From positions 186,001-250,000 of the forward strand of contig NZ_JARGDQ010000003.1 in NCBI RefSeq assembly GCF_029210385.1: a stretch of DNA of 64,000 nt, written 5' to 3'. Origin of the DNA: Desulfurivibrio dismutans (lineage in GTDB: Bacteria > Desulfobacterota > Desulfobulbia > Desulfobulbales > Desulfurivibrionaceae). Position 1 is the first letter of the stretch. Each line of letters opens with the position of its first letter. The position numbers and the translations under genes were made by a program. Under the pieces are notes generated by a model. It saw nothing but the letters and a program-made list of their open reading frames with translations, was not told the origin of the DNA and searched no databases. Below are positions 1 to 64,000 of the stretch, piece by piece.

Positions 1-1
1 C

Positions 2-373
2 CTTTTTTTACAGGCGGTAATGTTCGGCCACGGCGGGCTCACTTCTTTGGGGGTCAACAGCCTGATTCTGGGCCTGCCGGCGTTGATGGCCTGGCAACTG
101 TTCCACTGGCAAAGGGATGTAACGGCCACCCCCTACCGTACCGGCTGGCGCGGGCTGCTGGCTGGCTCAGGCGCCCTGTCCGCCTCCCTGGTCCTCTTTA
201 TGGTCGCCCTGCTCCTGGGACTGCCAACAGCGTTCAACCGGGAAAGCACGCTCACCGCCATGGCCGTCATCACCGCCGCCCACCTGCCACTGGTTATCAT
301 GGAGGGGGTTGTCACCGGTTTGCTGGCGGCCTTTCTGCAACGGGTCAAGCCAGCCCTGTTGAGGGGGGTATGA
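2..373 (+). CDS. cbiM: CbiM-family cobalt/nickel ECF transporter S component, C-terminal part (5' end outside window)
   Basis: The reading frame is open from base 2, so the gene starts upstream of the window. The visible 124 codons hold the CbiM/NikM hallmark QAVMFGHGGLTSLGVN followed by four hydrophobic segments. CbiM is the membrane substrate-capture subunit of energy-coupling-factor transporters for Co(II) or Ni(II). Its stop overlaps the cbiQ start as ATGA, implying translational coupling. No separate cbiN lies between it and cbiQ; whether a fused or upstream N component exists cannot be seen. Cobalt versus nickel cannot be settled from this fragment; cobU at 11.3 kb makes cobalt reasonable. 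Confidence 0.85.
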   Translation, partial: LFLQAVMFGHGGLTSLGVNSLILGLPALMAWQLFHWQRDVTATPYRTGWRGLLAGSGALSASLVLFMVALLLGLPTAFNRESTLTAMAVITAAHLPLVIMEGVVTGLLAAFLQRVKPALLRGV

Positions 374-1191
374 GCAGCCGCAGCCCCCATAAAACTGATC
401 ACTGGGGTCAACCTGGCGCAAGCGGTGATGGAGCGACTGGTGAACGCTTGCCCCCCAAAGCCCTGCTGCAACGCTGGGATCCCCGCTGTAAGATGCTGGG
501 CCTGCTGGGCTTAGTGCTGGCCATCGCCATGGTCAATGACCCGGCACTGCTGCCCCTGGTGCTGGCGATCCCCCTGCTGCTGGCCCTGTTTTCCGGGCTT
601 TCCTTAAGCTTTATCCTGCGGCGGCTGTGCTATCCTTCCCTGTTGATCGTTCTGCTGCTACTGTGGCTGCCTTTCGCCGTCGGCGACACCCCCTGGCGGA
701 CCTTCGGACCGCTCACCCTTTACCGAGAAGGTCTGGCCGCCGCCCTGCTCATTGGCGGCCGCTTTCTGGGTATTGTTTTAACCGCCATGATTGTTTTCAA
801 CTCCACCCCGCTGGCCACCAACCTCAAAGCCATGCGGGCCCTGGGTCTGCCCTGGGTGATGGTGGACATGGCGCTGCTGACCCTGCGTTACCTGCAGGTC
901 CTGAAGCGTGACCTGCAACAGATGCGCACCGCCATGCGCAGCCGGGGCTGGCGGAACCGGCTGCAGCCCCGTAACCTGAAAACCATCGCCTGGCTCACCG
1001 GCAGCCTGCTGCTGCGCAGCCACGAACGAGCCGACTGGATATACCGGGCCATGCGCTTGCGGGGTTACGGCCAGTCCGACCACCGGCCATCCGAATTCAA
1101 GGTCGGCGCCATGGATCTCCTGCTGCTGGGGCTGACCATGGCCATTGCCCTGCTGCTGGCATTGTTTAATCTGGAACTGGTGGTGATATGA
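370..1191 (+). CDS. cbiQ: CbiQ-family ECF transporter transmembrane (T) component
   Basis: A 273-residue membrane protein that couples ATP hydrolysis by CbiO to metal uptake through CbiM. The N-terminal 30 or so residues are polar, then come paired hydrophobic segments around residues 38-85, a middle segment (AALLIGGRFLGIVLTAMIVF), the cytoplasmic coupling region with the T-component signature RSRGW and a second Arg-rich patch (AMRLRGYG), and a final helix near the C terminus. Both ends overlap neighbours by four bases (cbiM stop, cbiO start), so the three genes form one tightly coupled operon. Confidence 0.88.
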   Translation: MSSRSPHKTDHWGQPGASGDGATGERLPPKALLQRWDPRCKMLGLLGLVLAIAMVNDPALLPLVLAIPLLLALFSGLSLSFILRRLCYPSLLIVLLLLWLPFAVGDTPWRTFGPLTLYREGLAAALLIGGRFLGIVLTAMIVFNSTPLATNLKAMRALGLPWVMVDMALLTLRYLQVLKRDLQQMRTAMRSRGWRNRLQPRNLKTIAWLTGSLLLRSHERADWIYRAMRLRGYGQSDHRPSEFKVGAMDLLLLGLTMAIALLLALFNLELVVI

Positions 1192-1943
1192 AACCGCTGC
1201 TGACCATCAAACACCTCAGCTTCACTTATCCGGACCCTGCCCTGCCCGACGGGGCCGGGGCCATCCGGGAGTTGGACCTGCAGGTTGGGGCCGGTGAACG
1301 GGTGGGACTTATCGGCCCCAACGGAGCCGGCAAAACCACTTTCTTTCTGTTGACCTGTGGGATCCTGCGCCCCACCGCCGGCGAGGTTCTTCTGCATGGC
1401 AAGCCGCTGCCAGCCAATAACTTCACCCCACGAATCGCCCTGGTCTTCCAGAAATCAGATGACCAACTGTTCTGCCCTTCAGTGTGGGAGGACGTGGCTT
1501 TCGGGCCGCAAAACCTGGGGCTGAATAACGACATGGTGGAACAGCGGGTCAAAGAGGCCCTGCAGGCGGTGGGGGCCGAAACTTTAGCGCCGCGGCCGGT
1601 ACATCATCTATCGGAGGGCGAGAAAAGGATTGTCGCCATCGCCGGCGCCCTGGCCATGCAACCGGAACTGGTTATCTACGATGAACCCAGCGCCAGCCTG
1701 GATATCCGCTCCCGCCGACGCCTGATCACCTTGCTGAAACAAAGCCGACAAACCTTCCTGCTGGCCTCCCACGACCTGGAGTTGATCCTGGAGGTCTGCG
1801 ACCGGGTGCTGCTGCTGGACGGCGGCCGCCTAATCGCCGACGGCCCGCCGGCCCAAATCATGGCCGACGAGGAACTGATGCAGGCCCACGGCCAGGAAAA
1901 ACCCCATTCCCTGGTGCCACACCAAAACCAGCACCACCGGTAA
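1188..1943 (+). CDS. cbiO: CbiO-family ECF transporter ATP-binding protein
   Basis: A 251-residue ABC ATPase that powers the CbiMQO metal transporter from the cytoplasmic face. Visible motifs in order: Walker A GPNGAGKTT (about residue 44), Q-loop VFQKSDDQLFCPSV, the ABC signature in the variant form LSEGEKR, Walker B ELVIYDEPSASLD, and the switch histidine in LLASHDLELI. The QKSDDQLF stretch is typical of ECF-type ATPases. The TAA stop at 1941-1943 is part of a GTAAACGG sequence resembling the end of the dispersed repeat family described elsewhere in this annotation. Confidence 0.93.
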   Translation: MKPLLTIKHLSFTYPDPALPDGAGAIRELDLQVGAGERVGLIGPNGAGKTTFFLLTCGILRPTAGEVLLHGKPLPANNFTPRIALVFQKSDDQLFCPSVWEDVAFGPQNLGLNNDMVEQRVKEALQAVGAETLAPRPVHHLSEGEKRIVAIAGALAMQPELVIYDEPSASLDIRSRRRLITLLKQSRQTFLLASHDLELILEVCDRVLLLDGGRLIADGPPAQIMADEELMQAHGQEKPHSLVPHQNQHHR

Positions 1944-1972
1944 ACGGGCAGCAGCATCTTATGGGCAAGTTC
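1940..1972. repeat. Degenerate half copy of dispersed stop-codon-associated repeat (copy H)
   Basis: GTAAACGGGCAGCAGCATC then TTATGGGC resembles the outer half of the repeat copies at 8223, 23910 and 60779. It starts inside the cbiO stop codon. No matching second half is visible, so it is either a decayed copy or chance. Confidence 0.35.
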
Positions 1973-1990
1973 ACGTCCTGCGACGGCCGA

Positions 1991-2341
1991 TCAATCGTTG
2001 AAAGCGTACATACTGACCAGCCGGGCCACCACCTTCTCGGCCTCCTCGGTCATCTCTTCCAGGGTAAAACCGGTGGTGGAAAGCTCCGGGTTGACATCGG
2101 GCCTGGTCCAGCGACTGCGGGCCTTGAGTTGTATTTCCCCTGGCACAAAATAATCTTCCGGCAACTCCATCCGCAGGATAAACAAACGCTCGACGGAAAT
2201 GGGCGAGGAACTGACCAGCCTTAGGCCGCTGCTGGTGATATCCACCAGGTGACCGAGCAACTCGCCGCTTTCCTCGTCATAAACCGGCAAATGAAAAATA
2301 ATATTGCGCCGTTTCGCTGCTCTTTCTTTACCTGCTGCCAT
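1991..2341 (-). CDS. PilZ-domain protein (putative c-di-GMP receptor)
   Basis: A 116-residue protein. A KRRNIIFHLPVYD segment near the N terminus followed by LVDITSSGLRL fits the PilZ pattern of basic residues then D/N-x-S-x-x-G, although the usual RxxxR spacing is loose. PilZ domains bind cyclic di-GMP. The start at 2341 was chosen because AAGGAGG lies 6 bases upstream; a longer in-frame version begins 14 codons earlier without such a site. It is the last gene of the minus-strand series gatC-gatA-hisC-cmk-pilZ. The target process is unknown. Confidence 0.7.
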   Translation of the reverse strand: MAAGKERAAKRRNIIFHLPVYDEESGELLGHLVDITSSGLRLVSSSPISVERLFILRMELPEDYFVPGEIQLKARSRWTRPDVNPELSTTGFTLEEMTEEAEKVVARLVSMYAFND

Positions 2342-2431
2342 GACGATCCTCCTTCTCTGCTGATCTCTCATTGCCCGAATCACCAGTCCCGGGCCAAAGC
2401 AAGATGAGCCGGGCCACCGCCCTGATGCCGC

Positions 2432-3127
2432 TTATTTTTCCCCCAGCATGGCAAAGCCCTTTATGTTGGCCAGCATGTACTCCACTACCGCCTCCGGCCC
2501 CATCACCGATGAGTCGACAATCACCGCGTTATCGGCCGGCCGCAGCGGCGCCAGGGCTCTGCTGGAATCAGCATGATCACGTTTGATGATCTGGCCAAGG
2601 ATCTCTTGCGGGTCCGGGTTTTCGCCCCGCAGCCGCAGTTGCTCACAACGCCGCCGAGCCCGCTCCTCCGGTGTGGCGTCCAGGTAAAACTTGTGCAGAG
2701 CATCGGGAAAAACCACCGTGCCCATATCGCGCCCTTCAGCCACCAGGGCGCCGGTGGCGGCCACACTGCGCTGCAGCTCGGTTAGCTTACGCCGCACCTG
2801 AGGGTAGGCGGAAATCTGTGAGGCCACCAGCCCCATCTCGGCGCTGCGCACCATGGCCGAAACATCTTCCCCGTTGAGCAGCACCCGGACATCATCGTCA
2901 CCGACGGGCAGCAGTTCAATGGCCAGTTCATCCAGACCCGCTTCCAGGGCCTCGGCATCTTCAGGATCGATCTCCCGCCGGCGCACGTGCAGCCCCACCG
3001 CCCGATACATCGCACCGGTATCCAGATAGGTGTAGCCCAACCGCGCCGCCAGCATCCGGCTGATGGTGCTTTTCCCCGCCCCGGAAGGGCCGTCGATGGT
3101 GACTACAGCTTTCTTGTCAGCGGCCAT
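2432..3127 (-). CDS. cmk: Cytidylate kinase (CMP/dCMP kinase)
   Basis: Phosphorylates CMP and dCMP with ATP in pyrimidine salvage and nucleotide supply. The 231-residue protein opens with the P-loop IDGPSGAGKSTISRMLA, followed by the CMP-binding stretch YLDTGAMYRAVGL, the GRDMGTVVFPDA motif, and the LID region EERARRRCEQL; the IIKRDHADSSR segment is also typical. The start at 3127 is preceded by AAGGAGCTTGCTT and overlaps the hisC stop by 11 bases, which suggests coupled translation. An upstream in-frame extension was rejected because it lies wholly inside hisC. Confidence 0.95.
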   Translation of the reverse strand: MAADKKAVVTIDGPSGAGKSTISRMLAARLGYTYLDTGAMYRAVGLHVRRREIDPEDAEALEAGLDELAIELLPVGDDDVRVLLNGEDVSAMVRSAEMGLVASQISAYPQVRRKLTELQRSVAATGALVAEGRDMGTVVFPDALHKFYLDATPEERARRRCEQLRLRGENPDPQEILGQIIKRDHADSSRALAPLRPADNAVIVDSSVMGPEAVVEYMLANIKGFAMLGEK

Positions 3128-4223
3128 AAGCAAGCTCCTTAAGACTCTGTTCCAAACTGCGCAGGAAACGGTCATTCTCCTCGGGCCGACCCGGGGTAAT
3201 CCGGATGTACCGGGGATAACCGTAAGCCTGCATGGGCCGCACGATTACCCCTTGACGCAGCAGATGTTCGTACAGCACTTTGCCATCGCCGCCGACATCG
3301 ATGAGGAAAAAATTGGCCTGGCTGGCGAAGGTCAGGCAACCCAGCTTTGCCAACGCCTGCCGCAGCCGCTCTTTCTCTCGCCAGGTGGTTTCCAGGGTCT
3401 GCCGGTAATGCTCCTCGTCTTCCAAGGCTGCCAGGGCACCGATCTGCGCCGGGCTGTTAACGTTAAAGGGCTGCCGGACCCGGTGCAGATAGGAGGCCAG
3501 ATCTTCATGCATCAGGCCGTAGCCCACCCGCAGGCCGGCCAGGCCATAGGCCTTGGAAAAGGTCCGCAGGGCCACCACCGGCACCTCACCATCCAGATAC
3601 CGCCGGGCATCCAGGCGCAACTCGGGCTCCACGAAATCCACGTAAGCCTCATCCAGCACCACGATCACCCTGGCCGGTAGCCGAGCCAGAAAGTCTTCAA
3701 ACTCGGCGGTGGTGAACACCGTGCCGGTGGGGTTGTTGGGATTGTCGAGGAAAATCATCCGAGTGCGATCATTGACCTGGCCCGCCATGGCCGCCAGATC
3801 ATGGCGCATGCCGGTAAGCGGCACCACCCGGTTGATCCCGCCCTGGGCCTGAACCACGTTCTGATAGACCAGGAAGGTTGGATGCGAAGTAAGCACCTCA
3901 TCGCCGGCACTCAGAAAAGCGGCGGCCAGCAGGCCGATAATTTCGTTGGAACCGTTACCGAAAACCAGCCGCCGGGGATCCACCTCCAGCCGGCAGGCCA
4001 GGGCCTGTCCCAGATAATAACAACTGCCGTCCGGGTAACGGTGCAGGTTGGACAAAGCGGCGGCAATGGCGGCCACCGCCCGGGGCGAAGGCCCCAGGGC
4101 GTTTTCGTTGCTGGCCAGCTTGATGGAACCGGTAATCCCGTATTCCCGCTCCAGTTCCTCAAGCGGCTTGCCCGGCGGATAAGGCACCAGGTCGGCGATA
4201 TGGGGGGCAACCTTGATGGTCAT
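3117..4223 (-). CDS. hisC: Histidinol-phosphate aminotransferase
   Basis: A PLP-dependent class-I/II aminotransferase (368 residues) converting imidazole-acetol phosphate to histidinol phosphate in histidine biosynthesis. Family features visible: YPPGKPLEELEREYG near the N terminus, KLASNENALGPSP, the DNPNNPTGTV motif, DEAYVDF, and the PLP-lysine segment TFSKAYGLAGLRVGY. The start at 4223 (MTIKVAPH) is chosen because it matches the usual family N terminus; only a weak AGGA lies upstream. It sits between gatA (71-bp gap) and cmk (overlap), away from other his genes, as is common in this phylum. Confidence 0.93.
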   Translation of the reverse strand: MTIKVAPHIADLVPYPPGKPLEELEREYGITGSIKLASNENALGPSPRAVAAIAAALSNLHRYPDGSCYYLGQALACRLEVDPRRLVFGNGSNEIIGLLAAAFLSAGDEVLTSHPTFLVYQNVVQAQGGINRVVPLTGMRHDLAAMAGQVNDRTRMIFLDNPNNPTGTVFTTAEFEDFLARLPARVIVVLDEAYVDFVEPELRLDARRYLDGEVPVVALRTFSKAYGLAGLRVGYGLMHEDLASYLHRVRQPFNVNSPAQIGALAALEDEEHYRQTLETTWREKERLRQALAKLGCLTFASQANFFLIDVGGDGKVLYEHLLRQGVIVRPMQAYGYPRYIRITPGRPEENDRFLRSLEQSLKELAYGR

Positions 4224-4294
4224 AGTTGGTATATCCTGAATGCGGCGGCGCCACCCGGCCCCGAACCGCAACGCTTAGTTTTTTTGCAAGGCCA

Positions 4295-5749
4295 TCACAG
4301 TCGGGGCCGCCGACCGGCAAACCCCAGACGTTCCTCGATGGTGGCGGCGGCCCGCAGCAGCAAATCCTCACGGAAGTGCCCCGCCTGGAGCTGCAGCCCG
4401 ATGGGCAGCCCGTTATGGCTAAAACCGCAGGGCAGCGACATCCCCGGCAGTCCCGCCAGGTTGGTGGGGATGGTCAGGATATCGGTGAGATACATGCTTA
4501 AAGGATCGCTTTTACTCCCCAGAGGCCAGGCCGGCGTGGGGGTTACCGGTGAGATAATGACGTCGCATTCCTGGAGCGCCCGGCGGTAATCTTCGATGAT
4601 CAGGGCCCGTACCTGGGAAGCCTTGCGGTAAAAGGCGTCGTAGTAGCCGGATGAGAGCGCGTAGGTGCCGATGATGATCCGGCGCTTGACCTCGCGGCCG
4701 AACCCCCGGGAACGGCTGCGCCGGTACATCTCCAGCAGGTCTTGAGCATCTTGGTCGCGGTAGCCGTAGCGGACCCCGTCGTAGCGGGACAGATTGGAAC
4801 TGGCCTCGGCGGGAGCGATCAGGTAATAGGCTGCCACCCCATATTCGGTGCGGGGCAGGCTGATTTCCCGGACTTCGGCCCCGGCCTCCTCCAACTGGCC
4901 GATGGCCGCCATCACCGCTTTTTTCACATCTTCGTCCAGCCCCACCTCAAAGTACTCCCGGGGCAGGCCGAAACGCAGCCCGGCCAGGCCACAGCCCAGT
5001 TCGGCAGTAAAATCCGGCACCGGTTCATGCACCGAGGTGGAATCCCGTGGGTCATGGCCGCAGATGGCGTTGAGCAGCAGGGCCGCATCCCGCACGTCTT
5101 TGGTCAACGGCCCCACCTGGTCCAGGGAGGAAGCGAAGGCCAGTACCCCGTAACGGGAAACCCGCCCGTAAGTGGGCTTGACCCCCACCACCCCGCAATT
5201 GGAGGCGGGCTGGCGGATGGACCCGCCGGTATCGGTGCCCAGGGCCGCCATGCACTGGTCGGCGGCCACCGCCGCCGCCGAGCCGCCGCTGGAGCCGCCG
5301 CAGATATAGTCCAGATTCCAGGGATTGCGGGGTACCGCCAGGGCGCAGTGCTCATTGGACGACCCCATGGCAAATTCATCCATGGTGGTCTTGCCGACCA
5401 GCACCGCCCCGGCCTGCTGCAGTTTCTCCACCACCGTAGCGCTGTACGGCGGCACGAAATTTTCCAGGATTTCAGAGCCACCGGTGGTCCGTACGCCTTT
5501 GGTGCAGAGCAGGTCTTTAATGGCCACCGGCACGCCGCACAACGGCGGCGCCCCACCGGTCGCCAGCCGACGGTCGGCCGCCTCGGCGGCGGCCAGGGCC
5601 CCTTCTCGGTCCACAGTGATGTAGGCGTTAACCCGCTCACCGGTGGCCTCAATGCGGTCCAGCACCGCTTCGGTGGCCTCCCGGGACGAAAGCCGGCGGG
5701 CGGTTAGCTGCTCCGCCAACTGGGAAATGGTAAATTGATGAATATCCAT
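4295..5749 (-). CDS. gatA: Aspartyl/glutamyl-tRNA(Asn/Gln) amidotransferase subunit A
   Basis: The glutaminase subunit of GatCAB, which converts misacylated Glu-tRNA(Gln) or Asp-tRNA(Asn) to the correct amide. The 484-residue protein carries the amidase signature: [20 protein letters not shown] with the catalytic Lys, and the Gly/Ser-rich [17 protein letters not shown] and [16 protein letters not shown] segments holding the Ser-cisSer-Lys triad. The ATG at 5749 lies two bases after the gatC stop; an in-frame TTG at 5755 is less likely. gatB is not in the window. Confidence 0.96.
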
Positions 5750-5751
5750 AA

Positions 5752-6036
5752 TCAAAACACCTTGGGAACCACGAAGGCCTCGCCGGTGGCCACCGGCGCG
5801 TTGGCCAGGGCCTCTTCCCGGCTCAGGGAAGGCGCCACCTCGTCTTCCCGGAAGGCGTTAACCACCGCCAGGGCGTGGCTCACGGGCTCCACCCCGGTGG
5901 TGTCCAGTTGCTGCAATTTGGCGACATATTCCAAAATGCCGCTGAGTTCAACGGTAAGGGCCTTGATCTCGTCGTTCTCCAACTCCAACCGGGCCAGGCG
6001 GGCCATCTCCGCCACCTTGTCAGTACCAATTTGCAT
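5752..6036 (-). CDS. gatC: Aspartyl/glutamyl-tRNA(Asn/Gln) amidotransferase subunit C
   Basis: A 94-residue scaffold subunit that stabilises GatA-GatB. The typical N-terminal pattern is present ([17 protein letters not shown], then [16 protein letters not shown]) and the usual ending [29 protein letters not shown] precedes the ATG. Only two bases separate its stop from the gatA start. The length is normal for the family. Confidence 0.95.
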
Positions 6037-6063
6037 CTTTTTTCCTTGTTTTTTAAACTAGAC

Positions 6064-7137
6064 TTACAACGCCGCCGAGGCGGGGTTACCCTTGCCGTTG
6101 AGCATCTCGACAAATACCTTGACCACTTCCGGATCAAACTGACTGCCGGCGCAACGGTTCATCTCCACAATCGCTTCGGCGGGGCTGAGGTTGCGTCGGT
6201 AGCTGCGCCGCGAGGTCATGGCGTCATAGCTGTCGGCTGCGGTGATAATTCTGGTCAGCAGATCAATCTCATCGCCCCCGATGCCGTCGGGATAACCTTT
6301 GCCGTCCAGGCGTTCGTGATGATGCCTTACCACCGTCAGTTCCTTGTTCATGAACGAGAGCGGGCGGAGGATATTTTCTCCGATCAGGGGATGCTTGCGC
6401 ATCATCTCCCACTCTTCTTCCGACAGCGGGCCGGGCTTGCAGATATAACTGACATCGATGATCAGCTTGCCGATATCATGGACCTGGCAGGCCCGCTGCA
6501 GCACTTCCTGTTCCTCGGAGTCAACCCCCATGGCCTCGGCGATACTGACGGCATACTGGGTTACCCGGACAGTATGGCCGGCGGTATAGACATCTTTTTC
6601 CTCCAGGGCGGTCTGGAGGCTGAGCATGGTGTCCATGGTGGCTACTTCCAGGTTTTCGCCGTAGGCCTTGAGCAGGCGGTTTTTCTCTTCCAGCTCGCTG
6701 GTCTTGGCCCGGACTTCCTGTTCCAGGTTTTTCCGGTAAGCCCATTCCTGCCGCACATAGCCGCGCTTTTCCACCGCCCGTTCGATCTTGATCCGGAACA
6801 GATCCAGATCTTCAATGGGCTTGGTAATAAAATCATAAGCGCCTAAATTTATCGCCTTGACCGCATACTCCATGCTGCCGGCGCCGGTGAGAAAAATCAC
6901 CGGCACACCCAATTCCCGCTGGTTGATCCGGCGTAAAACCTCAAAGCCGTCCATGCCGGGCATGTTGATATCCAGCACCACCACGTCCAGTTCCGGGGTT
7001 AACCGGGCCAACGCCTCTTCACCCCCGGCCACCGCCGTCACTTCGTAGCCAAACATGGTCAGAATTTTCTGGACCGCATCCCGCACCAGTGGATCGTCAT
7101 CGGCAATCAATAATTTGGTCTTTTTTTGCACACGCAT
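6064..7137 (-). CDS. Response regulator with HD-GYP phosphodiesterase output domain
   Basis: A 357-residue two-domain protein. Residues 1-120 form a receiver domain (LLIADDDPLVRDAV acidic pocket, phospho-acceptor in VVVLDINMPGMDG, switch residues in FLTGAGS and KPIED). A coiled linker around 130-170 leads to an HD-GYP domain with HDIGKL, HHERLDGKGYPDG and the downstream TAADSYDAMTSRR motif. HD-GYP domains hydrolyse cyclic di-GMP. The start at 7137 is preceded by GAGG; an in-frame upstream codon lies inside the preceding gene's end. The cognate kinase is not adjacent. Confidence 0.93.
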   Translation of the reverse strand: MRVQKKTKLLIADDDPLVRDAVQKILTMFGYEVTAVAGGEEALARLTPELDVVVLDINMPGMDGFEVLRRINQRELGVPVIFLTGAGSMEYAVKAINLGAYDFITKPIEDLDLFRIKIERAVEKRGYVRQEWAYRKNLEQEVRAKTSELEEKNRLLKAYGENLEVATMDTMLSLQTALEEKDVYTAGHTVRVTQYAVSIAEAMGVDSEEQEVLQRACQVHDIGKLIIDVSYICKPGPLSEEEWEMMRKHPLIGENILRPLSFMNKELTVVRHHHERLDGKGYPDGIGGDEIDLLTRIITAADSYDAMTSRRSYRRNLSPAEAIVEMNRCAGSQFDPEVVKVFVEMLNGKGNPASAAL

Positions 7138-7157
7138 GGTCGCCTCAAAAAGCCAGA

Positions 7158-8210
7158 TCACCCCGGAATTGTCCAGTATTTTTTTGCCATTTCCCGGGCC
7201 TGTTCCATGGCCCGGAGCGGCGGCGCGGCCTGCTGCAGGCGCTTGCGATTCGCCGCCGGCAACCGCCGGTCGCCGGCCAGCTCTCCCAGGCAGGCCAACA
7301 CCCCGCGTTCCATGATGGTCAGGTCATAGCCCCCTTCCAGCACCATCGCCAACCGACCGCCGCACAACCCCTCGGCCAGTTCCACCAGCACCCCGGTCAG
7401 GTAAGCATAACCCTCTTCGCTGACCATCATGGTTCCCAGCGGATCGCCGCCATAGGTGTCGAAGCCGGCGGAAACCAGGATCAGCTCAGGCCGGTACTGT
7501 TCGGCCAAAGGCGTCAGCAGTTCGTTAAAGATGCGGGCAAAGGCGGCGTCATCCTGGCCGCCCGGCAAAGGCACATTGATGGTGTAGCCCTCACCCGCCC
7601 CCTGGCCGGTTTCGCCCAAGGCCCCACTGCCGGGAAAATAGGGATACTGGTGGGTTGAAAAAAAGAGCACCCGGTCGGTGTCGTAAAAGGCGTGCTGGGT
7701 GCCATTGCCATGGTGCAGATCCCAGTCGACAATGAGGATCCGTTCCAGACCGTGCTCCTGCATGGCATGGCGGGCGGCCACGGCGATGTTGTTAAACAGG
7801 CAGAAGCCCCGGGTTTGATCATACTCGGCATGGTGGCCTGGCGGCCGGACCAGGGCAAAGGCGTTGTCCGCCAGGCCGCCAATCACCAGATCCACCGCCG
7901 CCACCGCCGCCCCGGCGGCCAGGCAGGCCGCCTCGTAAGAGCGGGCCGAAGTGTAGGTATCGGGGTCCAGGCATTCAAAGGGGCTGCCAGCGGTTCCGGC
8001 CACCCGGGAGATATGACTGCGGGCGTGATTCAGGGCCAGGGTATCTTCATCGGCCGGGGAAAATTCGGGGAACAGAAACCGTTGCCGTTGCTGCTCCTCG
8101 GCCAGCTCCCGGTACAACCCTTCCAGGCGGCGGGACGACTCGACGTGGCCGGGTCCCGGATCATGGGCCAGAAAAACTTCGCTGTGCAATACCGCCGTCT
8201 TGCGCGCCAT
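7158..8210 (-). CDS. Histone deacetylase-superfamily zinc amidohydrolase
   Basis: A 350-residue member of the arginase/deacetylase fold, related to AcuC and acetylpolyamine amidohydrolases, which remove acyl groups from lysine side chains or polyamines. Family motifs: HVESSRRLEG near the N terminus, VRPPGHHAE with the tandem catalytic histidines, GFCLFNNIAVAARH, the zinc-binding VDWDLHHGNGTQ, the second Asp in SAGFDTYGGDPLG, and VLEGGYDL. AGGAG lies 7 bases before the ATG at 8210. It ends 20 bases before the response regulator gene, so co-transcription is likely. The natural substrate cannot be inferred. Confidence 0.92.
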   Translation of the reverse strand: MARKTAVLHSEVFLAHDPGPGHVESSRRLEGLYRELAEEQQRQRFLFPEFSPADEDTLALNHARSHISRVAGTAGSPFECLDPDTYTSARSYEAACLAAGAAVAAVDLVIGGLADNAFALVRPPGHHAEYDQTRGFCLFNNIAVAARHAMQEHGLERILIVDWDLHHGNGTQHAFYDTDRVLFFSTHQYPYFPGSGALGETGQGAGEGYTINVPLPGGQDDAAFARIFNELLTPLAEQYRPELILVSAGFDTYGGDPLGTMMVSEEGYAYLTGVLVELAEGLCGGRLAMVLEGGYDLTIMERGVLACLGELAGDRRLPAANRKRLQQAAPPLRAMEQAREMAKKYWTIPG

Positions 8211-8222
8211 CCATCTCTCCTT

Positions 8223-8329
8223 CGGTAAACGTCCAGCAGCAACACATCTTATGGACGATCAGCCAGGCATACGCAGAGGGGGTACGCGACACCCGGCTAC
8301 TGGCCCAAATCTGGCGTTAAACGTTCACG
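8223..8329. repeat. Dispersed intergenic palindrome-ended element, copy G
   Basis: Lies between the deacetylase gene and rnhA. It opens CGGTAAACGTCCAGCAGC, carries the shared core ACATCTTATGGACGATCAGCC, and ends with an inverted GTTAAACGTTCACG. The rnhA stop codon (8325-8327) is inside its right end. See the separate finding for the family. Confidence 0.6.
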
Positions 8330-9050
8330 TTTTTTCATACTCCAAATCCGCCGGCAGATCCGGGCGACGGGCATTAGCCACCGCCAGCTGATCGCAGCGC
8401 TCGTTGAGCGGGTTGCCCGCATGGCCACGCACCCAGTGAAAATCCACCGTCAGTCCAGCCAGCAGGTCCAGCAGCCGCGCCCAGAGGTCGGGGTTGAGTG
8501 CCGGCCGGCCGTCACTTTTACGCCAGCCCCGCCGGCGCCAACTCTGGGCCCAACCCTTGCGGATGCCGTTGACCACATAACTGGAGTCGGAGTACAGCCG
8601 CACCGGTTTATCCCGCTGCTCCAGTTCGCTCAAGGCGACAATGCAAGCCATCAGTTCCATCCGGTTGTTGGTGGTCAGCCGGAAACCGCCAGCCAACTCC
8701 CGGCGTTGACCGTTGTACAGCTCCACCACCCCGTAACCGCCGGGGCCGGGATTACCCTGGGCGCCGCCATCGGTGTAAATGGTCACCATCCCGTCAACCG
8801 GCGCCTCCGGCTCTGCCCCGGATACGACCCGTCGCCGCGCCAGCCCCGGCAAGCGTCCCTGGCTTGGGCGACGGGACGGACCTGACGCGGCAGCCTCGGC
8901 CAGCCAAGCCCGGGCCTCGTCCCGCCTGGGAAAGCCCTTATAACGGGCGCCGGGAAAGCCCTCGACCTGGGCCCTGGCCGTGGGCCAGTCATGGTAAATC
9001 CCCGGCTCGCGGCCCACCGCCACGGCGTAAACTTTCTTTCCAGCGGTCAT
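8325..9050 (-). CDS. rnhA: Ribonuclease HI with N-terminal hybrid-binding (viroplasmin-like) domain
   Basis: Cleaves the RNA strand of RNA-DNA hybrids. Residues about 1-50 (KVYAVAVGREPGIYHDW, then ARYKGFPRRDEARAWL) match the hybrid-binding domain found in eukaryotic RNase H1 and some bacteria. A Pro/Arg linker follows, then an RNase HI catalytic domain from about residue 95 with the DEDD carboxylates: IYTDGGAQGNPGPGG, NRMELMACI, LYSDSSYVVNGI and HWVRGHAGNPLNERCDQLA. The ATG at 9050 was chosen because the upstream extension looks non-coding and Cys-rich. It ends inside repeat copy G. Confidence 0.93.
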   Translation of the reverse strand: MTAGKKVYAVAVGREPGIYHDWPTARAQVEGFPGARYKGFPRRDEARAWLAEAAASGPSRRPSQGRLPGLARRRVVSGAEPEAPVDGMVTIYTDGGAQGNPGPGGYGVVELYNGQRRELAGGFRLTTNNRMELMACIVALSELEQRDKPVRLYSDSSYVVNGIRKGWAQSWRRRGWRKSDGRPALNPDLWARLLDLLAGLTVDFHWVRGHAGNPLNERCDQLAVANARRPDLPADLEYEKT

Positions 9051-9159
9051 TATATTTACAAACGGCCTCGTATTAATCCGCCAAAGGTGGCAGTCGGCAA
9101 CACAAAAAAGGCAAGGGACAATGAACAACGACTCAAAATATCGTGCTGCCGGTACGGTG

Positions 9160-9831
9160 TCAAGGAAAGGCGCATGCCGAGGGAGGTTTGTGCAGCAGTG
9201 CCACATCCTTTACCGGAACCTCGCAGGCCCACCCCCACTGCCTGGCAATAAAACGCAAAGTTTCGGCCCGATAAAAGACTACATGGGTGGGATCCTGGCG
9301 ATAATGCCAGGCGGCGAACCGCTCATCGTCAGTCTGAAAACAGGTCATCAGCGCCAGCCACCCGCCTGGACGCAACATGGCGTCTAAACGGGAAAACTCG
9401 CCGGCCGGATCATGAAAATGCTCGATCACTTCGGTACAGGTGATAAAATCGTAGATCTGCTGCAAGACAGCCGGGTCGGGGTAAAAAAAGGGGTCATACA
9501 ACGCGACCCGATGCCCAGCCTCCCGCAGCATGGCGGCCAAGGCCGGGCCGGGGCCACAACCGTAATCAAGCCCCCTGCTGCCGGGGGCCAGGCGCGGCAG
9601 CAACGGCGCAGCCAGCTTGTTTAAAAAACGGCGATAACGAGGATCAGCGGGGTCGTTGTGGTGCTGCCGGTAATGCCAGTGCTCCTCGACCGCCGCCGGC
9701 AGCTGAGCAGGATCGAGAAAACTTGCCCGGCAGACCTCACAGCGCCAGTAAGTACGGCTTCGACTGTGCAGCAGCGGGCGAGGAGTCGGGACACGGCAAA
9801 CCGGGCAAAGCGGCGGGGGCGAATTATTCAT
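9160..9831 (-). CDS. Class I SAM-dependent methyltransferase with N-terminal Cys pairs
   Basis: A 223-residue protein. The N terminus carries CPVC and CEVC pairs (residues 9-12 and about 31-34), probably a small zinc ribbon. The SAM-binding fold follows: motif I GLDYGCGPGPALAAML, an acidic end to strand 2 (YDPFF), the strand-4 region FITCTEVIEHFHDP, and LRPGGWLALMT. This is the Methyltransf_23-like layout often seen in methyltransferases acting on small molecules or sugars; the substrate is unknown. The start has only a weak GGGG upstream. A 110-bp spacer separates it from rnhA. Confidence 0.82.
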   Translation of the reverse strand: MNNSPPPLCPVCRVPTPRPLLHSRSRTYWRCEVCRASFLDPAQLPAAVEEHWHYRQHHNDPADPRYRRFLNKLAAPLLPRLAPGSRGLDYGCGPGPALAAMLREAGHRVALYDPFFYPDPAVLQQIYDFITCTEVIEHFHDPAGEFSRLDAMLRPGGWLALMTCFQTDDERFAAWHYRQDPTHVVFYRAETLRFIARQWGWACEVPVKDVALLHKPPSACAFP

Positions 9832-10026
9832 CGTAGCCCCACGCTAATCGCCCGACGGCCCGCCGTCAAGGGACTGAGACAGGAAGCAGACATTACCACG
9901 GCAACCTGAAACCGGGCGCACCCTGCCATGGGGCCAATGGCCGGCAGGGGAACTTCATTGCCGGCCATTGGCCGAATCTTAAAAAACGTTCAACAGGTTA
10001 TCGGGCCTGACAGTGATTGCCAAGTT

Positions 10027-10710
10027 CTAATGACGGCCATGGCCATGGCCGCCGCCGTGACCGTTTTTCTCCATCATCTTACGGCGCTCGGCCCTTCTTT
10101 GCCGGATCATCAACGTATCCTCGGCCTGGTCCTGGTAGGCCTGCCGCAGAGCCTGGTCGAAATCGCCCAGTTTGCCGCCGTGTTCCCGGCGCGCCGCCTG
10201 GGCCGCTTCCCTGGAAGCAAAGGCCATTTTACTGGTTCGACTCATGGTGCCCGGCAGCTCGGAACCGATCAGATAGGTGGCTTTATCCACCTCCACCAAG
10301 GGTTTGGTTTCACCGGCGGAAGAAAAGTCGGCGGCGTAGATCGCCCTGGGCCCCCGATCAATATTCAGCGACAGACTGACCGCGGCGCAGCGCAAGGAAC
10401 AGGTGGCATCCACCAGGTCGTCATCATAATGAATCAGATGCCGGCTGTGATGCCACTGTGTGCGATCCATGCCGCAATAGGGGCACTTGGGGTACTTGGC
10501 CAGTTCATTTTCCAGGGGAGTGGCATCGGGTTTGGTTTTGGGCATGAACTGCATGGGGGTACCGTCGGTTGTCATGGCCCTGGCCGCCGACGGCCGCAAC
10601 AGCGCCGCCCCGGCCAGGGCCGTCAAACCCATGACTTTGATGGCTTGACGGCGGTCCAGCCCGGTCGGCAGCTCTTCGTTCAGGTTTGCATCCGCCTTGA
10701 TCTGTTCCAT
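10027..10710 (-). CDS. Tat-exported NosL-like protein with His-rich tail
   Basis: A 227-residue protein. GLDRRQAIKVMGLTALAGAA near residue 17 resembles a twin-arginine signal peptide with a possible cut after ARA. The mature part begins Met-rich and has YPKCPYCGMD with further His and Cys residues (HHSRHLIHYDDD, CSLRC), like NosL, a copper-binding accessory protein of nitrous oxide reductase. The C terminus is charged and ends GHGGGHGHGRH, a likely metal-binding tail. GAGGAAGCAA precedes the ATG at 10710. No other nos genes are in the window, so an export/metal-handling role elsewhere is possible. Confidence 0.72.
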   Translation of the reverse strand: MEQIKADANLNEELPTGLDRRQAIKVMGLTALAGAALLRPSAARAMTTDGTPMQFMPKTKPDATPLENELAKYPKCPYCGMDRTQWHHSRHLIHYDDDLVDATCSLRCAAVSLSLNIDRGPRAIYAADFSSAGETKPLVEVDKATYLIGSELPGTMSRTSKMAFASREAAQAARREHGGKLGDFDQALRQAYQDQAEDTLMIRQRRAERRKMMEKNGHGGGHGHGRH

Positions 10711-11054
10711 TTGCTTCCTCCTCTCTGATTGGACCACCAGGGAGCACCAACCGTCGCCCCGACAGCCGAAAACGGTAATCGTTAACCAAGGCCAATTACC
10801 GGCTGACAAACGGCCCGTAATCATTCAGCCGTACCACAGATTCGGGCAAGCAGACAGGCGCAACGTACTCTCATCAGGTAAACCTGGCTGATCGCCCAAA
10901 GGTGCGGCGCGGCTGAAGGACTACGCGCAACATGCACAACGTCGGAGTATAAGGAGGAAAAAGAGCAACCACAATGCGGCAAATTGTCGCAGTCAGGACC
11001 CCGTCAAAGTCATTATCTTTGGTGTGACGAGGCGCGAAGCCCGACAGCAACGGT
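10711..11054. other. Gene-free 344-bp spacer containing repeat copy F
   Basis: Separates the DUF2798 gene and the NosL-like gene, both on the minus strand. About 120 bp in the middle is a divergent copy of the dispersed element. The rest has no open frame with coding character. No convincing promoter was found. Confidence 0.5.
10812..10933. repeat. Dispersed intergenic element, copy F (divergent)
   Basis: Has CAGCCGTACCACAGATTCGG on the left and an approximately complementary block GCCCAAAGGTGCGGCGCGGC on the right, with the shared core GGCTGATCGCCC. It is the most diverged of the longer copies and is not immediately adjacent to a stop codon. Confidence 0.5.
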
Positions 11055-11282
11055 TCAGTCGGTGATCCTGGCCACAATCCGCCGGGCCACCGGCAGCACC
11101 AGGAGAATAGCAGGAAAGGCCACCACGAAGGCGGTGATAAAAGCGGTCAGCCAGCGGCGGAGGAAATCGTCCACCAGGCCGAGATTGAGCAGGGTTATAA
11201 CCCCGGACATCAGCAGGGACATCAGCAGCGAGGTAAAAAAGGCCAGCAGCAGGTGACTGAAGCGGGCGGGAACTTTCGACAT
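11055..11282 (-). CDS. DUF2798-family small membrane protein
   Basis: A 75-residue protein with two hydrophobic helices (about residues 8-32 and 43-67) separated by LGLVDDFLRRWLTAFI. The pattern of an F/L-rich first helix, G-V-I-T, then a W-L-x-A-F-x-x-A second helix and a P-x-A-R-R-I end resembles DUF2798 proteins. Function is unknown. The ATG at 11282 has AAGGAG upstream and lies 11 bases after the cobU stop. Confidence 0.72.
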   Translation of the reverse strand: MSKVPARFSHLLLAFFTSLLMSLLMSGVITLLNLGLVDDFLRRWLTAFITAFVVAFPAILLVLPVARRIVARITD

Positions 11283-11293
11283 CGATTTACTCC

Positions 11294-11827
11294 TTAACCG
11301 GCCAGGCCGGTTGGCTCTCCTTTCAGCACCTGGGGCAGCCCCGCCACCGTCATGATCACTCGGTCGCAACGGGCGGCCAGGCGCTGGTGCAGCCGCCCGG
11401 CTTCATCGCAGAAACGGCGGGTCAGGGCCCCCATGGGGACCACCCCCAGGCCGGTTTCATTGCCGACCATAATCAACCGGCCCTGAATATCGGGCAGCAG
11501 TGCCAGCAGGGCGGCGGTTTCAGCCGCCAGCAGATTTTCGTCTTCGGCCAGCAGCAGCCCGGTTAGCCACAGGGTCAGGCAATCCACCAGCAGACAGCGC
11601 TCCGGCGCCATGCGAGCGGCCAACACCGCCGCCAGGTCATGCTTTACCTCCACCAGTCCCCAATCGGTCGGCCGCGAAGCCTGATGATGCCGGATCCGCT
11701 CCTGCATCTCGACATCGTCGGCCCGGGCGGTGGCGAGATAGGTCACCGCCAGCCCGCTCTCCGCCGCCAGGCGCTCGGCCAGGGAACTCTTACCGGACCG
11801 GACGCCGCCTAAAATCAACTCCCGCAT
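11294..11827 (-). CDS. cobU: Adenosylcobinamide kinase / adenosylcobinamide-phosphate guanylyltransferase
   Basis: A bifunctional enzyme of the cobalamin nucleotide-loop pathway: phosphorylates adenosylcobinamide, then adds GMP. The 177-residue protein shows the P-loop LGGVRSGKSSLAERLA, the YLATARADDVEMQERIRHHQ segment with the guanylyl-accepting His region, LLVDCLTLWLTGLL, and GNETGLGVVPMGALTRRF. Length is standard. Its start overlaps the end of the upstream RNA methyltransferase gene by 13 bases. No other cobalamin-assembly gene is nearby, but cbiMQO and a corrinoid-type methyltransferase cluster are in the window. Confidence 0.94.
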   Translation of the reverse strand: MRELILGGVRSGKSSLAERLAAESGLAVTYLATARADDVEMQERIRHHQASRPTDWGLVEVKHDLAAVLAARMAPERCLLVDCLTLWLTGLLLAEDENLLAAETAALLALLPDIQGRLIMVGNETGLGVVPMGALTRRFCDEAGRLHQRLAARCDRVIMTVAGLPQVLKGEPTGLAG

Positions 11828-12741
11828 AGCGACTGCTCCCCGCGGCTGGCGCTTTCCCGCCCCGAGGCGCCGATGTTTTTGTCCGGCGCGCCAACAACTG
11901 CTGACTGTTTTCCGGTCGCCGAGGGAGACACCTCTCCGGAGCAGCCCGGCTCTATAGGCGGCGGCAAATCCTCGGCCGGCAGTCTCTGGGCATCATACCA
12001 CAGGAACTGGCGGCAAAACCCGCGGATAACCCGGGCCTCCTTGGCCCGCAACCCCACCCGGCCCAACAGGGAACGGATATTTTTCATCCAGTAAGAGGAA
12101 TCCTCGGGCCGCAGAAACCCCACTTTCTGCAACACCTGCTCGACATGTCCGTACATCGCATCCAGCTCATGCACCGTGGCCAGGGCGGGGCGACAGACAG
12201 GGCCGGCAGCGGCCAGGGCTTCATGGACCGCGGTGTGCAGTTCGTAGCTGAGTACCGCCACCGCCTGGGCCAGATTAAGGGAAGAAAAATCGGCGGTGGG
12301 AATGGTGGTGAGCTGATGACAGAGATAAAGATCCTCGTTGGTCAGCCCCCGGTCTTCCGGCCCGAACAGCAGGGCCACTCGGTTATCGGCCAGGTAGGGC
12401 ACCGCTTCCCGCATGGCGGCTCGGGGCGGCGGGCACATACCCCGTCCGCGCCCCTGGCGGGCCGAGGTGGCAATAACCCGGCCAAAGGGGGCTAAAGCCG
12501 CGGCCACGGTGTCGTGGCGCTCCAGCCGGTCGATCAGTTCTGCTGCCTTGTGGGTAGCGGTTTTGAGCATCTTCTCCCGCTGGTAATCGCGGTCGCCCAC
12601 CACGACCAGGCTGGAGATCCCCATGTTCATGGCGATGCGGGCGGCAGAGCCAATGTTTTCCTCGAACTTGGGTTTTTTCAGAACAATGGCGGCATTGGCC
12701 AGCATCGCCGCGGCTGCCGGTTTACTCTTGGCAATGTTCAT
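11815..12741 (-). CDS. TrmH/SpoU-family tRNA/rRNA methyltransferase (TrmJ-like)
   Basis: A 308-residue SPOUT-class 2'-O-ribose methyltransferase. Motif 1 is NIGSAARIAMNMG; motif 2/3 segments are ALLFGPEDRGLTNEDL and LNLAQAVAVLSYEL, which form the knotted SAM site. A helical C-terminal segment (residues about 205-265) resembles the TrmJ extension, and the last 40 residues look disordered. TrmJ methylates position 32 of tRNAs; the exact target here is inferred. An in-frame GTG at 12750 overlaps the RNase R stop, but the ATG at 12741 is preferred. No strong ribosome-binding site is visible. Confidence 0.87.
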   Translation of the reverse strand: MNIAKSKPAAAAMLANAAIVLKKPKFEENIGSAARIAMNMGISSLVVVGDRDYQREKMLKTATHKAAELIDRLERHDTVAAALAPFGRVIATSARQGRGRGMCPPPRAAMREAVPYLADNRVALLFGPEDRGLTNEDLYLCHQLTTIPTADFSSLNLAQAVAVLSYELHTAVHEALAAAGPVCRPALATVHELDAMYGHVEQVLQKVGFLRPEDSSYWMKNIRSLLGRVGLRAKEARVIRGFCRQFLWYDAQRLPAEDLPPPIEPGCSGEVSPSATGKQSAVVGAPDKNIGASGRESASRGEQSLCGS

Positions 12742-12746
12742 TAACT

Positions 12747-14942
12747 TCACCCAGCCGGCGCCAAGGTAAAGTTAAGCCGCCGGCGACGCTGATCCACTTC
12801 GACCAGGCGGACCCGCACCGGATCGCCGATCTGGTAGATTTTGCCGTGCCGGCGGCCGATCAGGCGGTGGCTTTTCTCTTCCACCTCATAATAATCGTCC
12901 TTCATCTCGCTCAACGCAACCGCGCCACTGAGCATTATCTCAATAAGCTCGATAAAAACCCCGAAAGAACCCACCCCGGAAACCACCGCCTCGAATTCCT
13001 CGCCCACTCGGTCGGTCATGTACAGGGCGGCCAGGCGGTCGTTGACATTGCGTTCCGCGTCCACCGCCAGCCGTTCCCGCCGGGAAAGCCAGATCCCGGC
13101 CTCATCCACCGAATGACCCGGGGCCAGGCCGCCGCTGGGGCCCAAATCCGTCTTTTTGCCCCGCGGTTTGGAGGCCACTCCCAGCAGCTTGGCCAGGGCC
13201 CGGTGGACCATCAGGTCGGGATAGCGACGGATGGGCGAGGTAAAGTGGGTATAATGGGTGGCCGCCAGCCCGAAATGGCCGACGTTCTCCGGGGCATAAC
13301 GGGCCTGCTGCATGGAGCGCAACAGCAGGCTGCTGACGATGTACTCCCGGGGGGTGCCCGCCGCCAGTTTCAGTGCCTTGCCGAACCAGCCCGGGCCATC
13401 GGGGTTATCGGGGACATCCAGGCCCATGGCCCGGGCGAATTCAGCAAATTCCCCCACCTTGACCGGGTCCGGATCTTCATGGATGCGGTAAAGGACCTCG
13501 GCCCCCTTGCGTTCAAGAAACTCCGCCACCGCCTCGTTGGCCGCCAGCATGCACTCTTCCACCAGCTTGTGGGCCACATTGCGTTCCGAGCGGCGGATCA
13601 CATCCACCTGGCCGTCATCATCCACATGGATATCGGCTTCGGGGATCTCAAAACCGATGCTGCCCCGGGCCATCCGTACCCGGTTCAAACAGGCGGCCAA
13701 CTCCTGCAGTTGCTCCAGCCCGGTCAGCACGTCCTCATAACGGCGACACAACTCCGGCTCGCGATCTTCCAGGATGGCCCGGACCTGATTGTAGGTCAGC
13801 CGGTGGCGGCTCTTGATCAGGCTGCGGTGAAATTTGGCTTTTCGGCGGCGGCCCTGGCGGTCAAAGTCAATGACGGCGGTAAAAGTGCAGCGATCCACCC
13901 CCGGCATCAGGCTGCAAAGGTTGTTGGACAGCCGTTCCGGCAGCATGGGCAAAACCCGGCCAGGGAAATAAACGCTGGTACCCCGGGCATAAGCCTCGCT
14001 GTCCAACCGGCTGCCGGGCCGCACATAGTGACTGACATCGGCGATGGAGACGTAGAGGCGAAAACCGCCGTTATCAAGGGGTTCCACCGCCACCGCGTCA
14101 TCAAAGTCGCGGGCGTCTTCGCCGTCGATGGTGACGTGGGGAATGCCGCGCAGATCCTCCCGGTCTTTGGTCAGCCGCACTCCGGCCTTCAGATCCTCGG
14201 CCTCGGCCAGCAGCTCATCATCGAACTTGTGGGACAACTCAAAGGATCGAATGGCCATCTCGGTCTGAACCCGGGCGTCGGCGGGATTACCCAGCACCTC
14301 CAGCACCCGCCCCTCGGGGTTGCCCTGATCGCGGAATTTTTCGATCTCGGCATAGACCGCATCGCCATTGCGAGCACCAAGGCTACGGGCCCGTTTCACC
14401 ACGATCCGGTAAGGCAGCCGTTCGTCTTCCGGCTCCACCAGGCCGGTGCTCTTGCCGGCGACATAGAAGCCCACCATCCGAGTGATACCCCGGGAGACAA
14501 TCTCCACCACTTTGCCTTCGGCCCGGTCCCGGCTCTGCTTGACCACCTGTACCAGCACCTTGTCGCCATGAATGGCGCCGCCCAGCGCCGCCCCCGGCGG
14601 CAGAAAAATATCCTTTTTGAACTTGGCCGCCGCGGCGGGATCGGTCAACACGGCAAAGCCGAATCCCCGCTGATGTATGCTGACCTCCGCCTCAAAGATT
14701 TTGTCGGTCGGCGACGGTTTCCCGGCCCGGGGCCGGCTTTTCTCGACCCGGCCGGCTTTGCCGCCGGACTTGCGAAAAGCGGCCGGCGCCACCTGCTCAT
14801 CATGCAAATCAGCAGGACCAGGCCCGCCAAGTCCGAAAATCGAACCGGATCGGCCAGCAACGACCTGGCGACTGCGACGATTTTGACGTTTCTGCGGCAT
14901 TTTAGCGGCATGCTTGCCGCCCTGCGGTTTCCTTCTGCTCAA
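12747..14942 (-). CDS. rnr: Ribonuclease R (RNase II/RNB-family 3'-5' exoribonuclease)
   Basis: A processive exoribonuclease degrading structured RNA. The 731-residue protein has a basic, low-complexity N-terminal tail (about 80 residues), cold-shock-type OB domains, an RNB catalytic domain with TIDGEDARDFDDAV (Asp cluster) through HYTHFTSPIRRYPDL, and a C-terminal S1 domain (GVGSFGVFIELIEIML). The start is taken as TTG at 14942 because GAGGAG sits 6 bases upstream; the first ATG, at 14900, has no such site. It overlaps neither flank except by closeness to the downstream methyltransferase gene. Confidence 0.94.
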   Translation of the reverse strand: MSRRKPQGGKHAAKMPQKRQNRRSRQVVAGRSGSIFGLGGPGPADLHDEQVAPAAFRKSGGKAGRVEKSRPRAGKPSPTDKIFEAEVSIHQRGFGFAVLTDPAAAAKFKKDIFLPPGAALGGAIHGDKVLVQVVKQSRDRAEGKVVEIVSRGITRMVGFYVAGKSTGLVEPEDERLPYRIVVKRARSLGARNGDAVYAEIEKFRDQGNPEGRVLEVLGNPADARVQTEMAIRSFELSHKFDDELLAEAEDLKAGVRLTKDREDLRGIPHVTIDGEDARDFDDAVAVEPLDNGGFRLYVSIADVSHYVRPGSRLDSEAYARGTSVYFPGRVLPMLPERLSNNLCSLMPGVDRCTFTAVIDFDRQGRRRKAKFHRSLIKSRHRLTYNQVRAILEDREPELCRRYEDVLTGLEQLQELAACLNRVRMARGSIGFEIPEADIHVDDDGQVDVIRRSERNVAHKLVEECMLAANEAVAEFLERKGAEVLYRIHEDPDPVKVGEFAEFARAMGLDVPDNPDGPGWFGKALKLAAGTPREYIVSSLLLRSMQQARYAPENVGHFGLAATHYTHFTSPIRRYPDLMVHRALAKLLGVASKPRGKKTDLGPSGGLAPGHSVDEAGIWLSRRERLAVDAERNVNDRLAALYMTDRVGEEFEAVVSGVGSFGVFIELIEIMLSGAVALSEMKDDYYEVEEKSHRLIGRRHGKIYQIGDPVRVRLVEVDQRRRRLNFTLAPAG

Positions 14943-15251
14943 AATTTACTCCTCGGCTACGGTATTCATGTTGCCCCGGTGAGGCAAAAAAGTCTGTCAA
15001 CTATGGTAAAATCATTTATCATGGATAACTGTGAAACTTGTCGGGGTCGCAAAAAAGCCGCGCCGCCGACTGGGCACGCTTTGTGACTGCTTGTTTTCGC
15101 GTTACCGGCCAACACGTTTGGTGGGTTTTTGCAAGCTTATCAAACTTGTCGGTGTTGCCGGGTGGGTTCGACAATGATTACACTATCCACAAACAAGCGG
15201 CATCCCACCCCAACAAGCCGCCATTGTAACCTAATTTGAGCGATTTTGCTA
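14943..15251. other. 309-bp divergent intergenic region between rnr and the RSH gene
   Basis: Must hold promoters for both divergent genes. A TTGACA is present on the minus strand (14995-15000), but no good -10 follows at the usual spacing. AAACTTGTCGG occurs twice in direct orientation (near 15032 and 15145) and resembles the arm of the palindrome at 30041. A DnaA-box-like TATCCACAAAC occurs once at about 15185. No open frame looks coding. Confidence 0.4.
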
Positions 15252-17468
15252 ATGACAAAGCCAGCCATCGCCAAAACCGACAGACCCGACAAAAGCGAGC
15301 ACGGCCCAGATTCTCCCGGCCGGCGCGGTACCCTATGCCCCATCGGCATTAAGGGCACGGGCTCGTTTGATATCGCCGCCCACTGCCGCCGCATGGAAGA
15401 ACTGCTTGGCGACCAGGAAGGGCCGGCCCGGCTTTTCTGGCAGGCGCTGTCCTTCGCTGTCGCCGCCCACCAGGACCAGCGGCGCAAATCCGGCGAGGCC
15501 TATATCAGCCACCCCCTGCAGGTGGCCCAGATTCTGGCGGAAGAACTGGATGTCCGCGACCCTAAAATTCTAGCCGCCGCCGTCCTGCACGATACCATTG
15601 AGGACGTGCCGGAAATCACCACCGTTACCATCGGCGAGATGTTCGGCAGCGACGTCGAGGAAACGGTGGAGGCCTGCACCAAGATTGCCAGCTTTGCCGG
15701 TGACCGGCAGAATTTTTACAAGCTGGTCCACCGCAAGCTTTTCTCCGGAGCGGCCGCCCGGCTGGAGGTGATGCTGATCAAAATCGTCGACCGGCTGCAC
15801 AATCTACGCACCTTGGACTCCATGCCCCGGCACAAACGGCAGAAAATCGCCGAAGAAACCCTGGACATCTATGCCCCGCTGGCCAAGGTCATGGGGCTGT
15901 ACTCCATCAAGCGCGAGCTTTACAACCAGGCCCTGACCTACAAGTTCCCTCGCCAGAGCCAGAAGGTCAACGCCAAAATCAAGCGACTGGCGGCCAGCGA
16001 GGTTATGCAGGACGTCAAACGCACCCTGGAAGAGTTGTGCCGCCAGTCGTGGGTCACCGCCGATGTTCGGATTCGCCCCAAAGGTTTGTGGGCCTACTTC
16101 GATCCCGGCCACAAAGTGCTGCACAAAAGCATCCCTCACCCCATGGAGGTGGAGATCATCGCCGATGATATCCAGAACTGCTACCGCACTTTAGGCCTGA
16201 TCGACCAGACCTACCCGCCAATCCCCCGCACCATCCGCGATTTTATCGCCAACCCCAAGTCCACCGGTTATCAGAGCATCCATGTGCGCTGTAACGTCAA
16301 AGGCTGGCATGTCCTGTTCAAGATCCGCACCCCGGAGATGCAGAATTCCTCCCGGGCCGGCTTGCTGCGCGGCTGGACCAGCCGGGGCAAAGGAGAAGCC
16401 GCCACCCTGACCCGCGAGGTCCGGGAAATGTTCGACCTGATGGGCAGCGACGACGGCAGTTCTTATCGAGACATGATCGCCGTAAGCAGCAGCAAAGAAA
16501 TCTACACCTACACCCCTAAAGGCGCCCTGATGGTACTGCCCAAGCAGAGCATCGTGCTGGATTTTGCCTTCAAGGTACATACCGACATCGGCAAGCGCTG
16601 TGTCAGCGCCATGATCGGCGGTAAAAAAGCAGGCCCGGAAAAAGTACTCCATGACGGTGATCAGGTCAGCATTGTCACCCGCAAAGAACCGGTGCGTTTT
16701 GAACCCGGCATTCAGCAGTTGTGCCAGACCCCCAAGGCCCGGGCCGAACTGGCAAAAATGTTTCGGGAACGCCGCCTTAAGCTGGCTTTGGATGTAGGAC
16801 GTTCCATTGTCCACCAGGAGTTGAAACGCTACGGGGTGCCACTGGATATCCTGGAAAGCCCCGGCATGGAAGATATTCTTGCCTATTTCCGGGAGGAGAA
16901 CCGGGATGAGTTGTTGCAGGCGGTGGGCGAAGGGCGTCTGCGCCTGCAGGAACTGGTCTTTGAACTGATCGAAGGGCTTTATGCCGGTCGGCCCACCCTG
17001 CAGCCGCCCACCGGCAGCCTTAACCGGATTTTTTTAAATACCCTGGACCCGGCCTGTATCAAATTTTCCCGCTGCTGCAACCCGGTGCCCACCGACAAAG
17101 GACTTTACGCCCTGCTCAGTGAACGGGGGCTTTCCATCCACCGAAAAGAATGCCAGACCATGGCCAAGCTTAAGGTCAAGCGGGAAGACGTGGTGGAGGT
17201 GCGCTGGAGCCTCAAGGCCACCAAACTGTACAAGGCCCAGACCCTGCTGATCCTGGCCGCCCCCTCCCGCAACCGGGTTTTGATGATGCTCAGTGTGGCG
17301 CCAGAAGAGATGCAGATCACCGACATCGAACTGCTGAGCCGGCATACCAACGCCAGAACCTCGGCCTGGCAGATCCATTTCACCCTGGAAAACCTCCAGG
17401 GCCTGAAAAACCTGTTGCAGCACCTGGTCAAAACCGGCCTGCACTATGAATTCGTTTTAGAGCACTGA
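15252..17468 (+). CDS. RelA/SpoT-homologue (RSH); hydrolase site intact, synthetase site substituted
   Basis: A 738-residue long-RSH protein: HD hydrolase (about 55-220), RelA_SpoT synthetase-like domain (about 255-385), TGS (KEIYTYTPKGALMVLP, about 415-475) and a C-terminal helical/zinc-finger-like (FSRCCNPVP) and ACT region. Hydrolase residues are present: R77/R78, H87, HD113-114, ED117-118, D180 and N184. In the synthetase domain, the position of the catalytic Asp appears to be H296 and the following Arg appears to be E301, and the usual Lys/Ser-rich RPKxxxSIxxKM region is altered (RPKGLWAYFDPGH), though GYQSIH is kept. I infer a ppGpp hydrolase rather than a bifunctional enzyme. ATG at 15252; a TTG two codons earlier is less likely. 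Confidence 0.9.
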   Translation: MTKPAIAKTDRPDKSEHGPDSPGRRGTLCPIGIKGTGSFDIAAHCRRMEELLGDQEGPARLFWQALSFAVAAHQDQRRKSGEAYISHPLQVAQILAEELDVRDPKILAAAVLHDTIEDVPEITTVTIGEMFGSDVEETVEACTKIASFAGDRQNFYKLVHRKLFSGAAARLEVMLIKIVDRLHNLRTLDSMPRHKRQKIAEETLDIYAPLAKVMGLYSIKRELYNQALTYKFPRQSQKVNAKIKRLAASEVMQDVKRTLEELCRQSWVTADVRIRPKGLWAYFDPGHKVLHKSIPHPMEVEIIADDIQNCYRTLGLIDQTYPPIPRTIRDFIANPKSTGYQSIHVRCNVKGWHVLFKIRTPEMQNSSRAGLLRGWTSRGKGEAATLTREVREMFDLMGSDDGSSYRDMIAVSSSKEIYTYTPKGALMVLPKQSIVLDFAFKVHTDIGKRCVSAMIGGKKAGPEKVLHDGDQVSIVTRKEPVRFEPGIQQLCQTPKARAELAKMFRERRLKLALDVGRSIVHQELKRYGVPLDILESPGMEDILAYFREENRDELLQAVGEGRLRLQELVFELIEGLYAGRPTLQPPTGSLNRIFLNTLDPACIKFSRCCNPVPTDKGLYALLSERGLSIHRKECQTMAKLKVKREDVVEVRWSLKATKLYKAQTLLILAAPSRNRVLMMLSVAPEEMQITDIELLSRHTNARTSAWQIHFTLENLQGLKNLLQHLVKTGLHYEFVLEH

Positions 17469-17487
17469 ACCCTGGACTTATTACAAG

Positions 17488-18777
17488 ATGCCCCAACTTC
17501 TCGAATCGTGGCTCCATGAACTCGGCCTGCCGGAATCCCTGGTGGCCGCCACCGCCTATCTGGCCGCCCTGACTTTTTTTCTGCTGATGGCCATCTTTTC
17601 ATTCTGGGTGGCCCGCCACTGGCTCTCTCCCCTGCTAAAGGTTTATACCGTCAAATCCTCCTCCGACTGGGGCCGGATCCTGGCGGAGAAAAACTTTTTT
17701 CACCGGCTCTCCCACCTGCTGCCGGTATCGATTCTCTACTTCACCGTCGATGTTTTTTTTCCCGATACCGCTTCCGGTGACGTTTTCCGCCGGCTGCTGC
17801 TGATTGCCTTTGTTTTGTTGGGGCTACGCAGCCTGGATGCATTGCTGCAGGCGCTCAATCTGCTCCTTTCCCGACGCCCCCTGGCCGAGGGCAGGCCCAT
17901 CAAAGGCTACACCCAGGCCATGACAATTATTATTTACATTCTGGCCGGAATCTTTATCATCGCCATCATCACTAACAAATCCCCCTGGGGCCTGCTGACC
18001 CTGATGGGCGGCCTGACCGCTGTGATCCTGCTGATATTTAAGGACACCATCCTGGGCTTTATCGCCAGTGTCCAGCTTTCCGCCCACGACATGGTAAGGG
18101 TCGGCGACTGGATTTCCATGCCCAAATACGGGGCCGACGGCGATGTGGTTGATGTCAATATCCACACCGTCAAGGTACAGAACTGGGACCGCACCTACGC
18201 CACCATCCCCACTTACGCCCTGGTGTCCGACGCCTTCACCAACTGGCGGGGGATGACCGAATCCGGCGGCCGGCGGATCAAGCGCTCGCTCTATATCGAT
18301 ATGAATTCCATCGGCTTCTGCACCCCGGAGATGCTGACCCAATTCACGGATATCGAACTGCTGCAGGATTATATCGCCGGCAAGGAGCGGGAGATCAACG
18401 AGTACAATGCCAACCATGTAAAAAAACCGAAGAACTGGGTCAACGGCCGCCATCAGACCAACATCGGCGTCTTTCGCGCTTATGTAACCAATTACCTGCG
18501 GCAGCACCCCAAGATTCACCAAGAGATGACCTTCCTGGTCCGTCATCTCCAGCCCACCCCCGAAGGACTGCCCCTGGAAATTTACGTCTTCAGCCGGGAA
18601 CAGGCCTGGGCCGTTTACGAAGGAGTACAGGCCGACATATTTGATCATCTGATGGCGGCCCTACCCCATTTTGGCCTCCGGGTTTTCCAGTATCCCTCGG
18701 GCTTTGACCTGCGCCAAGCCGGTTTTGGCGGCAGCCCACCGGCTGCTTCGGCCAACGAACAGCAGGTTAAGCTCTAA
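17488..18777 (+). CDS. MscS-family mechanosensitive channel, YbdG type
   Basis: A 429-residue inner-membrane protein releasing solutes on hypo-osmotic shock. Hydrophobic helices lie near residues 18-45, 75-92, 98-120 and 145-165, followed by the pore-lining TM3 (GLLTLMGGLTAVILLIFKDT) and the MscS beta domain (VRVGDWISMPKYGADGDVVD, then IPTYALVSDAFTNWRGM). The insertion within the cytoplasmic domain (about residues 265-340) with KNWVNGRHQTNIGVFRAYV is typical of YbdG/MscM-like channels. It begins 19 bases after the RSH gene and may be co-transcribed. Confidence 0.9.
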   Translation: MPQLLESWLHELGLPESLVAATAYLAALTFFLLMAIFSFWVARHWLSPLLKVYTVKSSSDWGRILAEKNFFHRLSHLLPVSILYFTVDVFFPDTASGDVFRRLLLIAFVLLGLRSLDALLQALNLLLSRRPLAEGRPIKGYTQAMTIIIYILAGIFIIAIITNKSPWGLLTLMGGLTAVILLIFKDTILGFIASVQLSAHDMVRVGDWISMPKYGADGDVVDVNIHTVKVQNWDRTYATIPTYALVSDAFTNWRGMTESGGRRIKRSLYIDMNSIGFCTPEMLTQFTDIELLQDYIAGKEREINEYNANHVKKPKNWVNGRHQTNIGVFRAYVTNYLRQHPKIHQEMTFLVRHLQPTPEGLPLEIYVFSREQAWAVYEGVQADIFDHLMAALPHFGLRVFQYPSGFDLRQAGFGGSPPAASANEQQVKL

Positions 18778-18818
18778 AGCAGAGCCGCCGACCGGATTAC
18801 ACCAAAGAAGTTTTCCCC

Positions 18819-18847
18819 TTGCCCGGACGGGGCAAATAAGTTATAAG
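18819..18847 (+). promoter_or_regulatory. Putative sigma-70 promoter for tRNA-Arg(ACG)
   Basis: TTGCCC at 18819-18824 and TATAAG at 18842-18847 are separated by 17 bases, and the tRNA begins 16 bases downstream of the -10 element. Position and spacing support a dedicated tRNA promoter. Confidence 0.55.
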
Positions 18848-18863
18848 GCTCCTTTCAGTGTAC

Positions 18864-18940
18864 GCACCCGTAGCTCAGCTGGATAGAGTGCCGGACTACG
18901 AATCCGTAGGTCGGAGGTTCGAATCCTCCCGGGTGCACCA
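18864..18940 (+). tRNA. tRNA-Arg (anticodon ACG)
   Basis: A 77-base cloverleaf: acceptor GCACCCG pairs with CGGGTGC, D-arm GCTC/GAGT, anticodon loop CTACGAA with anticodon ACG, T-arm GGAGG-TTCGAAT-CCTCC, and an encoded CCA tail. The outermost anticodon-stem pair is a C-T mismatch; the rest pairs. ACG normally becomes ICG and reads CGU/CGC/CGA. A strong terminator follows immediately. Confidence 0.96.
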
Positions 18941-18950
18941 GGAAAAAACC

Positions 18951-18990
18951 AAGGACCTCCGAGACAATTGCTCGGAGGTCCTTTTTTTGT
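18951..18990 (+). terminator. Rho-independent terminator after tRNA-Arg
   Basis: AGGACCTCCGAG pairs perfectly with CTCGGAGGTCCT around a 7-base loop (ACAATTG), followed by a run of Ts. A 12-bp GC-rich stem and T tract make this a textbook terminator. Confidence 0.93.
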
Positions 18991-19328
18991 TTTTTCCCCA
19001 CCTTGCCGTTCCCTCCTTATCTCTTCATGATCGGCAACTTTCCACTATATGGATTTTTTTCAACCAATGAATAACCTTGACCCCAAAAGGGGCAAAGCCG
19101 GTTTTTCACCGGACCGCCCCTGGAAGTCAGGGCGTAATTGTGCTATGGTTTCCCCTTTACCCGTTGACAGACAATTTTGACAAGCGCACAAAAACTCGCC
19201 AAAGGTCTCGCCGGTAACGCTACAACAACGAACTTAAGTGCGCGCCTGCCCGGCGACGCCATCGTGACGGCGACAACGACAACCACCAGACATGTCTCTG
19301 GCCAGTTTGCATTTCCGGACTTTTGCCC
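18991..19328. other. 338-bp spacer upstream of the GltD/ferredoxin/FlpD fusion gene
   Basis: No gene-like frame. It contains small hairpins CCCCAAAAGGGG (about 19081) and CCGGTTTTTCACCGG (about 19099), and a TTGACA near 19163 on the plus strand without a matching -10 at 17 bases. Any promoter for the downstream gene should lie here, but none is convincing. No cobalamin-riboswitch-like conserved box was recognised. Confidence 0.4.
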
Positions 19329-21371
19329 ATGACTTACCATCAACAGAATTTACCCGCCGGGCCGGAACCCTGGCCGCCGTGCCGGCGGGCCTGTCCGGTG
19401 CACGCCGATGTCCGCACCTATGTCAACCTCACCGGGCAGGGCCGCTACGCCGAAGCGCTGGCGGTGATTCGCCGGCGCCTGCCTTACGCGGCCGTCTGCG
19501 GGCGGATCTGTCATCATCCCTGCGAGGCCAACTGCCGACGGCGGGAAGTGGACGGGGCGGTGGCCATCCGGGAGGTTAAGCGTTTCGTCGCCGAACACCC
19601 GGCTCATGCCGACGTGTCGGTGCAGCCCGGCGCCGGAGACCGGCAGCGGGTGGCGGTGATCGGCAGCGGCCCGGCCGGGCTGACCGTCGCCCTGGAACTG
19701 GCCCGCCGGGGCTACCGGCCCACGGTGTTTGAGAAAGAACCTCGGGCCGGCGGCATTCCGGCGGTGGCCATCCCCGACTACCGGCTGCCCAAAGAGGCCC
19801 TGCAACGGGATGTTGACTGGATCCTGCGGCACGGCATCGAGCTGCAGAGTGGGGTGCAGGTCGGCCCCGACGTCACCATCAAGGAATTGCACCGGCAGGG
19901 CTTTGCGGCGGTGATCATTGCCGTGGGCCTGAGCACCAGCCGGCTGCTGCCTCTGCCCGGCGCCGACAACCCCGACGTCCATGGCGCCCTCGCTTTCTTA
20001 CGGGCGGCAGCGGCTGGAAAACGGCTGGTAACCGGCCGGGAGATCCTGGTCATCGGCGGCGGCAATGTGGCCTGCGATACGGCCCGCACCGCCTTGCGAC
20101 TGGGGCCGGACCGACGGGTTAAGATGCTCTGCCTGGAGAGTGAAGATGAAATGCCGGCCCTGCCGGAGGAGATCAAGGAAGCCCGCGAGGAAGGGATCGA
20201 GTTGATCACCCGCCGCGGCCCCCTGGCCGTTGAAACCACCGGGGACCGCATTACCGGCCTGCGGCATCGCCGGGTCAGCCGAGTGTTTGACGACCAGGGC
20301 CGGTTCGCGCCTGAATTTGACGACCGGGAGCAGCAGACCACCACCTGCGACACGGTGATCTTTGCCATCGGCCAGGCTGTGGAGCCCGATTTTATTAAAG
20401 GCAGCGGCCTGAAAATGGACCAGCGGGGGCGGCTGCCCTGCGACCCGGTGACCCGACAGACCGAGGTGGCATGGATCTTTGCCGCTGGCGAGGCGATTTC
20501 CCCGCCGGGCTCAGTGGTAGAGGCCTGCGCCCATGGCCGACGTACCGCCGAAACGGTGGACCAGTATCTGCGCGGGATGGCCATCACTCCGCCCATTGAA
20601 CCGCCGCCGGCCATCGAGCGGCTGGAGACGGCCACGGCCAAACAGGTTTACCCGCTACCCCGGGTCGAGATGACCACCCGGGAAGCAGCACTGCGTAAAG
20701 AGGATTTTGCCCCCTATGTGGCAACCCTGAGCGAAGAGCAGGCGGTAATCGAGGCCCAGCGCTGCCTGGAGTGCGGTAACGGCGCCAGGGTAACCGCCGA
20801 CCGCTGCGTCAAATGCCTCAACTGTGTCCGCTTATGCCCCTACCAGGCGCCCCGGATCAATCAGGTGGCGGTCATCAGCCGGGAGCGCTGCCTGGCCTGC
20901 GGCATCTGCTACGGCGCCTGCCCCACCGGCGCCATCCACCTGGCCAGCGGCACCCCGGAACAACTGGCCGCCGCCATCCCGGACCTGGTGGCGCAACTGA
21001 AAGGAGATGGCCCCAAAATCGTGGCCTATATCTGTGCCCGCCCCACCGACATCGCTTCCTGCCGGGAATTGGCCGACGAACCGGCCAACTGCGCCCGCGT
21101 CTGCCTGACCAGCCCCGGCCAGCTCGACGACCGCCAGTTGCTGCGCACCCTGGAAGCTGGCGCCGACGGCGTCTTGGTGGTGCTGGATCCGGAAAGTGAG
21201 GAGCGGCACCAAGGCAGCGGCCGCCGGCTGCGCCGACAGGTGGCGCGCCTGCGCCAAGACCTGATGGCCCTGGGGTTGAACCCGGAAAAAATTCAGCTGC
21301 AGGAACAGGCCGGCAACGGCGAAGCAACGAAGCTGCCGCAACAGTGCCGGCCGGCAGCCGAAAAAACGTAA
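19329..21371 (+). CDS. GltD-like FAD/NAD(P) oxidoreductase fused to 2x[4Fe-4S] ferredoxin and a FlpD/MvhD-like domain
   Basis: A 680-residue fusion. Residues about 15-75 hold the GltD-type Cys cluster (CRRACPVHAD, CGRICHHPCEANCRR). An FAD site VAVIGSGPAGLTVALELARRG and an NAD(P) site LVIGGGNVACDTARTALRLG follow, then FAAGEAISPPGSVVEA. Two ferredoxin motifs lie near residues 490-535 (CVKCLNCVRLCP, CLACGICYGACPTGA). The last 120 residues resemble FlpD/MvhD (IVAYICA, ARVCLTSPGQLDD, EAGADGVLVVLDP), but the usual Cys-His pair is replaced by SEERHQ. It probably moves electrons between NAD(P)H, ferredoxin and a partner. Convergent with the MttB/RACo operon. Start ATG at 19329; no clear ribosome-binding site. 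Confidence 0.83.
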   Translation: MTYHQQNLPAGPEPWPPCRRACPVHADVRTYVNLTGQGRYAEALAVIRRRLPYAAVCGRICHHPCEANCRRREVDGAVAIREVKRFVAEHPAHADVSVQPGAGDRQRVAVIGSGPAGLTVALELARRGYRPTVFEKEPRAGGIPAVAIPDYRLPKEALQRDVDWILRHGIELQSGVQVGPDVTIKELHRQGFAAVIIAVGLSTSRLLPLPGADNPDVHGALAFLRAAAAGKRLVTGREILVIGGGNVACDTARTALRLGPDRRVKMLCLESEDEMPALPEEIKEAREEGIELITRRGPLAVETTGDRITGLRHRRVSRVFDDQGRFAPEFDDREQQTTTCDTVIFAIGQAVEPDFIKGSGLKMDQRGRLPCDPVTRQTEVAWIFAAGEAISPPGSVVEACAHGRRTAETVDQYLRGMAITPPIEPPPAIERLETATAKQVYPLPRVEMTTREAALRKEDFAPYVATLSEEQAVIEAQRCLECGNGARVTADRCVKCLNCVRLCPYQAPRINQVAVISRERCLACGICYGACPTGAIHLASGTPEQLAAAIPDLVAQLKGDGPKIVAYICARPTDIASCRELADEPANCARVCLTSPGQLDDRQLLRTLEAGADGVLVVLDPESEERHQGSGRRLRRQVARLRQDLMALGLNPEKIQLQEQAGNGEATKLPQQCRPAAEKT

Positions 21372-21392
21372 CCAACCGCCGGGTTTGTCCTG

Positions 21393-22337
21393 CTAGTACT
21401 TCTCGCCGCGCACTACCTTGCGCAACTCGCGGCGGGTGACGTACTGCTTGTCGCCCTGCAGAATCCTTTCCAGTTCCCGCTGGGTGAAGTGGGGATCATC
21501 GTTGCGCAGATAAGGCAGGATTATGCGCTTCTGCCGCAGCATCTCCCGGTCGATGACCGCCCCGACCTCATCCATCTCGTGCAGCCGGGCCCGAACCACC
21601 TCCTGGCCGAAGGGGTTGATAATCTCACTGCCGCCCCAGAAATTGAAACTGCCCGGCGCATCCGCCACCGCTTCTTCGCTGTAATCAATCTCCCGGCGAT
21701 TTTCCGGCCCCTCCTCACCGACCCGGTTGGCACACAGGTTATAAATCCCGAAGATTCTGGCATAAAATTTATTGATAATCTGCCAGGACTCGATATTGCA
21801 AAACTCGCTGCCCATGGAGCCCTGGGAGGAGTTGAAGATGGTGACAAAAATATCGGCCTTCTGGGCGATCCCCAGATAGGGCAGCGAGGGATGCCAAAGA
21901 TCGTTGCAGATAAAGACGGCGACGTTGAACTCTCCCAACCGGAACACCGGCACCCGTTTGCCGCCGGAAAAGAATTTTTTCTCTTCAAAGACGCCGTAGT
22001 TGGGAAGATTGATCTTGCGGTAACAGAACAGAATTTCACCATCCACCGCCACCAGGGCGGCATTGTAAAAGTTCATCGAGCGCGACTCCTCGATGAACCC
22101 CACCACCGCCGCCGTCCCTTTGGTGGCGGCGGCCAGGCGCTTGATCTGCGGGGAATCCAGTCGCAGGGCCATCTCATGATAGCGGGCCCCGACAAAGTAG
22201 CCGGTCAGGGCAAGTTCCGGGAAGATGATCAGCTCCGCCCCCCGCGCCCGGTGATGTGCAATCCGCTCGATAACCTGCTCCAGGTTCTGTTCCACCGCAA
22301 AAAGCCGGGGGTTGGTCTGGCAAATCGTTACCTGCAT
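21393..22337 (-). CDS. Nitrilase-superfamily carbon-nitrogen hydrolase
   Basis: A 314-residue enzyme with the Glu-Lys-Cys triad of the nitrilase fold: E41 in IIFPELALTGY, K108 in CYRKINLPNYG, and C144 in VFICNDLWHP. These enzymes cleave amides or nitriles through a thioester intermediate. The sequence most resembles the glutaminase/amidase branch (NAD synthetase N-domain or predicted amidohydrolases). It has an extra basic C-terminal tail. It lies 16 bases after the MttB-like gene and is preceded by AAGGAAG, so it is probably the third gene of the RACo-MttB-nitrilase operon. The substrate is unknown. Confidence 0.87.
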   Translation of the reverse strand: MQVTICQTNPRLFAVEQNLEQVIERIAHHRARGAELIIFPELALTGYFVGARYHEMALRLDSPQIKRLAAATKGTAAVVGFIEESRSMNFYNAALVAVDGEILFCYRKINLPNYGVFEEKKFFSGGKRVPVFRLGEFNVAVFICNDLWHPSLPYLGIAQKADIFVTIFNSSQGSMGSEFCNIESWQIINKFYARIFGIYNLCANRVGEEGPENRREIDYSEEAVADAPGSFNFWGGSEIINPFGQEVVRARLHEMDEVGAVIDREMLRQKRIILPYLRNDDPHFTQRELERILQGDKQYVTRRELRKVVRGEKY

Positions 22338-22353
22338 GGCTTACTTCCTTGAG

Positions 22354-23796
22354 TTAGAGAAGAATCTTGAACTGCCGCCGGATTTCCCGGTCAATGTCCG
22401 GGGGGATATGGGAAGCCGGTTCGGTGGCCAGCAGTTCCCGGGCCAGCCGCCGGGCCCGCTCCCGGGCATCTAAAAACTCGCCCGCTTCCCCCCGGGGCTG
22501 ATCGCGGTCACCCAAACGCAACGCGGCCCGTTCCTTGCGGAGATAGCGCCGGGTGTGCTTGTGGGTCAGAAAGGAGCCGCGGTGGTCGATGTTGCGGATC
22601 ACCTCCAGCGCCAGCCGTTCCGGCTCGACATTGATGCCGCGGTCGGCCCGGCGGGCCATACCGATGATGTCATTGTCGATGACGTACTGTTCATAGGCCA
22701 CGCTTTTCAGAGAATCCAGCATGCCGGCGGCATGGTGGATCAAGTTGGCACCGGAGTGGACCAACTGCAGCAGGGAAAAGGCCTTCTCGTAGCCCGCCTG
22801 GATATCCGGGGTACGGCTATCGGTGACTCCGGCGGAGGTGTAGACCGGCAGGTCGTAAAACTGGGCCATCTGCGCCGCCGCGCTGTTGAGCATGCCAAAC
22901 TCCACCGCGCCGCCGGAAAAACCGCCGCTGTGCATGTCGGCAATGGCCGGTACCGCCCCGTAGATCACCGGCGCTCCAGGATTGATCAACTGGCTCAGAG
23001 CGATCCCGGCCAGCAGTTCGGCGTTCATCTGGGCCAGAGTGCCGGCCAGGGTAACCGGCGAGGTGGAACCGGCCATGGGAGCCGAACCGATCACCACCGG
23101 CATCTCCTGGCGCACCAGTTCCGCCATGATCTCGGTGGACCGACGATCCAGGCTCAGGGGACTGACACAGCAGGAGGTGATAAAGGAGATCACCGGTTTT
23201 TGCCGCAACGGCTCAATGCCGCCGCAGAGCAAAGCCGCCAGCCGAATGGTTTCCTGGACCGACTCGACCCGGGAAACCGCCGCCATCACGTGCTTGCCGG
23301 TGCCGGCCAGGGCGGCGTAGTACTGGTTGATATCCTGCAGCTGGTCGGGGATATCCCGGGGCATCACCGGCCGGACAAAAAAATCGATATTTTCCAGTTG
23401 ATCCGCCAGCCGGGCGATCCGGTAAATGTCCTGCAGGGTGGCGGGCCGTGGGGTACCGTCATCCAAATCCAGCACCTGCAGGGCCGCCCCGCCGGTGCCG
23501 GCAAAAGAGCGAGTACCACCGACCTCCAGGTCGGGATATCCATCATGCCCGGCCAGGGTCACCACCGCCGGGGCGGTGGTCAGGGTTCGATTGAGCAGCG
23601 AGGCGGAAAGGAAGATGATATTACCGTCACGCTGGGCTCCCGCCCGGCGGAAAACCTCCAGGGCGGCCGACGACTCCACCTTGATGCCGACGGTTTGCAA
23701 AATCTCCAGCGATGTTTCATGCACGGCGACAATCCCGGCGGCATCCAACTGGCAATAGCTGGTTTCCCGAGCTGCTTTCAGGGCATTTTCCTGCAT
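22354..23796 (-). CDS. Trimethylamine-methyltransferase (MttB) superfamily protein, non-pyrrolysine
   Basis: A 480-residue TIM-barrel methyltransferase. Family segments visible are LEILQTVGIKVESSAALEVF, a GGAALQVLDLDDG stretch, MAGSTSPVTLAGTLAQMNAELLAG, PDIQAGYEKAFSLLQLVHSGANLIHHAAGMLDS, and the C-terminal GSFLTHKHTRRYLRKE. There is no in-frame amber codon, so it belongs to the large non-Pyl branch that demethylates quaternary amines such as glycine betaine or carnitine and passes the methyl group to a corrinoid protein. The start at 23796 has AGGAGG. The operon also holds a RACo-like activator, but no corrinoid protein gene is seen. Confidence 0.9.
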   Translation of the reverse strand: MQENALKAARETSYCQLDAAGIVAVHETSLEILQTVGIKVESSAALEVFRRAGAQRDGNIIFLSASLLNRTLTTAPAVVTLAGHDGYPDLEVGGTRSFAGTGGAALQVLDLDDGTPRPATLQDIYRIARLADQLENIDFFVRPVMPRDIPDQLQDINQYYAALAGTGKHVMAAVSRVESVQETIRLAALLCGGIEPLRQKPVISFITSCCVSPLSLDRRSTEIMAELVRQEMPVVIGSAPMAGSTSPVTLAGTLAQMNAELLAGIALSQLINPGAPVIYGAVPAIADMHSGGFSGGAVEFGMLNSAAAQMAQFYDLPVYTSAGVTDSRTPDIQAGYEKAFSLLQLVHSGANLIHHAAGMLDSLKSVAYEQYVIDNDIIGMARRADRGINVEPERLALEVIRNIDHRGSFLTHKHTRRYLRKERAALRLGDRDQPRGEAGEFLDARERARRLARELLATEPASHIPPDIDREIRRQFKILL

Positions 23797-23909
23797 CAAT
23801 CCTCCTGTTCGGTTGCCCAGCATCTGCAACGCAAGGGTCCAATAAAAGGTGCCAGGCATCCGCCAAAGTCATCGGTTCCGGCATCGGACGGGGGCCGCAA
23901 CACCCGGTG

Positions 23910-24021
23910 CCGTAAACGGTCGGCAGTGTCGCAGGTTGTGGCAAGCGGCGCGGCGGCGCATACACCGGGTACGCAAGTCGCGCCGATCACCGCAAGATGC
24001 GATGCTGCCAACCGTTTACGG
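23910..24021. repeat. Dispersed intergenic palindrome-ended element, copy D
   Basis: The ends are inverted: CCGTAAACGGTCGGCAG on the left and CTGCCAACCGTTTACGG on the right, one mismatch over 17 bases. The core on the minus strand contains GCATCTTGCGGTGATC. It begins two bases after the stop codon of the RACo-like gene and fills most of the gap before the MttB-like gene. Confidence 0.75.
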
Positions 24022-24023
24022 AG

Positions 24024-25832
24024 TCAAAAGGTCATGTGGCGGGCAAATATCCGGTTGAAACGGGGGTAACCGGAAAGCTCCACATGACTGGTCTGTTCCG
24101 CCAACCTTCGGGCCCGCTCCCGCTGACCGGCGGCCAGCAGGATTTTGATCGCCCCCAGGCCGGCGGCATTGCCCACCCCGCTGATCCGCTCGGCCGGAAT
24201 GGGGGGCAGCAAACCGATGGCCAGGGCGTCATCGATGTCGAGAAAGCTGCCGAAAGCCCCGGCGATACTGATCCGGGCCAGTTCGTCAACCGACAGCCCC
24301 GCCTCGGCCAGCAGAATTTCAATCCCGCTGCGGATCGCCGCCCGGGCGATCACCAACTCTTCCCCCAGATCCTTCCAGGTCAGCACCAGTGGCTCGCCGC
24401 CGGCGGTCCGTTCCGCCGGCACCAGTACGATACCTCGGTCGTCGGGCGCCAACAGCCCCGTCGGCAACTCCCCGCGCCGCAAGCCACCCCGCCGGTTGAG
24501 CAGTCCCGCCCGCTTTAAAGCAGCGGCCACCGAAATCAGGCCGGTGCCGGCAATGCCCCGGGCCGGCTGCTCGTCGATGGTGTGACACTGCAGGCTGTTC
24601 TGCGCAAAGACGGCCCGGTCGATGGCCCCCGGCGCGGCCCGCATGCCGCAGCTGATTCGGGCCCCCTCGAAGGCTGGCCCGGCGGCGGCCGAACAGGCCA
24701 GCATTCGGCCCTCCACACTCAGGGCCATCTCGGCGTTGGTGCCCAGGTCGAGCAGCAGGTGGGGTGGCTGGGGCCGGTCAAAATCCAGGGCCAGCAGATC
24801 CGCCACCGCATCGGAGCCGACAAAGCCAGCGATCACCGGCGGCAGGTGCATACGGCCCTCGGGGGCGATCTGCAGCCCCAGCCAGGCGGCGGGCAGTTCC
24901 GGCACCACCTGCAGGGCCGGGGTAAAAGGGGCCACTCCGGCATAATAGGGATCAATACCCAGCAGCAGGCTCTGCATGCAGGTGTTGCCCACCGCCGTTG
25001 CCTCCTGCACATAGCGGGCCGGGATGCCGTGGTCGGCCAGCAGCCGGGCCAGCAGTTCATTGAGGCAGGCCACCGCCGCCTGCTGCAGCTCGACCAGTTC
25101 CCCCTGGTGGGCCCGGTCGATGCGACTCATCAGGTCCTCGCCGAAGGTGACCTGGGGGTTGGTCCGGGCATCCTGGCCCAGCAGGCGGCCGGTGGCCAGG
25201 TCAACCAAGTAGGCGGCCACGGTGGTGGTGCCCAGGTCGAAGGCCACACCATAATGCTCCCCGGCGGTATCCCCCGCCTCCAGGTCAACCAGGCAGCGTC
25301 GGCGCAGAGTGGCGGTCAGTTGCCAATCGGCCTTCCGGACCAGCCGGGGCAGATCGGGCAGCAGCCGCGGGGCGATATCTTCCGCCGCCAGCTGGTGTTC
25401 CTTGAGCGCCTGGTAAATCCGTTCCAGGTCGGCGGTTTGATCGTTGATGGCGGGCGGGGAAAGCCGCAGATATTTTTTCTGGCTGACCGGCTCCACGGCG
25501 ACCTGGTCCAGTTCCATGGCCAGACTGGTTTTATATTCAGCACTCACCGAATTGCCATCCACCAGGCGGATGGTCAGTGATTCCAGAGGAAAGGTCTGAC
25601 AGGCCAGACGGGTGCCGGTGGCCAGCTCGTCGGCGGTAAGCAGTTGCCGCTCCGGCTCGGTGAGCTCACTCACCTGGCCGGCCAGGATTTGGATCTTGCA
25701 TTTGCCGCAGCTGCCTTCACCACCGCAAAGGGACGGCGGGGCAAAGTTGGGCTGACGCTGCAGAGCCGCCAGCAAAGTAAGCTCTGATCCGCAGGGGATC
25801 TTGCGTCTCTGGGGTTCCAGGTAAATAAACAT
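24024..25832 (-). CDS. RACo-like corrinoid-protein activator: N-terminal [2Fe-2S] domain plus ASKHA (DUF4445) domain
   Basis: A 602-residue protein. Residues about 1-85 form a plant-type [2Fe-2S] ferredoxin (PSLCGGEGSCGKCKIQ, then LACQ). After a linker, an ASKHA ATPase module follows: YGVAFDLGTTTVAAYLVDL, the AVGNTCMQSLLLG segment, LLDLGTNAEMALS, GPAFEGARISCGMRA, and IAGAFGSFLDIDDALAIGLLP. RACo-type proteins use ATP to reduce inactive Co(II) corrinoid proteins to Co(I). It is the first gene of the operon with the MttB-like and nitrilase genes. The start at 25832 is chosen for the family N terminus and the nearby AGAGGA; a much longer open frame upstream appears non-coding. Confidence 0.92.
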   Translation of the reverse strand: MFIYLEPQRRKIPCGSELTLLAALQRQPNFAPPSLCGGEGSCGKCKIQILAGQVSELTEPERQLLTADELATGTRLACQTFPLESLTIRLVDGNSVSAEYKTSLAMELDQVAVEPVSQKKYLRLSPPAINDQTADLERIYQALKEHQLAAEDIAPRLLPDLPRLVRKADWQLTATLRRRCLVDLEAGDTAGEHYGVAFDLGTTTVAAYLVDLATGRLLGQDARTNPQVTFGEDLMSRIDRAHQGELVELQQAAVACLNELLARLLADHGIPARYVQEATAVGNTCMQSLLLGIDPYYAGVAPFTPALQVVPELPAAWLGLQIAPEGRMHLPPVIAGFVGSDAVADLLALDFDRPQPPHLLLDLGTNAEMALSVEGRMLACSAAAGPAFEGARISCGMRAAPGAIDRAVFAQNSLQCHTIDEQPARGIAGTGLISVAAALKRAGLLNRRGGLRRGELPTGLLAPDDRGIVLVPAERTAGGEPLVLTWKDLGEELVIARAAIRSGIEILLAEAGLSVDELARISIAGAFGSFLDIDDALAIGLLPPIPAERISGVGNAAGLGAIKILLAAGQRERARRLAEQTSHVELSGYPRFNRIFARHMTF

Positions 25833-25932
25833 CGTCCTCTTATAGCACACTTTCAGCGGCCCGGCAAAAAGGGAGACGGTACCCGCAGGCTGCCGCCCGG
25901 CGGTCGCATTTGCCCGCGGGGCGGAAAACCGT

Positions 25933-27084
25933 TCAGTACATCTCGTAACAGGCCGCCACGCCTTCCAGGCCGCCGTTGTTAAGTTTCTTCTTGCGGCTGG
26001 GTTTGAGCCCGATTTCCTTAAGCAGCCGGGGGTCGCCAAAGTAGAGACAGGCAGTGGAACCGGTACAGTGATGTTTGAGAAAAGAGCCCAGTTCCCGGAC
26101 CAGGGCCACAGCCGCCGCCTGGTCCCCCAGCCGGATCCCGTATGGCGGGTTGGTCACGATTACCGCGTTGTTAATCGGCGGCAAGGCCTGAAGGGGGCAG
26201 ACCTGCAACGCCACCTGGTCCCCCTGGGGCAGCCGGGCCAGATTGCGGCGGGCCATGTGGACCGCCTTTTTCGACTGGTCGCTGCCGGCCAGCAAGCCGG
26301 CCGGTAGGGTCTGCCGGGCGGCATCGGCCTCTTCCCGCACCTGCCGCCAGAGCGGCGGGGAAAAATCCGGCAGGTTATGCAGCCCAAAGCGCCGGCGCAG
26401 TTGGCCGGGGGGGATGTTGGCCCGTCGCAGCAGGGCTTCGGCCAGGATCGTACCGGAACCGCAGAAGGGATCGACCAGCGGCCGGACGCCGTCCCAACCG
26501 GAAAAATCGACCAACGCCGCCGCCAGGGTTTCCTGGATCGGCGCCTCACCGCTGTCTTGGCGGTAGCCGCGGCGGTGCAACGACTCGCCGGCCAGATCCA
26601 GGCTGATCACCGCCCGGTTGCTGCGGATATGCAGATCAAACACCAGGTCCGGCTGCCGCCGGTCAACATTGGGGCGCCCGCCAAGTTGTTGCTGGAAGCG
26701 GTCGACGATGGCGTCCTTCAGGCAGAGGGCCGCGTAACGGGAGTGGCCCACCCGGCTGTCGCTGACCCGGGCGTTGATCTTGAAACTCTGCTCAAGACCC
26801 AGCAGCTTTTCCCAGGGCAGGGCCATGGCGGTCTTATAAAGATACTTGGTGCTGTGACAGGGAAAATGCCGCAGCGGAGCAAGAATTCTGGTGCAGAGCC
26901 GGGTCTGCAGCAAAATTCGATAGAGCACCACCGGTTCGGCATTGAAGTAGACTCCCCGCGGAATGGGATTGAGCCCTTCCGCCCCCCAGGCGGCCAGTTC
27001 GGCGGCGGCCTCCTCTTCCAGGTTTGCCGCCACCTGGGCAAAGTAACCGCCGTTTTGCTGATAAAGAAAGGAATCGTCGCGCAT
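25933..27084 (-). CDS. THUMP-domain class I rRNA/tRNA methyltransferase (RlmL N-terminal/UPF0020 type)
   Basis: A 383-residue RNA base methyltransferase. An N-terminal ferredoxin-like/THUMP region (about 10-155) contains RLCTRILAPLRHF and the VGHSRYAALCLKDAIVDRF stretch. The catalytic Rossmann fold has PLVDPFCGSGTILAEA (SAM motif I), GSDQSKKAVHMARRNL, and the target-base motif IVTNPPYGIRLGD. This layout matches RlmL N-terminal modules that make m2G in 23S rRNA, or related tRNA guanine methylases. The ATG at 27084 has a GGGGTGAG upstream; an in-frame GTG at 27090 is possible. It is divergent from the MamK-like operon. Confidence 0.9.
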   Translation of the reverse strand: MRDDSFLYQQNGGYFAQVAANLEEEAAAELAAWGAEGLNPIPRGVYFNAEPVVLYRILLQTRLCTRILAPLRHFPCHSTKYLYKTAMALPWEKLLGLEQSFKINARVSDSRVGHSRYAALCLKDAIVDRFQQQLGGRPNVDRRQPDLVFDLHIRSNRAVISLDLAGESLHRRGYRQDSGEAPIQETLAAALVDFSGWDGVRPLVDPFCGSGTILAEALLRRANIPPGQLRRRFGLHNLPDFSPPLWRQVREEADAARQTLPAGLLAGSDQSKKAVHMARRNLARLPQGDQVALQVCPLQALPPINNAVIVTNPPYGIRLGDQAAAVALVRELGSFLKHHCTGSTACLYFGDPRLLKEIGLKPSRKKKLNNGGLEGVAACYEMY

Positions 27085-27164
27085 TCTCACCCCGGAGTTA
27101 AAGTTTGGCCGCTAAAGCCGCTGATTATAACGCCCCACCGGCGGCGGCGCATTTCTTTTTGATA

Positions 27165-27193
27165 TTGACATCAAAACAACTTGTAACTAGGAT
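27165..27193 (+). promoter_or_regulatory. Putative sigma-70 promoter of the MamK-like actin operon
   Basis: A perfect TTGACA (27165-27170) is followed, after exactly 17 bases, by TAGGAT (27188-27193). The first actin-like gene starts about 40 bases downstream of the -10, leaving a short leader with AGGAG. Confidence 0.65.
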
Positions 27194-27234
27194 CACTCCT
27201 TCCAGCCTTTTAACGTCAACCAGGAGCAGCTGAT

Positions 27235-28299
27235 TTGGTGATGAGCGAACCGAGCCACGATAACTCCCCGCTCCTGCTGGGAATAAAGCTGGGAACGGCT
27301 TGCACGGCGGTAGTTTCCAGCCGTGGCTATCGACGTCTGACTCCCTCGGTGGTGGGCTACCCCCGAGACATCATCGCCGTCAGGATGCTAGGCAAGACCC
27401 AGGTGTTCGGCGACGAGGCCCTGGCCCACAAATCCGCCCTGGCACTTTATCACCCCCTGCGCGACGGCCTGGCCCAGGATGGCGGCGGCAAACATGACTA
27501 CAACGCCGCCTTCGAACTGCTGCAACAGGTCATCAGCGAGGCCCGCCAGGATGAGGCAGGTGATCTCAGCGCCGTTATCGGAGTGCCAGCCCGGACTTCC
27601 CATACCGCCAGGGCAGCCCTGCAGCATCTGGTCGAACAGTTCTGCCGCAGCGCCCTGATCCTGCCTGAACCCTACCTGATAGCCCACCACCTCAACTGCC
27701 TGGCCAACGGCCTGATCGTCGATATCGGCGCCGGCCATGTTACCGTCTGCGCTGTTAAAGGCGCCGCGCCCCTGCCCCAGGATCAGGCGGTGCTACCCCG
27801 AGCCGGTGATTATCTCGACCAGCAGTTATTGGCCATGGTCAACCAGCACCACCAAGGGGTCCGTATCTCGCTGCCCCAGGCAAGACAAATCAAAGAGCAG
27901 TACGCCTTCGTCGGCGAGCCCCCCGAGCCGGTGCAGGTAACCCTACGGGCCAAAGGCAAACCCGGGCTGTACGACCTTACCGATGAACTGGGCACGGTCT
28001 GTGCCTCGATAATACCGGAGATTACCGAACAACTGGCCGCCCTGCTGCAAAGCTTCGACCCCGAAGATCAGGAAACGGTCCTGGAGCACATCTACCTGAC
28101 CGGCGGCGGCTCCCGCATCCGGGGACTGGCATCGAAAATCGGCGAGGCCTTGAGCGAATACGGGTCGGTAAGTGTCAGTTGCGTTGAAGAACCTGAGTAC
28201 GCCGGGGCCTTGGGGGCCCTGCAACTGGCAACCGAACTGCCGCCGGCCGACTGGCGGGAGTTCGGCCTGGCCAGCCGGCTCCCGGAAACCGGGATCTGA
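27235..28299 (+). CDS. MamK-like actin homologue 1, with substituted nucleotide-binding residues
   Basis: A 354-residue actin/Hsp70-fold protein whose whole length follows magnetosome actin MamK: SVVGYPRDIIAVRMLG, FGDEAL, YHPLRDG, VIGVPARTS, EPYLIAHHL, IVDIGAG, QIKEQYAFVGEPPEPVQV, LLQSFDPEDQETVLEHIYLTGGG, SRIRGL. Unlike its partner at 28911 it lacks the phosphate-1 Asp (GIKLGT, K18) and has H168 and T170 where the partner has Thr and Asp in the phosphate-2 loop. It may be a weak or non-catalytic ATPase. The TTG at 27235 is 8 bases after AGGAG; GTG 27238 and ATG 27241 are alternatives. Confidence 0.87.
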   Translation: MVMSEPSHDNSPLLLGIKLGTACTAVVSSRGYRRLTPSVVGYPRDIIAVRMLGKTQVFGDEALAHKSALALYHPLRDGLAQDGGGKHDYNAAFELLQQVISEARQDEAGDLSAVIGVPARTSHTARAALQHLVEQFCRSALILPEPYLIAHHLNCLANGLIVDIGAGHVTVCAVKGAAPLPQDQAVLPRAGDYLDQQLLAMVNQHHQGVRISLPQARQIKEQYAFVGEPPEPVQVTLRAKGKPGLYDLTDELGTVCASIIPEITEQLAALLQSFDPEDQETVLEHIYLTGGGSRIRGLASKIGEALSEYGSVSVSCVEEPEYAGALGALQLATELPPADWREFGLASRLPETGI

Positions 28300-28329
28300 A
28301 ATTCACTCTAACCGGAGCAGGGCACCAGC

Positions 28330-28899
28330 ATGGAACCATACTTGACGATTTCGCTCTTGATCCTTGGCGGCGTGGCGGGAACCGGCTTTTCCTGGCTGTA
28401 CTGGCAGCATCGTCTGCGCCGGATGGAAGAACAGGCCCAGGAGGCGGAAGAGGGAGCCCGCCGCTCCCTCAAGGAGATGATGGAAAAAAACCGTCAACTG
28501 GAAGAAGAGGTATTTGCCGGCAAGAAAGATATTGATCTGCGGCTGGAACAGTTGAGCGCCGCCAGCCGGCAGATCGCCTCCCTGGCCGAAGAACTGCAGA
28601 ACGCCCACCGCCAGTACCGTGAAATCAGCGAACAGATCCGAGCCGTCGAGCAAAAAATGCATGACAGCGCCATGGACCTGGCCCGTATTCCCACCCTGGA
28701 AGAAACCCTGGCGGCAAAGGAAGCCGAACTGGAGCAGCGGCAGCGCGAGATTGCCGCCCTCAACACCGCCAAAAGCGAATTGGCAGAGACCCTGGCCGAG
28801 GAAAAACGCTCCCTTGACGAGTGTATCATATATGTGGAAGGCAGCCATTATCTGCCGGGAAGGGTCGTCCGCAACCTGACCGGCGCCAAACAACCCTGA
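28330..28899 (+). CDS. Membrane-anchored coiled-coil protein between the two MamK-like actins
   Basis: A 189-residue protein of no recognised family. Residues about 5-24 form one hydrophobic helix (LTISLLILGGVAGTGFSWLY), followed by a basic stop (QHRLRRMEEQ). Residues about 30-165 are rich in Glu, Gln, Arg, Leu and Ala with heptad-like spacing, a long predicted coiled coil facing the cytoplasm. The short tail (YVEGSHYLPGRVVRNLTGAKQP) is not helical. It lies 30 bases after actin 1 and 11 bases before actin 2. By position I infer a membrane tether or regulator for the filaments. Confidence 0.75.
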   Translation: MEPYLTISLLILGGVAGTGFSWLYWQHRLRRMEEQAQEAEEGARRSLKEMMEKNRQLEEEVFAGKKDIDLRLEQLSAASRQIASLAEELQNAHRQYREISEQIRAVEQKMHDSAMDLARIPTLEETLAAKEAELEQRQREIAALNTAKSELAETLAEEKRSLDECIIYVEGSHYLPGRVVRNLTGAKQP

Positions 28900-28910
28900 G
28901 GACTCGGACG

Positions 28911-30044
28911 ATGACGATACTGGAACAGGAAGAAAACATCAGACAGGATCAGGAAGACAGCGCACAGGAAGCCATGGAACAGGAGACCGCCACCCACGGC
29001 CGGCCGGCGCCCGCGCCAACGGCCGGGAATCAGACCCTGGTGGGCATCGATCTGGGAACCTGCCGCACGGTGGTGATCGGTGCCGACGGCCAGGAACTGG
29101 AAATCCGTTCGGTGGTCGGCTACCCCAAAGACATCATCAGCCGCCAAGCCGTCGGCGACGGGCCGCTGTTCGGCCACGAGGCCCTGGAAAAACGCAATTT
29201 TCTTGAACTGTGCTATCCCCTGGCGGAAGGGGTAATCCGCGATGCCAGCGAACGCGACTACCAGGCGGCCCGGGAACTGATCCATCATGTGGTGGCCGGC
29301 ATCAAGGAAAACAGCGGCGGCGGGCCCGTCAGCGGCATTATCGGGGTTCCCGCCCGGGCCTCGCTGATGAACAAGGAAGTGCTGCTCCAGGTGGCCCGGG
29401 AGGTGATGGATACCACCCTGGTGGTCTCCGAGCCCTTCATGGTCGCCTACGCCCTGGGCAAACTCAACCGCTGCATCATCGTCGATATCGGCGCCGGCAC
29501 AGTGGATGTCTGCTGCATGAAAGGATCGGTGCCCGCCCCCGAGGACCAGGTCACCACCTTCAAGGGCGGCGATTACCTGGACGAAAGGCTGGAGGCCGCC
29601 ATTCTGCGGCGTCATCCCGGGGTCCAGATCACCCGCTCCCTGGCCTGCCGGATCAAGGAGGAACACGCCTTTGTCGGCGAGCCGGAACGGCCGGTGGAGG
29701 TAACCCTGCGGGTGGACGGTAAACCGGTGCGTTTTGATGTCACCGAGGAGCTCCGCACGGTGTGTGAGAGCATGGTGCCCAACATTGTCGAACAGGTGGA
29801 GACCCTGATCGCCTCCTTCGACCCGGAAGACCAGGAAGAAACCTTAAAGAATATCTACCTGGCCGGTTGCGGCTCCCGCATCCGCGGCCTGGACCGGATG
29901 CTCACCAACGCCCTGCAGGACTACGGCGACGTGCGGATCACCTGCGTCGATGACCCGGAACGGATCGGGGCCAAAGGGGCCTTGAAGCTGGCCCTGGAAG
30001 TGCCGCCGGGGCACTGGCCCGAAATCGGTCTTATGTTTGGGTAA
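28911..30044 (+). CDS. MamK-like actin homologue 2, with canonical nucleotide-binding motifs
   Basis: A 377-residue actin-like protein matching MamK closely from residue 45: GIDLGTCRT (phosphate 1, D47), SVVGYPKDIISRQAVG, FGHEALEKR, YPLAEGVI, IIGVPARASLMNKEVLLQ, VVSEPFMVAYALG, IIVDIGAGTVDVCCMKG (phosphate 2), VPAPEDQVTTFKGGDYLDER, IKEEHAFVG, YLAGCGSRIRGL (adenosine). A 42-residue acidic, Gln/Glu-rich then Pro/Ala-rich N-terminal extension precedes the fold. It should bind ATP and polymerise. AGGA lies 8 bases before the ATG. Its TAA stop is part of the arm of a perfect 31-bp inverted repeat. Confidence 0.9.
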   Translation: MTILEQEENIRQDQEDSAQEAMEQETATHGRPAPAPTAGNQTLVGIDLGTCRTVVIGADGQELEIRSVVGYPKDIISRQAVGDGPLFGHEALEKRNFLELCYPLAEGVIRDASERDYQAARELIHHVVAGIKENSGGGPVSGIIGVPARASLMNKEVLLQVAREVMDTTLVVSEPFMVAYALGKLNRCIIVDIGAGTVDVCCMKGSVPAPEDQVTTFKGGDYLDERLEAAILRRHPGVQITRSLACRIKEEHAFVGEPERPVEVTLRVDGKPVRFDVTEELRTVCESMVPNIVEQVETLIASFDPEDQEETLKNIYLAGCGSRIRGLDRMLTNALQDYGDVRITCVDDPERIGAKGALKLALEVPPGHWPEIGLMFG

Positions 30045-30107
30045 ACTTGTCGCAGCACCGCAGATTCGGGCTGATCGCCCGAATCTGCGGTGCTGCGACA
30101 AGTTTAC
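30041..30107. repeat. Perfect 31-bp inverted repeat overlapping the actin 2 stop codon (copy E)
   Basis: Arms 30041-30071 and 30077-30107 are exactly complementary over 31 bases around the 5-base loop TGATC. The outer end is GTAAACTTGTCGCAGCACCG, so the TAA stop of the actin 2 gene lies inside the arm. The arm shares its sequence style with the longer dispersed elements. It has no T tract directly after the stem but could still block RNase or pause transcription. Confidence 0.95.
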
Positions 30108-30259
30108 CTGCCTGGCTCCCTTTGTTTTTTTCTTTGTTTTATCCCCGTTTATCTCGTTCTGTTCAGCGGTTAATTAGTGACTTTTTGGGGGGCTCTTTTG
30201 GGGGGAGATGTGCGCAAGAGAGCGCCGGGCGGGGATTATTTGGCCGCGATTGGGTTGCT

Positions 30260-31339
30260 TCAACCTGTTTGGGGATGTTCCACGGGTTCCTGATCCGGGG
30301 TACGGGGCCAGCAGAGGATGACCGCGTTGATTAGGGTGGCCAGAGGGATGGCGAAGAAAATGCCCCAGAAGCCCCAGAGGCCGCCGAAGACCAAGATGGC
30401 GGCGATGATCGCCACCGGGTGGAGATTGACCGCCTTGGAGAAAAGCAGCGGGTTGAGCACGTTGCCGTCCAGTCCCTGGATGATCCCGTAGATCGCCAGC
30501 AGCCAGAACAGTTCCCCGTCGATCCCCCACTGAAAGTAACCAATCAGGGCCACCGGAATGGTGACCACCACCGCCCCTACGTAGGGCACCAGCACCGACA
30601 ACCCGGTCAGGGTGGCCAGCAGCAGAGCATACTCAACCCCCAGCAGGGTAAAGCAAAGGTAAGTCACCACCCCGACAATCATGATCTCCCAGAACTTGCC
30701 CCGCACGTAATTGCCCATCTGCACATCCAGATCGCGCCACAGATACTGGGCGGCGCTGCGTTCCCGAGGCAGCCGCAGGTTGACCCATTCCAGGATGATT
30801 TTTTTGTCTTTGAGGAAAAAAAAGACCAGAAAAGGGACCAGGATCAGATAGACCAGCAGGGTGACCAGGTTGGCCACCGAGGCCAGAGAGATGGCCAGGA
30901 TCCGCTGTCCCAGGGTACCCACCTGGTTGCGGACGGTGTTGGCGATCTCGCGGACCTGTTCTTCGGTGATCACCGGATAACGCTCCGGCAGGTTCAGCAG
31001 TGCCTGCTGCCCTCTGGCGATGTAATGGGGAAGTTCTTTGAACAGATCGGAAATCTGGGTCCAGAGCAGGGGGAAAAAGGCAAAAGAGCCGACTAAAACC
31101 AGCAGGATGAACAGCACCAGAACAAAACTGACCCCGAAAATCCGCCGCACCCCCTTGCCTTCCATCCAGGCAATGGGTCCTTCCAGCAGATAAGCGATGA
31201 TGATGGCGGTGAGCAGGGGGGCCAGCATCCGGCCAAAAAAGAGCAGCACAAAAGCGCCGATCAGCAGCAGGAAGGTCAGAATCACCGCCTGAGGATCGCT
31301 GAAATAACGCCGGTGCCAGAGCCGCAACATGGCAAGCAT
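30260..31339 (-). CDS. AI-2E-family (PerM/TqsA-like) membrane transporter
   Basis: A 359-residue polytopic membrane protein. Paired helices near residues 18-60, a helix at about 70-95, a polar segment (about 95-140), then about five further helices. Family signs are LTAIIIAYLLEGPI near the N terminus, PFLVFFFLKDKK in the middle, and LLATLTGLSVLVPYVGAVVVTIP followed by DGNVLNPLLFSKAVNLHPV near the C terminus. Members move small molecules or ions; the substrate cannot be told. Start at 31339; ATG at 31330 is an alternative. It faces the actin operon tail-to-tail. Confidence 0.88.
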   Translation of the reverse strand: MLAMLRLWHRRYFSDPQAVILTFLLLIGAFVLLFFGRMLAPLLTAIIIAYLLEGPIAWMEGKGVRRIFGVSFVLVLFILLVLVGSFAFFPLLWTQISDLFKELPHYIARGQQALLNLPERYPVITEEQVREIANTVRNQVGTLGQRILAISLASVANLVTLLVYLILVPFLVFFFLKDKKIILEWVNLRLPRERSAAQYLWRDLDVQMGNYVRGKFWEIMIVGVVTYLCFTLLGVEYALLLATLTGLSVLVPYVGAVVVTIPVALIGYFQWGIDGELFWLLAIYGIIQGLDGNVLNPLLFSKAVNLHPVAIIAAILVFGGLWGFWGIFFAIPLATLINAVILCWPRTPDQEPVEHPQTG

Positions 31340-31366
31340 GTCAGTTCTTTACCTCTCCTGCCGGCT

Positions 31367-31966
31367 TCAGGCCTCCGGCTTGCGCCAACGGAAAAATCGC
31401 ATGGGCGGGACATTAAACAATTCCAACTCCACTTCCGGCTGCCCCAACAGCTTACGACTCAGCAGAGCCACCCGGTCCCGGACCTGATAGGCGACAAAGA
31501 GCCCACCGGGGGGCAGGGAGTCCCAGACCGCCCCGACGATCCGGCGGCCCATGGTTAAGGGCATGGTGGAAAAAGGAATGCCGGAAACCACCACATCGGG
31601 CGGCCCCAGCTGCTGTTGATTGAGAATTTCCCGAATCTGCTCAGCACTGCCCAACTGCACGTTAAGGCGCGGATCGGGGTGTCGGCGCAGCAGTTCCACA
31701 AACTCCGGGGTGATTTCAATGCTCAGCAACCTGGCGTCGGGCCGCATGGCACTGAGTATGGCCTGGGTGGTACCGCCGGTGCCGGGGCCCAGTTCAACCA
31801 CCAGGGAGGCATTACGGATACAGGCGCAGTCAACCAGCCGCCGCTCCAAAAAACGGGAACTTGGAATAATCGAAGCCACCTGTTCGGGATAACGCAAGAA
31901 ACCCTGCAGAAAGGCCAGACTGCCCCGACTCGGCGGCTTGAGGTTAAGTTCTCCTTCCTTGTTCAC
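31367..31966 (-). CDS. Class I SAM-dependent methyltransferase, phospholipid N-methyltransferase (PmtA)-like
   Basis: A 199-residue enzyme. The N terminus FLQGFLRYPEQVASIIPSSR is characteristic of the PmtA/rRNA-dimethylase-related group. SAM motif I is VVELGPGTGGTTQAIL, followed by LLSIEITPEFVELLRR and the catalytic-loop region PDVVVSGIPFSTMP, and the C-terminal VPPMRFFRWRKPEA. PmtA methylates phosphatidylethanolamine; related proteins have other lipid targets, so the substrate is inferred only. The start is GTG at 31966 with GAGGAGAGAGA upstream. It lies 27 bases before the AI-2E permease gene and is probably co-transcribed with it. Confidence 0.83.
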   Translation of the reverse strand: MNKEGELNLKPPSRGSLAFLQGFLRYPEQVASIIPSSRFLERRLVDCACIRNASLVVELGPGTGGTTQAILSAMRPDARLLSIEITPEFVELLRRHPDPRLNVQLGSAEQIREILNQQQLGPPDVVVSGIPFSTMPLTMGRRIVGAVWDSLPPGGLFVAYQVRDRVALLSRKLLGQPEVELELFNVPPMRFFRWRKPEA

Positions 31967-32121
31967 TCTCTCTCCTCGTCTTTAATCAGTAAAGCTGAAA
32001 TAAAAAGAGCATACCAAATTACCACCGCAGTCCGCAAGGCTGACAACAACAACTCGGGCAATCAAAAGCATCGCGAAAGCCCCCCGGCCGACCAGTAAAT
32101 AGCCGGCCGGAAGGACTTCAC

Positions 32122-33396
32122 TTAAACGGCGCGGGGGCCCGACGCCGATTGACTACGACCCTGGCGGCGGGGCCGAGCCGAGGTACCGGGACGGCGGGAG
32201 GCCGGCCGGGAATCAGGCCGGGAGCCGGGCCGTCGACCTCGGGGCGGCGGCGCCGCCTGGTCCGGCTCACAGGGAACCAGCGCTTCCAATTGCCGCCGCT
32301 CTATGCTCTTACCCAGCCCTCGTTCAATGGCCCGAATCAGAGTCTGGTCTTCCTGCAGCACCAGGCTGAAAGCGGCGCCCTGGCGCTGGGCCCGGCCGGT
32401 ACGGCCGATCCGGTGGGTATAGGCCTCGGCGGTGTTGGGCATATCGTAGTTGATCACATGCGAAACCTTGGCCACATCCAGTCCGCGGGCGGCGATATCG
32501 GTGGCGACCAGAATGGTGAAAGTGCCATCGCGAAAGCCATCCAGAGCAGCCTGGCGCTTGTTCTGCGACATGTTGCCTTGCAGATCGGAAGCCCGATGCC
32601 CGGCGGCATTAAGCCGACGGGCCAGCTTCTTGGCCCCGTGCTTGGTGCGGGTGAACACCAGGGCCGACCGCACCGGGTTTTCCGCGTTTTCCGCCAGCAG
32701 GGTCAACAGCATGGCGGTCTTCTGCTTGGCCTCCACCGGATAAAGAGCCTGGCTGATGGTGGCCGCCGGCTGGTCGCAGGCAATCCTGACCTCCTGGGGA
32801 TCAACCAGAAGTTCCCCCGCCAGCCGGCGGATATCTGCGGGCATGGTGGCGGAAAACAGCATGTTTTGCCGCTTTGCCGGCAGGTAGCGCATAATGCGTC
32901 GAATATCCGGCAGAAAACCCATGTCGAACATCTGATCTCCTTCGTCCATGACCAGCACCTCTACCCCGTCCAACTTGATGGCCCCTTCCCGCAGGTGGTC
33001 GAGCAGCCGGCCGGGACAGGCGACGATAATTTCCACTCCCCGCCGCAGCTGGGCCAGCTGGCTGTTTTTACTGACACCACCGTAAACCGCCACCGTCCGC
33101 AGGCCGGTTTTACTGCCCAATTCCCGGGCAGCAACCGCAATCTGCTCGGCCAGTTCCCGGGTCGGGGCCAGTACCAGGGCCCGGACCCTTCCTTTGGGGC
33201 CACTCAACAGGCGCTGCAGGATGGGCAGCACAAAGGCCGCAGTCTTGCCGGTGCCGGTTTGGGCCAGCCCCATGACATCCTGACCGGCCAGTGCCGCCGG
33301 CAAGGTCTGCTGCTGGATAGGGGTGGGGGCCTGAAAACCACAGGCGGTGATCCCGGCAGTAATCGCCGGAGCTAGTGAAAATGATGAAAAATCCAT
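32122..33396 (-). CDS. DEAD-box ATP-dependent RNA helicase, RhlE type, with DEGD motif II
   Basis: A 424-residue RNA helicase. Motifs in order: Q motif GFQAPTPIQQQTLP, I AQTGTGKTAAF, Ia PTRELAEQ, Ib CPGRLLDHL, II as DEGD instead of DEAD (32935-32946), III SATMP, IV LVFTRTK, V ATDIAARGLDV, VI HRIGRTGRAQRQG. The C terminus (about residues 365-424) is basic and Pro/Arg/Ser-rich, typical of RNA-binding tails. GGGAGATTTTTTT precedes the ATG at 33396; the longer open frame upstream is probably untranslated leader. Confidence 0.93.
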   Translation of the reverse strand: MDFSSFSLAPAITAGITACGFQAPTPIQQQTLPAALAGQDVMGLAQTGTGKTAAFVLPILQRLLSGPKGRVRALVLAPTRELAEQIAVAARELGSKTGLRTVAVYGGVSKNSQLAQLRRGVEIIVACPGRLLDHLREGAIKLDGVEVLVMDEGDQMFDMGFLPDIRRIMRYLPAKRQNMLFSATMPADIRRLAGELLVDPQEVRIACDQPAATISQALYPVEAKQKTAMLLTLLAENAENPVRSALVFTRTKHGAKKLARRLNAAGHRASDLQGNMSQNKRQAALDGFRDGTFTILVATDIAARGLDVAKVSHVINYDMPNTAEAYTHRIGRTGRAQRQGAAFSLVLQEDQTLIRAIERGLGKSIERRQLEALVPCEPDQAAPPPRGRRPGSRPDSRPASRRPGTSARPRRQGRSQSASGPRAV

Positions 33397-34046
33397 AAAA
33401 AAATCTCCCAAGAGAAAATAAAAAGGCGCCACCCCGGTCGCCCTTGAACGAAAGACGCCGGCCAAGCCGGCAAGAATTCGCGGGTCCAAGATGATTCGCC
33501 AACCGACGGACCGCCTGTGGCAACAGGCAGGATCCGGTGCAGTTGGTCAACAGAAGCAGATGCAGAACAATTGCATTGGTAACAGAGGGGAAATACCAGG
33601 GCAGGTGTATGCAGGAGAGAATCCGTAACTTACTGCACTACGCGTACAAGCCGCTAACACTACCGGGTCCGCCCGAGGTTGGCAAGTAAATAATACTTAC
33701 AGGGCAGTGCAACGGCGGTTTTTTCAGGTTGATAATCAGCCCCGCAACCGCTGGGCGCCACCGTCAACATGGCCAGCACCTTGCGGGCCCGGGACCAGCG
33801 GCAGATCGAACGGATAATGGAGAGCCGGCGGGAGCTCTCCGGTGAAGACGTAATCACCACCAACCCCTCGGCTCAGTCCGACCGCAGACCGACAGCGCCG
33901 CTGCCTTAAGTGGAAGAGCCGCGACGTTCAAGTTTTACAGTTGCACTTTGGCAACCGGCTTTGTAAGCTCTCGCGGGGACTACCGTTCCCCTGTAACCTC
34001 AAAACTATCAACCGTCATCAACCGGCAACGGATCACGAGGTCGATC
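33397..34046. other. 650-bp region without a confident gene, divergent promoters expected
   Basis: Between the divergent helicase and PhnD-like genes. The helicase leader (minus strand) holds GCCGGCTTGGCCGGC and, closer to the gene, a GC-rich imperfect hairpin ending in GGCGCCTTTTT (33417-33442), which could attenuate transcription. A 46-codon open frame at 33769-33909 (plus) has charged, coding-like composition but no ribosome-binding site. The plus strand also has TTGCAC with a poor -10 (TAAGCT) near 33941-33969. Confidence 0.45.
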
Positions 34047-34892
34047 TTGCAGCAGGCGCTAAAAATTATCCTTATTGGATTACTGTTGTTCCCAGCCACC
34101 GTTCCGGCGGCCCTGGCGGAACCGCTGCGCTTGGGAGTTTTCCCCTACATTTCGCCAAGCCAGATGGTGGAGCAACTGAGCCCACTACAACAACGCCTGG
34201 CGGAGGCCATGGACCGCGAGGTGGAAATGGTTTCCGCCCCGGATTTTATGAATTTTGTCGAACGAACCACCCGGGGCGACTATGATCTGGTCATCACCGC
34301 CCCCCACATGGGCCGCCTGGCCCAACAGCGCGACGGCTGGCAACTGGTGGTGATGTCCGGACAGCAGACAGCCACCGTGATTCTGGTACGCCGTGATTCG
34401 CGGATCGATCAACTTGAGGATCTGCGCGGCCGAAAAATGGCGGTGGGCAATTGGCGTTCCGTCACCTATCTGCTGGCCACGCAGGCCCTGGCCGCACAAG
34501 GGCTGACGCTGGGAGTTGACGTGGCGGTGGTGGAAACCGCCACCTTTTCCAACGTGGTTACCGCCCTGCTGCATGGCGCGGTTGAAGTCGGCGCTACCCC
34601 CACCCTGCTCTGGGATCAGTGGGCTTATGTTAATGAAGAACAGCGCTTGCAACTCCGCGAACTTTTCCGGGCCCCACCCCCCAACCCCCACTCTTTTCTG
34701 ATCATGGCCCCCCCCACCATGACTTCAGCCGAGGTCCAGCGCCTGCGCCAGTCCCTGCTCACTTTCGGAAACACCCCGGTCGGGGCAGAATTTTTCCGCC
34801 ACAGCCGGTTCCATTCTTTCCTGCCGCCTGACGAAGAGGCCATGGCCTTAAGCGACCCTTTTATCCATGTCCTTGTGCCGGACGCACCCTGA
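34047..34892 (+). CDS. PhnD-like periplasmic phosphate/phosphonate-type binding protein
   Basis: A 281-residue secreted binding protein. Residues 1-24 form a signal peptide ending PAALA. The mature protein matches the PhnD/PBP-like family: LRLGVFPYISPSQMVEQLSPL, PDFMNFVERTTRGDYDLVITAP, and the RGRKMAVGNWRSVTYLLATQAL and GAVEVGATPTLLWDQW segments. The start is taken as TTG at 34047 because GAGG lies 6 bases upstream and it places the signal peptide at the terminus. No permease genes follow; the next gene, 28 bases on, encodes a hybrid histidine kinase, so this is more likely a sensory ligand-binding partner than a transport component. Confidence 0.83.
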   Translation: MQQALKIILIGLLLFPATVPAALAEPLRLGVFPYISPSQMVEQLSPLQQRLAEAMDREVEMVSAPDFMNFVERTTRGDYDLVITAPHMGRLAQQRDGWQLVVMSGQQTATVILVRRDSRIDQLEDLRGRKMAVGNWRSVTYLLATQALAAQGLTLGVDVAVVETATFSNVVTALLHGAVEVGATPTLLWDQWAYVNEEQRLQLRELFRAPPPNPHSFLIMAPPTMTSAEVQRLRQSLLTFGNTPVGAEFFRHSRFHSFLPPDEEAMALSDPFIHVLVPDAP

Positions 34893-34920
34893 GCCCTTAA
34901 CCTTAATGAAGGTCCGATCC

Positions 34921-37623
34921 ATGCCCGCAGCAACCCCCGCCCCCTTCACCGGCCTCTCCTGGTGGCGCTCGCTGCGCTTCAAGGTGGTGCTACTGGTAAT
35001 GCTGGCCATCGCCGGCACCCTGGGGGTGGTGCTGGCCAACAGTTACCGCCTGACCACTAACGCCTTAGAGGCCCAAACCCAAGCACAACTCGACGCTTTA
35101 ATCCCCCTGCTGAACGCCTCCCTGGCCGGCCGGGTGTTCCAGCGTGATCACAGCGAAATCAACGCCATTGTTCAGCAACTGGTAATATCGCCTTACACTG
35201 AAATCAACTATATCGTGGTAGCAGACCGGCGCGGCGAGATTTTATCCGCCGCCGGCGCTAACAAATCCCTTCCCCCGCCGGACACCTCGATTCTGACGGC
35301 CCTTGATGATCAGACCTATCATGCCCGGATGGACCTGACCCTGGCCCGGGATACCCTGGTCGGCACCGTACGCTTCGGTTTGTCGCTCTCCGGGCTGGCC
35401 GGTTTGCGGGCCAAAGTCTTCTACCAGAGCCTGCTGATCGCCGCCCTGGCTCTGACCCCGGCCCTGCTGCTACTGGCCTGGGGCGGCTATCTGGCCACCC
35501 GCCGCCTCAACGGCCTGCTGGCCGCCACCCGACGGATTATCGGCGGTGATTACAGCACCACCTTGCCGGTGCAGGACCGCGACGAGATCGGTCTGCTGGC
35601 CGCCGCCTTCAATCACCTGCAGGCCAGCGTTGCCCGCCAGATCACCGAGCTGGAAGTGCGCAACCATAAGCTGCACCGGCTGTCGGAGGTCAACAGCCGG
35701 CAACTGGCCAGCCTGCGGGCCAGCGAAGAGCGCTACCGCACCATCTTTAACGCCCCCAGTGACGCCATTTTCATCCATGAATCCCCCAGTGGCAAGATCA
35801 TCGACGTCAACCGGGCGATGCTGGAGATGTACGGCTACCGCTACGATGAGGCGCTCAAATTAGATGTGGCCGACATCAGCGCCAATGCGCCGCCTTATAC
35901 CATGACGGAAGCCAGCCGCAAAATCGCCGCCGCCATCAGCCAGGGCCCGCAACGTTATGAATGGCACGCTCGCCGGAAAAACGGCGAACTGTTCTGGGTT
36001 GAGGTGTCACTGCGCCTGACCAGCGCGCAGGGCCAGGAGTTGGTCATTGCCGTAGCCCGGGACATTCACGCCCGCAAAATGGCCGAACAGGCTCTGGCCA
36101 ACGAAAAAGAACGCCTGGCCATCACCCTGCAGAGCATCGGCGACGGGGTAATCACCACCGACCGGGAAGGGCGTATCATGCTGCTTAACGTTCTGGCCAG
36201 CCGACTCACCGGCTGGACCAGCACTGAGGCCGCCGGCCGGCCGCTGCCGGAGGTCTTCCGGATCATCAACGAACGAACCGGGGAGAGCTGCCCCAACCCG
36301 GTGGAGAGGGTGCTGGCCACCGGGCAGATTATTGCCCTGGAAAACCATACCGTGCTGATCGCCAAGGACGGCAGCCGACGGCCCATCGCCGACAGCGGCG
36401 CCCCGATCCGCGACCAGGAGGGAGAGATTATCGGCGTGGTGCTGGTGTTCCGGGACATGACCGAACAGCAACGCCTGGAAAAAGAGCTGTTAAAGGTCAA
36501 GAAGCTGGAGTCGGTGGGGGTACTGGCGGCAGGCATTGCCCATGATTTCAACAACCTGCTTACCGCCATCCTGGGCAATGTCGACCTGGCCCGCTTTTTA
36601 CTGAAAAACGGGAAATGCGAGGCCGAACAACTGGCCAACCTGCTGGATGAGTCAAAAAAAGCCGGCCAGCGCGCCCAGGGGCTGACCCAGCAACTGCTGA
36701 CCTTCGCCCGCGGCGGCGACCCGATCCGCAAGCTCGCCTCGCTGGTGGCGGTTATCAAGGATTCCGCCGCCTTCGTGCTGCGGGGCAGCGGGGTAAGTTG
36801 CGACTACCGGATTCCCGACGATCTGTGGCTGGTGGAGATCGACCAGGGCCAGATCAGCCAGGTGATCCAGAACATCGTCCTCAACGCCCGCCAGGCGATG
36901 GGCGAGAGCGGCCGGCTCACCATCAGCTGTCATAACCGGGCCGAAAAAGAGCTCGAAGCCGGCCGGCCGGGGCCGTTTGTCGCCATTATCATCAGCGACA
37001 GCGGCCCAGGCATTCCGGAAGAATCACAGGAACTGGTGTTCGACCCCTACTACACCACCAGGGAGGGGGGCAGCGGCCTGGGGTTGGCCATTTGTCATTC
37101 CATCGTCAGCAAACATGACGGCTATATCGAGGTGGCCTCGTCCCCCGGGGCCGGTACCACCTTTACCCTTCTGCTGCCGGCCAGCCAGGAAAATCTGCAA
37201 CCCGAGCCGCCCGCCTCCCCACCGGTCAAGCAGCGGCAAGCCAAGATTATAGTGATGGATGATGAAGAGATGGTGCGCCAGGTACTCCGGCAGATTCTGG
37301 AACACCTGGGGCATCAGGTCATTACCGTGGCCGACGGCCAGCAGGCCCTGGAAGCTTACCAAACCGCCCGGCAGAAAGGCGTCCCCTTCGACCTGATAAT
37401 CATGGACTTGACCATCCCCGGCGGCATGGGCGGCAAGGAGGCGGTACAAAAACTGCGCGAGTTGGACCCCACCGCCCTGGTGGTGGTGGCCAGCGGCTAT
37501 GCCGATGACCCGGTGCTGGCCGACTACCAGGCGCACGGCTTTGCCGCCCGGCTGCACAAACCGATCCTGCTGGAAGATCTGAACCAGATAATCCAGCAGC
37601 TCCTGGGGGATGAACCCCGTTAA
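34921..37623 (+). CDS. Hybrid sensor histidine kinase: periplasmic sensor, HAMP, two PAS, HisKA/HATPase, receiver
   Basis: A 900-residue membrane kinase. TM1 about 20-40, a periplasmic region to about 165, TM2 about 170-190 and HAMP to about 245. PAS 1 (about 275-395, RTIFNAPSDAIFIHESPSG) and PAS 2 (about 400-520, LQSIGDGVITTDREGRI) precede the dimerisation helix with the phospho-acceptor His in GIAHDFNNLLTAILGNV. The ATPase core has NAR and DSGPGIPEE boxes and GGSGLGLAI. The C-terminal receiver has VMDDEEMVRQ and the acceptor Asp in LIIMDLTIPGG. Start 34921 has AAGG; earlier in-frame ATGs exist. Paired with the upstream PhnD-like protein. Confidence 0.92.
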   Translation: MPAATPAPFTGLSWWRSLRFKVVLLVMLAIAGTLGVVLANSYRLTTNALEAQTQAQLDALIPLLNASLAGRVFQRDHSEINAIVQQLVISPYTEINYIVVADRRGEILSAAGANKSLPPPDTSILTALDDQTYHARMDLTLARDTLVGTVRFGLSLSGLAGLRAKVFYQSLLIAALALTPALLLLAWGGYLATRRLNGLLAATRRIIGGDYSTTLPVQDRDEIGLLAAAFNHLQASVARQITELEVRNHKLHRLSEVNSRQLASLRASEERYRTIFNAPSDAIFIHESPSGKIIDVNRAMLEMYGYRYDEALKLDVADISANAPPYTMTEASRKIAAAISQGPQRYEWHARRKNGELFWVEVSLRLTSAQGQELVIAVARDIHARKMAEQALANEKERLAITLQSIGDGVITTDREGRIMLLNVLASRLTGWTSTEAAGRPLPEVFRIINERTGESCPNPVERVLATGQIIALENHTVLIAKDGSRRPIADSGAPIRDQEGEIIGVVLVFRDMTEQQRLEKELLKVKKLESVGVLAAGIAHDFNNLLTAILGNVDLARFLLKNGKCEAEQLANLLDESKKAGQRAQGLTQQLLTFARGGDPIRKLASLVAVIKDSAAFVLRGSGVSCDYRIPDDLWLVEIDQGQISQVIQNIVLNARQAMGESGRLTISCHNRAEKELEAGRPGPFVAIIISDSGPGIPEESQELVFDPYYTTREGGSGLGLAICHSIVSKHDGYIEVASSPGAGTTFTLLLPASQENLQPEPPASPPVKQRQAKIIVMDDEEMVRQVLRQILEHLGHQVITVADGQQALEAYQTARQKGVPFDLIIMDLTIPGGMGGKEAVQKLRELDPTALVVVASGYADDPVLADYQAHGFAARLHKPILLEDLNQIIQQLLGDEPR

Positions 37624-37688
37624 CCAGGTCATCGGGGTTGCCCCGCATCCCGTGCCTCCCGGAATCAAGACATCAAGGCTTCAGGGCA

Positions 37689-40217
37689 TCAGGGCCGTTC
37701 GGCCCCGGTCATGTTCAGGAACAGTTTCACCAGACGGGGATCAAAAGCACTGCCCGCTTTTTTTTCAATCACCAGCCTGGCCTGCTCCGGTTCCAGGGGC
37801 ATGGTGGGAAGAGGCGGCTCCATCCCGGCCTGGCCGGCCAGCGGGCCGGCCCGGAGCATTTCATCATAGGCATCCACAATGGCAAACACCCGGCATTCCG
37901 GCGGGATCTCTTCTCCGGCCAACCCCAGAGGGTAGCCCGTGCCATCCCACTTCTCATGGTGCTTTAAAATAAGCTCGGCCACTGCGGTGTATTCACCACA
38001 AAACCCGGCGATCCGACTGCCGATTTCGGGGTGGCGCTGCAGCAGTTCCACTTCCTCCTTGGTGAGCGGGCCCTTTTTGGTAAGCAGTTCATCGGGGATC
38101 GCCGCTTTCCCCAGATCATGGACCTGCGCCAGCAACTCCAGGTTATGCAACTGCTGCCGGTTCAATCCCGCTTCCCGGCCCAGGCGGAGGGCCAGTTTTT
38201 GCAGATTCTCCACGTGCCCGGTATGGTGCCGATCCTTTTCCGCACTCAGCCGCAACAGGTTATCCAGTACCATTTTCCGGGTTTCCGAACCCTGCGCCGC
38301 CTTGCTCTGGTACATCAGCATATCCGCTTTTTTCAGCAACTCCTCCAGGTCGCCGGCCGATGCATCGGTGCCGGCCACGCCGCAGGAAATGCTCACCGGT
38401 AGAGCGGGATTTTCCTGGTTGTGCACCTTAACCGCCGCCTGGATTCTATCCACAATGGCCCGCCCCGTCTTCTCCGTGGTATTGGGCAGCAGGGCGACGA
38501 ACTCATCCCCGCCGATCCGGGCTAAAATATCCACCTTCCGCAAGGAGGCCTGCAATAACTCCGAGGCCTTTATGATCTGCAGGTCGCCCTGTTTGTGACC
38601 CAAGGTGTCATTGATGATCTTCAGACCGTCGATATCGGCCACAATAACGGCCACCGGCTCCCGACTGTGATTGAGCCGCAGCAGTTCCTGCTCAAAATAA
38701 ACCCGGTTGTAAACCCCGGTCAACTGGTCATGGAAACTCAAATAGACCAGTTTATCGCCGGCCTGTTTATTGGCGGTGATATCCGTGTTGCTTCCGCGAA
38801 TGCCGGAAAATTCCCGCTTTTCATTATAAACCGCCCGGCTGATGTTTTTCAGCCAGCGGACTTCGCCCTGTTTAGTAATGATCCGGATGGTAACCGACAG
38901 GGCCTGGTCGGCCTCAAGGTCATGGCCTTGCGCCTGCAGACGATTGAGGTGCTCCTGCCAGACATCCCGATCGTCGGGATGAATGATGTACCACAGCAGC
39001 CACGGATGCTGGCGAAATTCCTCCGGTTTATAGCCGGATATTTTTTCACAGGCCGGCGAAACATAGACATAACCACCTTGGGCGTCCATCCAGAAAATCC
39101 AGTCGGTGGCAAAATCCGCCAGAATCTTAAAAAGCTCCCGACTGGTGGCCATCTCCTGCTGGTGCCGTTGGAGTTTCCGCCGCATCGACTCCATGGCCCG
39201 GCCCAGGACGCCGATTTCGTCGTTACTGTTGATCGCCACCGGTTGAGAGAGATCCTTTCGGGCCCAGGTGCGCGCCACCGCCACCAGATGCTCCAACGGT
39301 CGCAGCAGCCAGCGCAGCACCAGGAAGGTCAGCACGGTGCCCAGCAGCACGATCAGTAACCCGAACAGAACCGTGTTGTTGAACTGCTTTTTATGCTTGG
39401 CCAGCAACTCGGAGTTGTCGTAAACCCGCTTCAACACCCAGGCGTAGTCGCCGGCAAAATCCGCCAACGGCACCATCTGTACCAGATAGTTGCCGTGGTT
39501 CAACCGCACCGGTTCGCCGTGGCAAAGAGCGGCGGTGGTTTCCGGGCCAATATTCAGATAATCCGGCTCATTGGCACCGGTACCGTTAAGGACCGACAGC
39601 GTGGCTTCATCGAGGCGCAACAGATACCATTCCCCGCCGGCAGCGCGTTGCCAGATGCCAAGGATCTTTTCATCCAGGTTAACCCCAAGCTCAATGGCAC
39701 CGATGTATTCACCGTTGAAAAACACCGGCTCAAGATGGCGGTAAGCAAGGTAATGCACTCCTTGCTCCAAGCCGGTCAGTCGCTGCTGCCGCTGGTGCAC
39801 CAGACCCGGCATGGTCCGTTGGGCCTCCAGGCTGTCGCCATGCACCTCCGGCCGGTGGCCACGGTAAAGGGTGGTGTGGTCGGAAAGATGAAAATGATAG
39901 ACATTGATCCCCAACTCCGTCAGCATCGGCATGGCCGGCTCCACCAATGCCGCCAGCGCCTCCCGGTCGGCGGCGGCAAAGGCGGCAATCAGTTCCCGGT
40001 TTAGCAAAATCTGACCAATGGTCGCCTCCATCAACTGGTAAATTACGGTGGTTCTGCGATAGATGGGGTCGATGCTGATCCGGGTAATGATCACCTCCTG
40101 CTCACTAAGCAGATCCCGGGCGTTATGGTATGATTTCAGCGACAGGATTGAAACCAGGATCAGGGCGATCAAGGCAAAACTGAGGCCGATCCGGAAAACT
40201 ATGGTCTGATGTTTCAT
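37689..40217 (-). CDS. Membrane sensor protein with HAMP, PAS, GGDEF and HD-GYP domains
   Basis: An 842-residue protein. TM1 about 8-30, a Cache-like periplasmic region to about 275 (YLAYRHLEPVFFNGEYIGAIELGV), TM2 about 285-310, HAMP, PAS (about 365-490, LADFATDWIFWMDAQGGYVYVSP), then GGDEF with an intact ILARIGGDEFVALLP active site, and HD-GYP with VHDLGKAAI and HHEKWDGTGYPLG. It can in principle both make and hydrolyse cyclic di-GMP, depending on the signal. It converges on the hybrid kinase gene with 65 bases between. The ATG at 40217 is preceded by AGGTGGGGA. Confidence 0.93.
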   Translation of the reverse strand: MKHQTIVFRIGLSFALIALILVSILSLKSYHNARDLLSEQEVIITRISIDPIYRRTTVIYQLMEATIGQILLNRELIAAFAAADREALAALVEPAMPMLTELGINVYHFHLSDHTTLYRGHRPEVHGDSLEAQRTMPGLVHQRQQRLTGLEQGVHYLAYRHLEPVFFNGEYIGAIELGVNLDEKILGIWQRAAGGEWYLLRLDEATLSVLNGTGANEPDYLNIGPETTAALCHGEPVRLNHGNYLVQMVPLADFAGDYAWVLKRVYDNSELLAKHKKQFNNTVLFGLLIVLLGTVLTFLVLRWLLRPLEHLVAVARTWARKDLSQPVAINSNDEIGVLGRAMESMRRKLQRHQQEMATSRELFKILADFATDWIFWMDAQGGYVYVSPACEKISGYKPEEFRQHPWLLWYIIHPDDRDVWQEHLNRLQAQGHDLEADQALSVTIRIITKQGEVRWLKNISRAVYNEKREFSGIRGSNTDITANKQAGDKLVYLSFHDQLTGVYNRVYFEQELLRLNHSREPVAVIVADIDGLKIINDTLGHKQGDLQIIKASELLQASLRKVDILARIGGDEFVALLPNTTEKTGRAIVDRIQAAVKVHNQENPALPVSISCGVAGTDASAGDLEELLKKADMLMYQSKAAQGSETRKMVLDNLLRLSAEKDRHHTGHVENLQKLALRLGREAGLNRQQLHNLELLAQVHDLGKAAIPDELLTKKGPLTKEEVELLQRHPEIGSRIAGFCGEYTAVAELILKHHEKWDGTGYPLGLAGEEIPPECRVFAIVDAYDEMLRAGPLAGQAGMEPPLPTMPLEPEQARLVIEKKAGSAFDPRLVKLFLNMTGAERP

Positions 40218-40336
40218 TCCCCACCTGTTCTCCGCGGACAACGGTAACCCAATGAGTTAAAAGCCCCACATCTGACAAAAATAAAATTTATTAATAAATA
40301 TTCACATTACGGGCGAACGAAAAACACCCATTTCCC

Positions 40337-40365
40337 CCTATAGAACCTGAACTACTTTTTGTCAA
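40337..40365 (-). promoter_or_regulatory. Putative sigma-70 promoter of the GGDEF/HD-GYP gene
   Basis: On the minus strand TTGACA (40365-40360) and TATAGG (40342-40337) are spaced by exactly 17 bases. The gene starts about 120 bases downstream. The -35 lies inside an inverted repeat described separately. Confidence 0.65.
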
Positions 40366-40387
40366 CTGTAAAATAAAGTTGACAAAA
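40357..40387. promoter_or_regulatory. 11-bp perfect inverted repeat overlapping the -35 element (candidate operator)
   Basis: TTTTGTCAACT (40357-40367) and AGTTGACAAAA (40377-40387) are exact inverted copies with 9 bases between. The left arm contains the minus-strand TTGACA. The half-site spacing is close to two helical turns, as for a dimeric repressor. Confidence 0.5.
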
Positions 40388-40467
40388 CAGGTCTAGCCAG
40401 CACCATACGGTGCTACAGCAACACCCCCAACCACGCCGGCCCGCCCAATCACCTCTTTACAGGGCCT

Positions 40468-41682
40468 TCACAGCGCCCGACCAAATCCCAGAGCCTGCCG
40501 ATTGACCAGAACCCCGGTCTGCTCCTGTTGCAGTTCGTAACCGGTGGTCAAAAACGGCAGCAGGAAAAGGCGGATATCACGGATGGCAAAAGCCAGTTCC
40601 GGCAGGCGGGGGAAAACTTCGCGACGGTTGATGGTAAGGTAGGCTAAAATGGGCACCAGGCTTTGGATCGCCTCACCCTGGGGGAGGGTAACCGCCGGCA
40701 GCTCCCCGACCGGCAGTTCTTCACGCTGGTCGAAGGCCGGCTGCGCCAGGGTAAGGCGGGCCGCCAGTTTAAGGTACAAATCGGGCCTGATCTTAAAAGC
40801 CGGGACCCAGAAACGCAAGGGCCAATGCTCCCAGTCCGTCTGGATCACCCGCGGCTGGTTGGTCAGCCGGATCAGGTCAGCAAAACTGGCCAGAGGCAGT
40901 GGACTGCCCCCCACTTCAAGCTGCCAGAACGGCAGATAGAGCACGTTTTGACTCCGCGAGCGGACCATCCCGAAGGGCAGCGGTACCAGGCGCCCATCCC
41001 GGAACCACCAGGCGCTGAGGCAATTACGGCAATAAAGGACATTGCTGTCCCGCGGCCCCTCCAGGTTCCAGCCGCAGCCGGGGCAGATGGTGGCCAGCTG
41101 GTGTAGCTGCCAGGCCGGCTCTGTTTCCTGCAGCGCTCCCAGAGTGTCCTCTTCGACGGCCGGCCCCAAAAGCGGCGTACCGGCCACGGCATCGAAAAAT
41201 TGCTGGCCCCGCCGGGCAATGGGCAGGTAAACCAGTTGGACGCTTTCCCCGATCAGAGCCTGATGGTATACATTACCACCGACCGGGGCAATTTTGCGGC
41301 CTATCCGTTCAATAATCCCGGCGGTGGTCAGATGATTGGTCAGAAAATTGGCGTCGGCAGGCACGGCAAAGCGCATCGGCATCACCTGGGTGCGCACACT
41401 GAGATTGGGCGGCAAAAAAGGCAGCTCCACCCCCGGCAGGGAGTGGTTGCCGATCCGGGCGCTCACCCCGCCTGGGGTGCAGGAATAAAAACAGCCCCGG
41501 AAATGCAGATAGGGGACCTGGAGCACCTCGCTGAATTGCGGTCGAACCGGCAGAGTGAGGCGGAAGTAGTCGCTGCCGACCAGAAAGGTGCTGACGTTGC
41601 AATAGGCGCAGGTAACCAGGTGATCGGTTTCCGCCAGCTCAATGGGGCCGCCGCACTGGCGGCATTCCAGGACCAGCTTCAT
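40468..41682 (-). CDS. Uncharacterised protein with two zinc-ribbon-like Cys pairs
   Basis: A 404-residue protein I do not recognise. The N terminus carries CRQCGGP and CAYCN (residues 8-11 and 27-30), a likely zinc ribbon. A second pair lies mid-protein (CPGCGWN, CRNC, about 195-220). The rest is soluble-looking with alternating hydrophobic and Arg residues and several Trp-rich stretches (DWEHWPLRFWVPAF). It ends 40 bases from an SPFH/zinc-ribbon gene upstream on the same strand, suggesting that the two proteins work together, perhaps in an envelope or stress-response complex. No catalytic motif is visible. Confidence 0.7.
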   Translation of the reverse strand: MKLVLECRQCGGPIELAETDHLVTCAYCNVSTFLVGSDYFRLTLPVRPQFSEVLQVPYLHFRGCFYSCTPGGVSARIGNHSLPGVELPFLPPNLSVRTQVMPMRFAVPADANFLTNHLTTAGIIERIGRKIAPVGGNVYHQALIGESVQLVYLPIARRGQQFFDAVAGTPLLGPAVEEDTLGALQETEPAWQLHQLATICPGCGWNLEGPRDSNVLYCRNCLSAWWFRDGRLVPLPFGMVRSRSQNVLYLPFWQLEVGGSPLPLASFADLIRLTNQPRVIQTDWEHWPLRFWVPAFKIRPDLYLKLAARLTLAQPAFDQREELPVGELPAVTLPQGEAIQSLVPILAYLTINRREVFPRLPELAFAIRDIRLFLLPFLTTGYELQQEQTGVLVNRQALGFGRAL

Positions 41683-41722
41683 GGACTAAAGCCCCACCGG
41701 TTGGACGGCCGGGCGCCTCCGT

Positions 41723-42862
41723 TTACAGGCGCTCACCGCACTGATTACAAAACATTGAGCCGGGCAGATTTTCCGCCTGGCAGCGACCACAAACCGGGGT
41801 CGGCGGCACGGTGTCGCTGGGCTGGCCACATTTGGGGCAGAACCGGGCGTTGGGGGTCAGATTTTTGCCGCAGTGCTGGCACTGCTGCAGCACCACCTGC
41901 TGATGCCCGCAATGGGGACAGAACCGGGCCTCAACGGGGATCTCTCCCCGGCATTCCGCACAGGTAGCCCGCCCCTGACCGGCGGCTGCTGCCCCAGCCG
42001 GGGACCCCTCCGGCTGGGGATGAAGAGCCGAGGCAAACATGGAGGGCAGCATCAGGCCCATGCCCATGCCCAGGCCGTTGCCGGCGGCCCCCTGTGATTC
42101 GGCGGCTTTCTCCATGGCCTGGGCCGCTTTAAGCTTCACCAGCCGGTCAAGGTCGGTGATCACTCCCAACCGGCTCTTGTCGTCGATGGTCTTCTGGACC
42201 TCCGGCGGCGGGGTGATCGAGGTAATGTAAAGCCGGTTCAAGGCCAGGCCCAGGTGGGAAAAATCCTCCCGCAACCGCTCCTGCAGGCCGGTGGATAGTT
42301 CTTCATATCGGCCGGGCAGGTTGAACAGGGTATCCAGTTCGCTGCCCAGGTGGTCGTTGAAGCGGGAGACGATCACCCGTTTGAGATACTCTTCGATCTC
42401 GGCGCTGCTGTAGCGCTGCATGGTGCCGACCAGGGTGTTGACAAAAAGCGCGGGCTGGACGATCTGGAGATTGAAAACCCCATGGGCCCGTAGCCGGACC
42501 AGACCCAATTCACTGTCCCGGAAAGCCACCGGATCGCGGGTCCCCCATTTCAGGTTGGGAAAGATTTTGAGGTTGGTAAAGTAAATCTCGGTGCGCAGGG
42601 GGCTGGTCATGGCCCAGGGGGCGGCCAGAATCTTGGTCAGGATGGGGATGTTGGCGGTGGTCAGAGTGTGACGGCCGGGCCCGAAGGTATCGCAGGCCTT
42701 GCCCTTGTAAAAAAAGGTTGCCGCCTGGGTCTCCCGGACAATAAGCTGGGCCCCGAACTTGATCTCACCCGAACCCCGCTCGGGAATGCGATGGGCCAGC
42801 TCAACCCCATCATGGTCGAACCATTCAATAACCTCCAGGAAAACCACATTATCGCCGCTCAT
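41723..42862 (-). CDS. SPFH-domain protein with C-terminal double zinc ribbon (YdjI-like)
   Basis: A 379-residue protein. Residues about 20-235 form an SPFH (band-7-like) domain of the virion-core/YdjI type: VELAHRIPERGSGEIKFGAQLIVRE at the start, then FGPGRHTLTT, and VRLRAHGVFNLQIVQPALFV. A Met/Gly-rich linker (about 262-290) leads to three Cys-pair modules (CAECRGEIP/CPHCGH, CQHCGKNL/CPKCGQ, CGRCQAENLP/CNQCGERL). There is no transmembrane helix. Members scaffold membrane microdomains or oligomers. It is the first gene of the pair with the Cys-rich protein downstream. Confidence 0.82.
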   Translation of the reverse strand: MSGDNVVFLEVIEWFDHDGVELAHRIPERGSGEIKFGAQLIVRETQAATFFYKGKACDTFGPGRHTLTTANIPILTKILAAPWAMTSPLRTEIYFTNLKIFPNLKWGTRDPVAFRDSELGLVRLRAHGVFNLQIVQPALFVNTLVGTMQRYSSAEIEEYLKRVIVSRFNDHLGSELDTLFNLPGRYEELSTGLQERLREDFSHLGLALNRLYITSITPPPEVQKTIDDKSRLGVITDLDRLVKLKAAQAMEKAAESQGAAGNGLGMGMGLMLPSMFASALHPQPEGSPAGAAAAGQGRATCAECRGEIPVEARFCPHCGHQQVVLQQCQHCGKNLTPNARFCPKCGQPSDTVPPTPVCGRCQAENLPGSMFCNQCGERL

Positions 42863-42898
42863 CCCCGCCTCCCGGTTTTAAGAAAAAGCATCCCAACT

Positions 42899-42975
42899 TG
42901 GTGCGCCCGGCAGGATTCGAACCTGCGACACCCGGCTTCGAAGGCCGGTGCTCTATCCAGCTGAGCTACGGGCGC
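42899..42975 (-). tRNA. tRNA-Arg (anticodon TCG)
   Basis: On the minus strand: acceptor GCGCCCG/CGGGCGC, D-arm GCTC/GAGC, anticodon arm CCGGC-CTTCGAA-GCCGG with anticodon TCG, T-arm GCAGG-TTCGAAT-CCTGC and an encoded CCA. It is placed tail-to-head between bioA and the SPFH gene, without a clear terminator. Confidence 0.96.
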
Positions 42976-43012
42976 CTCTGGAACTTACTTAAAAGCCAGA
43001 CCCGGCCTGTTT

Positions 43013-44401
43013 TCATTGCGCTATATTGGCCGGGTTGCTTAATACTTGCCACATTTTTTCGGTGATGGTGGTGATTTCCTCCTCGGTGGTGCTCAGCGGC
43101 AGCCAGAGATAGACAATGTTGCCCAGCGGACGAAGCAGCAGACCCTGCTCCAGGCCGGCCAGGTAGATGGGCCAACCCACCCTTTGGACCGCTGGGAAGG
43201 GCTGCTTGCCGGCCCGGTCCGCCACCAGCTCCAGGGCGGCGATCATCCCCAGGCGGCGCAGGTCGCCAACCCAGGGCAACTCTTTAAAGCGCGCCAGGCA
43301 GCGATCCAGGTGGGCCATCTTGGGGGACAGGCCGGCGATGGTCTGCTCCTCCTCGAAGACCGCCAGGGAACCCAGGGCCGCCGCCGCCGCCAGCGGATTG
43401 CCGGAGAAGGTGTGGCCGTGGAAAAAGGTCCGGTTTTCGTGGTATTCACCATAAAAGGCGCGGTAAATCTCATCGCTGGTCATGGTCACCGCCATGGGCA
43501 ACATGCCGCCGGTCAGCCCCTTGGATAGACAGAGAAAATCCGGGGTCACTCCGGCGGATTCCAGGGCGAACATGGTGCCGGTGCGGCCAAAGCCGGTGGC
43601 CACTTCATCAAAGATCAGGTGCACGCCGTAGCTTCTGGTCAGCTCGGCGGCTCGGCGCAACCACTGGGCCGGGTAGATGATCATGCCACCGGCCGCCATC
43701 AGCCGGGGCTCCAGAATGAACGCCGCCAACCGTTCGCCTTCCCGGGCCAGTAGTTCGGCCAGCGGCTGCAGGCATTCACAGTCGCAGCGCAACTGTTCCC
43801 GGCCGTCGACAGCCGGGGGCAACGGTGCCGGCATCCCGGCCGGACAGCGGTAACAGGTGGGCGGCGTCAGCCGATGGGAAGGGAACATCAGGTGGGCAAA
43901 GGCCTGGTGAAATTCCGGTACCCCGCCCAGGCTCATGGTGCCGATGGTATCGCCATGATAACCCCGCTCCAGGGCCAGTAGCCCCTGCCTTTCCGGATGC
44001 CCGCTCTGTTGCCAGTACTGCAGCGACATCTTCACCGCCACCTCGCAGGCGGTGGAACCGTTGTCGGAATAAAAAACCTTATCAAGCCCTGGCGGCGTCA
44101 ACTCCACCAGCTTCGCCGCCAGCCGGATCGCCGGTTCGTGACTGATCCCCGCCAGCAGCACCTGGTCCAGCTTTTCAAGCTGCTCCCGGACGTAACGCTG
44201 CATGGTGGGATGGCTATGGCCATGGACGATGCACCACCAGGAAGAGATGGTATCAAAATACTCCCGCCCCTGCCGGTCATACAGCTTGATCCCCTGCGCC
44301 CGGTCAACCAGCAGCAGATCCCGTTGGGCGTAATCATGCATCTGGGTAAAAGGATGCCAGATATACTCCCGGTCCTGCGCCATCAACGCATCGTCATTCA
44401 T
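43013..44401 (-). CDS. bioA: Adenosylmethionine-8-amino-7-oxononanoate aminotransferase
   Basis: Transfers the amino group of SAM to 8-amino-7-oxononanoate (KAPA) to give diaminopelargonate in biotin synthesis. The 462-residue class-III PLP enzyme has IWHPFTQM near the N terminus, WWCIVHGHSHP, DNGSTACEVAVKM, LIFDEVATGFGRTGTMFA, and the PLP-lysine segment LCLSKGLTGGMLPMAVT. It overlaps the stop of hpt by the bases ATGA, so translation is coupled. No other bio genes are adjacent. Confidence 0.95.
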   Translation of the reverse strand: MNDDALMAQDREYIWHPFTQMHDYAQRDLLLVDRAQGIKLYDRQGREYFDTISSWWCIVHGHSHPTMQRYVREQLEKLDQVLLAGISHEPAIRLAAKLVELTPPGLDKVFYSDNGSTACEVAVKMSLQYWQQSGHPERQGLLALERGYHGDTIGTMSLGGVPEFHQAFAHLMFPSHRLTPPTCYRCPAGMPAPLPPAVDGREQLRCDCECLQPLAELLAREGERLAAFILEPRLMAAGGMIIYPAQWLRRAAELTRSYGVHLIFDEVATGFGRTGTMFALESAGVTPDFLCLSKGLTGGMLPMAVTMTSDEIYRAFYGEYHENRTFFHGHTFSGNPLAAAAALGSLAVFEEEQTIAGLSPKMAHLDRCLARFKELPWVGDLRRLGMIAALELVADRAGKQPFPAVQRVGWPIYLAGLEQGLLLRPLGNIVYLWLPLSTTEEEITTITEKMWQVLSNPANIAQ

Positions 44402-44940
44402 GACTTCACATGCTCCTCGGCAAGCCGGTGAATGGCCGGGTACTGACGGTACTGTTCGGCGTAATCGAGACCATAGCCGACCAGAAAGCCGTACTCCACC
44501 GTAAAACCTGGATAATCCACCACCACCTCGGCCTCCCGGCGCTCTTTTTTGTCGATCAGGGCACAGACCCGCAGGGAAGCAACCCCGCCGGCCGTAAAAT
44601 GTTTTTTTAACCTGGTCAGGGTGTGGCCGCTGTCAACAATATCTTCCACCAGTAACACATGGAGGCCGGCCAATGGCAACTCAACATCTTTGCTCAGGCG
44701 CACCGTGCCACAGGAAGATGAGGCCTGACCGTAGCTGGCGGCCCGGATGAAATCCACCGTCACCGGTATCGCCAGAGCCCGCACCAGATCGGCGGTAAAG
44801 ATAAAGGCCCCGTTTAAGACCCCCACCACCAACAATTCCCGGCCATGGTAATCGGCTGAGATTTGCCGCCCCAACTCCGCAACCCGCAGGGCAATCTGTT
44901 CTGCGCTGAACAACGTTTCTCCCGGTGCCGCCAAAACCAT
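44398..44940 (-). CDS. hpt: Hypoxanthine phosphoribosyltransferase
   Basis: Salvages hypoxanthine (and guanine) with PRPP to give IMP or GMP. The 180-residue protein shows [19 protein letters not shown], the [10 protein letters not shown] flexible loop region, and the PRPP-binding motif [15 protein letters not shown], followed by [19 protein letters not shown]. The ATG at 44940 was chosen for the GGAGAG placed a short distance upstream; an in-frame GTG 5 codons earlier is weaker. It heads the hpt-bioA pair and is divergent from rubredoxin. Confidence 0.94.
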
Positions 44941-45005
44941 GGTCCCACTCTCCACTGTTTTACCATTACCGCCAATCGGCGATTTTCCTTGACGCTACCC
45001 CTCAC

Positions 45006-45034
45006 CCTGACGCATCATGGACAAAGCCTATAAT
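45006..45034 (+). promoter_or_regulatory. Putative sigma-70 promoter of the rubredoxin gene
   Basis: A perfect TATAAT lies at 45029-45034, 16 bases before the start codon. A weak CCTGAC -35 (45006-45011) is 17 bases upstream of it. The closeness implies a very short leader with GGGGGTG as ribosome-binding site. Confidence 0.45.
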
Positions 45035-45050
45035 ATACGGGGGTGAAGTC

Positions 45051-45212
45051 ATGCAAAAGTATGAATGCAACGTTTGTGGTTATATTTACGACCCGGAAGT
45101 CGGTGATCGTGAAAATGGCATTGAGCCGGGCACCGCCTTTGCTGATCTGCCGGAAAGCTGGAGCTGCCCGATCTGCGGGGCCGACAAGAGCCAGTTTTCT
45201 CCAGCCGACTGA
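45051..45212 (+). CDS. Rubredoxin
   Basis: A 53-residue iron protein with one Fe bound by four cysteines in CNVCG (residues 6-9) and CPICG (39-42). The spacing and the conserved DPEVGD and PGTAF segments are standard for rubredoxins. It serves as an electron carrier in oxidative-stress reductase or other anaerobic redox chains. It is monocistronic and divergent from hpt; mnmE ends 5 bases past its stop on the opposite strand. Confidence 0.97.
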
Positions 45213-45217
45213 ATCGC

Positions 45218-46651
45218 TTATTTGCCGATACAGAAACGTGAAAAGATGGTGTCCAGCAGCTCTTCGCTGCTGACCTCACCGATGATTTCACCGAGGTGAC
45301 CGAGGCAACTCTGGAGTTCCACCGCCAGCAGTTCCGGCGCCAGGCCGGCGGCCAACCCTTGCTGCAAGCGCACCACCGCCGGCAGGGCCCGGGCCAGGGC
45401 GGCCTCGTGGCGGGTATTGGGCACGCAGGCGTAGCCCGGATCCCGGGGTTCCCCACCACTGATCAAACGAAAGATCTGATCCTCCAGCTGGACCAGGCCG
45501 GCCCTGGTGCGGGCCGAAACCCCCACCAACTCCCGGCCGAGAAAGCGATCGCGCCAAGGAGCCAGTGCCGCTGCCGCAGGCTCCGTTCCGGTAGTAACCT
45601 TTGCGGTCAGCAGATCCAGCTTGTTGACCACCACCAGTACCTTTTTCTCCCGCACACTGTCGTACAGGGCCAGATCTTCGGCGGTCGGCTCACGACCGGC
45701 CTCCACCAGCAGCAGTACCAGATCGGCCTCTGCCACCCGGCGGCGGGAGCGCTCAATACCGATACCCTCAACCTCTTCCGTGGTCTCCCGGATCCCGGCG
45801 GTGTCGATGAGACGCAGCGGCATGCCGTGGATATTGAGACCTTCTTCAATGGTATCCCGAGTGGTGCCGGGAATGTCCGTTACAATGGCCCGTTCATCCT
45901 GCAGCAGGGCGTTGAGCAGACTGGACTTGCCCACGTTGGGGCGTCCCAGGATAGCCACCGCCGCCCCCTCCCGGTAAATCCGGCCCCGGCCGGCCCGTTC
46001 CACCAGTTCGTGCAAAGGCTTGCGCACTTCAAATTCCAGCCGGCGCTGCAAAGCGGCAGGGTCGATAATCTCGGCATCTTCGTCGGGAAAATCAATGGCC
46101 ACCTCCGCCACCGCCAGCACCTCCAACAGGGCCCGGCGCACCGGCTCAAGCTGCTGTTGCAATCCACCCCGCAACTGGCTGACGGCCAGGTTCAGCCCCT
46201 CACGGCTGCCGGCGTTGAGCACATCCAGCACCGCTTCGGCCCGGGTCAGGTCGATGCGGCCGTTGAGGAAGGCTCGCTTGGTAAACTCACCCGGCTCGGC
46301 GGCCCGCACTCCCTCCTGGACCAGGACCAGAGCAAGCACCTCACGCAACACCACATAGCCGCCATGACCATGGATTTCCACCACGTCCTCACGGGTATAG
46401 GTGGCCGGCGCGACCATATAAACCGCCATCACCTCATCCAGCGGCCGTTCCGCCCCCGGCTCGACAATCCAGCCGTAACGCAGTTGATGGCTGCGAAAGA
46501 CCCCGGCCTCCCCCCGGGCGGGCCGAAACAACTGCGACAGCACCTCCAGAGCCCGGGAACCGCTAATCCGGATAATCCCGATCCCCCCCGCCCCGGGTGG
46601 TGTGGCAATGGCGGCAATGGTAGCCTGATCAAATTCGGCAAATGAATCCAT
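45218..46651 (-). CDS. mnmE: tRNA uridine-5-carboxymethylaminomethyl(34) synthesis GTPase MnmE
   Basis: A 477-residue GTPase modifying wobble U34 with MnmG. The N-terminal tetrahydrofolate-binding domain starts TIAAIATPPGAGGIGIIRISG. The G domain has AILGRPNVGKSSLLNALL, DIPGTTRDTIEE, DTAGIRETTEEVEGIGIERS and NKLDLL. The protein ends FSRFCIGK with the catalytic C-terminal Cys. A hairpin and T tract directly abut the start codon and no ribosome-binding site is visible. It is last in the rpmH-rnpA-yidD-yidC-jag-mnmE block. Confidence 0.96.
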   Translation of the reverse strand: MDSFAEFDQATIAAIATPPGAGGIGIIRISGSRALEVLSQLFRPARGEAGVFRSHQLRYGWIVEPGAERPLDEVMAVYMVAPATYTREDVVEIHGHGGYVVLREVLALVLVQEGVRAAEPGEFTKRAFLNGRIDLTRAEAVLDVLNAGSREGLNLAVSQLRGGLQQQLEPVRRALLEVLAVAEVAIDFPDEDAEIIDPAALQRRLEFEVRKPLHELVERAGRGRIYREGAAVAILGRPNVGKSSLLNALLQDERAIVTDIPGTTRDTIEEGLNIHGMPLRLIDTAGIRETTEEVEGIGIERSRRRVAEADLVLLLVEAGREPTAEDLALYDSVREKKVLVVVNKLDLLTAKVTTGTEPAAAALAPWRDRFLGRELVGVSARTRAGLVQLEDQIFRLISGGEPRDPGYACVPNTRHEAALARALPAVVRLQQGLAAGLAPELLAVELQSCLGHLGEIIGEVSSEELLDTIFSRFCIGK

Positions 46652-46674
46652 AAAAAAAGCCGGGCATCCCCGGC
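46652..46674 (-). terminator. Terminator-like hairpin abutting the mnmE start codon
   Basis: On the minus strand GCCGGG and CCCGGC form a 6-bp stem around GATG, followed by TTTTTTT and then ATG of mnmE at once. It lies 15 bases after the jag stop. Confidence 0.7.
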
Positions 46675-46689
46675 AATAAAATATACAGC

Positions 46690-47598
46690 TTAACGTTTTC
46701 GTCGGCGGCGAGCTTTGCCGGGAGGATGTATTATAATTTTTTTGAAAATCCCTTCCCCCACACTGCGGCTGCGCACTTCACTGTCGCCCTGCAGGGCCAG
46801 ATGCACAATGCGCCTTTCGGCCGGCCCCATGGCCGCCATGGTCCTGGTTTTGCCGCTGCTCTTCGCTTCTGCAGCCAACTCGCGGGCCCGGTCTTCCAGC
46901 AGCGCCCGGCGCTCAGCCCGGAAGCCGGCGGCATCCAGTTCCAGCGCCACCCTTTTGCCCAGTTGCTTGCTCACCATCTTGCGCAACAGGTACTGCAGGG
47001 CTTCCAGGGTCTGGCCTTGGGGACCGACCAGCCGATCGCGGCCGACGCCGTCTTCAACCTCCAGATCAGCCAGCAGTTTACCGCTGTTTTGATCCTGCTG
47101 CAGCCGAACCCGGGCGGGACCAACACTCAGCTCCAAAAGCCGGGAGATGGTGTTCTGCACCGCCTCCAACTCCCCGGTACTCAAGGGTTCCATCGGGTCC
47201 CTGGCGGCCCACGGCTGGTCGACGGCAGCTCGCCCCGCCCTTTTCGATTTCTGCTCTGCTTTGGCACTGGCCGGCCCTTTCGCCGCAGCCGGTTTGCCTT
47301 TTCCTGGCCGGCCAGAGGCCGTCCCGGCATTTTCTTGCCGCAATTCATCGGCAGCTTCGGACGCGGCTTCTTCCCGGCCAGCAGCCGGGGCGGCCCCGTT
47401 CTCTTCCTCAACCGCTCCGGGCTCCTGCCGCAAGCCGACCCGAATCACCGCCTGGCGGCGCCCGATGCCGAAAATACCCGCCGATCCGGTGTTGATCACC
47501 TGAATCTCCAGGGCTTCCCGGGGCACTCCCAGGGCGCTGCAAGCTCCGGCAACGGCCTGCTCAACATCGGCCCCTTTATATTCCATCAAAGTACTCAT
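46690..47598 (-). CDS. jag: Jag/SpoIIIJ-associated protein (KH and R3H RNA-binding domains)
   Basis: A 302-residue protein. The N-terminal Jag domain (about 1-55) has MEYKGADVEQAVAGACSALG and GIFGIGRRQAVIR. A low-complexity Ala/Glu/Lys-rich linker (about 60-135) follows, then a KH domain (DRLVGPQGQTLEALQYLLRKM) and an R3H domain (LDAAGFRAERR to MGPAERRIVHLAL). It probably binds RNA at the membrane-insertion or division machinery. GGGGG sits upstream of the ATG at 47598. Confidence 0.92.
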   Translation of the reverse strand: MSTLMEYKGADVEQAVAGACSALGVPREALEIQVINTGSAGIFGIGRRQAVIRVGLRQEPGAVEEENGAAPAAGREEAASEAADELRQENAGTASGRPGKGKPAAAKGPASAKAEQKSKRAGRAAVDQPWAARDPMEPLSTGELEAVQNTISRLLELSVGPARVRLQQDQNSGKLLADLEVEDGVGRDRLVGPQGQTLEALQYLLRKMVSKQLGKRVALELDAAGFRAERRALLEDRARELAAEAKSSGKTRTMAAMGPAERRIVHLALQGDSEVRSRSVGEGIFKKIIIHPPGKARRRRKR

Positions 47599-47611
47599 CA
47601 CGAGCTACCCC

Positions 47612-49294
47612 CTAATCTTTCTGGCGATAAATCATGTATTGCTGGGCGATGGTCAACACGTTGTTGATGAACCAGTAAAGGACCAGCCCCGAGGCAAAGT
47701 TGAGAAACAGGAAAAAGAAGACCACCGGCAGAAAAAGCATAATCCTCGCCTGCATGGGATCGGAAATGGGAGTCATCTTCTGCTGCACGAACATGCTCAG
47801 GGCCATAAACAGGGTCAGTACCGGAATGCCGCCCAACCAAGGTATGTCAAAGCCAATATAGAGCCGGTCTGGGGCGGAAAGGTCGTTGATCCAGAGCATG
47901 AAAGGCGCATGGCGCAGTTCGATGGACTGCAGCAGCACCTTGTACAGGGCAAAAAAGACCGGAATCTGCAGCAGCATGGGCAGGCAACCACCCAGGGGGT
48001 TGACCTTGTAGGTCTGGTACAGCTTGAGCATCTCCTGCTGCTGACGCTGCTTGTCGTCCTTGTACTTCTCCCGCAGTTTGGTCATTTTGGGCTGAATCTT
48101 CTGCATCACCTTCATGGACTTCAGCCCCTTATGGGTCAGGGGCCAGAAAGCAGCCTTGATGATGATGGTCACCAGAATAATAGCCACCCCGTAGTTGCCC
48201 ACCAGGCCGTATAGAAAATTGAGCAGATAAAAGGTCGGCCGAGCCAGGAAATCGAACCAGCCGAAGTTGACCGAACGGGCCAGCTCATGCCCCAATTCAT
48301 TGAGCAGGGTGAGCTTCTTGGGCCCGAAGTAGACCTGGTAATTATAACGGTGCGCTCCGCCGGCGGGGATGATATCCGCCGCCGAGGCCAGCACCGTGGT
48401 AACCAGGTCATCCCGGCGGGAAGAAAAGTGGGCCGTGGCCTGCGCGACCTCCAGGGGAATAATGCTGGTGAGAAAATAGGAATCATGATAGCCGGCCCAA
48501 CGCACCCGGCCGGTGAAACTGCGCCCGGCCCGTTCATCGGCCAGGTCCTTAACCTTGACCTGCTGCACCTCGTTGTCCACCAGGGCCGCCGGACCGGTAA
48601 AGAGAAAATGCTCCAGAGGATCGCCCTTTTCCACGAAAGGCCGATTTGCCAGGGTCAAATATGGCGCCCCCTGCAGCGGCACCTCGCCCCGGTTAATCAC
48701 CTCCACCGCCACGTCGATCAGGTAATCGCCATCCCGGAAGGTGTAGGTGCGAATGAACTCCAACCCCAGCGGCGACTGGGCCCGCATGGTCAGAGTGCGT
48801 TCCTGCCCCTGGCCCACCACCAGGCGATCCTGGTCGGCGGTAAAGTGCAACATTTCCGCCCGGCCGGGCTCCACTCCCCATGAAAACAGCAGCGGCAGCC
48901 CATCTTCGGGCTCCACCCGCACCAAGTCCTTGGGCGGTGAGCCGGGAGCAACGCTTTCCCGAAATTCATTGACCAGGAAACTCCGCAATGTCCCGCCGGC
49001 TTCGGAAATCACCGCCGTGTAGAGGTCGGTTTCCACTCGAATTTCCCGGGCCCGATCGCCGGGACCAAGCAAAGTGGCCACATCCACCGGTTGCTGCCCC
49101 GGCTCCATCGCTCCCGGAGCAACAAGCTCAGCCGGTGAAACGGGGGCGGCACCCGTGGACGGCTCAGCAGCCAGCCGCTCGGTTTCCGTCGGCTGTTCAG
49201 GCACCGGCGCGGGAGCAGGCATGAAGAGAAACTGGTAAATCAACAGCACCGCCATGGACAACACAATGGCGATCAGAGCACGATAATTATCCAT
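47612..49294 (-). CDS. yidC: Membrane protein insertase YidC
   Basis: A 560-residue insertase of the Oxa1 family. An N-terminal anchor helix (ALIAIVLSMAVLLIYQFLF) precedes a large periplasmic domain (about 60-345), and the conserved core follows: FLYGLVGNYGVAIILVTIIIK, a charged cytoplasmic hairpin (MQKIQPKMTKLREKYKDDKQ), NPLGGCLPMLLQIPVFFALYKVL, and the last two helices ending YWFINNVLTIAQQYMIYRQ. It is 13 bases upstream of jag and 17 bases downstream of yidD. Confidence 0.96.
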   Translation of the reverse strand: MDNYRALIAIVLSMAVLLIYQFLFMPAPAPVPEQPTETERLAAEPSTGAAPVSPAELVAPGAMEPGQQPVDVATLLGPGDRAREIRVETDLYTAVISEAGGTLRSFLVNEFRESVAPGSPPKDLVRVEPEDGLPLLFSWGVEPGRAEMLHFTADQDRLVVGQGQERTLTMRAQSPLGLEFIRTYTFRDGDYLIDVAVEVINRGEVPLQGAPYLTLANRPFVEKGDPLEHFLFTGPAALVDNEVQQVKVKDLADERAGRSFTGRVRWAGYHDSYFLTSIIPLEVAQATAHFSSRRDDLVTTVLASAADIIPAGGAHRYNYQVYFGPKKLTLLNELGHELARSVNFGWFDFLARPTFYLLNFLYGLVGNYGVAIILVTIIIKAAFWPLTHKGLKSMKVMQKIQPKMTKLREKYKDDKQRQQQEMLKLYQTYKVNPLGGCLPMLLQIPVFFALYKVLLQSIELRHAPFMLWINDLSAPDRLYIGFDIPWLGGIPVLTLFMALSMFVQQKMTPISDPMQARIMLFLPVVFFFLFLNFASGLVLYWFINNVLTIAQQYMIYRQKD

Positions 49295-49311
49295 AACCGA
49301 GGAGTTCCTTA

Positions 49312-49617
49312 TTACTTGACCGGATCAAAACCACCGGTGCTGAAGGGATGGCAGCGCAGGATTCTTTTCACCGCCATGAAGCCGCCGCGCCACACCCCGT
49401 ACAGAGTGATAGCCTCCAGGGCGTACTGGGAACAGCTTGGTACGAAGCGGCAACTGGGGGGAAAAAGCGGAGAGATGGCCAACTGGTAAAAACGCACCAG
49501 CAACAGGCAGCCACGGCGCGGCAGGGACTGAAAGGCGTACCAACGGTACCCGGAGCGGGACTTTAACGCCGGGGGGCGGTCGGGAGGGGTATCAAGGGGA
49601 AGATGGACCTTCATCAT
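49312..49617 (-). CDS. yidD: Membrane protein insertion efficiency factor YidD
   Basis: A 101-residue protein with the whole YidD signature: [32 protein letters not shown] followed by [16 protein letters not shown] (residue runs given as short pieces: [30 protein letters not shown]). It assists insertion of membrane proteins next to YidC. The ATGATG start overlaps the rnpA stop codon, indicating coupling. Confidence 0.94.
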
Positions 49618-50000
49618 CCGACCCCCGGCGCCCGACTCAAACCGGCCAGCTCCTGCCGCCCCGTTATCGGCCGTCGCAAAGCTGCCGCCACCGCCGCAGG
49701 TGAACCCGGCTTAAAATCCCGGCGCACAGTGAACACCAACTCCAGGGAAGGATGCAGCTCCGGTCGGTTCAACCGGAACAACTCCCGGATGATCCGCTTA
49801 ATCCGGTTGCGCCGCACCGCCGATTTGACCCCGGAGACACTGATCCCCAGCCGGGCGCCGACGGTGCTGGTCGCCATCCGGTATACCAGGGCGAAACTGT
49901 CTCCGCGTACCCGCCGGCCCTGGGCGTAAATCCGCCGGTACTCGCCGGGTTTTCTGATCAGGGCGGACTTGGGCAGAGTGCAGGATGCCATAACCGACAT
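49614..50000 (-). CDS. rnpA: Ribonuclease P protein component
   Basis: The protein cofactor of RNase P, which matures tRNA 5' ends. The 128-residue basic protein has [41 protein letters not shown] (the RNR helix) and [10 protein letters not shown]. The ATG at 50000 gives a 15-bp gap from the rpmH stop; ATG at 49991 is an alternative and neither has a strong ribosome-binding site. It lies in the usual position after rpmH. Confidence 0.94.
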
Positions 50001-50015
50001 CGGCCGCCGCCGGCC

Positions 50016-50153
50016 TTATACCGCCAGCCGTTTGCGACCCTTGGCCCGCCGACGGTTGATCACCGCCCGGCCGTTTTTGGTGCTCATCCGTACCCGAAAG
50101 CCATGGGTCCGGTGCCGCTTGGTGTTGCTGGGTTGGTAAGTTCTCTTGCTCAT
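50016..50153 (-). CDS. rpmH: 50S ribosomal protein L34
   Basis: A 45-residue very basic protein beginning [19 protein letters not shown] and ending [10 protein letters not shown], the standard L34 sequence. AAGGAAG precedes the ATG. Being short it is easily missed by length-filtered gene calling. It heads the block leading through rnpA, yidD, yidC and jag to mnmE. Confidence 0.97.
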
Positions 50154-50319
50154 GACTAATCTTCCTTCAGGCAATCATTAAAAATGCCGGTTCCGGTCGG
50201 GAGGTTACAGCCCCCGAGCGGAAAACCAGCGCGGACATGATCTCAAAAATGCGATAAACGGGAGAACTTATCCGACCGGCAGCGGTTTGTCAACGCCGGA
50301 AAAAGTCTTGCCCCGCCGC

Positions 50320-51615
50320 TCAACGCCCGGTCGGGCCGTTATCACCGTTATCCAAGCCGAATACCTTTCTCAAAACCAGCAGGTTACGTCTTTTATCTTC
50401 CGGCTTTTCAGCGCTTTTCAGAAACAGCATGGGATGGTGCAACAGCTTTTTGACCAAAGCACTACTCATTTTCACCACCGCCTTATGCTGCTCCGGGGTA
50501 AGCCCCGGCATGGCCGCCAGGGTGCGACCCAACTCCGCCTGGCGCAACTCATCGGCCCGGCAACGCAGTTCGGTGATGGTGGGAGCCAACTCCATATTCT
50601 CCAGCCACTGAAGAAACTTAATGGTCTCCTCCGCGACGATCCGTTCGGCCCGATCAGCCTCACGCCGCCGCTCGCCCTTGTTAACCTCCACCACCTGCTG
50701 CAGATCGTCAATATCGTAAAGATAAATATTATCCAGATCGTTCAGCCCCGGGTCCAGGTCGCGGGGCACGGCGATATCGATCAGGAAAACGGGCCGGTTA
50801 TAGCGCTGCCGCATCAGTGGCGCCATGTCATCCCGGCGCAGGATCATATCCGGCGAGCCGGTGGAACTGATCAGGATGTCGGCCTCGGCCAGCCGGGGCA
50901 CCAGCTCGGTTAAAGCCGCAGCCTCGCCGTTGAACCGCCGGGCCAGCGACACCGCCCGCTCCAGGGTGCGGTTGGCCACCACTACTTTGCCTATCCCCTG
51001 GGCCAGCAGATGTTCGGCGGCCAATTCAGCCATCTCGCCGGCCCCAGCCAGCAGCACCGTCTTACCGGTGAGATCACCCAGAATCTTGCGGGCCAGTTGC
51101 ACCGCCGCGTAACTGATGGAAACCGCGCTGCTGCCGATGCTGGTTTCGGTACGAATACGTTTGGCCACTGAAAAGGACTTACTCAGCAGGCGATGAAGAA
51201 TCGGCCCGGTGGCCTGGTGCTCCATGGCCAGCCGATAGGCATCCTTGAGTTGCCCCAGGATCTGGGGTTCCCCTAAGACCATGGAATCCAGGCTGGAAGC
51301 CACCCGAAAGACGTGATTGATTGCCGCCTCGCCGGTTCGCAGGTATGAGTATTTCTCCGCCTCGGCAGCGCTCAGCCCACTGCCGGCAAAGAGAAACTCC
51401 CGTACGGAGGCAATGGTGGCCGCTTCCGGTTCGGCCACCAGCAGTACCTCCACCCGGTTGCAGGTGGACAGAAAGCAGCATTCGTCACAGCCGGGAATCT
51501 CTTTAATCTGCACCAAGGGGTTGAGGCAGTCGCCGGAAAAGGCCATCTTTTCACGGATCTCCACCGGCGCGGTCTGATGATTCACCCCCAGGCAGGAAAT
51601 TTTCTCAGCCAGCAT
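50320..51615 (-). CDS. hemA: Glutamyl-tRNA reductase
   Basis: First enzyme of the C5 tetrapyrrole pathway: reduces Glu-tRNA(Glu) to glutamate-1-semialdehyde with NADPH. The 431-residue protein has LGVNHQTAPVEIREKMAF, the catalytic Cys in CCFLSTCNRVEVLLV, LGEPQILGQLKDAYRLA, and the NADPH site VLLAGAGEMAELAAEHL. GAGGGG precedes ATG 51615, which overlaps the ccsA-like stop by 11 bases. hemL, the next enzyme, is at 62.4 kb in this window. Confidence 0.95.
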   Translation of the reverse strand: MLAEKISCLGVNHQTAPVEIREKMAFSGDCLNPLVQIKEIPGCDECCFLSTCNRVEVLLVAEPEAATIASVREFLFAGSGLSAAEAEKYSYLRTGEAAINHVFRVASSLDSMVLGEPQILGQLKDAYRLAMEHQATGPILHRLLSKSFSVAKRIRTETSIGSSAVSISYAAVQLARKILGDLTGKTVLLAGAGEMAELAAEHLLAQGIGKVVVANRTLERAVSLARRFNGEAAALTELVPRLAEADILISSTGSPDMILRRDDMAPLMRQRYNRPVFLIDIAVPRDLDPGLNDLDNIYLYDIDDLQQVVEVNKGERRREADRAERIVAEETIKFLQWLENMELAPTITELRCRADELRQAELGRTLAAMPGLTPEQHKAVVKMSSALVKKLLHHPMLFLKSAEKPEDKRRNLLVLRKVFGLDNGDNGPTGR

Positions 51616-52420
51616 AGGTATGAACCCCTCCCAAAAACAAATTAACCCCCCACAGGGTGAACAACACTGCGGCAAAGCCGACAATGGCCATGATCGCCGC
51701 CCGCCGCCGCCGCCAGCCGACGGTGAAGCGCTGGTGGATCATGGCAGCGTAGATCAGCCAGGTAATCAAAGACCAGACCTCTTTGGGGTCCCATTGCCAG
51801 TAGGTGCCCCAAGCCTGGCGAGCCCACAGCGAACCGGTGATGATCCCCAGGGTCAGCAATGGGAAGCCAATGCTCAGGCAGTGCTGGTTGAGGTTATCCA
51901 GAGCTTCCAGCGAGGGCAGGCGTTCGGAGAAAAACCCCATCCGTTTACGCTTGATCTCCCGCTCCTGCAGCAGGTACATAATGCCGCCGCAAAAAGCCAG
52001 GGCCAGGAAGGCGTTAGCCATCAGGGCGATCATGCCATGCACCGGCAGCCACCAACTCTGCATGGCCGGCGGCAGGTCCACCAGACGGGCGGGAGAAAAG
52101 AGGGCAACCAGCATCAGCAGGGCAATCAGAGGCAAGACAAAGGCAGCAAAATTCTTCACCCGGTAACGCCAGCGAAAGGCCAGGTAGGCCATGGTCAGAG
52201 ACCAGGCAAAAAAGGAGACCGCCTCATGGCTGCTGGCCACCGGGGTATGCCCGGCGGCAAAGTAGCGGATCAGCAGATAAGCGGTGTGCAGCACCGCCGC
52301 CGTCCCCAGCAGGCCCCGGGCCATAAGACGCAGGCGCTGATTAAGGTTGAAAAAACAGACCAAGGCGGTGATGGTGGCCCCCAGGTACAGGGCAAAAACC
52401 GCCTGAAAAAGGATATCCAT
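51605..52420 (-). CDS. CcsA/ResC-like cytochrome c assembly (HemX-type) protein
   Basis: A 271-residue integral membrane protein with about eight helices. The tryptophan-rich heme-handling motif WGTYWQWDPKEVW and periplasmic histidines (HTPVASSHEAVSF, VHGMIALMANAF, GGVHTYAG) mark the CcsA/CcmF family, which presents heme for cytochrome c maturation. Its location directly before hemA, overlapping it, is like HemX, which can modulate HemA. No CcsB/ResB partner gene is in the window, so its exact role is uncertain between the two. Confidence 0.87.
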   Translation of the reverse strand: MDILFQAVFALYLGATITALVCFFNLNQRLRLMARGLLGTAAVLHTAYLLIRYFAAGHTPVASSHEAVSFFAWSLTMAYLAFRWRYRVKNFAAFVLPLIALLMLVALFSPARLVDLPPAMQSWWLPVHGMIALMANAFLALAFCGGIMYLLQEREIKRKRMGFFSERLPSLEALDNLNQHCLSIGFPLLTLGIITGSLWARQAWGTYWQWDPKEVWSLITWLIYAAMIHQRFTVGWRRRRAAIMAIVGFAAVLFTLWGVNLFLGGVHTYAG

Positions 52421-52444
52421 ATTTTATACCCTCATAAAAGTAAG

Positions 52445-53128
52445 TTAATCCGATCCGGCATAACGGCGCTGCAACTCCTCCACGCAGGCCAGCAAGTCAT
52501 CACCGCCCAGCGTAACCCGCACATGTTCCCCTAATTGCTCCCAGCGCCCCTCCCGGATCCAGGCTGCCAGGTCCGGCGCCACCAGAGCCTTGAACAGTTT
52601 TTTGTTTTCCCGGTGGTCACCGCCCCGGGCCAGCACCAAAGGCCGCAAGGCGGCCAGCAGGCACAGCAGCGCCTCGTATTCAAAACCAAAACATTCCTCC
52701 AGCTCCCGCCGCAGCTTACCCGCCAGTGCCGGACTGGCCCCGCCGGTGGAGATGGCAATGGTCATCTCGCCTCGTCTGACCACCGCCGGCAGGATCAAGT
52801 TGCACCACTTGGGCACATCGGCCACGTTCAGCAGCAGGTTGTCCCGCTCGGCCTCAGCGTGCACCCGGGCCTGCACATCCTGGTCGTCAGTGGCGGCAAT
52901 CACCAGAAAAGCGCCGGCCAGGTCACCTTCCCGGTATTCCCGGGCCAGCCAGTCAATCTCGCCGGCCGCCTGACGTCGGGCCAGGTCGCCCTGCAATTGC
53001 GGGCTGACCACCTTTACCGCCGCGCCACAGGCCAACAGCCCCTCCACTTTACGCCGAGCCACCTCTCCACCGCCCACCACGATACAGGGCCGCTGCTCAA
53101 GCTGCAAACAAACCGGAAAAAAACCCAT
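52445..53128 (-). CDS. Siroheme synthase N-terminal domain protein (precorrin-2 dehydrogenase/ferrochelatase)
   Basis: A 227-residue NAD-binding enzyme converting precorrin-2 to sirohydrochlorin and perhaps inserting iron. The N terminus LQLEQRPCIVVGGGEVARRKVEGLLACGA carries the dinucleotide site (GGGEVARRK); further family segments are VIAATDDQDVQARVH and RRGEMTIAISTGGASPALAGKLRRELEE. The C-terminal methyltransferase part of CysG is absent, so it is the stand-alone form. It shares the operon with ccsA-like and hemA, and siroheme is needed by sulfite reductases. Confidence 0.92.
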   Translation of the reverse strand: MGFFPVCLQLEQRPCIVVGGGEVARRKVEGLLACGAAVKVVSPQLQGDLARRQAAGEIDWLAREYREGDLAGAFLVIAATDDQDVQARVHAEAERDNLLLNVADVPKWCNLILPAVVRRGEMTIAISTGGASPALAGKLRRELEECFGFEYEALLCLLAALRPLVLARGGDHRENKKLFKALVAPDLAAWIREGRWEQLGEHVRVTLGGDDLLACVEELQRRYAGSD

Positions 53129-53155
53129 CAATTAACCCTCGCCAATCCTCGCCAC

Positions 53156-53899
53156 CTAATCCGCCATCCCTTTGCGCAGCATCTCTCGCTCCCGCTGGCG
53201 GACGTACTGCATCAGGTCCTTCTCTTCCCGGTTTTTGATCAGAAACTGCACCCCGAAACAGAGTTCTCGCCGGTCATTGTCACAACTCCGCACCACCCGG
53301 CCTTCCCCGATTCGAACCTCCACCCCCTGCTTGTCGTCCGCGGGGAAATGCATGACGATATCGGTGAGCATATCTCCCACCGGGAGGTTAATTCTACGGC
53401 TGGGGCTGACAAACAGCCCGCCGTTGGCGCTGATATTTTCAATGCCGAATTCCTTCAGGTCGCCACGATGCCGAAACAGCACCGTGCTGCCCCGCGGGAC
53501 CTCCACCCGGTAATTATCACGGCGTTGCAGCCGCACATACTTGGTGGGCATGGAGGTGATCAGGCTGTCTTCGGTCACCTCAAGCAGATCGACAACAAAC
53601 TTGTTCCACAGCTGACCGCGGTCCTTGAAAATGACCCGTAGCGGCTGGGGGGACATCTCCGCCGGCCAGTCGGTGGGGCGATCCAGCACGATACGATGGT
53701 CGTCATGCTCCAGCAGTACCACCTTGCCGGATTCGTAGCCCTTGGCCACCACAATACAAAAGATATGCTGACGGATGATGGCGTCGAGTGCCTGTTGGAT
53801 AATTTGCGGAGATCGGGTAGCATGAACCCCGTCCCCGAAATCGACCCAACCGCTGAGCAACGCCTTGTCCTCCGCAGATGTGTTTGCTTTGGCCATCAT
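53156..53899 (-). CDS. PilZ-domain protein with N-terminal YcgR-like domain
   Basis: A 247-residue two-domain protein. The N-terminal half (about 20-110) resembles the YcgR/flagellar-brake N domain (KVVLLEHDDHRIVLDRP). The PilZ half begins with the c-di-GMP loop LQRRDNYRVEVPRG and continues FGIENISANGGLF and VRSCDNDRRELCFGVQFL. It probably transmits c-di-GMP levels to motility or envelope functions. It appears to be the first gene of the heme/siroheme operon, being only 27 bases upstream of the siroheme synthase gene. No ribosome-binding site is visible at either ATG 53899 or 53896. Confidence 0.85.
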   Translation of the reverse strand: MMAKANTSAEDKALLSGWVDFGDGVHATRSPQIIQQALDAIIRQHIFCIVVAKGYESGKVVLLEHDDHRIVLDRPTDWPAEMSPQPLRVIFKDRGQLWNKFVVDLLEVTEDSLITSMPTKYVRLQRRDNYRVEVPRGSTVLFRHRGDLKEFGIENISANGGLFVSPSRRINLPVGDMLTDIVMHFPADDKQGVEVRIGEGRVVRSCDNDRRELCFGVQFLIKNREEKDLMQYVRQREREMLRKGMAD

Positions 53900-53956
53900 A
53901 AATTTAAAATTTTCTTTGCCTGTACCGAGCCCCGGAAGGCTTTAGGAGATACCCCG

Positions 53957-54211
53957 ATGAACAGCCCTCGCCTCACCCTCCCCCTTGAACAAATCTGCTT
54001 CGGGATGGACCGACCAACCGACGAGGCCTCATTGGCCGCTATGATCCAGCGCTTTTCCCGACCCGAACTGCTGGCCGTCCTGATCCCCCGACTCAGCGAT
54101 GAGGAAATCGCCGCCGTCCTTGATTTTTTAACCGCGATGATGCAAAAACATCTTAACGATGCCGAGTATCACCGGTTGTTCACCCAAGACGACCAGCCAC
54201 AAGCGGATTAA
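53957..54211 (+). CDS. Small conserved-looking protein of unknown function
   Basis: An 84-residue acidic protein with no recognised domain. It appears all-helical: MIQRFSRPELLAVLIPRL, then SDEEIAAVLDFLTAMMQKHL. The start at 53957 has AGGAG 8 bases upstream, supporting a real gene. It lies divergent from the PilZ gene and about 120 bases before ubiD. The acidic and Gln-rich tail is likely flexible. No transmembrane segment is seen. Confidence 0.62.
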   Translation: MNSPRLTLPLEQICFGMDRPTDEASLAAMIQRFSRPELLAVLIPRLSDEEIAAVLDFLTAMMQKHLNDAEYHRLFTQDDQPQAD

Positions 54212-54330
54212 GCCCAACCCGGATAAGCCAGTGCGGCGGCAACCAAGGTTACCACACTACCCACTTTTGCCGGCCGACGCAAGATGCAACTCCCACCCCG
54301 GCGACCGACCAGACCAGGAGAAAAAAGACC

Positions 54331-56106
54331 ATGCGTGAACCTGTTATCCATGACCTGCGACAGTTTATCGAAATACTCCGCCGGGAGAAGGAAATTATCA
54401 CCATCGAGGAAGAGGTTGACCCCTACCTGGAAATCGCCGAAATCCACCGTCGGGTGATCGTCGCCGGCGGCCCGGCGCTGTTTTTCACCAACGTCAAAGG
54501 CAGCGGCTTCCCGGTGGTTACCAACCTCTTTGGCACTGCCCGGCGCATGGAACTGGCCTTTGGCCGCCGGCCGGTAAAGTTTGTCCAGGACCTGGTGCAT
54601 ACCGTGGAAACCATGCTCCCTCCGACCCTGGGCAAGCTGTGGCAGAAACGCGGCCTGTTGCACCAGGCCGCCGGTATCGGCCTGAAAAGAACCAGCCGCG
54701 CCCCGATTTTAGCCAACCGGCAGACCCCGCCCAGGCTCAACGATCTGCCCCTGCTGACCTCCTGGCACAGCGACGGCGGCGCCTTCGTTACCCTGCCCCT
54801 GGTTTACACTGAAGATCCCCTGGGCCGAGGCCACAACCTGGGGATGTACCGGATTCAGCGTTTCGACGACACCACCACCGGCATTCACTGGCAGATCCAT
54901 AAAGGCGGCGGCTACCACTACCACGAGGCGGAAAAGCGCCATGAGGCGCTGCCCATGACCCTTTATATCGGCGGCCCGCCGGCCCTGATGCTGGCAGCCA
55001 TCGCCCCGCTGCCGGAAAATATTCCCGAACTGCTGTTGGCCTCCCTGCTGCTGGGCAAAAAACTGCCCATCACCGCCGACCCCGAGGGCGGCCACCCCCT
55101 GGTGGCCAATGCCGAGTTTGCCGTCAAGGGCGTGGTGCCGCCCCATGTGCGGCGCCCTGAAGGCCCTTTTGGCGACCATTACGGCTACAACTCCCTGACC
55201 CACGACTACCCGATTTTCCAAGCCCAGCGGCTCTATCATCGCCGGGATGCCATCTACCCCGCCACCGTGGTGGGTCGGCCCAAGCAGGAGGATTTTTTCA
55301 TCGGCGATTTTCTCCAGGATCTGCTCTCGCCGCTCTTTCCCCTGGTGATGAGCGGCGTGCGCCAGCTCAAAACCTTCGGCGAGGCTGGTTTTCACTGCCT
55401 GGCCGCAGCCCGGGTCACCGACCGTTACCCCCGCGAGGCCTTTGCCTCCGGCTTGCGGATCCTGGGCGAGGGGCAGCTGTCGCTGACCAAATTCCTCATC
55501 GTCACCGACGGTGATCTGGACGTGGCCGATTTCCCCGCCCTGTGGCGCCACATCCTGGAACGGGTGGACTGGCGCACCGATCTTTTCGTCTTTGCCAATG
55601 TCTCCCAGGACACCCTGGACTACACCGGTCCCTCGGTCAACTTCGGCTCCAAGGCCATGTTGCTGGGGCTGGGCAAAGAAGCCCGACGGGTGCTACCCGA
55701 AGAGTTCCAGGGCTCCCTCCCCCAAGGTTGCGACCGGGCCAAGGCGATGCTGCCCGGCACCCTGGTAGTCCAAGGGCATGGTTACGAGCAGGACCGGGAG
55801 CTGCCCGGCCGCCTGGCCGCCCATGCCGGGGTGGCGGACTGGCCGGTGGTGGTGCTGGTCGATGACCTGGCGTCCGCCACGGTCAACCTGCAGGAATTCA
55901 TCTGGACCTTTTTCACCCGCTTTGAGCCGGCCGCCGACATCCACGCCGCCGGGTGCGAAACCGTGCGCCGTTTCCACCAGGGCCTCACCCCGCCGGTGGT
56001 CTTCGACTGCCGGATGAAACCCTGGTACCCGCCGATACTGGAAGTGGATCCGGCCACCAAAGCGCTGGTGGACGGCAAAATGCCCAAAATCCTGCCGGGA
56101 TATTAA
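54331..56106 (+). CDS. UbiD-family decarboxylase (probable menaquinone biosynthesis)
   Basis: A 591-residue prenylated-FMN-dependent decarboxylase. Family segments: VVTNLFGTARRMELAF at the N terminus, HNLGMYRIQRFDDTTTGIHWQIHKGGG, the catalytic Arg/Glu region RRPEGPFGDHYGYNS, RRDAIYPATVVGRPKQEDF, and ILEVDPATKALVDGKMPKI near the end. The length, about 100 longer than classic UbiD, resembles menaquinone (futalosine-pathway) decarboxylases in anaerobes. AGGAG lies 10 bases before the ATG. No ubiX is nearby, so prFMN must be supplied from elsewhere. Substrate is inferred. Confidence 0.88.
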   Translation: MREPVIHDLRQFIEILRREKEIITIEEEVDPYLEIAEIHRRVIVAGGPALFFTNVKGSGFPVVTNLFGTARRMELAFGRRPVKFVQDLVHTVETMLPPTLGKLWQKRGLLHQAAGIGLKRTSRAPILANRQTPPRLNDLPLLTSWHSDGGAFVTLPLVYTEDPLGRGHNLGMYRIQRFDDTTTGIHWQIHKGGGYHYHEAEKRHEALPMTLYIGGPPALMLAAIAPLPENIPELLLASLLLGKKLPITADPEGGHPLVANAEFAVKGVVPPHVRRPEGPFGDHYGYNSLTHDYPIFQAQRLYHRRDAIYPATVVGRPKQEDFFIGDFLQDLLSPLFPLVMSGVRQLKTFGEAGFHCLAAARVTDRYPREAFASGLRILGEGQLSLTKFLIVTDGDLDVADFPALWRHILERVDWRTDLFVFANVSQDTLDYTGPSVNFGSKAMLLGLGKEARRVLPEEFQGSLPQGCDRAKAMLPGTLVVQGHGYEQDRELPGRLAAHAGVADWPVVVLVDDLASATVNLQEFIWTFFTRFEPAADIHAAGCETVRRFHQGLTPPVVFDCRMKPWYPPILEVDPATKALVDGKMPKILPGY

Positions 56107-56201
56107 GCAGGTTTTGCTCATGTTTGACGCACCAGCAACCGATGAGGTATAGTGACAACTAACCGCGTTGACGTTTGAATCAGCATTCCGAGGCAAACCC
56201 G

Positions 56202-56636
56202 ATGAAAATCAGCGATATCCTGCAACAGCAGTCAATCCCCGGTCGGCAACAAACTTCCGGCCCGGCCGGCGGCACCGACTTTGCCGCCGTCCTGCAAAGC
56301 CACCTGCGGGGGGCCGACAGCACAACCCCCACCGGCGACATCAACCAAACCGCCACAGCAACCGGGCCGGTACCGTCCCGGTTGCGCCTGGAGAGCCTGG
56401 AGCTTTCCGAAAACGCCATCGCCACCCTGGATGCCTTCAGCCGCGCCCTGGACAACCCAGCCTTGCGGGCCGATGAGTTGGAACCCTACGTCAGTGTCCT
56501 GGAAACCAAAGTAGCCGCCATGCTGGACCTGAAAAGCGAACTGCCGGAACAGGAGCCTCTGGCTAAGATTCTGGAAGAAGTGGCCACCGTTTCCTTCCTG
56601 GAAACCGCCAAGTACCGCCGAGGAGACTATCATTAA
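56202..56636 (+). CDS. Uncharacterised protein upstream of rluB
   Basis: A 144-residue protein of unknown function. The first 60 residues are low complexity, Gln/Thr/Gly-rich (ISDILQQQSIPGRQQTSG), with a segment FAAVLQSHLRG that recalls flagellar-hook-length type leaders but is not diagnostic. Residues about 75-140 are helical (LSENAIATLDAFSRALDN, then LEPYVSVLETKVAAMLDLKSELPEQEPLAKILEEV). GAGG sits 9 bases before the ATG. It ends 5 bases before rluB, so the two are likely co-transcribed. Confidence 0.6.
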   Translation: MKISDILQQQSIPGRQQTSGPAGGTDFAAVLQSHLRGADSTTPTGDINQTATATGPVPSRLRLESLELSENAIATLDAFSRALDNPALRADELEPYVSVLETKVAAMLDLKSELPEQEPLAKILEEVATVSFLETAKYRRGDYH

Positions 56637-56641
56637 ACTAA

Positions 56642-57364
56642 ATGACTGAGCGGCTACAGAAATTTCTAGCCCGGGCGGGGGTGGCCTCCCGGCGCAAGGC
56701 GGAAGAGTATATCGCCCAGGGCCGGGTGAAGGTGGACGGCCAACCGGTGGAAAAGATGGGGCAAACCATCGACCCCGAGCGCCAGCGGGTAACCTTCGAC
56801 GGCCGGTCGGTGACCCCGCCAAACCAAAAACTCACCGTCCTGCTCAATAAACCGGCCGGTTACGTTACCACCATGGCCGACCCCCAAGGCCGGCCCATCG
56901 TCACCTCGCTGCTCAATGAACCCGGGTTGCGCCTCTTTCCGGTGGGGCGCCTTGACCTGGACACCGAAGGGGCCCTGCTGCTGACCAACGACGGCGAACT
57001 GGCCCACAACATCCTCCACCCCAGCCGCCAGATCAACCGCACTTACCTCGCCACCGTCAAAGGCCACCCCGACCGGGACGCTTTGCAGCAACTGCGCCGG
57101 GGGATCGTGCTGGAAGGACATCGCACCTGGCCGGCCAGGATTCGGGAACTGCGCCGCAACCAGGAGACCACCACCCTGGAGGTCATCATCCACGAAGGGC
57201 GTAAACGGCAGGTTCGCAAGATGTTTGCCGCCATCAGTCATCCGGTCCTGCACCTCAAAAGAGTGGCTTACGGTGGCCTGCGGCTGGGCTCTTTGGCCAG
57301 CGGCCAGTATCGTCGGCTGGGCCCCGAAGACCTCAAAATGCTCTTCCGGCCGGCGGCCAAATAA
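56642..57364 (+). CDS. rluB: Pseudouridine synthase, RsuA/RluB family
   Basis: A 240-residue enzyme isomerising uridine in rRNA. An N-terminal S4 domain (LQKFLARAGVASRRKAEEYIAQGRVKV) precedes the catalytic domain with VLLNKPAGYVTT, the Asp-containing GRLDLDTEGALLLTNDGELA, and the C-terminal IIHEGRKRQVRKMFAAISHPVLHLKRV. The order and the ending resemble RluB (23S U2605) more than RsuA, but the site is inferred. The start lacks its own good ribosome-binding site and probably relies on coupling with the gene just upstream. Confidence 0.92.
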   Translation: MTERLQKFLARAGVASRRKAEEYIAQGRVKVDGQPVEKMGQTIDPERQRVTFDGRSVTPPNQKLTVLLNKPAGYVTTMADPQGRPIVTSLLNEPGLRLFPVGRLDLDTEGALLLTNDGELAHNILHPSRQINRTYLATVKGHPDRDALQQLRRGIVLEGHRTWPARIRELRRNQETTTLEVIIHEGRKRQVRKMFAAISHPVLHLKRVAYGGLRLGSLASGQYRRLGPEDLKMLFRPAAK

Positions 57365-57605
57365 ATGGACCGCCGTTGCCGGAGAATCGCAAAAAATCGG
57401 ACCGCCAACAAATATCTTTTGCATTAGCACATCGAAAAAGATAGATGTATTACATAACTTGATATTATCTCTTGGCCTCGAAGGTTGAGCGGCCGTTGTC
57501 GGGGGTCCTGGCCACAAGACCAAAGGTGCCGTACTGCTGAGCGCTTACGGCTCGCTGAAAGAGCAGGTCTTGGGGCCTGGTGAAAGGTTACGGAGGAAGG
57601 AAACC
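57365..57605 (+). promoter_or_regulatory. Candidate structured leader of the HU/IHF gene
   Basis: An AT-rich stretch (about 57410-57470) with TATTAT, a possible promoter zone, is followed by about 130 GC-rich bases holding three local hairpins: GGTC...GACC (57507-57524), GAGC...GGCTC (57538-57555) and CAGG...CCTG (57564-57580). I do not recognise a known riboswitch. Confidence 0.35.
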
Positions 57606-57881
57606 ATGAACAAGTCGGAACTGATCGCAGCTTTGGCGCAGAATACCGAGCTTCCGGTCCGCGAAGCCGGTGCCGTGACCGGGACCATCCTGGAAGCAAT
57701 GACGGCGGCCATGGCCCGCGGTGAAAACATTGAAATCCGCGGTTTTGGCAGCTTTGTGGTCAAGGATTACGACTCATATCACGGCCGCAACCCCAAAACC
57801 GGAGAAAAAATCAGTGTTCCCCCCAAAAAAATGCCCTTTTTCAAGGTTGGCAAGGAGTTGAGGGAAAAACTCAATCGCTGA
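57606..57881 (+). CDS. HU/IHF-family DNA-binding protein
   Basis: A 91-residue nucleoid protein. It starts MNKSELIAALAQNTELPVRE and has the arm and DNA-intercalating region IEIRGFGSFVVKDYDSYHGRNPKTGEKISVPPKKMPFFKVGKELR. GRNPKTGE with the Pro at the arm tip fits the family; IHF-alpha, IHF-beta and HU cannot be separated confidently by eye. GGAGG precedes the ATG at 57606. Repeat copy A begins at its stop codon. Confidence 0.92.
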   Translation: MNKSELIAALAQNTELPVREAGAVTGTILEAMTAAMARGENIEIRGFGSFVVKDYDSYHGRNPKTGEKISVPPKKMPFFKVGKELREKLNR

Positions 57882-57996
57882 CGTAACTGTCCGGCAGCAC
57901 TCCATCTTGCGGTGATCAGGTCGGCTTGAGTACCGGATGCACGCTACGCCGACTTGGCTTACCGCAACCTGGGGCACGTCCGTTCAGTTACGTGCC
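57881..57996. repeat. Dispersed intergenic palindrome-ended element, copy A
   Basis: Ends are inverted: ACGTAACTG on the left, CAGTTACGT on the right. The core holds CATCTTGCGGTGATC and GCTTGAGTACCGGATGCACG. It begins at the last base of the HU/IHF stop codon and, through a further 20 bases that also match copy B, reaches the rimO stop codon. It lies between two convergent genes and may serve both as terminator. Confidence 0.75.
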
Positions 57997-58012
57997 AGAA
58001 TGAGCTGGATAG

Positions 58013-59392
58013 TTACTCGCTGACAATACCGCCTACCAGATCGTATGGATGGGCCTCACTGATCAGCACCCGAACCAAGTCCCCGGCCCGGCAGTTACCC
58101 TCGTTAATGTACACGCAGCCATCGATTTCCGGAGCCTGAAACCACCCCCGGCCCTCAAGCAGTAACTCGGTTTCACCGCTCACCCCTTCCACCAGCACCT
58201 CTTCCACCTGTCCCACCCGGGCCTGATTGACCGCCAGGGAAATATCCGATTGCAGCGCCATCAGGCGCTGAAACCGCTGCTCTTTGAGTTCCTCCGACAC
58301 CTGCCCCGGCAGGGTGGCGGCCGCACTGCCCTCTTCGTTGCAGTAGATAAACATCCCCACCTGCTCCAGCCGGCAATCGTTGAGAAAGGACGCCAGGCGG
58401 TCCACATCCTCTTCCCGTTCACCGGGAAAACCGACCATGAAAGTACTGCGGATCACCGCCCGCGGCACCAGCCGGCGCACCCTGGCCACCAGTTCGCGGA
58501 CCAGTTGCTCGCCATAGGGGCGGTTCATGGCTTTGAGCACCGGATCGGAGACATGCTGAAAAGGCATGTCGAAATAAGGCAGAATGCGGGGGTGCGCCGC
58601 CACCAGTTCCAGCAGCTCGTCGCTGACCCGGGTAGGATAGAGATAAAGCAAGCGGATCCATGGCACCTGGGGGACCTCCCGGTGCAATTCTTTGAGCAGC
58701 AAAGGCAGCCGGGGGCCGCCGGGACCGAGATCCAGGCCGTAGGCAGTGAGATCCTGGGCCACCAGGGTCAGCTCCTTGACCCCGGCAGCGGCCAGGGCCC
58801 GGGCCTCGTGCAGAATATCCGCCGGCCGGCGGCTGCGCAGGGGGCCGCGAATGGCGGGGATCATGCAGTAAGAACAATGGTTGCCGCAACCTTCGGTGAC
58901 TTTCAGGTAAACGCGGTGGGGCGGGGTGGTCAACTGGCGAGGCAGTTTGGCGTCGGGCAGAAAACGCTGCGTTCCAGCTTGCGGAAGGTAGCGCACCCAA
59001 TCCGCCGCCCCGGTGCCGCTGGGCTGATGCTCCAGGGCCTGCAGACGGGGGGCAATGGTGGCCACCTCTTCGGTCCCCAGAAACAGGTCCACCTCGGGCA
59101 GCTCGCCCACCAGGCTGCTGCCATAGCGCTGCACCATGCAGCCGCAGACCACCACCCGCACGGCAGGGGATTTTTTCTGCTCAATCAGCCCCAGGATAGT
59201 ATCAATCCCCTCTTCCACCGCCGATTGAATAAAGCCGCAGGTGTTTACCAGCAGCACATCAGCCTCGCCGGGTTCAGTTACCGGCTGTAGCCCGGCGGCC
59301 ACCAGCTGGCCCAGCATCAGCTCGGAATCCACCAGGTTTTTAGGACATCCCAGGCTGGTCAAATGAATGGTTTTCATTGCTAAAGAACTCAT
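58013..59392 (-). CDS. rimO: Ribosomal protein S12 methylthiotransferase RimO
   Basis: A 459-residue radical-SAM enzyme that methylthiolates Asp of ribosomal protein S12. The N-terminal UPF0004 domain has LTSLGCPKNLVDSELM, VNTCGFI and VVCGCMVQRYG, with three Cys for the auxiliary [4Fe-4S] cluster; the radical-SAM motif is CGNHCSYCMIP; a TRAM domain occupies the end. The ATG at 59392 overlaps the stop of the nucleoside phosphorylase gene (ATGA), so coupled translation is likely; ATG 59377 is an alternative. Confidence 0.94.
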   Translation of the reverse strand: MSSLAMKTIHLTSLGCPKNLVDSELMLGQLVAAGLQPVTEPGEADVLLVNTCGFIQSAVEEGIDTILGLIEQKKSPAVRVVVCGCMVQRYGSSLVGELPEVDLFLGTEEVATIAPRLQALEHQPSGTGAADWVRYLPQAGTQRFLPDAKLPRQLTTPPHRVYLKVTEGCGNHCSYCMIPAIRGPLRSRRPADILHEARALAAAGVKELTLVAQDLTAYGLDLGPGGPRLPLLLKELHREVPQVPWIRLLYLYPTRVSDELLELVAAHPRILPYFDMPFQHVSDPVLKAMNRPYGEQLVRELVARVRRLVPRAVIRSTFMVGFPGEREEDVDRLASFLNDCRLEQVGMFIYCNEEGSAAATLPGQVSEELKEQRFQRLMALQSDISLAVNQARVGQVEEVLVEGVSGETELLLEGRGWFQAPEIDGCVYINEGNCRAGDLVRVLISEAHPYDLVGGIVSE

Positions 59393-60144
59393 GTAAGGGT
59401 TATAAAATCCTGCAGTAAAGCCAACAGCCGCCGGGCCTGACGGCGAAAATCGCGGTGGCGGAAGGCCGGCGCCCAGGCCTGCTCTTCCCGTACCAGGTCC
59501 GAAACCAGCAGAACCGAAGCCAGCGGCACCCCCCGAAAGGCCGCCACCGTGGCCAGAGCGGCAAACTCCATCTCCACGGCCAGTATTCCCCGGCCCCGAT
59601 AATCAGTAACCTTTCCCCAGGTTTCTCGATATGGAGCATCGGTGGTCCAAACCGGCCCGGCGTGCACGGTAAAGTCGGCCTCGGTTAAGTGGCCGACCAG
59701 CTTGCGATTCAAATCGTCGTCGGCTGCCGCCGGCCCACCAGTCAAAGGATAATGGGCCGAGGTACCTTCCTCGCTCAAGGCAGTAGTGGGCAAGACAATA
59801 TCACCCACTTCGACACCGGGAGCCAGGGCACCGCACCAGCCCAAAGTAATAACCGTGGAGGCTCCCAGAGCGACCAGCTTCTCCAGGGCCATCACCGCCA
59901 CCGGGGCGCCGACGGCTGGTCCGGCCAGCCACCCCGGCCCGGCCGGGGCCGTATAAAGGGTGCCAGGGAAAAAAACATGTCGCTGCCAGCCGGCTTTCCT
60001 GACCGTTGCGTCGGCCAACCGAACCTCGGCGGGATTGATCAGCAGCAGTCCGGAGCCGGCAAGTTCCGGCTCCCCCGGACCCCGGCAGGGTTCAATCACC
60101 ACTCCACCGGACTGCGGCTTTACGCTCATCATCATGGCCAGCAT
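59389..60144 (-). CDS. Nucleoside phosphorylase/MTAN-fold enzyme
   Basis: A 251-residue enzyme of the PNP/UDP fold. Motifs: VFFPGTLYTAPAGPGWLAGPAVGAP, the phosphate/ribose region STVITLGWCGALAPGVEVGDIVLPTTALSEEGTSAHY, and the ribose-binding Glu in AVEMEFAALATVAAFRGVPL with LVSDLV afterwards. The family cleaves the glycosidic bond of nucleosides such as uridine, purines or methylthioadenosine; the substrate is not resolvable. It overlaps rimO by four bases, suggesting a link with radical-SAM by-products such as 5'-deoxyadenosine. No good ribosome-binding site is visible. Confidence 0.82.
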   Translation of the reverse strand: MLAMMMSVKPQSGGVVIEPCRGPGEPELAGSGLLLINPAEVRLADATVRKAGWQRHVFFPGTLYTAPAGPGWLAGPAVGAPVAVMALEKLVALGASTVITLGWCGALAPGVEVGDIVLPTTALSEEGTSAHYPLTGGPAAADDDLNRKLVGHLTEADFTVHAGPVWTTDAPYRETWGKVTDYRGRGILAVEMEFAALATVAAFRGVPLASVLLVSDLVREEQAWAPAFRHRDFRRQARRLLALLQDFITLT

Positions 60145-60213
60145 CTTCAGGTGTTCATCAATGGTAAGTTTAAAGTGCCTAAATTAACACGCTTCAGTTA
60201 ACCACGCTTGCAC

Positions 60214-60261
60214 AAAAAAAGACGGCAGAACCACTCCCGAAGGGAAGGTCCTGCCGTCTTT
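60214..60261 (-). terminator. Rho-independent terminator after atpE
   Basis: On the minus strand AAAGACGGCAGGACC pairs with GGTTCTGCCGTCTTT around an 18-base loop, followed by seven Ts. It ends the atpZ-atpI-atpB-atpE transcription unit and lies 50 bases after atpE. Confidence 0.92.
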
Positions 60262-60313
60262 CAAGGTTGTCCGTCTTCTCGGAAAGGAAGACGAACGAAA
60301 CCGCAACTCGTCC

Positions 60314-60676
<363 letters not shown>

Positions 60677-60778
60677 TTAAAAATGATGTTGTGTAGTGAA
60701 GATTGGCCTTCTTCAAAAAAACCGTTTTCGGGATCCAATACCCTTATCAAAATCAGATGCAAACCTCAGGCTTGTTAT

Positions 60779-60898
60779 CCGCAAACATTCGGCAGCGGCG
60801 CAGATTGTGACAAGCAGCCCGGTGCCGCGCACACCGGTACGTAAACACCCGGGTGGGCGATCGCCGCAAGATGCGGTGCTGATCGACATTTGCGTTTA
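60779..60898. repeat. Dispersed intergenic palindrome-ended element, copy C
   Basis: Ends are approximately inverted (CCGCAAACATTCGGCAGC left, GCTGATCGACATTTGCG right). The minus strand core is GCATCTTGCGGCGATC. The atpB stop TAA (60896-60898) lies inside its outer CTAAACG. It separates atpB and atpE. Confidence 0.7.
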
Positions 60899-61633
60899 GT
60901 GGGCCTCTTCCATGGCCATGGCGAAGTACAGCACACTGAGCAGCACGAAAACCGCCGCCTGCACAAAAGAAACCAGCACGCCCAACACCATGATTGGCAG
61001 CGGCGCGAAGTAGGCGCCGGCCAGGATAAAGAGGATGGCCAGCAGGGTTTCTTTGGCCATGATATTACCGAACAGACGAATGGAAAGTGAAAGAATACGG
61101 GCAAAGTGGCTGATCAACTCGATGGGCAGCATCAGGGGAATCAGCGCCGGCATGGGCCCGAAAAAGTGTTTGACGTAGGCCGCCCCGTGATACTTAACCC
61201 CCAGAATATGGGTGGTGACAAAAACGATCAGGGTCATGGCCAGGGTAATATTGAGGTTGGCAGTGGGCGAGAACATGCCGGGGATCAGGCCGATGAGGTT
61301 GCTGATCAGGATAAACAGCCCGAAGGTGGCCAGCATGGGGAACATCATCCGGGCGCCTTCGCGGCCCATGTGCTCGGCCATGAAATCTTCGATCCCGCCG
61401 ACCACCACTTCCCAGAAGTTCTGACCATGGCCGGGAATCATCTCCAGCTTGCCGCCCATGGTGAGGCGAGGCAGAACAATGAGGAACAGCATGACCAGCA
61501 CAGTGTAAGTAACATGGGGCGCCAGCAACTGGGTCATGTCCCAGAAATTGCCGGGCTCGGGCATGTCGTGGGGCACCGGCAGCCCCAGAATATTTTCCAG
61601 AATCAGGTTGAGAAACAGAATTGGATGTTCCAT
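60896..61633 (-). CDS. atpB: ATP synthase F0 subunit a
   Basis: A 245-residue membrane protein forming the ion half-channels. About six helices are visible. The essential Arg lies in ILSLSIRLFGNIMAKE, and the preceding PIELISHFAR and the final VQAAVFVLLSVLYFAMAMEEAH are typical. AAGGAGG stands 14 bases upstream, inside the end of atpI, with a nearer AGGC. The stop codon lies in repeat copy C. F1 genes are absent from the window, as in many relatives that split the two operons. Confidence 0.95.
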   Translation of the reverse strand: MEHPILFLNLILENILGLPVPHDMPEPGNFWDMTQLLAPHVTYTVLVMLFLIVLPRLTMGGKLEMIPGHGQNFWEVVVGGIEDFMAEHMGREGARMMFPMLATFGLFILISNLIGLIPGMFSPTANLNITLAMTLIVFVTTHILGVKYHGAAYVKHFFGPMPALIPLMLPIELISHFARILSLSIRLFGNIMAKETLLAILFILAGAYFAPLPIMVLGVLVSFVQAAVFVLLSVLYFAMAMEEAH

Positions 61634-61642
61634 GGCTGCCTG

Positions 61643-62062
61643 CTACGCCTCCTTCAAAAGTCTTTTCACCTTACTGATGGTTGCCAGTACGATACCGACC
61701 TGGACCGTGGCCAACCCCACCAGAAAGCCCGGGATATGAAGCTGTTGATAGCGAACCAGATAGTAAAAGAGCAGCCCCAGCACAACGAGCCGCCCCAAAC
61801 ATTTGAGCATGAACCGAATCTTGGCCTGTTTGGTAGGGTTCAAGGACAGCCGGACGGCGTCTCTTTTGAGCCATTGAAAACTCAAAATCACCACAAAGCC
61901 GCCGATCAACACAGAAATCCCGGCCAGCGGCGAAACCAGCAGCCATCCGGTCAGAGCCATGCCCAGCAACACCAGGTAGCTCAGCAGCTCAACCCGCCGG
62001 ATGGGAATATCGGCGCCTTCCGTTCCGCCTGTCATCAGTTCCGCCTGCGTCGCCGTGGTCAT
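61643..62062 (-). CDS. atpI: ATP synthase subunit I
   Basis: A 139-residue membrane protein with four hydrophobic segments (around 27-45, 48-65, 88-105, 112-130). Its N terminus is polar (TTATQAELMTGG). Subunit I assists assembly of the c ring or Mg2+ supply. Identity rests on position between atpZ and atpB, membrane layout and length. The start overlaps the atpZ stop (ATGA) and its end is 9 bases before atpB. Confidence 0.82.
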   Translation of the reverse strand: MTTATQAELMTGGTEGADIPIRRVELLSYLVLLGMALTGWLLVSPLAGISVLIGGFVVILSFQWLKRDAVRLSLNPTKQAKIRFMLKCLGRLVVLGLLFYYLVRYQQLHIPGFLVGLATVQVGIVLATISKVKRLLKEA

Positions 62063-62283
62063 AAATCCTTTCTCTGGCTTAGCACATAAAGATTTTTGAA
62101 GGCGGCCGCAATACCGAAGGCCAGAAAGATCAGGGTCAGCCAGGGGGCTGTACGCCCTTCAAAAACCTTGTGGTCGAGAAAATAGCCGATCCCCAGACCG
62201 ATGAAGATCGAAAAGACCATGGTCAGCCCGATGGTCCCGAAAATGGTCAGCAACTTCCATACTTCCTGTCGTTCGCCAGCCAT
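62059..62283 (-). CDS. atpZ: AtpZ/AtpI-type small ATP-synthase-associated membrane protein
   Basis: A 74-residue protein with two helices: GTIGLTMVFSIFIGLGIGYFLD, with the AtpZ-like glycine run and a following Asp, and APWLTLIFLAFGIAAAFKNLYVL. AtpZ with AtpI has been linked to Mg2+/Ca2+ uptake for ATP synthase assembly. It is the first visible gene of the F0 operon. Confidence 0.85.
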   Translation of the reverse strand: MAGERQEVWKLLTIFGTIGLTMVFSIFIGLGIGYFLDHKVFEGRTAPWLTLIFLAFGIAAAFKNLYVLSQRKDL

Positions 62284-62447
62284 TTACCCAACCTTAGTGA
62301 CGCACCATGGACGATAATGAATCACCCCTCATAAAAACGTAAAGTGCTTCGTATCTAGCAAGGCCGCCAGCTAAAGTCAACGGCTTTTTTAGCAACGAGG
62401 CAAAAAGCTGGGGCGCCGCCCTTTCCCGAGCCGCCCCCCGCAAGGTA

Positions 62448-63743
62448 TCAGGCCCCGGCCAGTTGCTTGAATGACCACTCGGTTTTTTCCAGCGCCAGGG
62501 CCAGGTCGGCTTCACTCTGGGCGGCCGAAATGAAGGCCGCCTCAAACTGAGCCGGGGCCAGCCAGATGCCCTGACCGCGCATGTTGCGATAATGGGCGGC
62601 ATAACGTTCGGTGTCGGCCCGGATGGCGGAAGCATGGTCGGTCACCGGACCCGGGGTGAAGAAGGTGGTCATCATGGAACCCACCCGGTTGAGGGTGGTC
62701 TGGCCCGGCAGGTATTTGTCGGCCAGGTCGGACAGGCCGGCGGCAAAACCGGCGGCCTTGGTCTCCAACTGCTGATAAAAGCCGGGACGACCGAGCTCCC
62801 GCAGGGTGGCGGCGCCGGCGGCCATGGCCAGGGGATTGCCCGACAGGGTGCCAGCCTGATATACCGGGCCGTCCGGGGCAATGTGGTCCATGATATCTTT
62901 TTTGCCGCCATAGGCTCCCACCGGCAAACCGCCACCGATGATCTTGCCCAGGCAGGTCAGGTCGGGCCTGACCCCGTAAAACTCCTGGGCTCCGCCCAGG
63001 GAAAGCCGGAACCCGGTGATTACCTCGTCGAAAATCAAGACAATCCCCAGTTCGGTGGTAAGCTTACGCAGGGTTTCGAGAAAACCGGGGGTCGGCGGCA
63101 CTACACCCATGTTGCCGGCCACCGGCTCGACGATGACGCAGGCGATATCCAGCTTATCATCCCGCAGGGTTTTTTCCATAATCTCAGGATCGTTATATGG
63201 AATGGAGATGGTGTTTTTGACAATATCCTCGGGCACTCCCGGGCTGCCGGGAATCCCCAGGGTAACCACACCGCTGCCGGCCTTGATCAGAAAACTGTCG
63301 GCATGGCCATGGTAGCAGCCGTCAAACTTTATCACCTTGCTGCGCCCGGTGTAACCACGGGCCAGGCGCACGGCACTCATGGTGGCTTCGGTGCCGGAAC
63401 TGACAAAGCGCACTTTCTCCACCGCCGGCAGGGCCGAGGCGACCAGTTCGGCCAGTTCGATCTCCTTTGAGGTGGGCGCCCCGAAGCTGGTGCCGCTGTC
63501 CAAAGTTTCCTTAATGGCCGCCACCACCACCGGGTGGTTGTGCCCCAGGATCATCGGCCCCCAGGAACAGACAAAATCCACATATTCGTTGCCGTCGGCG
63601 TCGTAAACCTTGGCACCGGCGGCCCGCTCAATGAAAATCGGCTCACAGCCCACCGATTTACAGGCCCGCACCGGGCTGTTAACCCCGCCGGGAATATGCT
63701 GACAAGCCTTGGCGAACAGTTCCTGAGAGCGCTGGGTCTTCAT
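62448..63743 (-). CDS. hemL: Glutamate-1-semialdehyde 2,1-aminomutase
   Basis: A PLP enzyme of the C5 tetrapyrrole pathway, turning glutamate-1-semialdehyde into 5-aminolevulinate. The 431-residue protein matches the family throughout: IPGGVNSPVRACKSVG, VDFVCSWGPMILGHNHP, FVSSGTEATMSAVRLARGYTGR, ILIFDEVITGFRLS-type segment (VLIFDEVITGFR), the PLP Lys in CLGKIIGGGLPVGAYGG, and YQAGTLSGNPLAMAAG. AAGGAGAAAAA precedes the ATG. Together with hemA it gives the window both steps after Glu-tRNA. Confidence 0.96.
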   Translation of the reverse strand: MKTQRSQELFAKACQHIPGGVNSPVRACKSVGCEPIFIERAAGAKVYDADGNEYVDFVCSWGPMILGHNHPVVVAAIKETLDSGTSFGAPTSKEIELAELVASALPAVEKVRFVSSGTEATMSAVRLARGYTGRSKVIKFDGCYHGHADSFLIKAGSGVVTLGIPGSPGVPEDIVKNTISIPYNDPEIMEKTLRDDKLDIACVIVEPVAGNMGVVPPTPGFLETLRKLTTELGIVLIFDEVITGFRLSLGGAQEFYGVRPDLTCLGKIIGGGLPVGAYGGKKDIMDHIAPDGPVYQAGTLSGNPLAMAAGAATLRELGRPGFYQQLETKAAGFAAGLSDLADKYLPGQTTLNRVGSMMTTFFTPGPVTDHASAIRADTERYAAHYRNMRGQGIWLAPAQFEAAFISAAQSEADLALALEKTEWSFKQLAGA

Positions 63744-63785
63744 TTTTTCTCCTTTTTACCGATCTTCTCTTTTGTAAAGTTGCTT

Positions 63786-63924
63786 GTAACTATCCCACTC
63801 ATTCTGGCACGTAACTGAACGGCCGTGCCCCAAGTTGCGGTGAGCCAAGTCGGCGTAGCGTGCATCGGGTACTCAAGTCGACCTGATCGCCGCTTTCGGG
63901 GGTGCTGCTGGACTGTTACAGTTG
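63786..63924. repeat. Dispersed intergenic element, copy B (inverted near-copy of A)
   Basis: Read on the minus strand it matches copy A: by my count 7 mismatches over the 103 bases from 63786 (matching 58016 downward on the other strand). The inner part then diverges (GCCGCTTTCGGGGG instead of the usual CATCTTGCGG). It lies upstream of hemL. Confidence 0.75.
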
Positions 63925-64000
63925 TTTGAGGGTCACCGCCCCAACCGGCGGCGACCAGAAAAACAGTCCCGCCGGTGTCCGGGCCGGACAAAAACTGACG

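Follow-up and report, generated by a model that had tools for sequence, protein, structure and literature searches.

What would a MamK-type actin do outside magnetosome formation? The question is raised by a locus of Desulfurivibrio dismutans in which two actin-like genes (A1 and A2) flank a gene for a membrane coiled-coil protein (CC). The preliminary description proposed this arrangement within the window (the whole stretch of DNA analysed, 64,000 nucleotides) and the layout bears it out, with three open reading frames on the same strand separated by gaps of 30 bp between A1 and CC and 14 bp between CC and A2. The features of the locus are as follows:

25933-27090, divergent to the trio: upstream neighbour, RlmL-like (Pfam)
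27165..27193, + strand: predicted sigma-70-like promoter, TTGACA-17-TAGGAT (consensus scan, 10/12 matches)
27235..28299, + strand: A1, diverged MamK-family actin, 354 aa
28330..28899, + strand: CC, membrane helix and coiled coil, 189 aa
28914..30044, + strand: A2, canonical actin of the MamK family, N-terminally extended, 376 aa from ATG
30039..30109, + strand: 33-pair hairpin over the A2 stop codon (fold -68.8 kcal/mol, z -12.9)
30260-31339, convergent with the trio: downstream neighbour, AI-2E transporter (Pfam)

The A2 open reading frame as listed begins at GTG 28821, within CC, and ATG 28914 is the likelier start. Since the upstream gene is divergent and the downstream gene convergent, the trio looks like its own transcription unit, and the single promoter claimed for it earlier has its counterpart in the predicted site on the coding strand (two sigma-70-like sites were found in the region versus 0.7 expected in shuffles). 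A long inverted repeat, similar by eye to the hairpin over the A2 stop codon, lies at the equivalent place in the related genome G002, and the hairpin belongs to the locus, possibly as a terminator or end element.

Both actins have MamK (5ljw) as their closest PDB sequence, with nearly full-length matches (E values 5.7e-87 for A1 and 1.4e-107 for A2), and the AlphaFold model of A1 (pLDDT 92.4) finds MamK chains as its first fold matches in the PDB. The curated MamK model of NCBIfam (NF040964, cut-off 400 bits) scores A2 at 457 bits, over the cut-off, and A1 at 378, under it; passing it is no proof of a magnetosome role, since 53 of the 257 genomes of the order do so, most of them without sign of magnetosomes. 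The preliminary description held that both proteins follow MamK throughout, which is right as to the length of the match for both but not as to the family segments, several of which are altered in A1 (SVVGYPRDI, ILPEPYLI, PQDQAV and DIGAGHVTVC). Nor can both be called ordinary MamKs, given the score of A1 and its changes at the nucleotide site described below. Other actin families fit less well. Against the NCBIfam cut-offs A1 and A2 reach 58 and 70 bits for MreB (cut-off 293), a separate MreB-like gene being present on contig C12 of the same genome, and 189 and 203 bits for BeeR (cut-off 530). Mad28 is 15–17% identical to Magnetospirillum gryphiswaldense MamK and has serine for the phosphate-2 aspartate (PMC10653835), whereas this aspartate is kept in all 31 A1 and A2 rows, and identity to the MamK-clade rows compared is higher, at 40–44% for A1 and 44–55% for A2; Mad28 sequences stood outside the tree described next.

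In a tree of 95 selected rows the module actins, A1 and A2 among them, fall into one 41-row clade (support 100/99) inside a 69-row MamK clade (100/100), which contains the magnetosomal MamKs together with every module row, so the possibility that the two actins would branch outside MamK was not borne out. Not included were G242, the incomplete A2 of G245 and many rows of families f6 and f7 and of the named loci, and a contig present in both a named and an unnamed copy was entered once; the long rows L044 and L138 are placed unsurely, and an earlier MreB root, which gave a branch of 9.8, was dropped in favour of the 95-row tree. The 41-row clade also holds the magnetosomal MamK of G219 and a lone actin of G044. 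The module may be nested among the other MamK rows or be sister to them: the AU test does not reject a tree in which the remaining 28 rows of the MamK clade form a group that excludes the module (p 0.296), and nesting inside magnetosomal MamK is thus not demonstrated; a tree with the module clade free of the G219 MamK is not rejected either (p 0.168), both groups having been chosen after inspection of the tree. The placement of the module inside the MamK clade contradicts a published MamK tree, which reports no non-magnetotactic homologues inside its MamK clades (PMC7449369).

The remaining 26 rows, with those of Thiomargarita, Parabeggiatoa and Desulfonema among them, form a separate clade (100/100); we take the rows of these three genera as Bbp-type because Thiomargarita, Beggiatoa and Desulfonema are named as carriers of Bbp (PMC10580974), an assignment made from the genera, with the deposited Bbp sequences outside the comparison. 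This bears on the idea that the trio serves a Bbp-type function, that is, as an actin for large cells or intracellular transport, as proposed for giant cable bacteria. Bbp does resemble the trio in being a MamK-like actin of a non-magnetotactic member of the Desulfobulbales, encoded in a three-gene cluster (PMC10580974). However, the presumed Bbp-type rows do not group with the module, and while the Bbp cluster contains a hypothetical and a Kelch-like protein (PMC10580974), the immediate neighbours in the window are the RlmL-like gene and the AI-2E transporter, not Kelch, which makes such a function very improbable.

How widely is the trio kept? At E 1e-40, 56 of the order's 257 genomes have MamK-family matches, against none of 14 controls. 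CC matches occur in 38 of the 257 at E 1e-5, and in 26 of these they exceed 80 bits; with the contig-edge partial copy of G249 this gives 27 carriers of CC, every one of which also has a MamK-family actin. The other matches are a remnant in G003 and ten weak ones (27–68 bits) in frames of 332–1239 aa. A search of 395 genomes of the phylum (E 1e-12) returned four known carriers and two long-frame matches, G437 and G493, and these two were set aside together with the ten weak matches as long-frame coiled coils, which we take to be general or RmuC-like. Of the 80 named loci carrying MamK relatives, nine have CC at more than 80 bits, and all nine duplicate Desulfobulbales loci included above; matches of 18–20 bits in L045 and L062 (magnetosome-type contigs) and in L157 were left uncounted. 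The complete arrangement, two module actins with CC between them, is present in 17 of the 257 genomes, from families f1 (2), f13 (11) and f14 (4), in 16 of them on one contig (the A2 of G245 being cut by the contig end) and in G244 broken within CC. A fourth family, f15, has a single module actin with CC in ten genomes, adjacent in nine and split in G249. The module persists from family to family in differing gene surroundings, and no conserved functional neighbour was found across families; upstream in f13 there is what we take to be a YgiQ-like gene, and in f15 presumably HemL-like and ATP-synthase-like genes. RACo-like and DEAD-box-like genes are common to some module loci, which we read as local synteny. 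In viral contigs one stretch fitted a pattern and no relative of the trio was found.

Within the genus itself the module is intact in two of five genomes (G000 and G002), the second probably that of Desulfurivibrio alkaliphilus AHT2 and thus apparently a cultured carrier. It was not found in G004 (79% complete) or G005 (100% complete), and G003 has one 230-aa frame in which fragments of A1, CC and A2 succeed one another in that order, a decayed and fused copy of the trio. Therefore, the module is dispensable within the genus. Between the window and G002, the one pair measured, all three genes are under purifying selection: dN/dS (NG86) is about 0.19 for A1 (0.132/0.699), about 0.14 for CC (0.074/0.538) and about 0.16 for A2 (0.067/0.428, counted from the GTG and so including the stretch that overlaps CC).

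The preliminary description found no other magnetosome gene in the window, and we agree: at the thresholds used, searches of the window for MamE, M, N, O, P, A, Q and B homologues came back empty, and no neighbouring magnetosome island was found in it. The search of whole genomes covered MamM, MamQ and MamP. MamM has no match at E 1e-45 either in the window's own genome or in G002, and its cut-off is passed by one of the 257 genomes of the order, G219. MamQ has no match at E 1e-3 in the same two genomes; matches below its cut-off, seen in 10 of 13 genomes asked, mean little because they also appear in 6 of 14 controls. The MamP matches in the own genome and in G002 are confined to positions 111–205 of 290. 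The C-terminal part of this profile, presumably the magnetochrome region, is also matched in G001, G014, G219 and G251 and weakly (21.5 bits) in the module carrier G253. Around the modules themselves, 25 loci were read up to about 10 kb per side (several contigs being shorter), and homologues of MamE, O, M, B, N, P and Q are found in none of them, the MamA (TPR) model matching in two, at 34 and 105 bits. The three-gene order is kept in relatives whose module loci show none of these seven magnetosome genes nearby.

The trio might nevertheless be what remains of a lost magnetosome island, its filament genes lingering or decaying after a magnetotactic ancestor. Magnetosome clusters have been published for Desulfurivibrionaceae and other Desulfobulbales (PMC7449369), and our HMMs built from magnetotactic loci detect magnetosome-type clusters in G001 and G014, of the same family, and in G219 and G251 of the order; the MamK of G219 lies inside the A1-type clade (with the AU result given above), and the decayed fusion in G003 would also fit. 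On the other hand, three families have retained the trio and a fourth the actin with CC, purifying selection acts on the trio in the pair measured, and no homologue of seven of the Mam proteins was found in the stretches read at the 25 loci. CC has no match above 20 bits in the magnetosome clusters read and, genome-wide, none in G001 or G014 and in G219 only one of 29 bits, in a frame of 494 aa. The MamKs of G001, of G014 and of the magnetosome-type cluster of G251 lie outside the module clade, and the G251 module stands apart from the other MamK of that genome, since the actin with CC is on contig C17 while the magnetosome-type cluster is on contig C2, where a distant MamK lies some 20–35 kb away from it. 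Taken together, we regard descent from a lost island as unlikely and on balance favour, with some reserve, the reading of the trio as a self-contained MamK-type cytoskeletal operon working outside magnetosome formation.

The two actins of this operon differ at the nucleotide site. We followed the equivalents of MamK D17, E143, D161, T166 and D168, numbered from the alignments of the 5ljw search; the role of D17 in the site we take from actin. In A2 all five positions are unchanged in 15 of 15 rows. In A1 they are changed in 6 of 16, in two lineages: the window and G002 have lysine at D17 (the phosphate-1 aspartate) and changes at T166 and D168, the phosphate-2 threonine of the window A1 being replaced by histidine and a following aspartate by threonine, while four genomes of genus g55 have lysine for E143. 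None of the eight lone actins of f15 in the tree is changed at these positions. Loss of E143 is not special to A1, as it is absent also in 3 of 56 non-module or unassigned rows (glutamine in L068 and L082, alanine in L044). Exchange of D161 or E143 abolishes the ATPase activity of MamK (PMC5059902), and because the window A1 keeps the equivalents of both, loss of ATPase activity in it is not certain. A1 is less conserved than A2 in all 91 pairs among 14 genomes (pairs that are not independent), and an A2-type cysteine in the phosphate-1 loop, which reads LGTCRT in the window A2, marks 14 of 15 A2 rows versus 0 of 80 others.

CC was earlier described as a one-helix membrane protein with a long coiled coil, and this description holds: the window CC has a hydrophobic stretch from residue 5, a strong 3.5-residue periodicity and, in the model, a single helix spanning residues 3–164 followed by a beta-hairpin and a short helix. 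Pfam gives scattered coiled-coil matches only. An alignment of 22 CC proteins displays a membrane helix, a variable coiled coil and a C-terminal motif around SHYLPGxVV, in which H173 and P176 are invariant. The N-terminal hydrophobic helix is followed by 2–6 K/R within the next 12 residues in all 22, although net charge after it is positive in only 18; likewise 18 of 22 have 3.5 as the strongest of four periods tried, the exceptions being L080, L061, L065 and L067 of f15. These parts suggest an anchor, a spacer and a binding tail, and gene order points to the actins as likely partners of CC.

Since relatives keep this kit and the magnetosome genes tested for were not found, the product of the trio is probably a cell-organising filament. 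In the mechanism that we propose, A2 would bind and hydrolyse ATP and make a dynamic filament. CC would be held in the inner membrane through its N-terminal helix, with the coiled coil extending into the cytoplasm, where the conserved C-terminal motif would bind the filament and so hold it together with the membrane or with membrane-bound cargo. A1, as a sister actin able to dispense with residues of the nucleotide site, may join or cap the filament and thereby set its dynamics or position, as a partner or regulator. More tentatively, MamK-type actin could be a general organiser of organelles or membranes, which in non-magnetotactic Desulfobulbales would form a mixed filament of an ATPase and a pseudo-ATPase, linked by an inner-membrane coiled-coil tether with a filament-binding tail to an internal structure so far undescribed; we consider this broader model possible but rather doubtful.

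How does such an operon compare with known systems? Of solved structures, MamK is the nearest to both actins in sequence and to the A1 model in fold, and it shares their clade (100/100), but the trio has no magnetosome genes found nearby, has two unequal copies and includes a fixed partner, CC, which was not seen next to any magnetosomal MamK read. Two related MamKs per cell are known from strain AMB-1, where MamK and MamK-like both form filaments; that cell is magnetotactic and the two genes lie in different islands (PMC2818848), while the trio actins are encoded in a single operon together with a third gene. In Desulfovibrio magneticus RS-1, MamK and Mad28 have different positioning roles together with coiled-coil Mad proteins (PMC12748827), again two actins with coiled-coil partners, though these partners are said to be without membrane helices (PMC12748827) and CC has one. 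Both two-actin precedents, AMB-1 and RS-1, are in magnetotactic cells. The localisation of Mad28 depends on curvature (PMC12713370) and D. alkaliphilus AHT2 is a non-motile curved rod (PMC5016858), so one could imagine that the trio filament serves to mark or to set the cell's bend, as Mad28 follows the concave side. We think such a shape or curvature system improbable, as the actins are MamK-like and not Mad28-like, and one cultured carrier offers no contrast by which to judge it. BeeR resembles the trio actins as a MamK-related actin of non-magnetotactic bacteria with an N-terminal extension, but it belongs to Verrucomicrobiota and is 25–30% identical to MamK (PMC11929497). Non-magnetotactic relatives of MamK are therefore already in print, as Bbp (PMC10580974) and BeeR (PMC11929497), while neither a description of the A1-CC-A2 trio nor an experiment on its proteins was found in the open-licence literature, and the main texts of two D. 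alkaliphilus papers (PMC5516251, PMC12545173) carry no mention of actin-like proteins, MamK or a cytoskeleton. A paper on inner membranes of Desulfobacterota (PMC9764997), in which MamK appears in the reference list only, is a lead for the cargo and not evidence.

A conserved MamK-type operon in bacteria without the magnetosome genes tested would show that an actin which aligns organelles also serves other ends. A published study advocates MamK as a marker for magnetosome gene clusters (PMC7449369), and the trio would caution against the use of MamK alone as a detector of magnetotactic bacteria. It would also provide a natural series for following the loss of catalytic residues from one member of a co-encoded actin pair, and its presence in an apparently cultured species would give a tractable place to seek the cargo.

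The 3' end of A2, the second of the two MamK-family actins that enclose the membrane-anchored coiled-coil protein CC, runs into a strong potential hairpin, and two further protein genes lie to either side of the module:

24024-26039, RACo-type protein (Pfam)
30039-30109, 33-pair hairpin overlapping the stop codon of A2 (fold z -12.9)
32122-33489, DEAD-box-like helicase (assigned by eye)

The core of the hairpin occurs only once in the window, and at the equivalent position the congeneric genome G002 has a long inverted repeat with altered letters and an insert inside it. The element may be a terminator or a mobile end element. Homologues of the RACo-type and DEAD-box-like proteins also lie close to the module in some other families.

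Another genome of the genus, G003, carries pieces of the trio fused into one frame:

L184:7795-8487, minus strand, single frame of 230 aa

The pieces follow the order A1 (the first actin), CC, A2, and this is an apparently decayed trio that has retained its reading frame, while an assembly error may be an alternative origin of the fusion.

Magnetosome-type clusters are present in two genomes of the same family (loci L044/L175 and L045/L177). One of these genomes, G001, has two MamKs side by side without CC, one of them with alanine at the nucleotide-site position E143. MamK-family actins are also found in L143 and L162, from MAGs titled Thermoplasmata archaeon and Poseidonia, where they may be contaminants. 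Two distant MamK-like actins lie on magnetosome-type contigs:

L045:9289-10359, distant MamK-like actin
L062:9315-10385, distant MamK-like actin

They belong to different Desulfobulbales families, f1 and f15, and are close kin in the actin tree (support 100/100), and this kinship, together with their shared magnetosome-type setting, hints at transfer between the two families.
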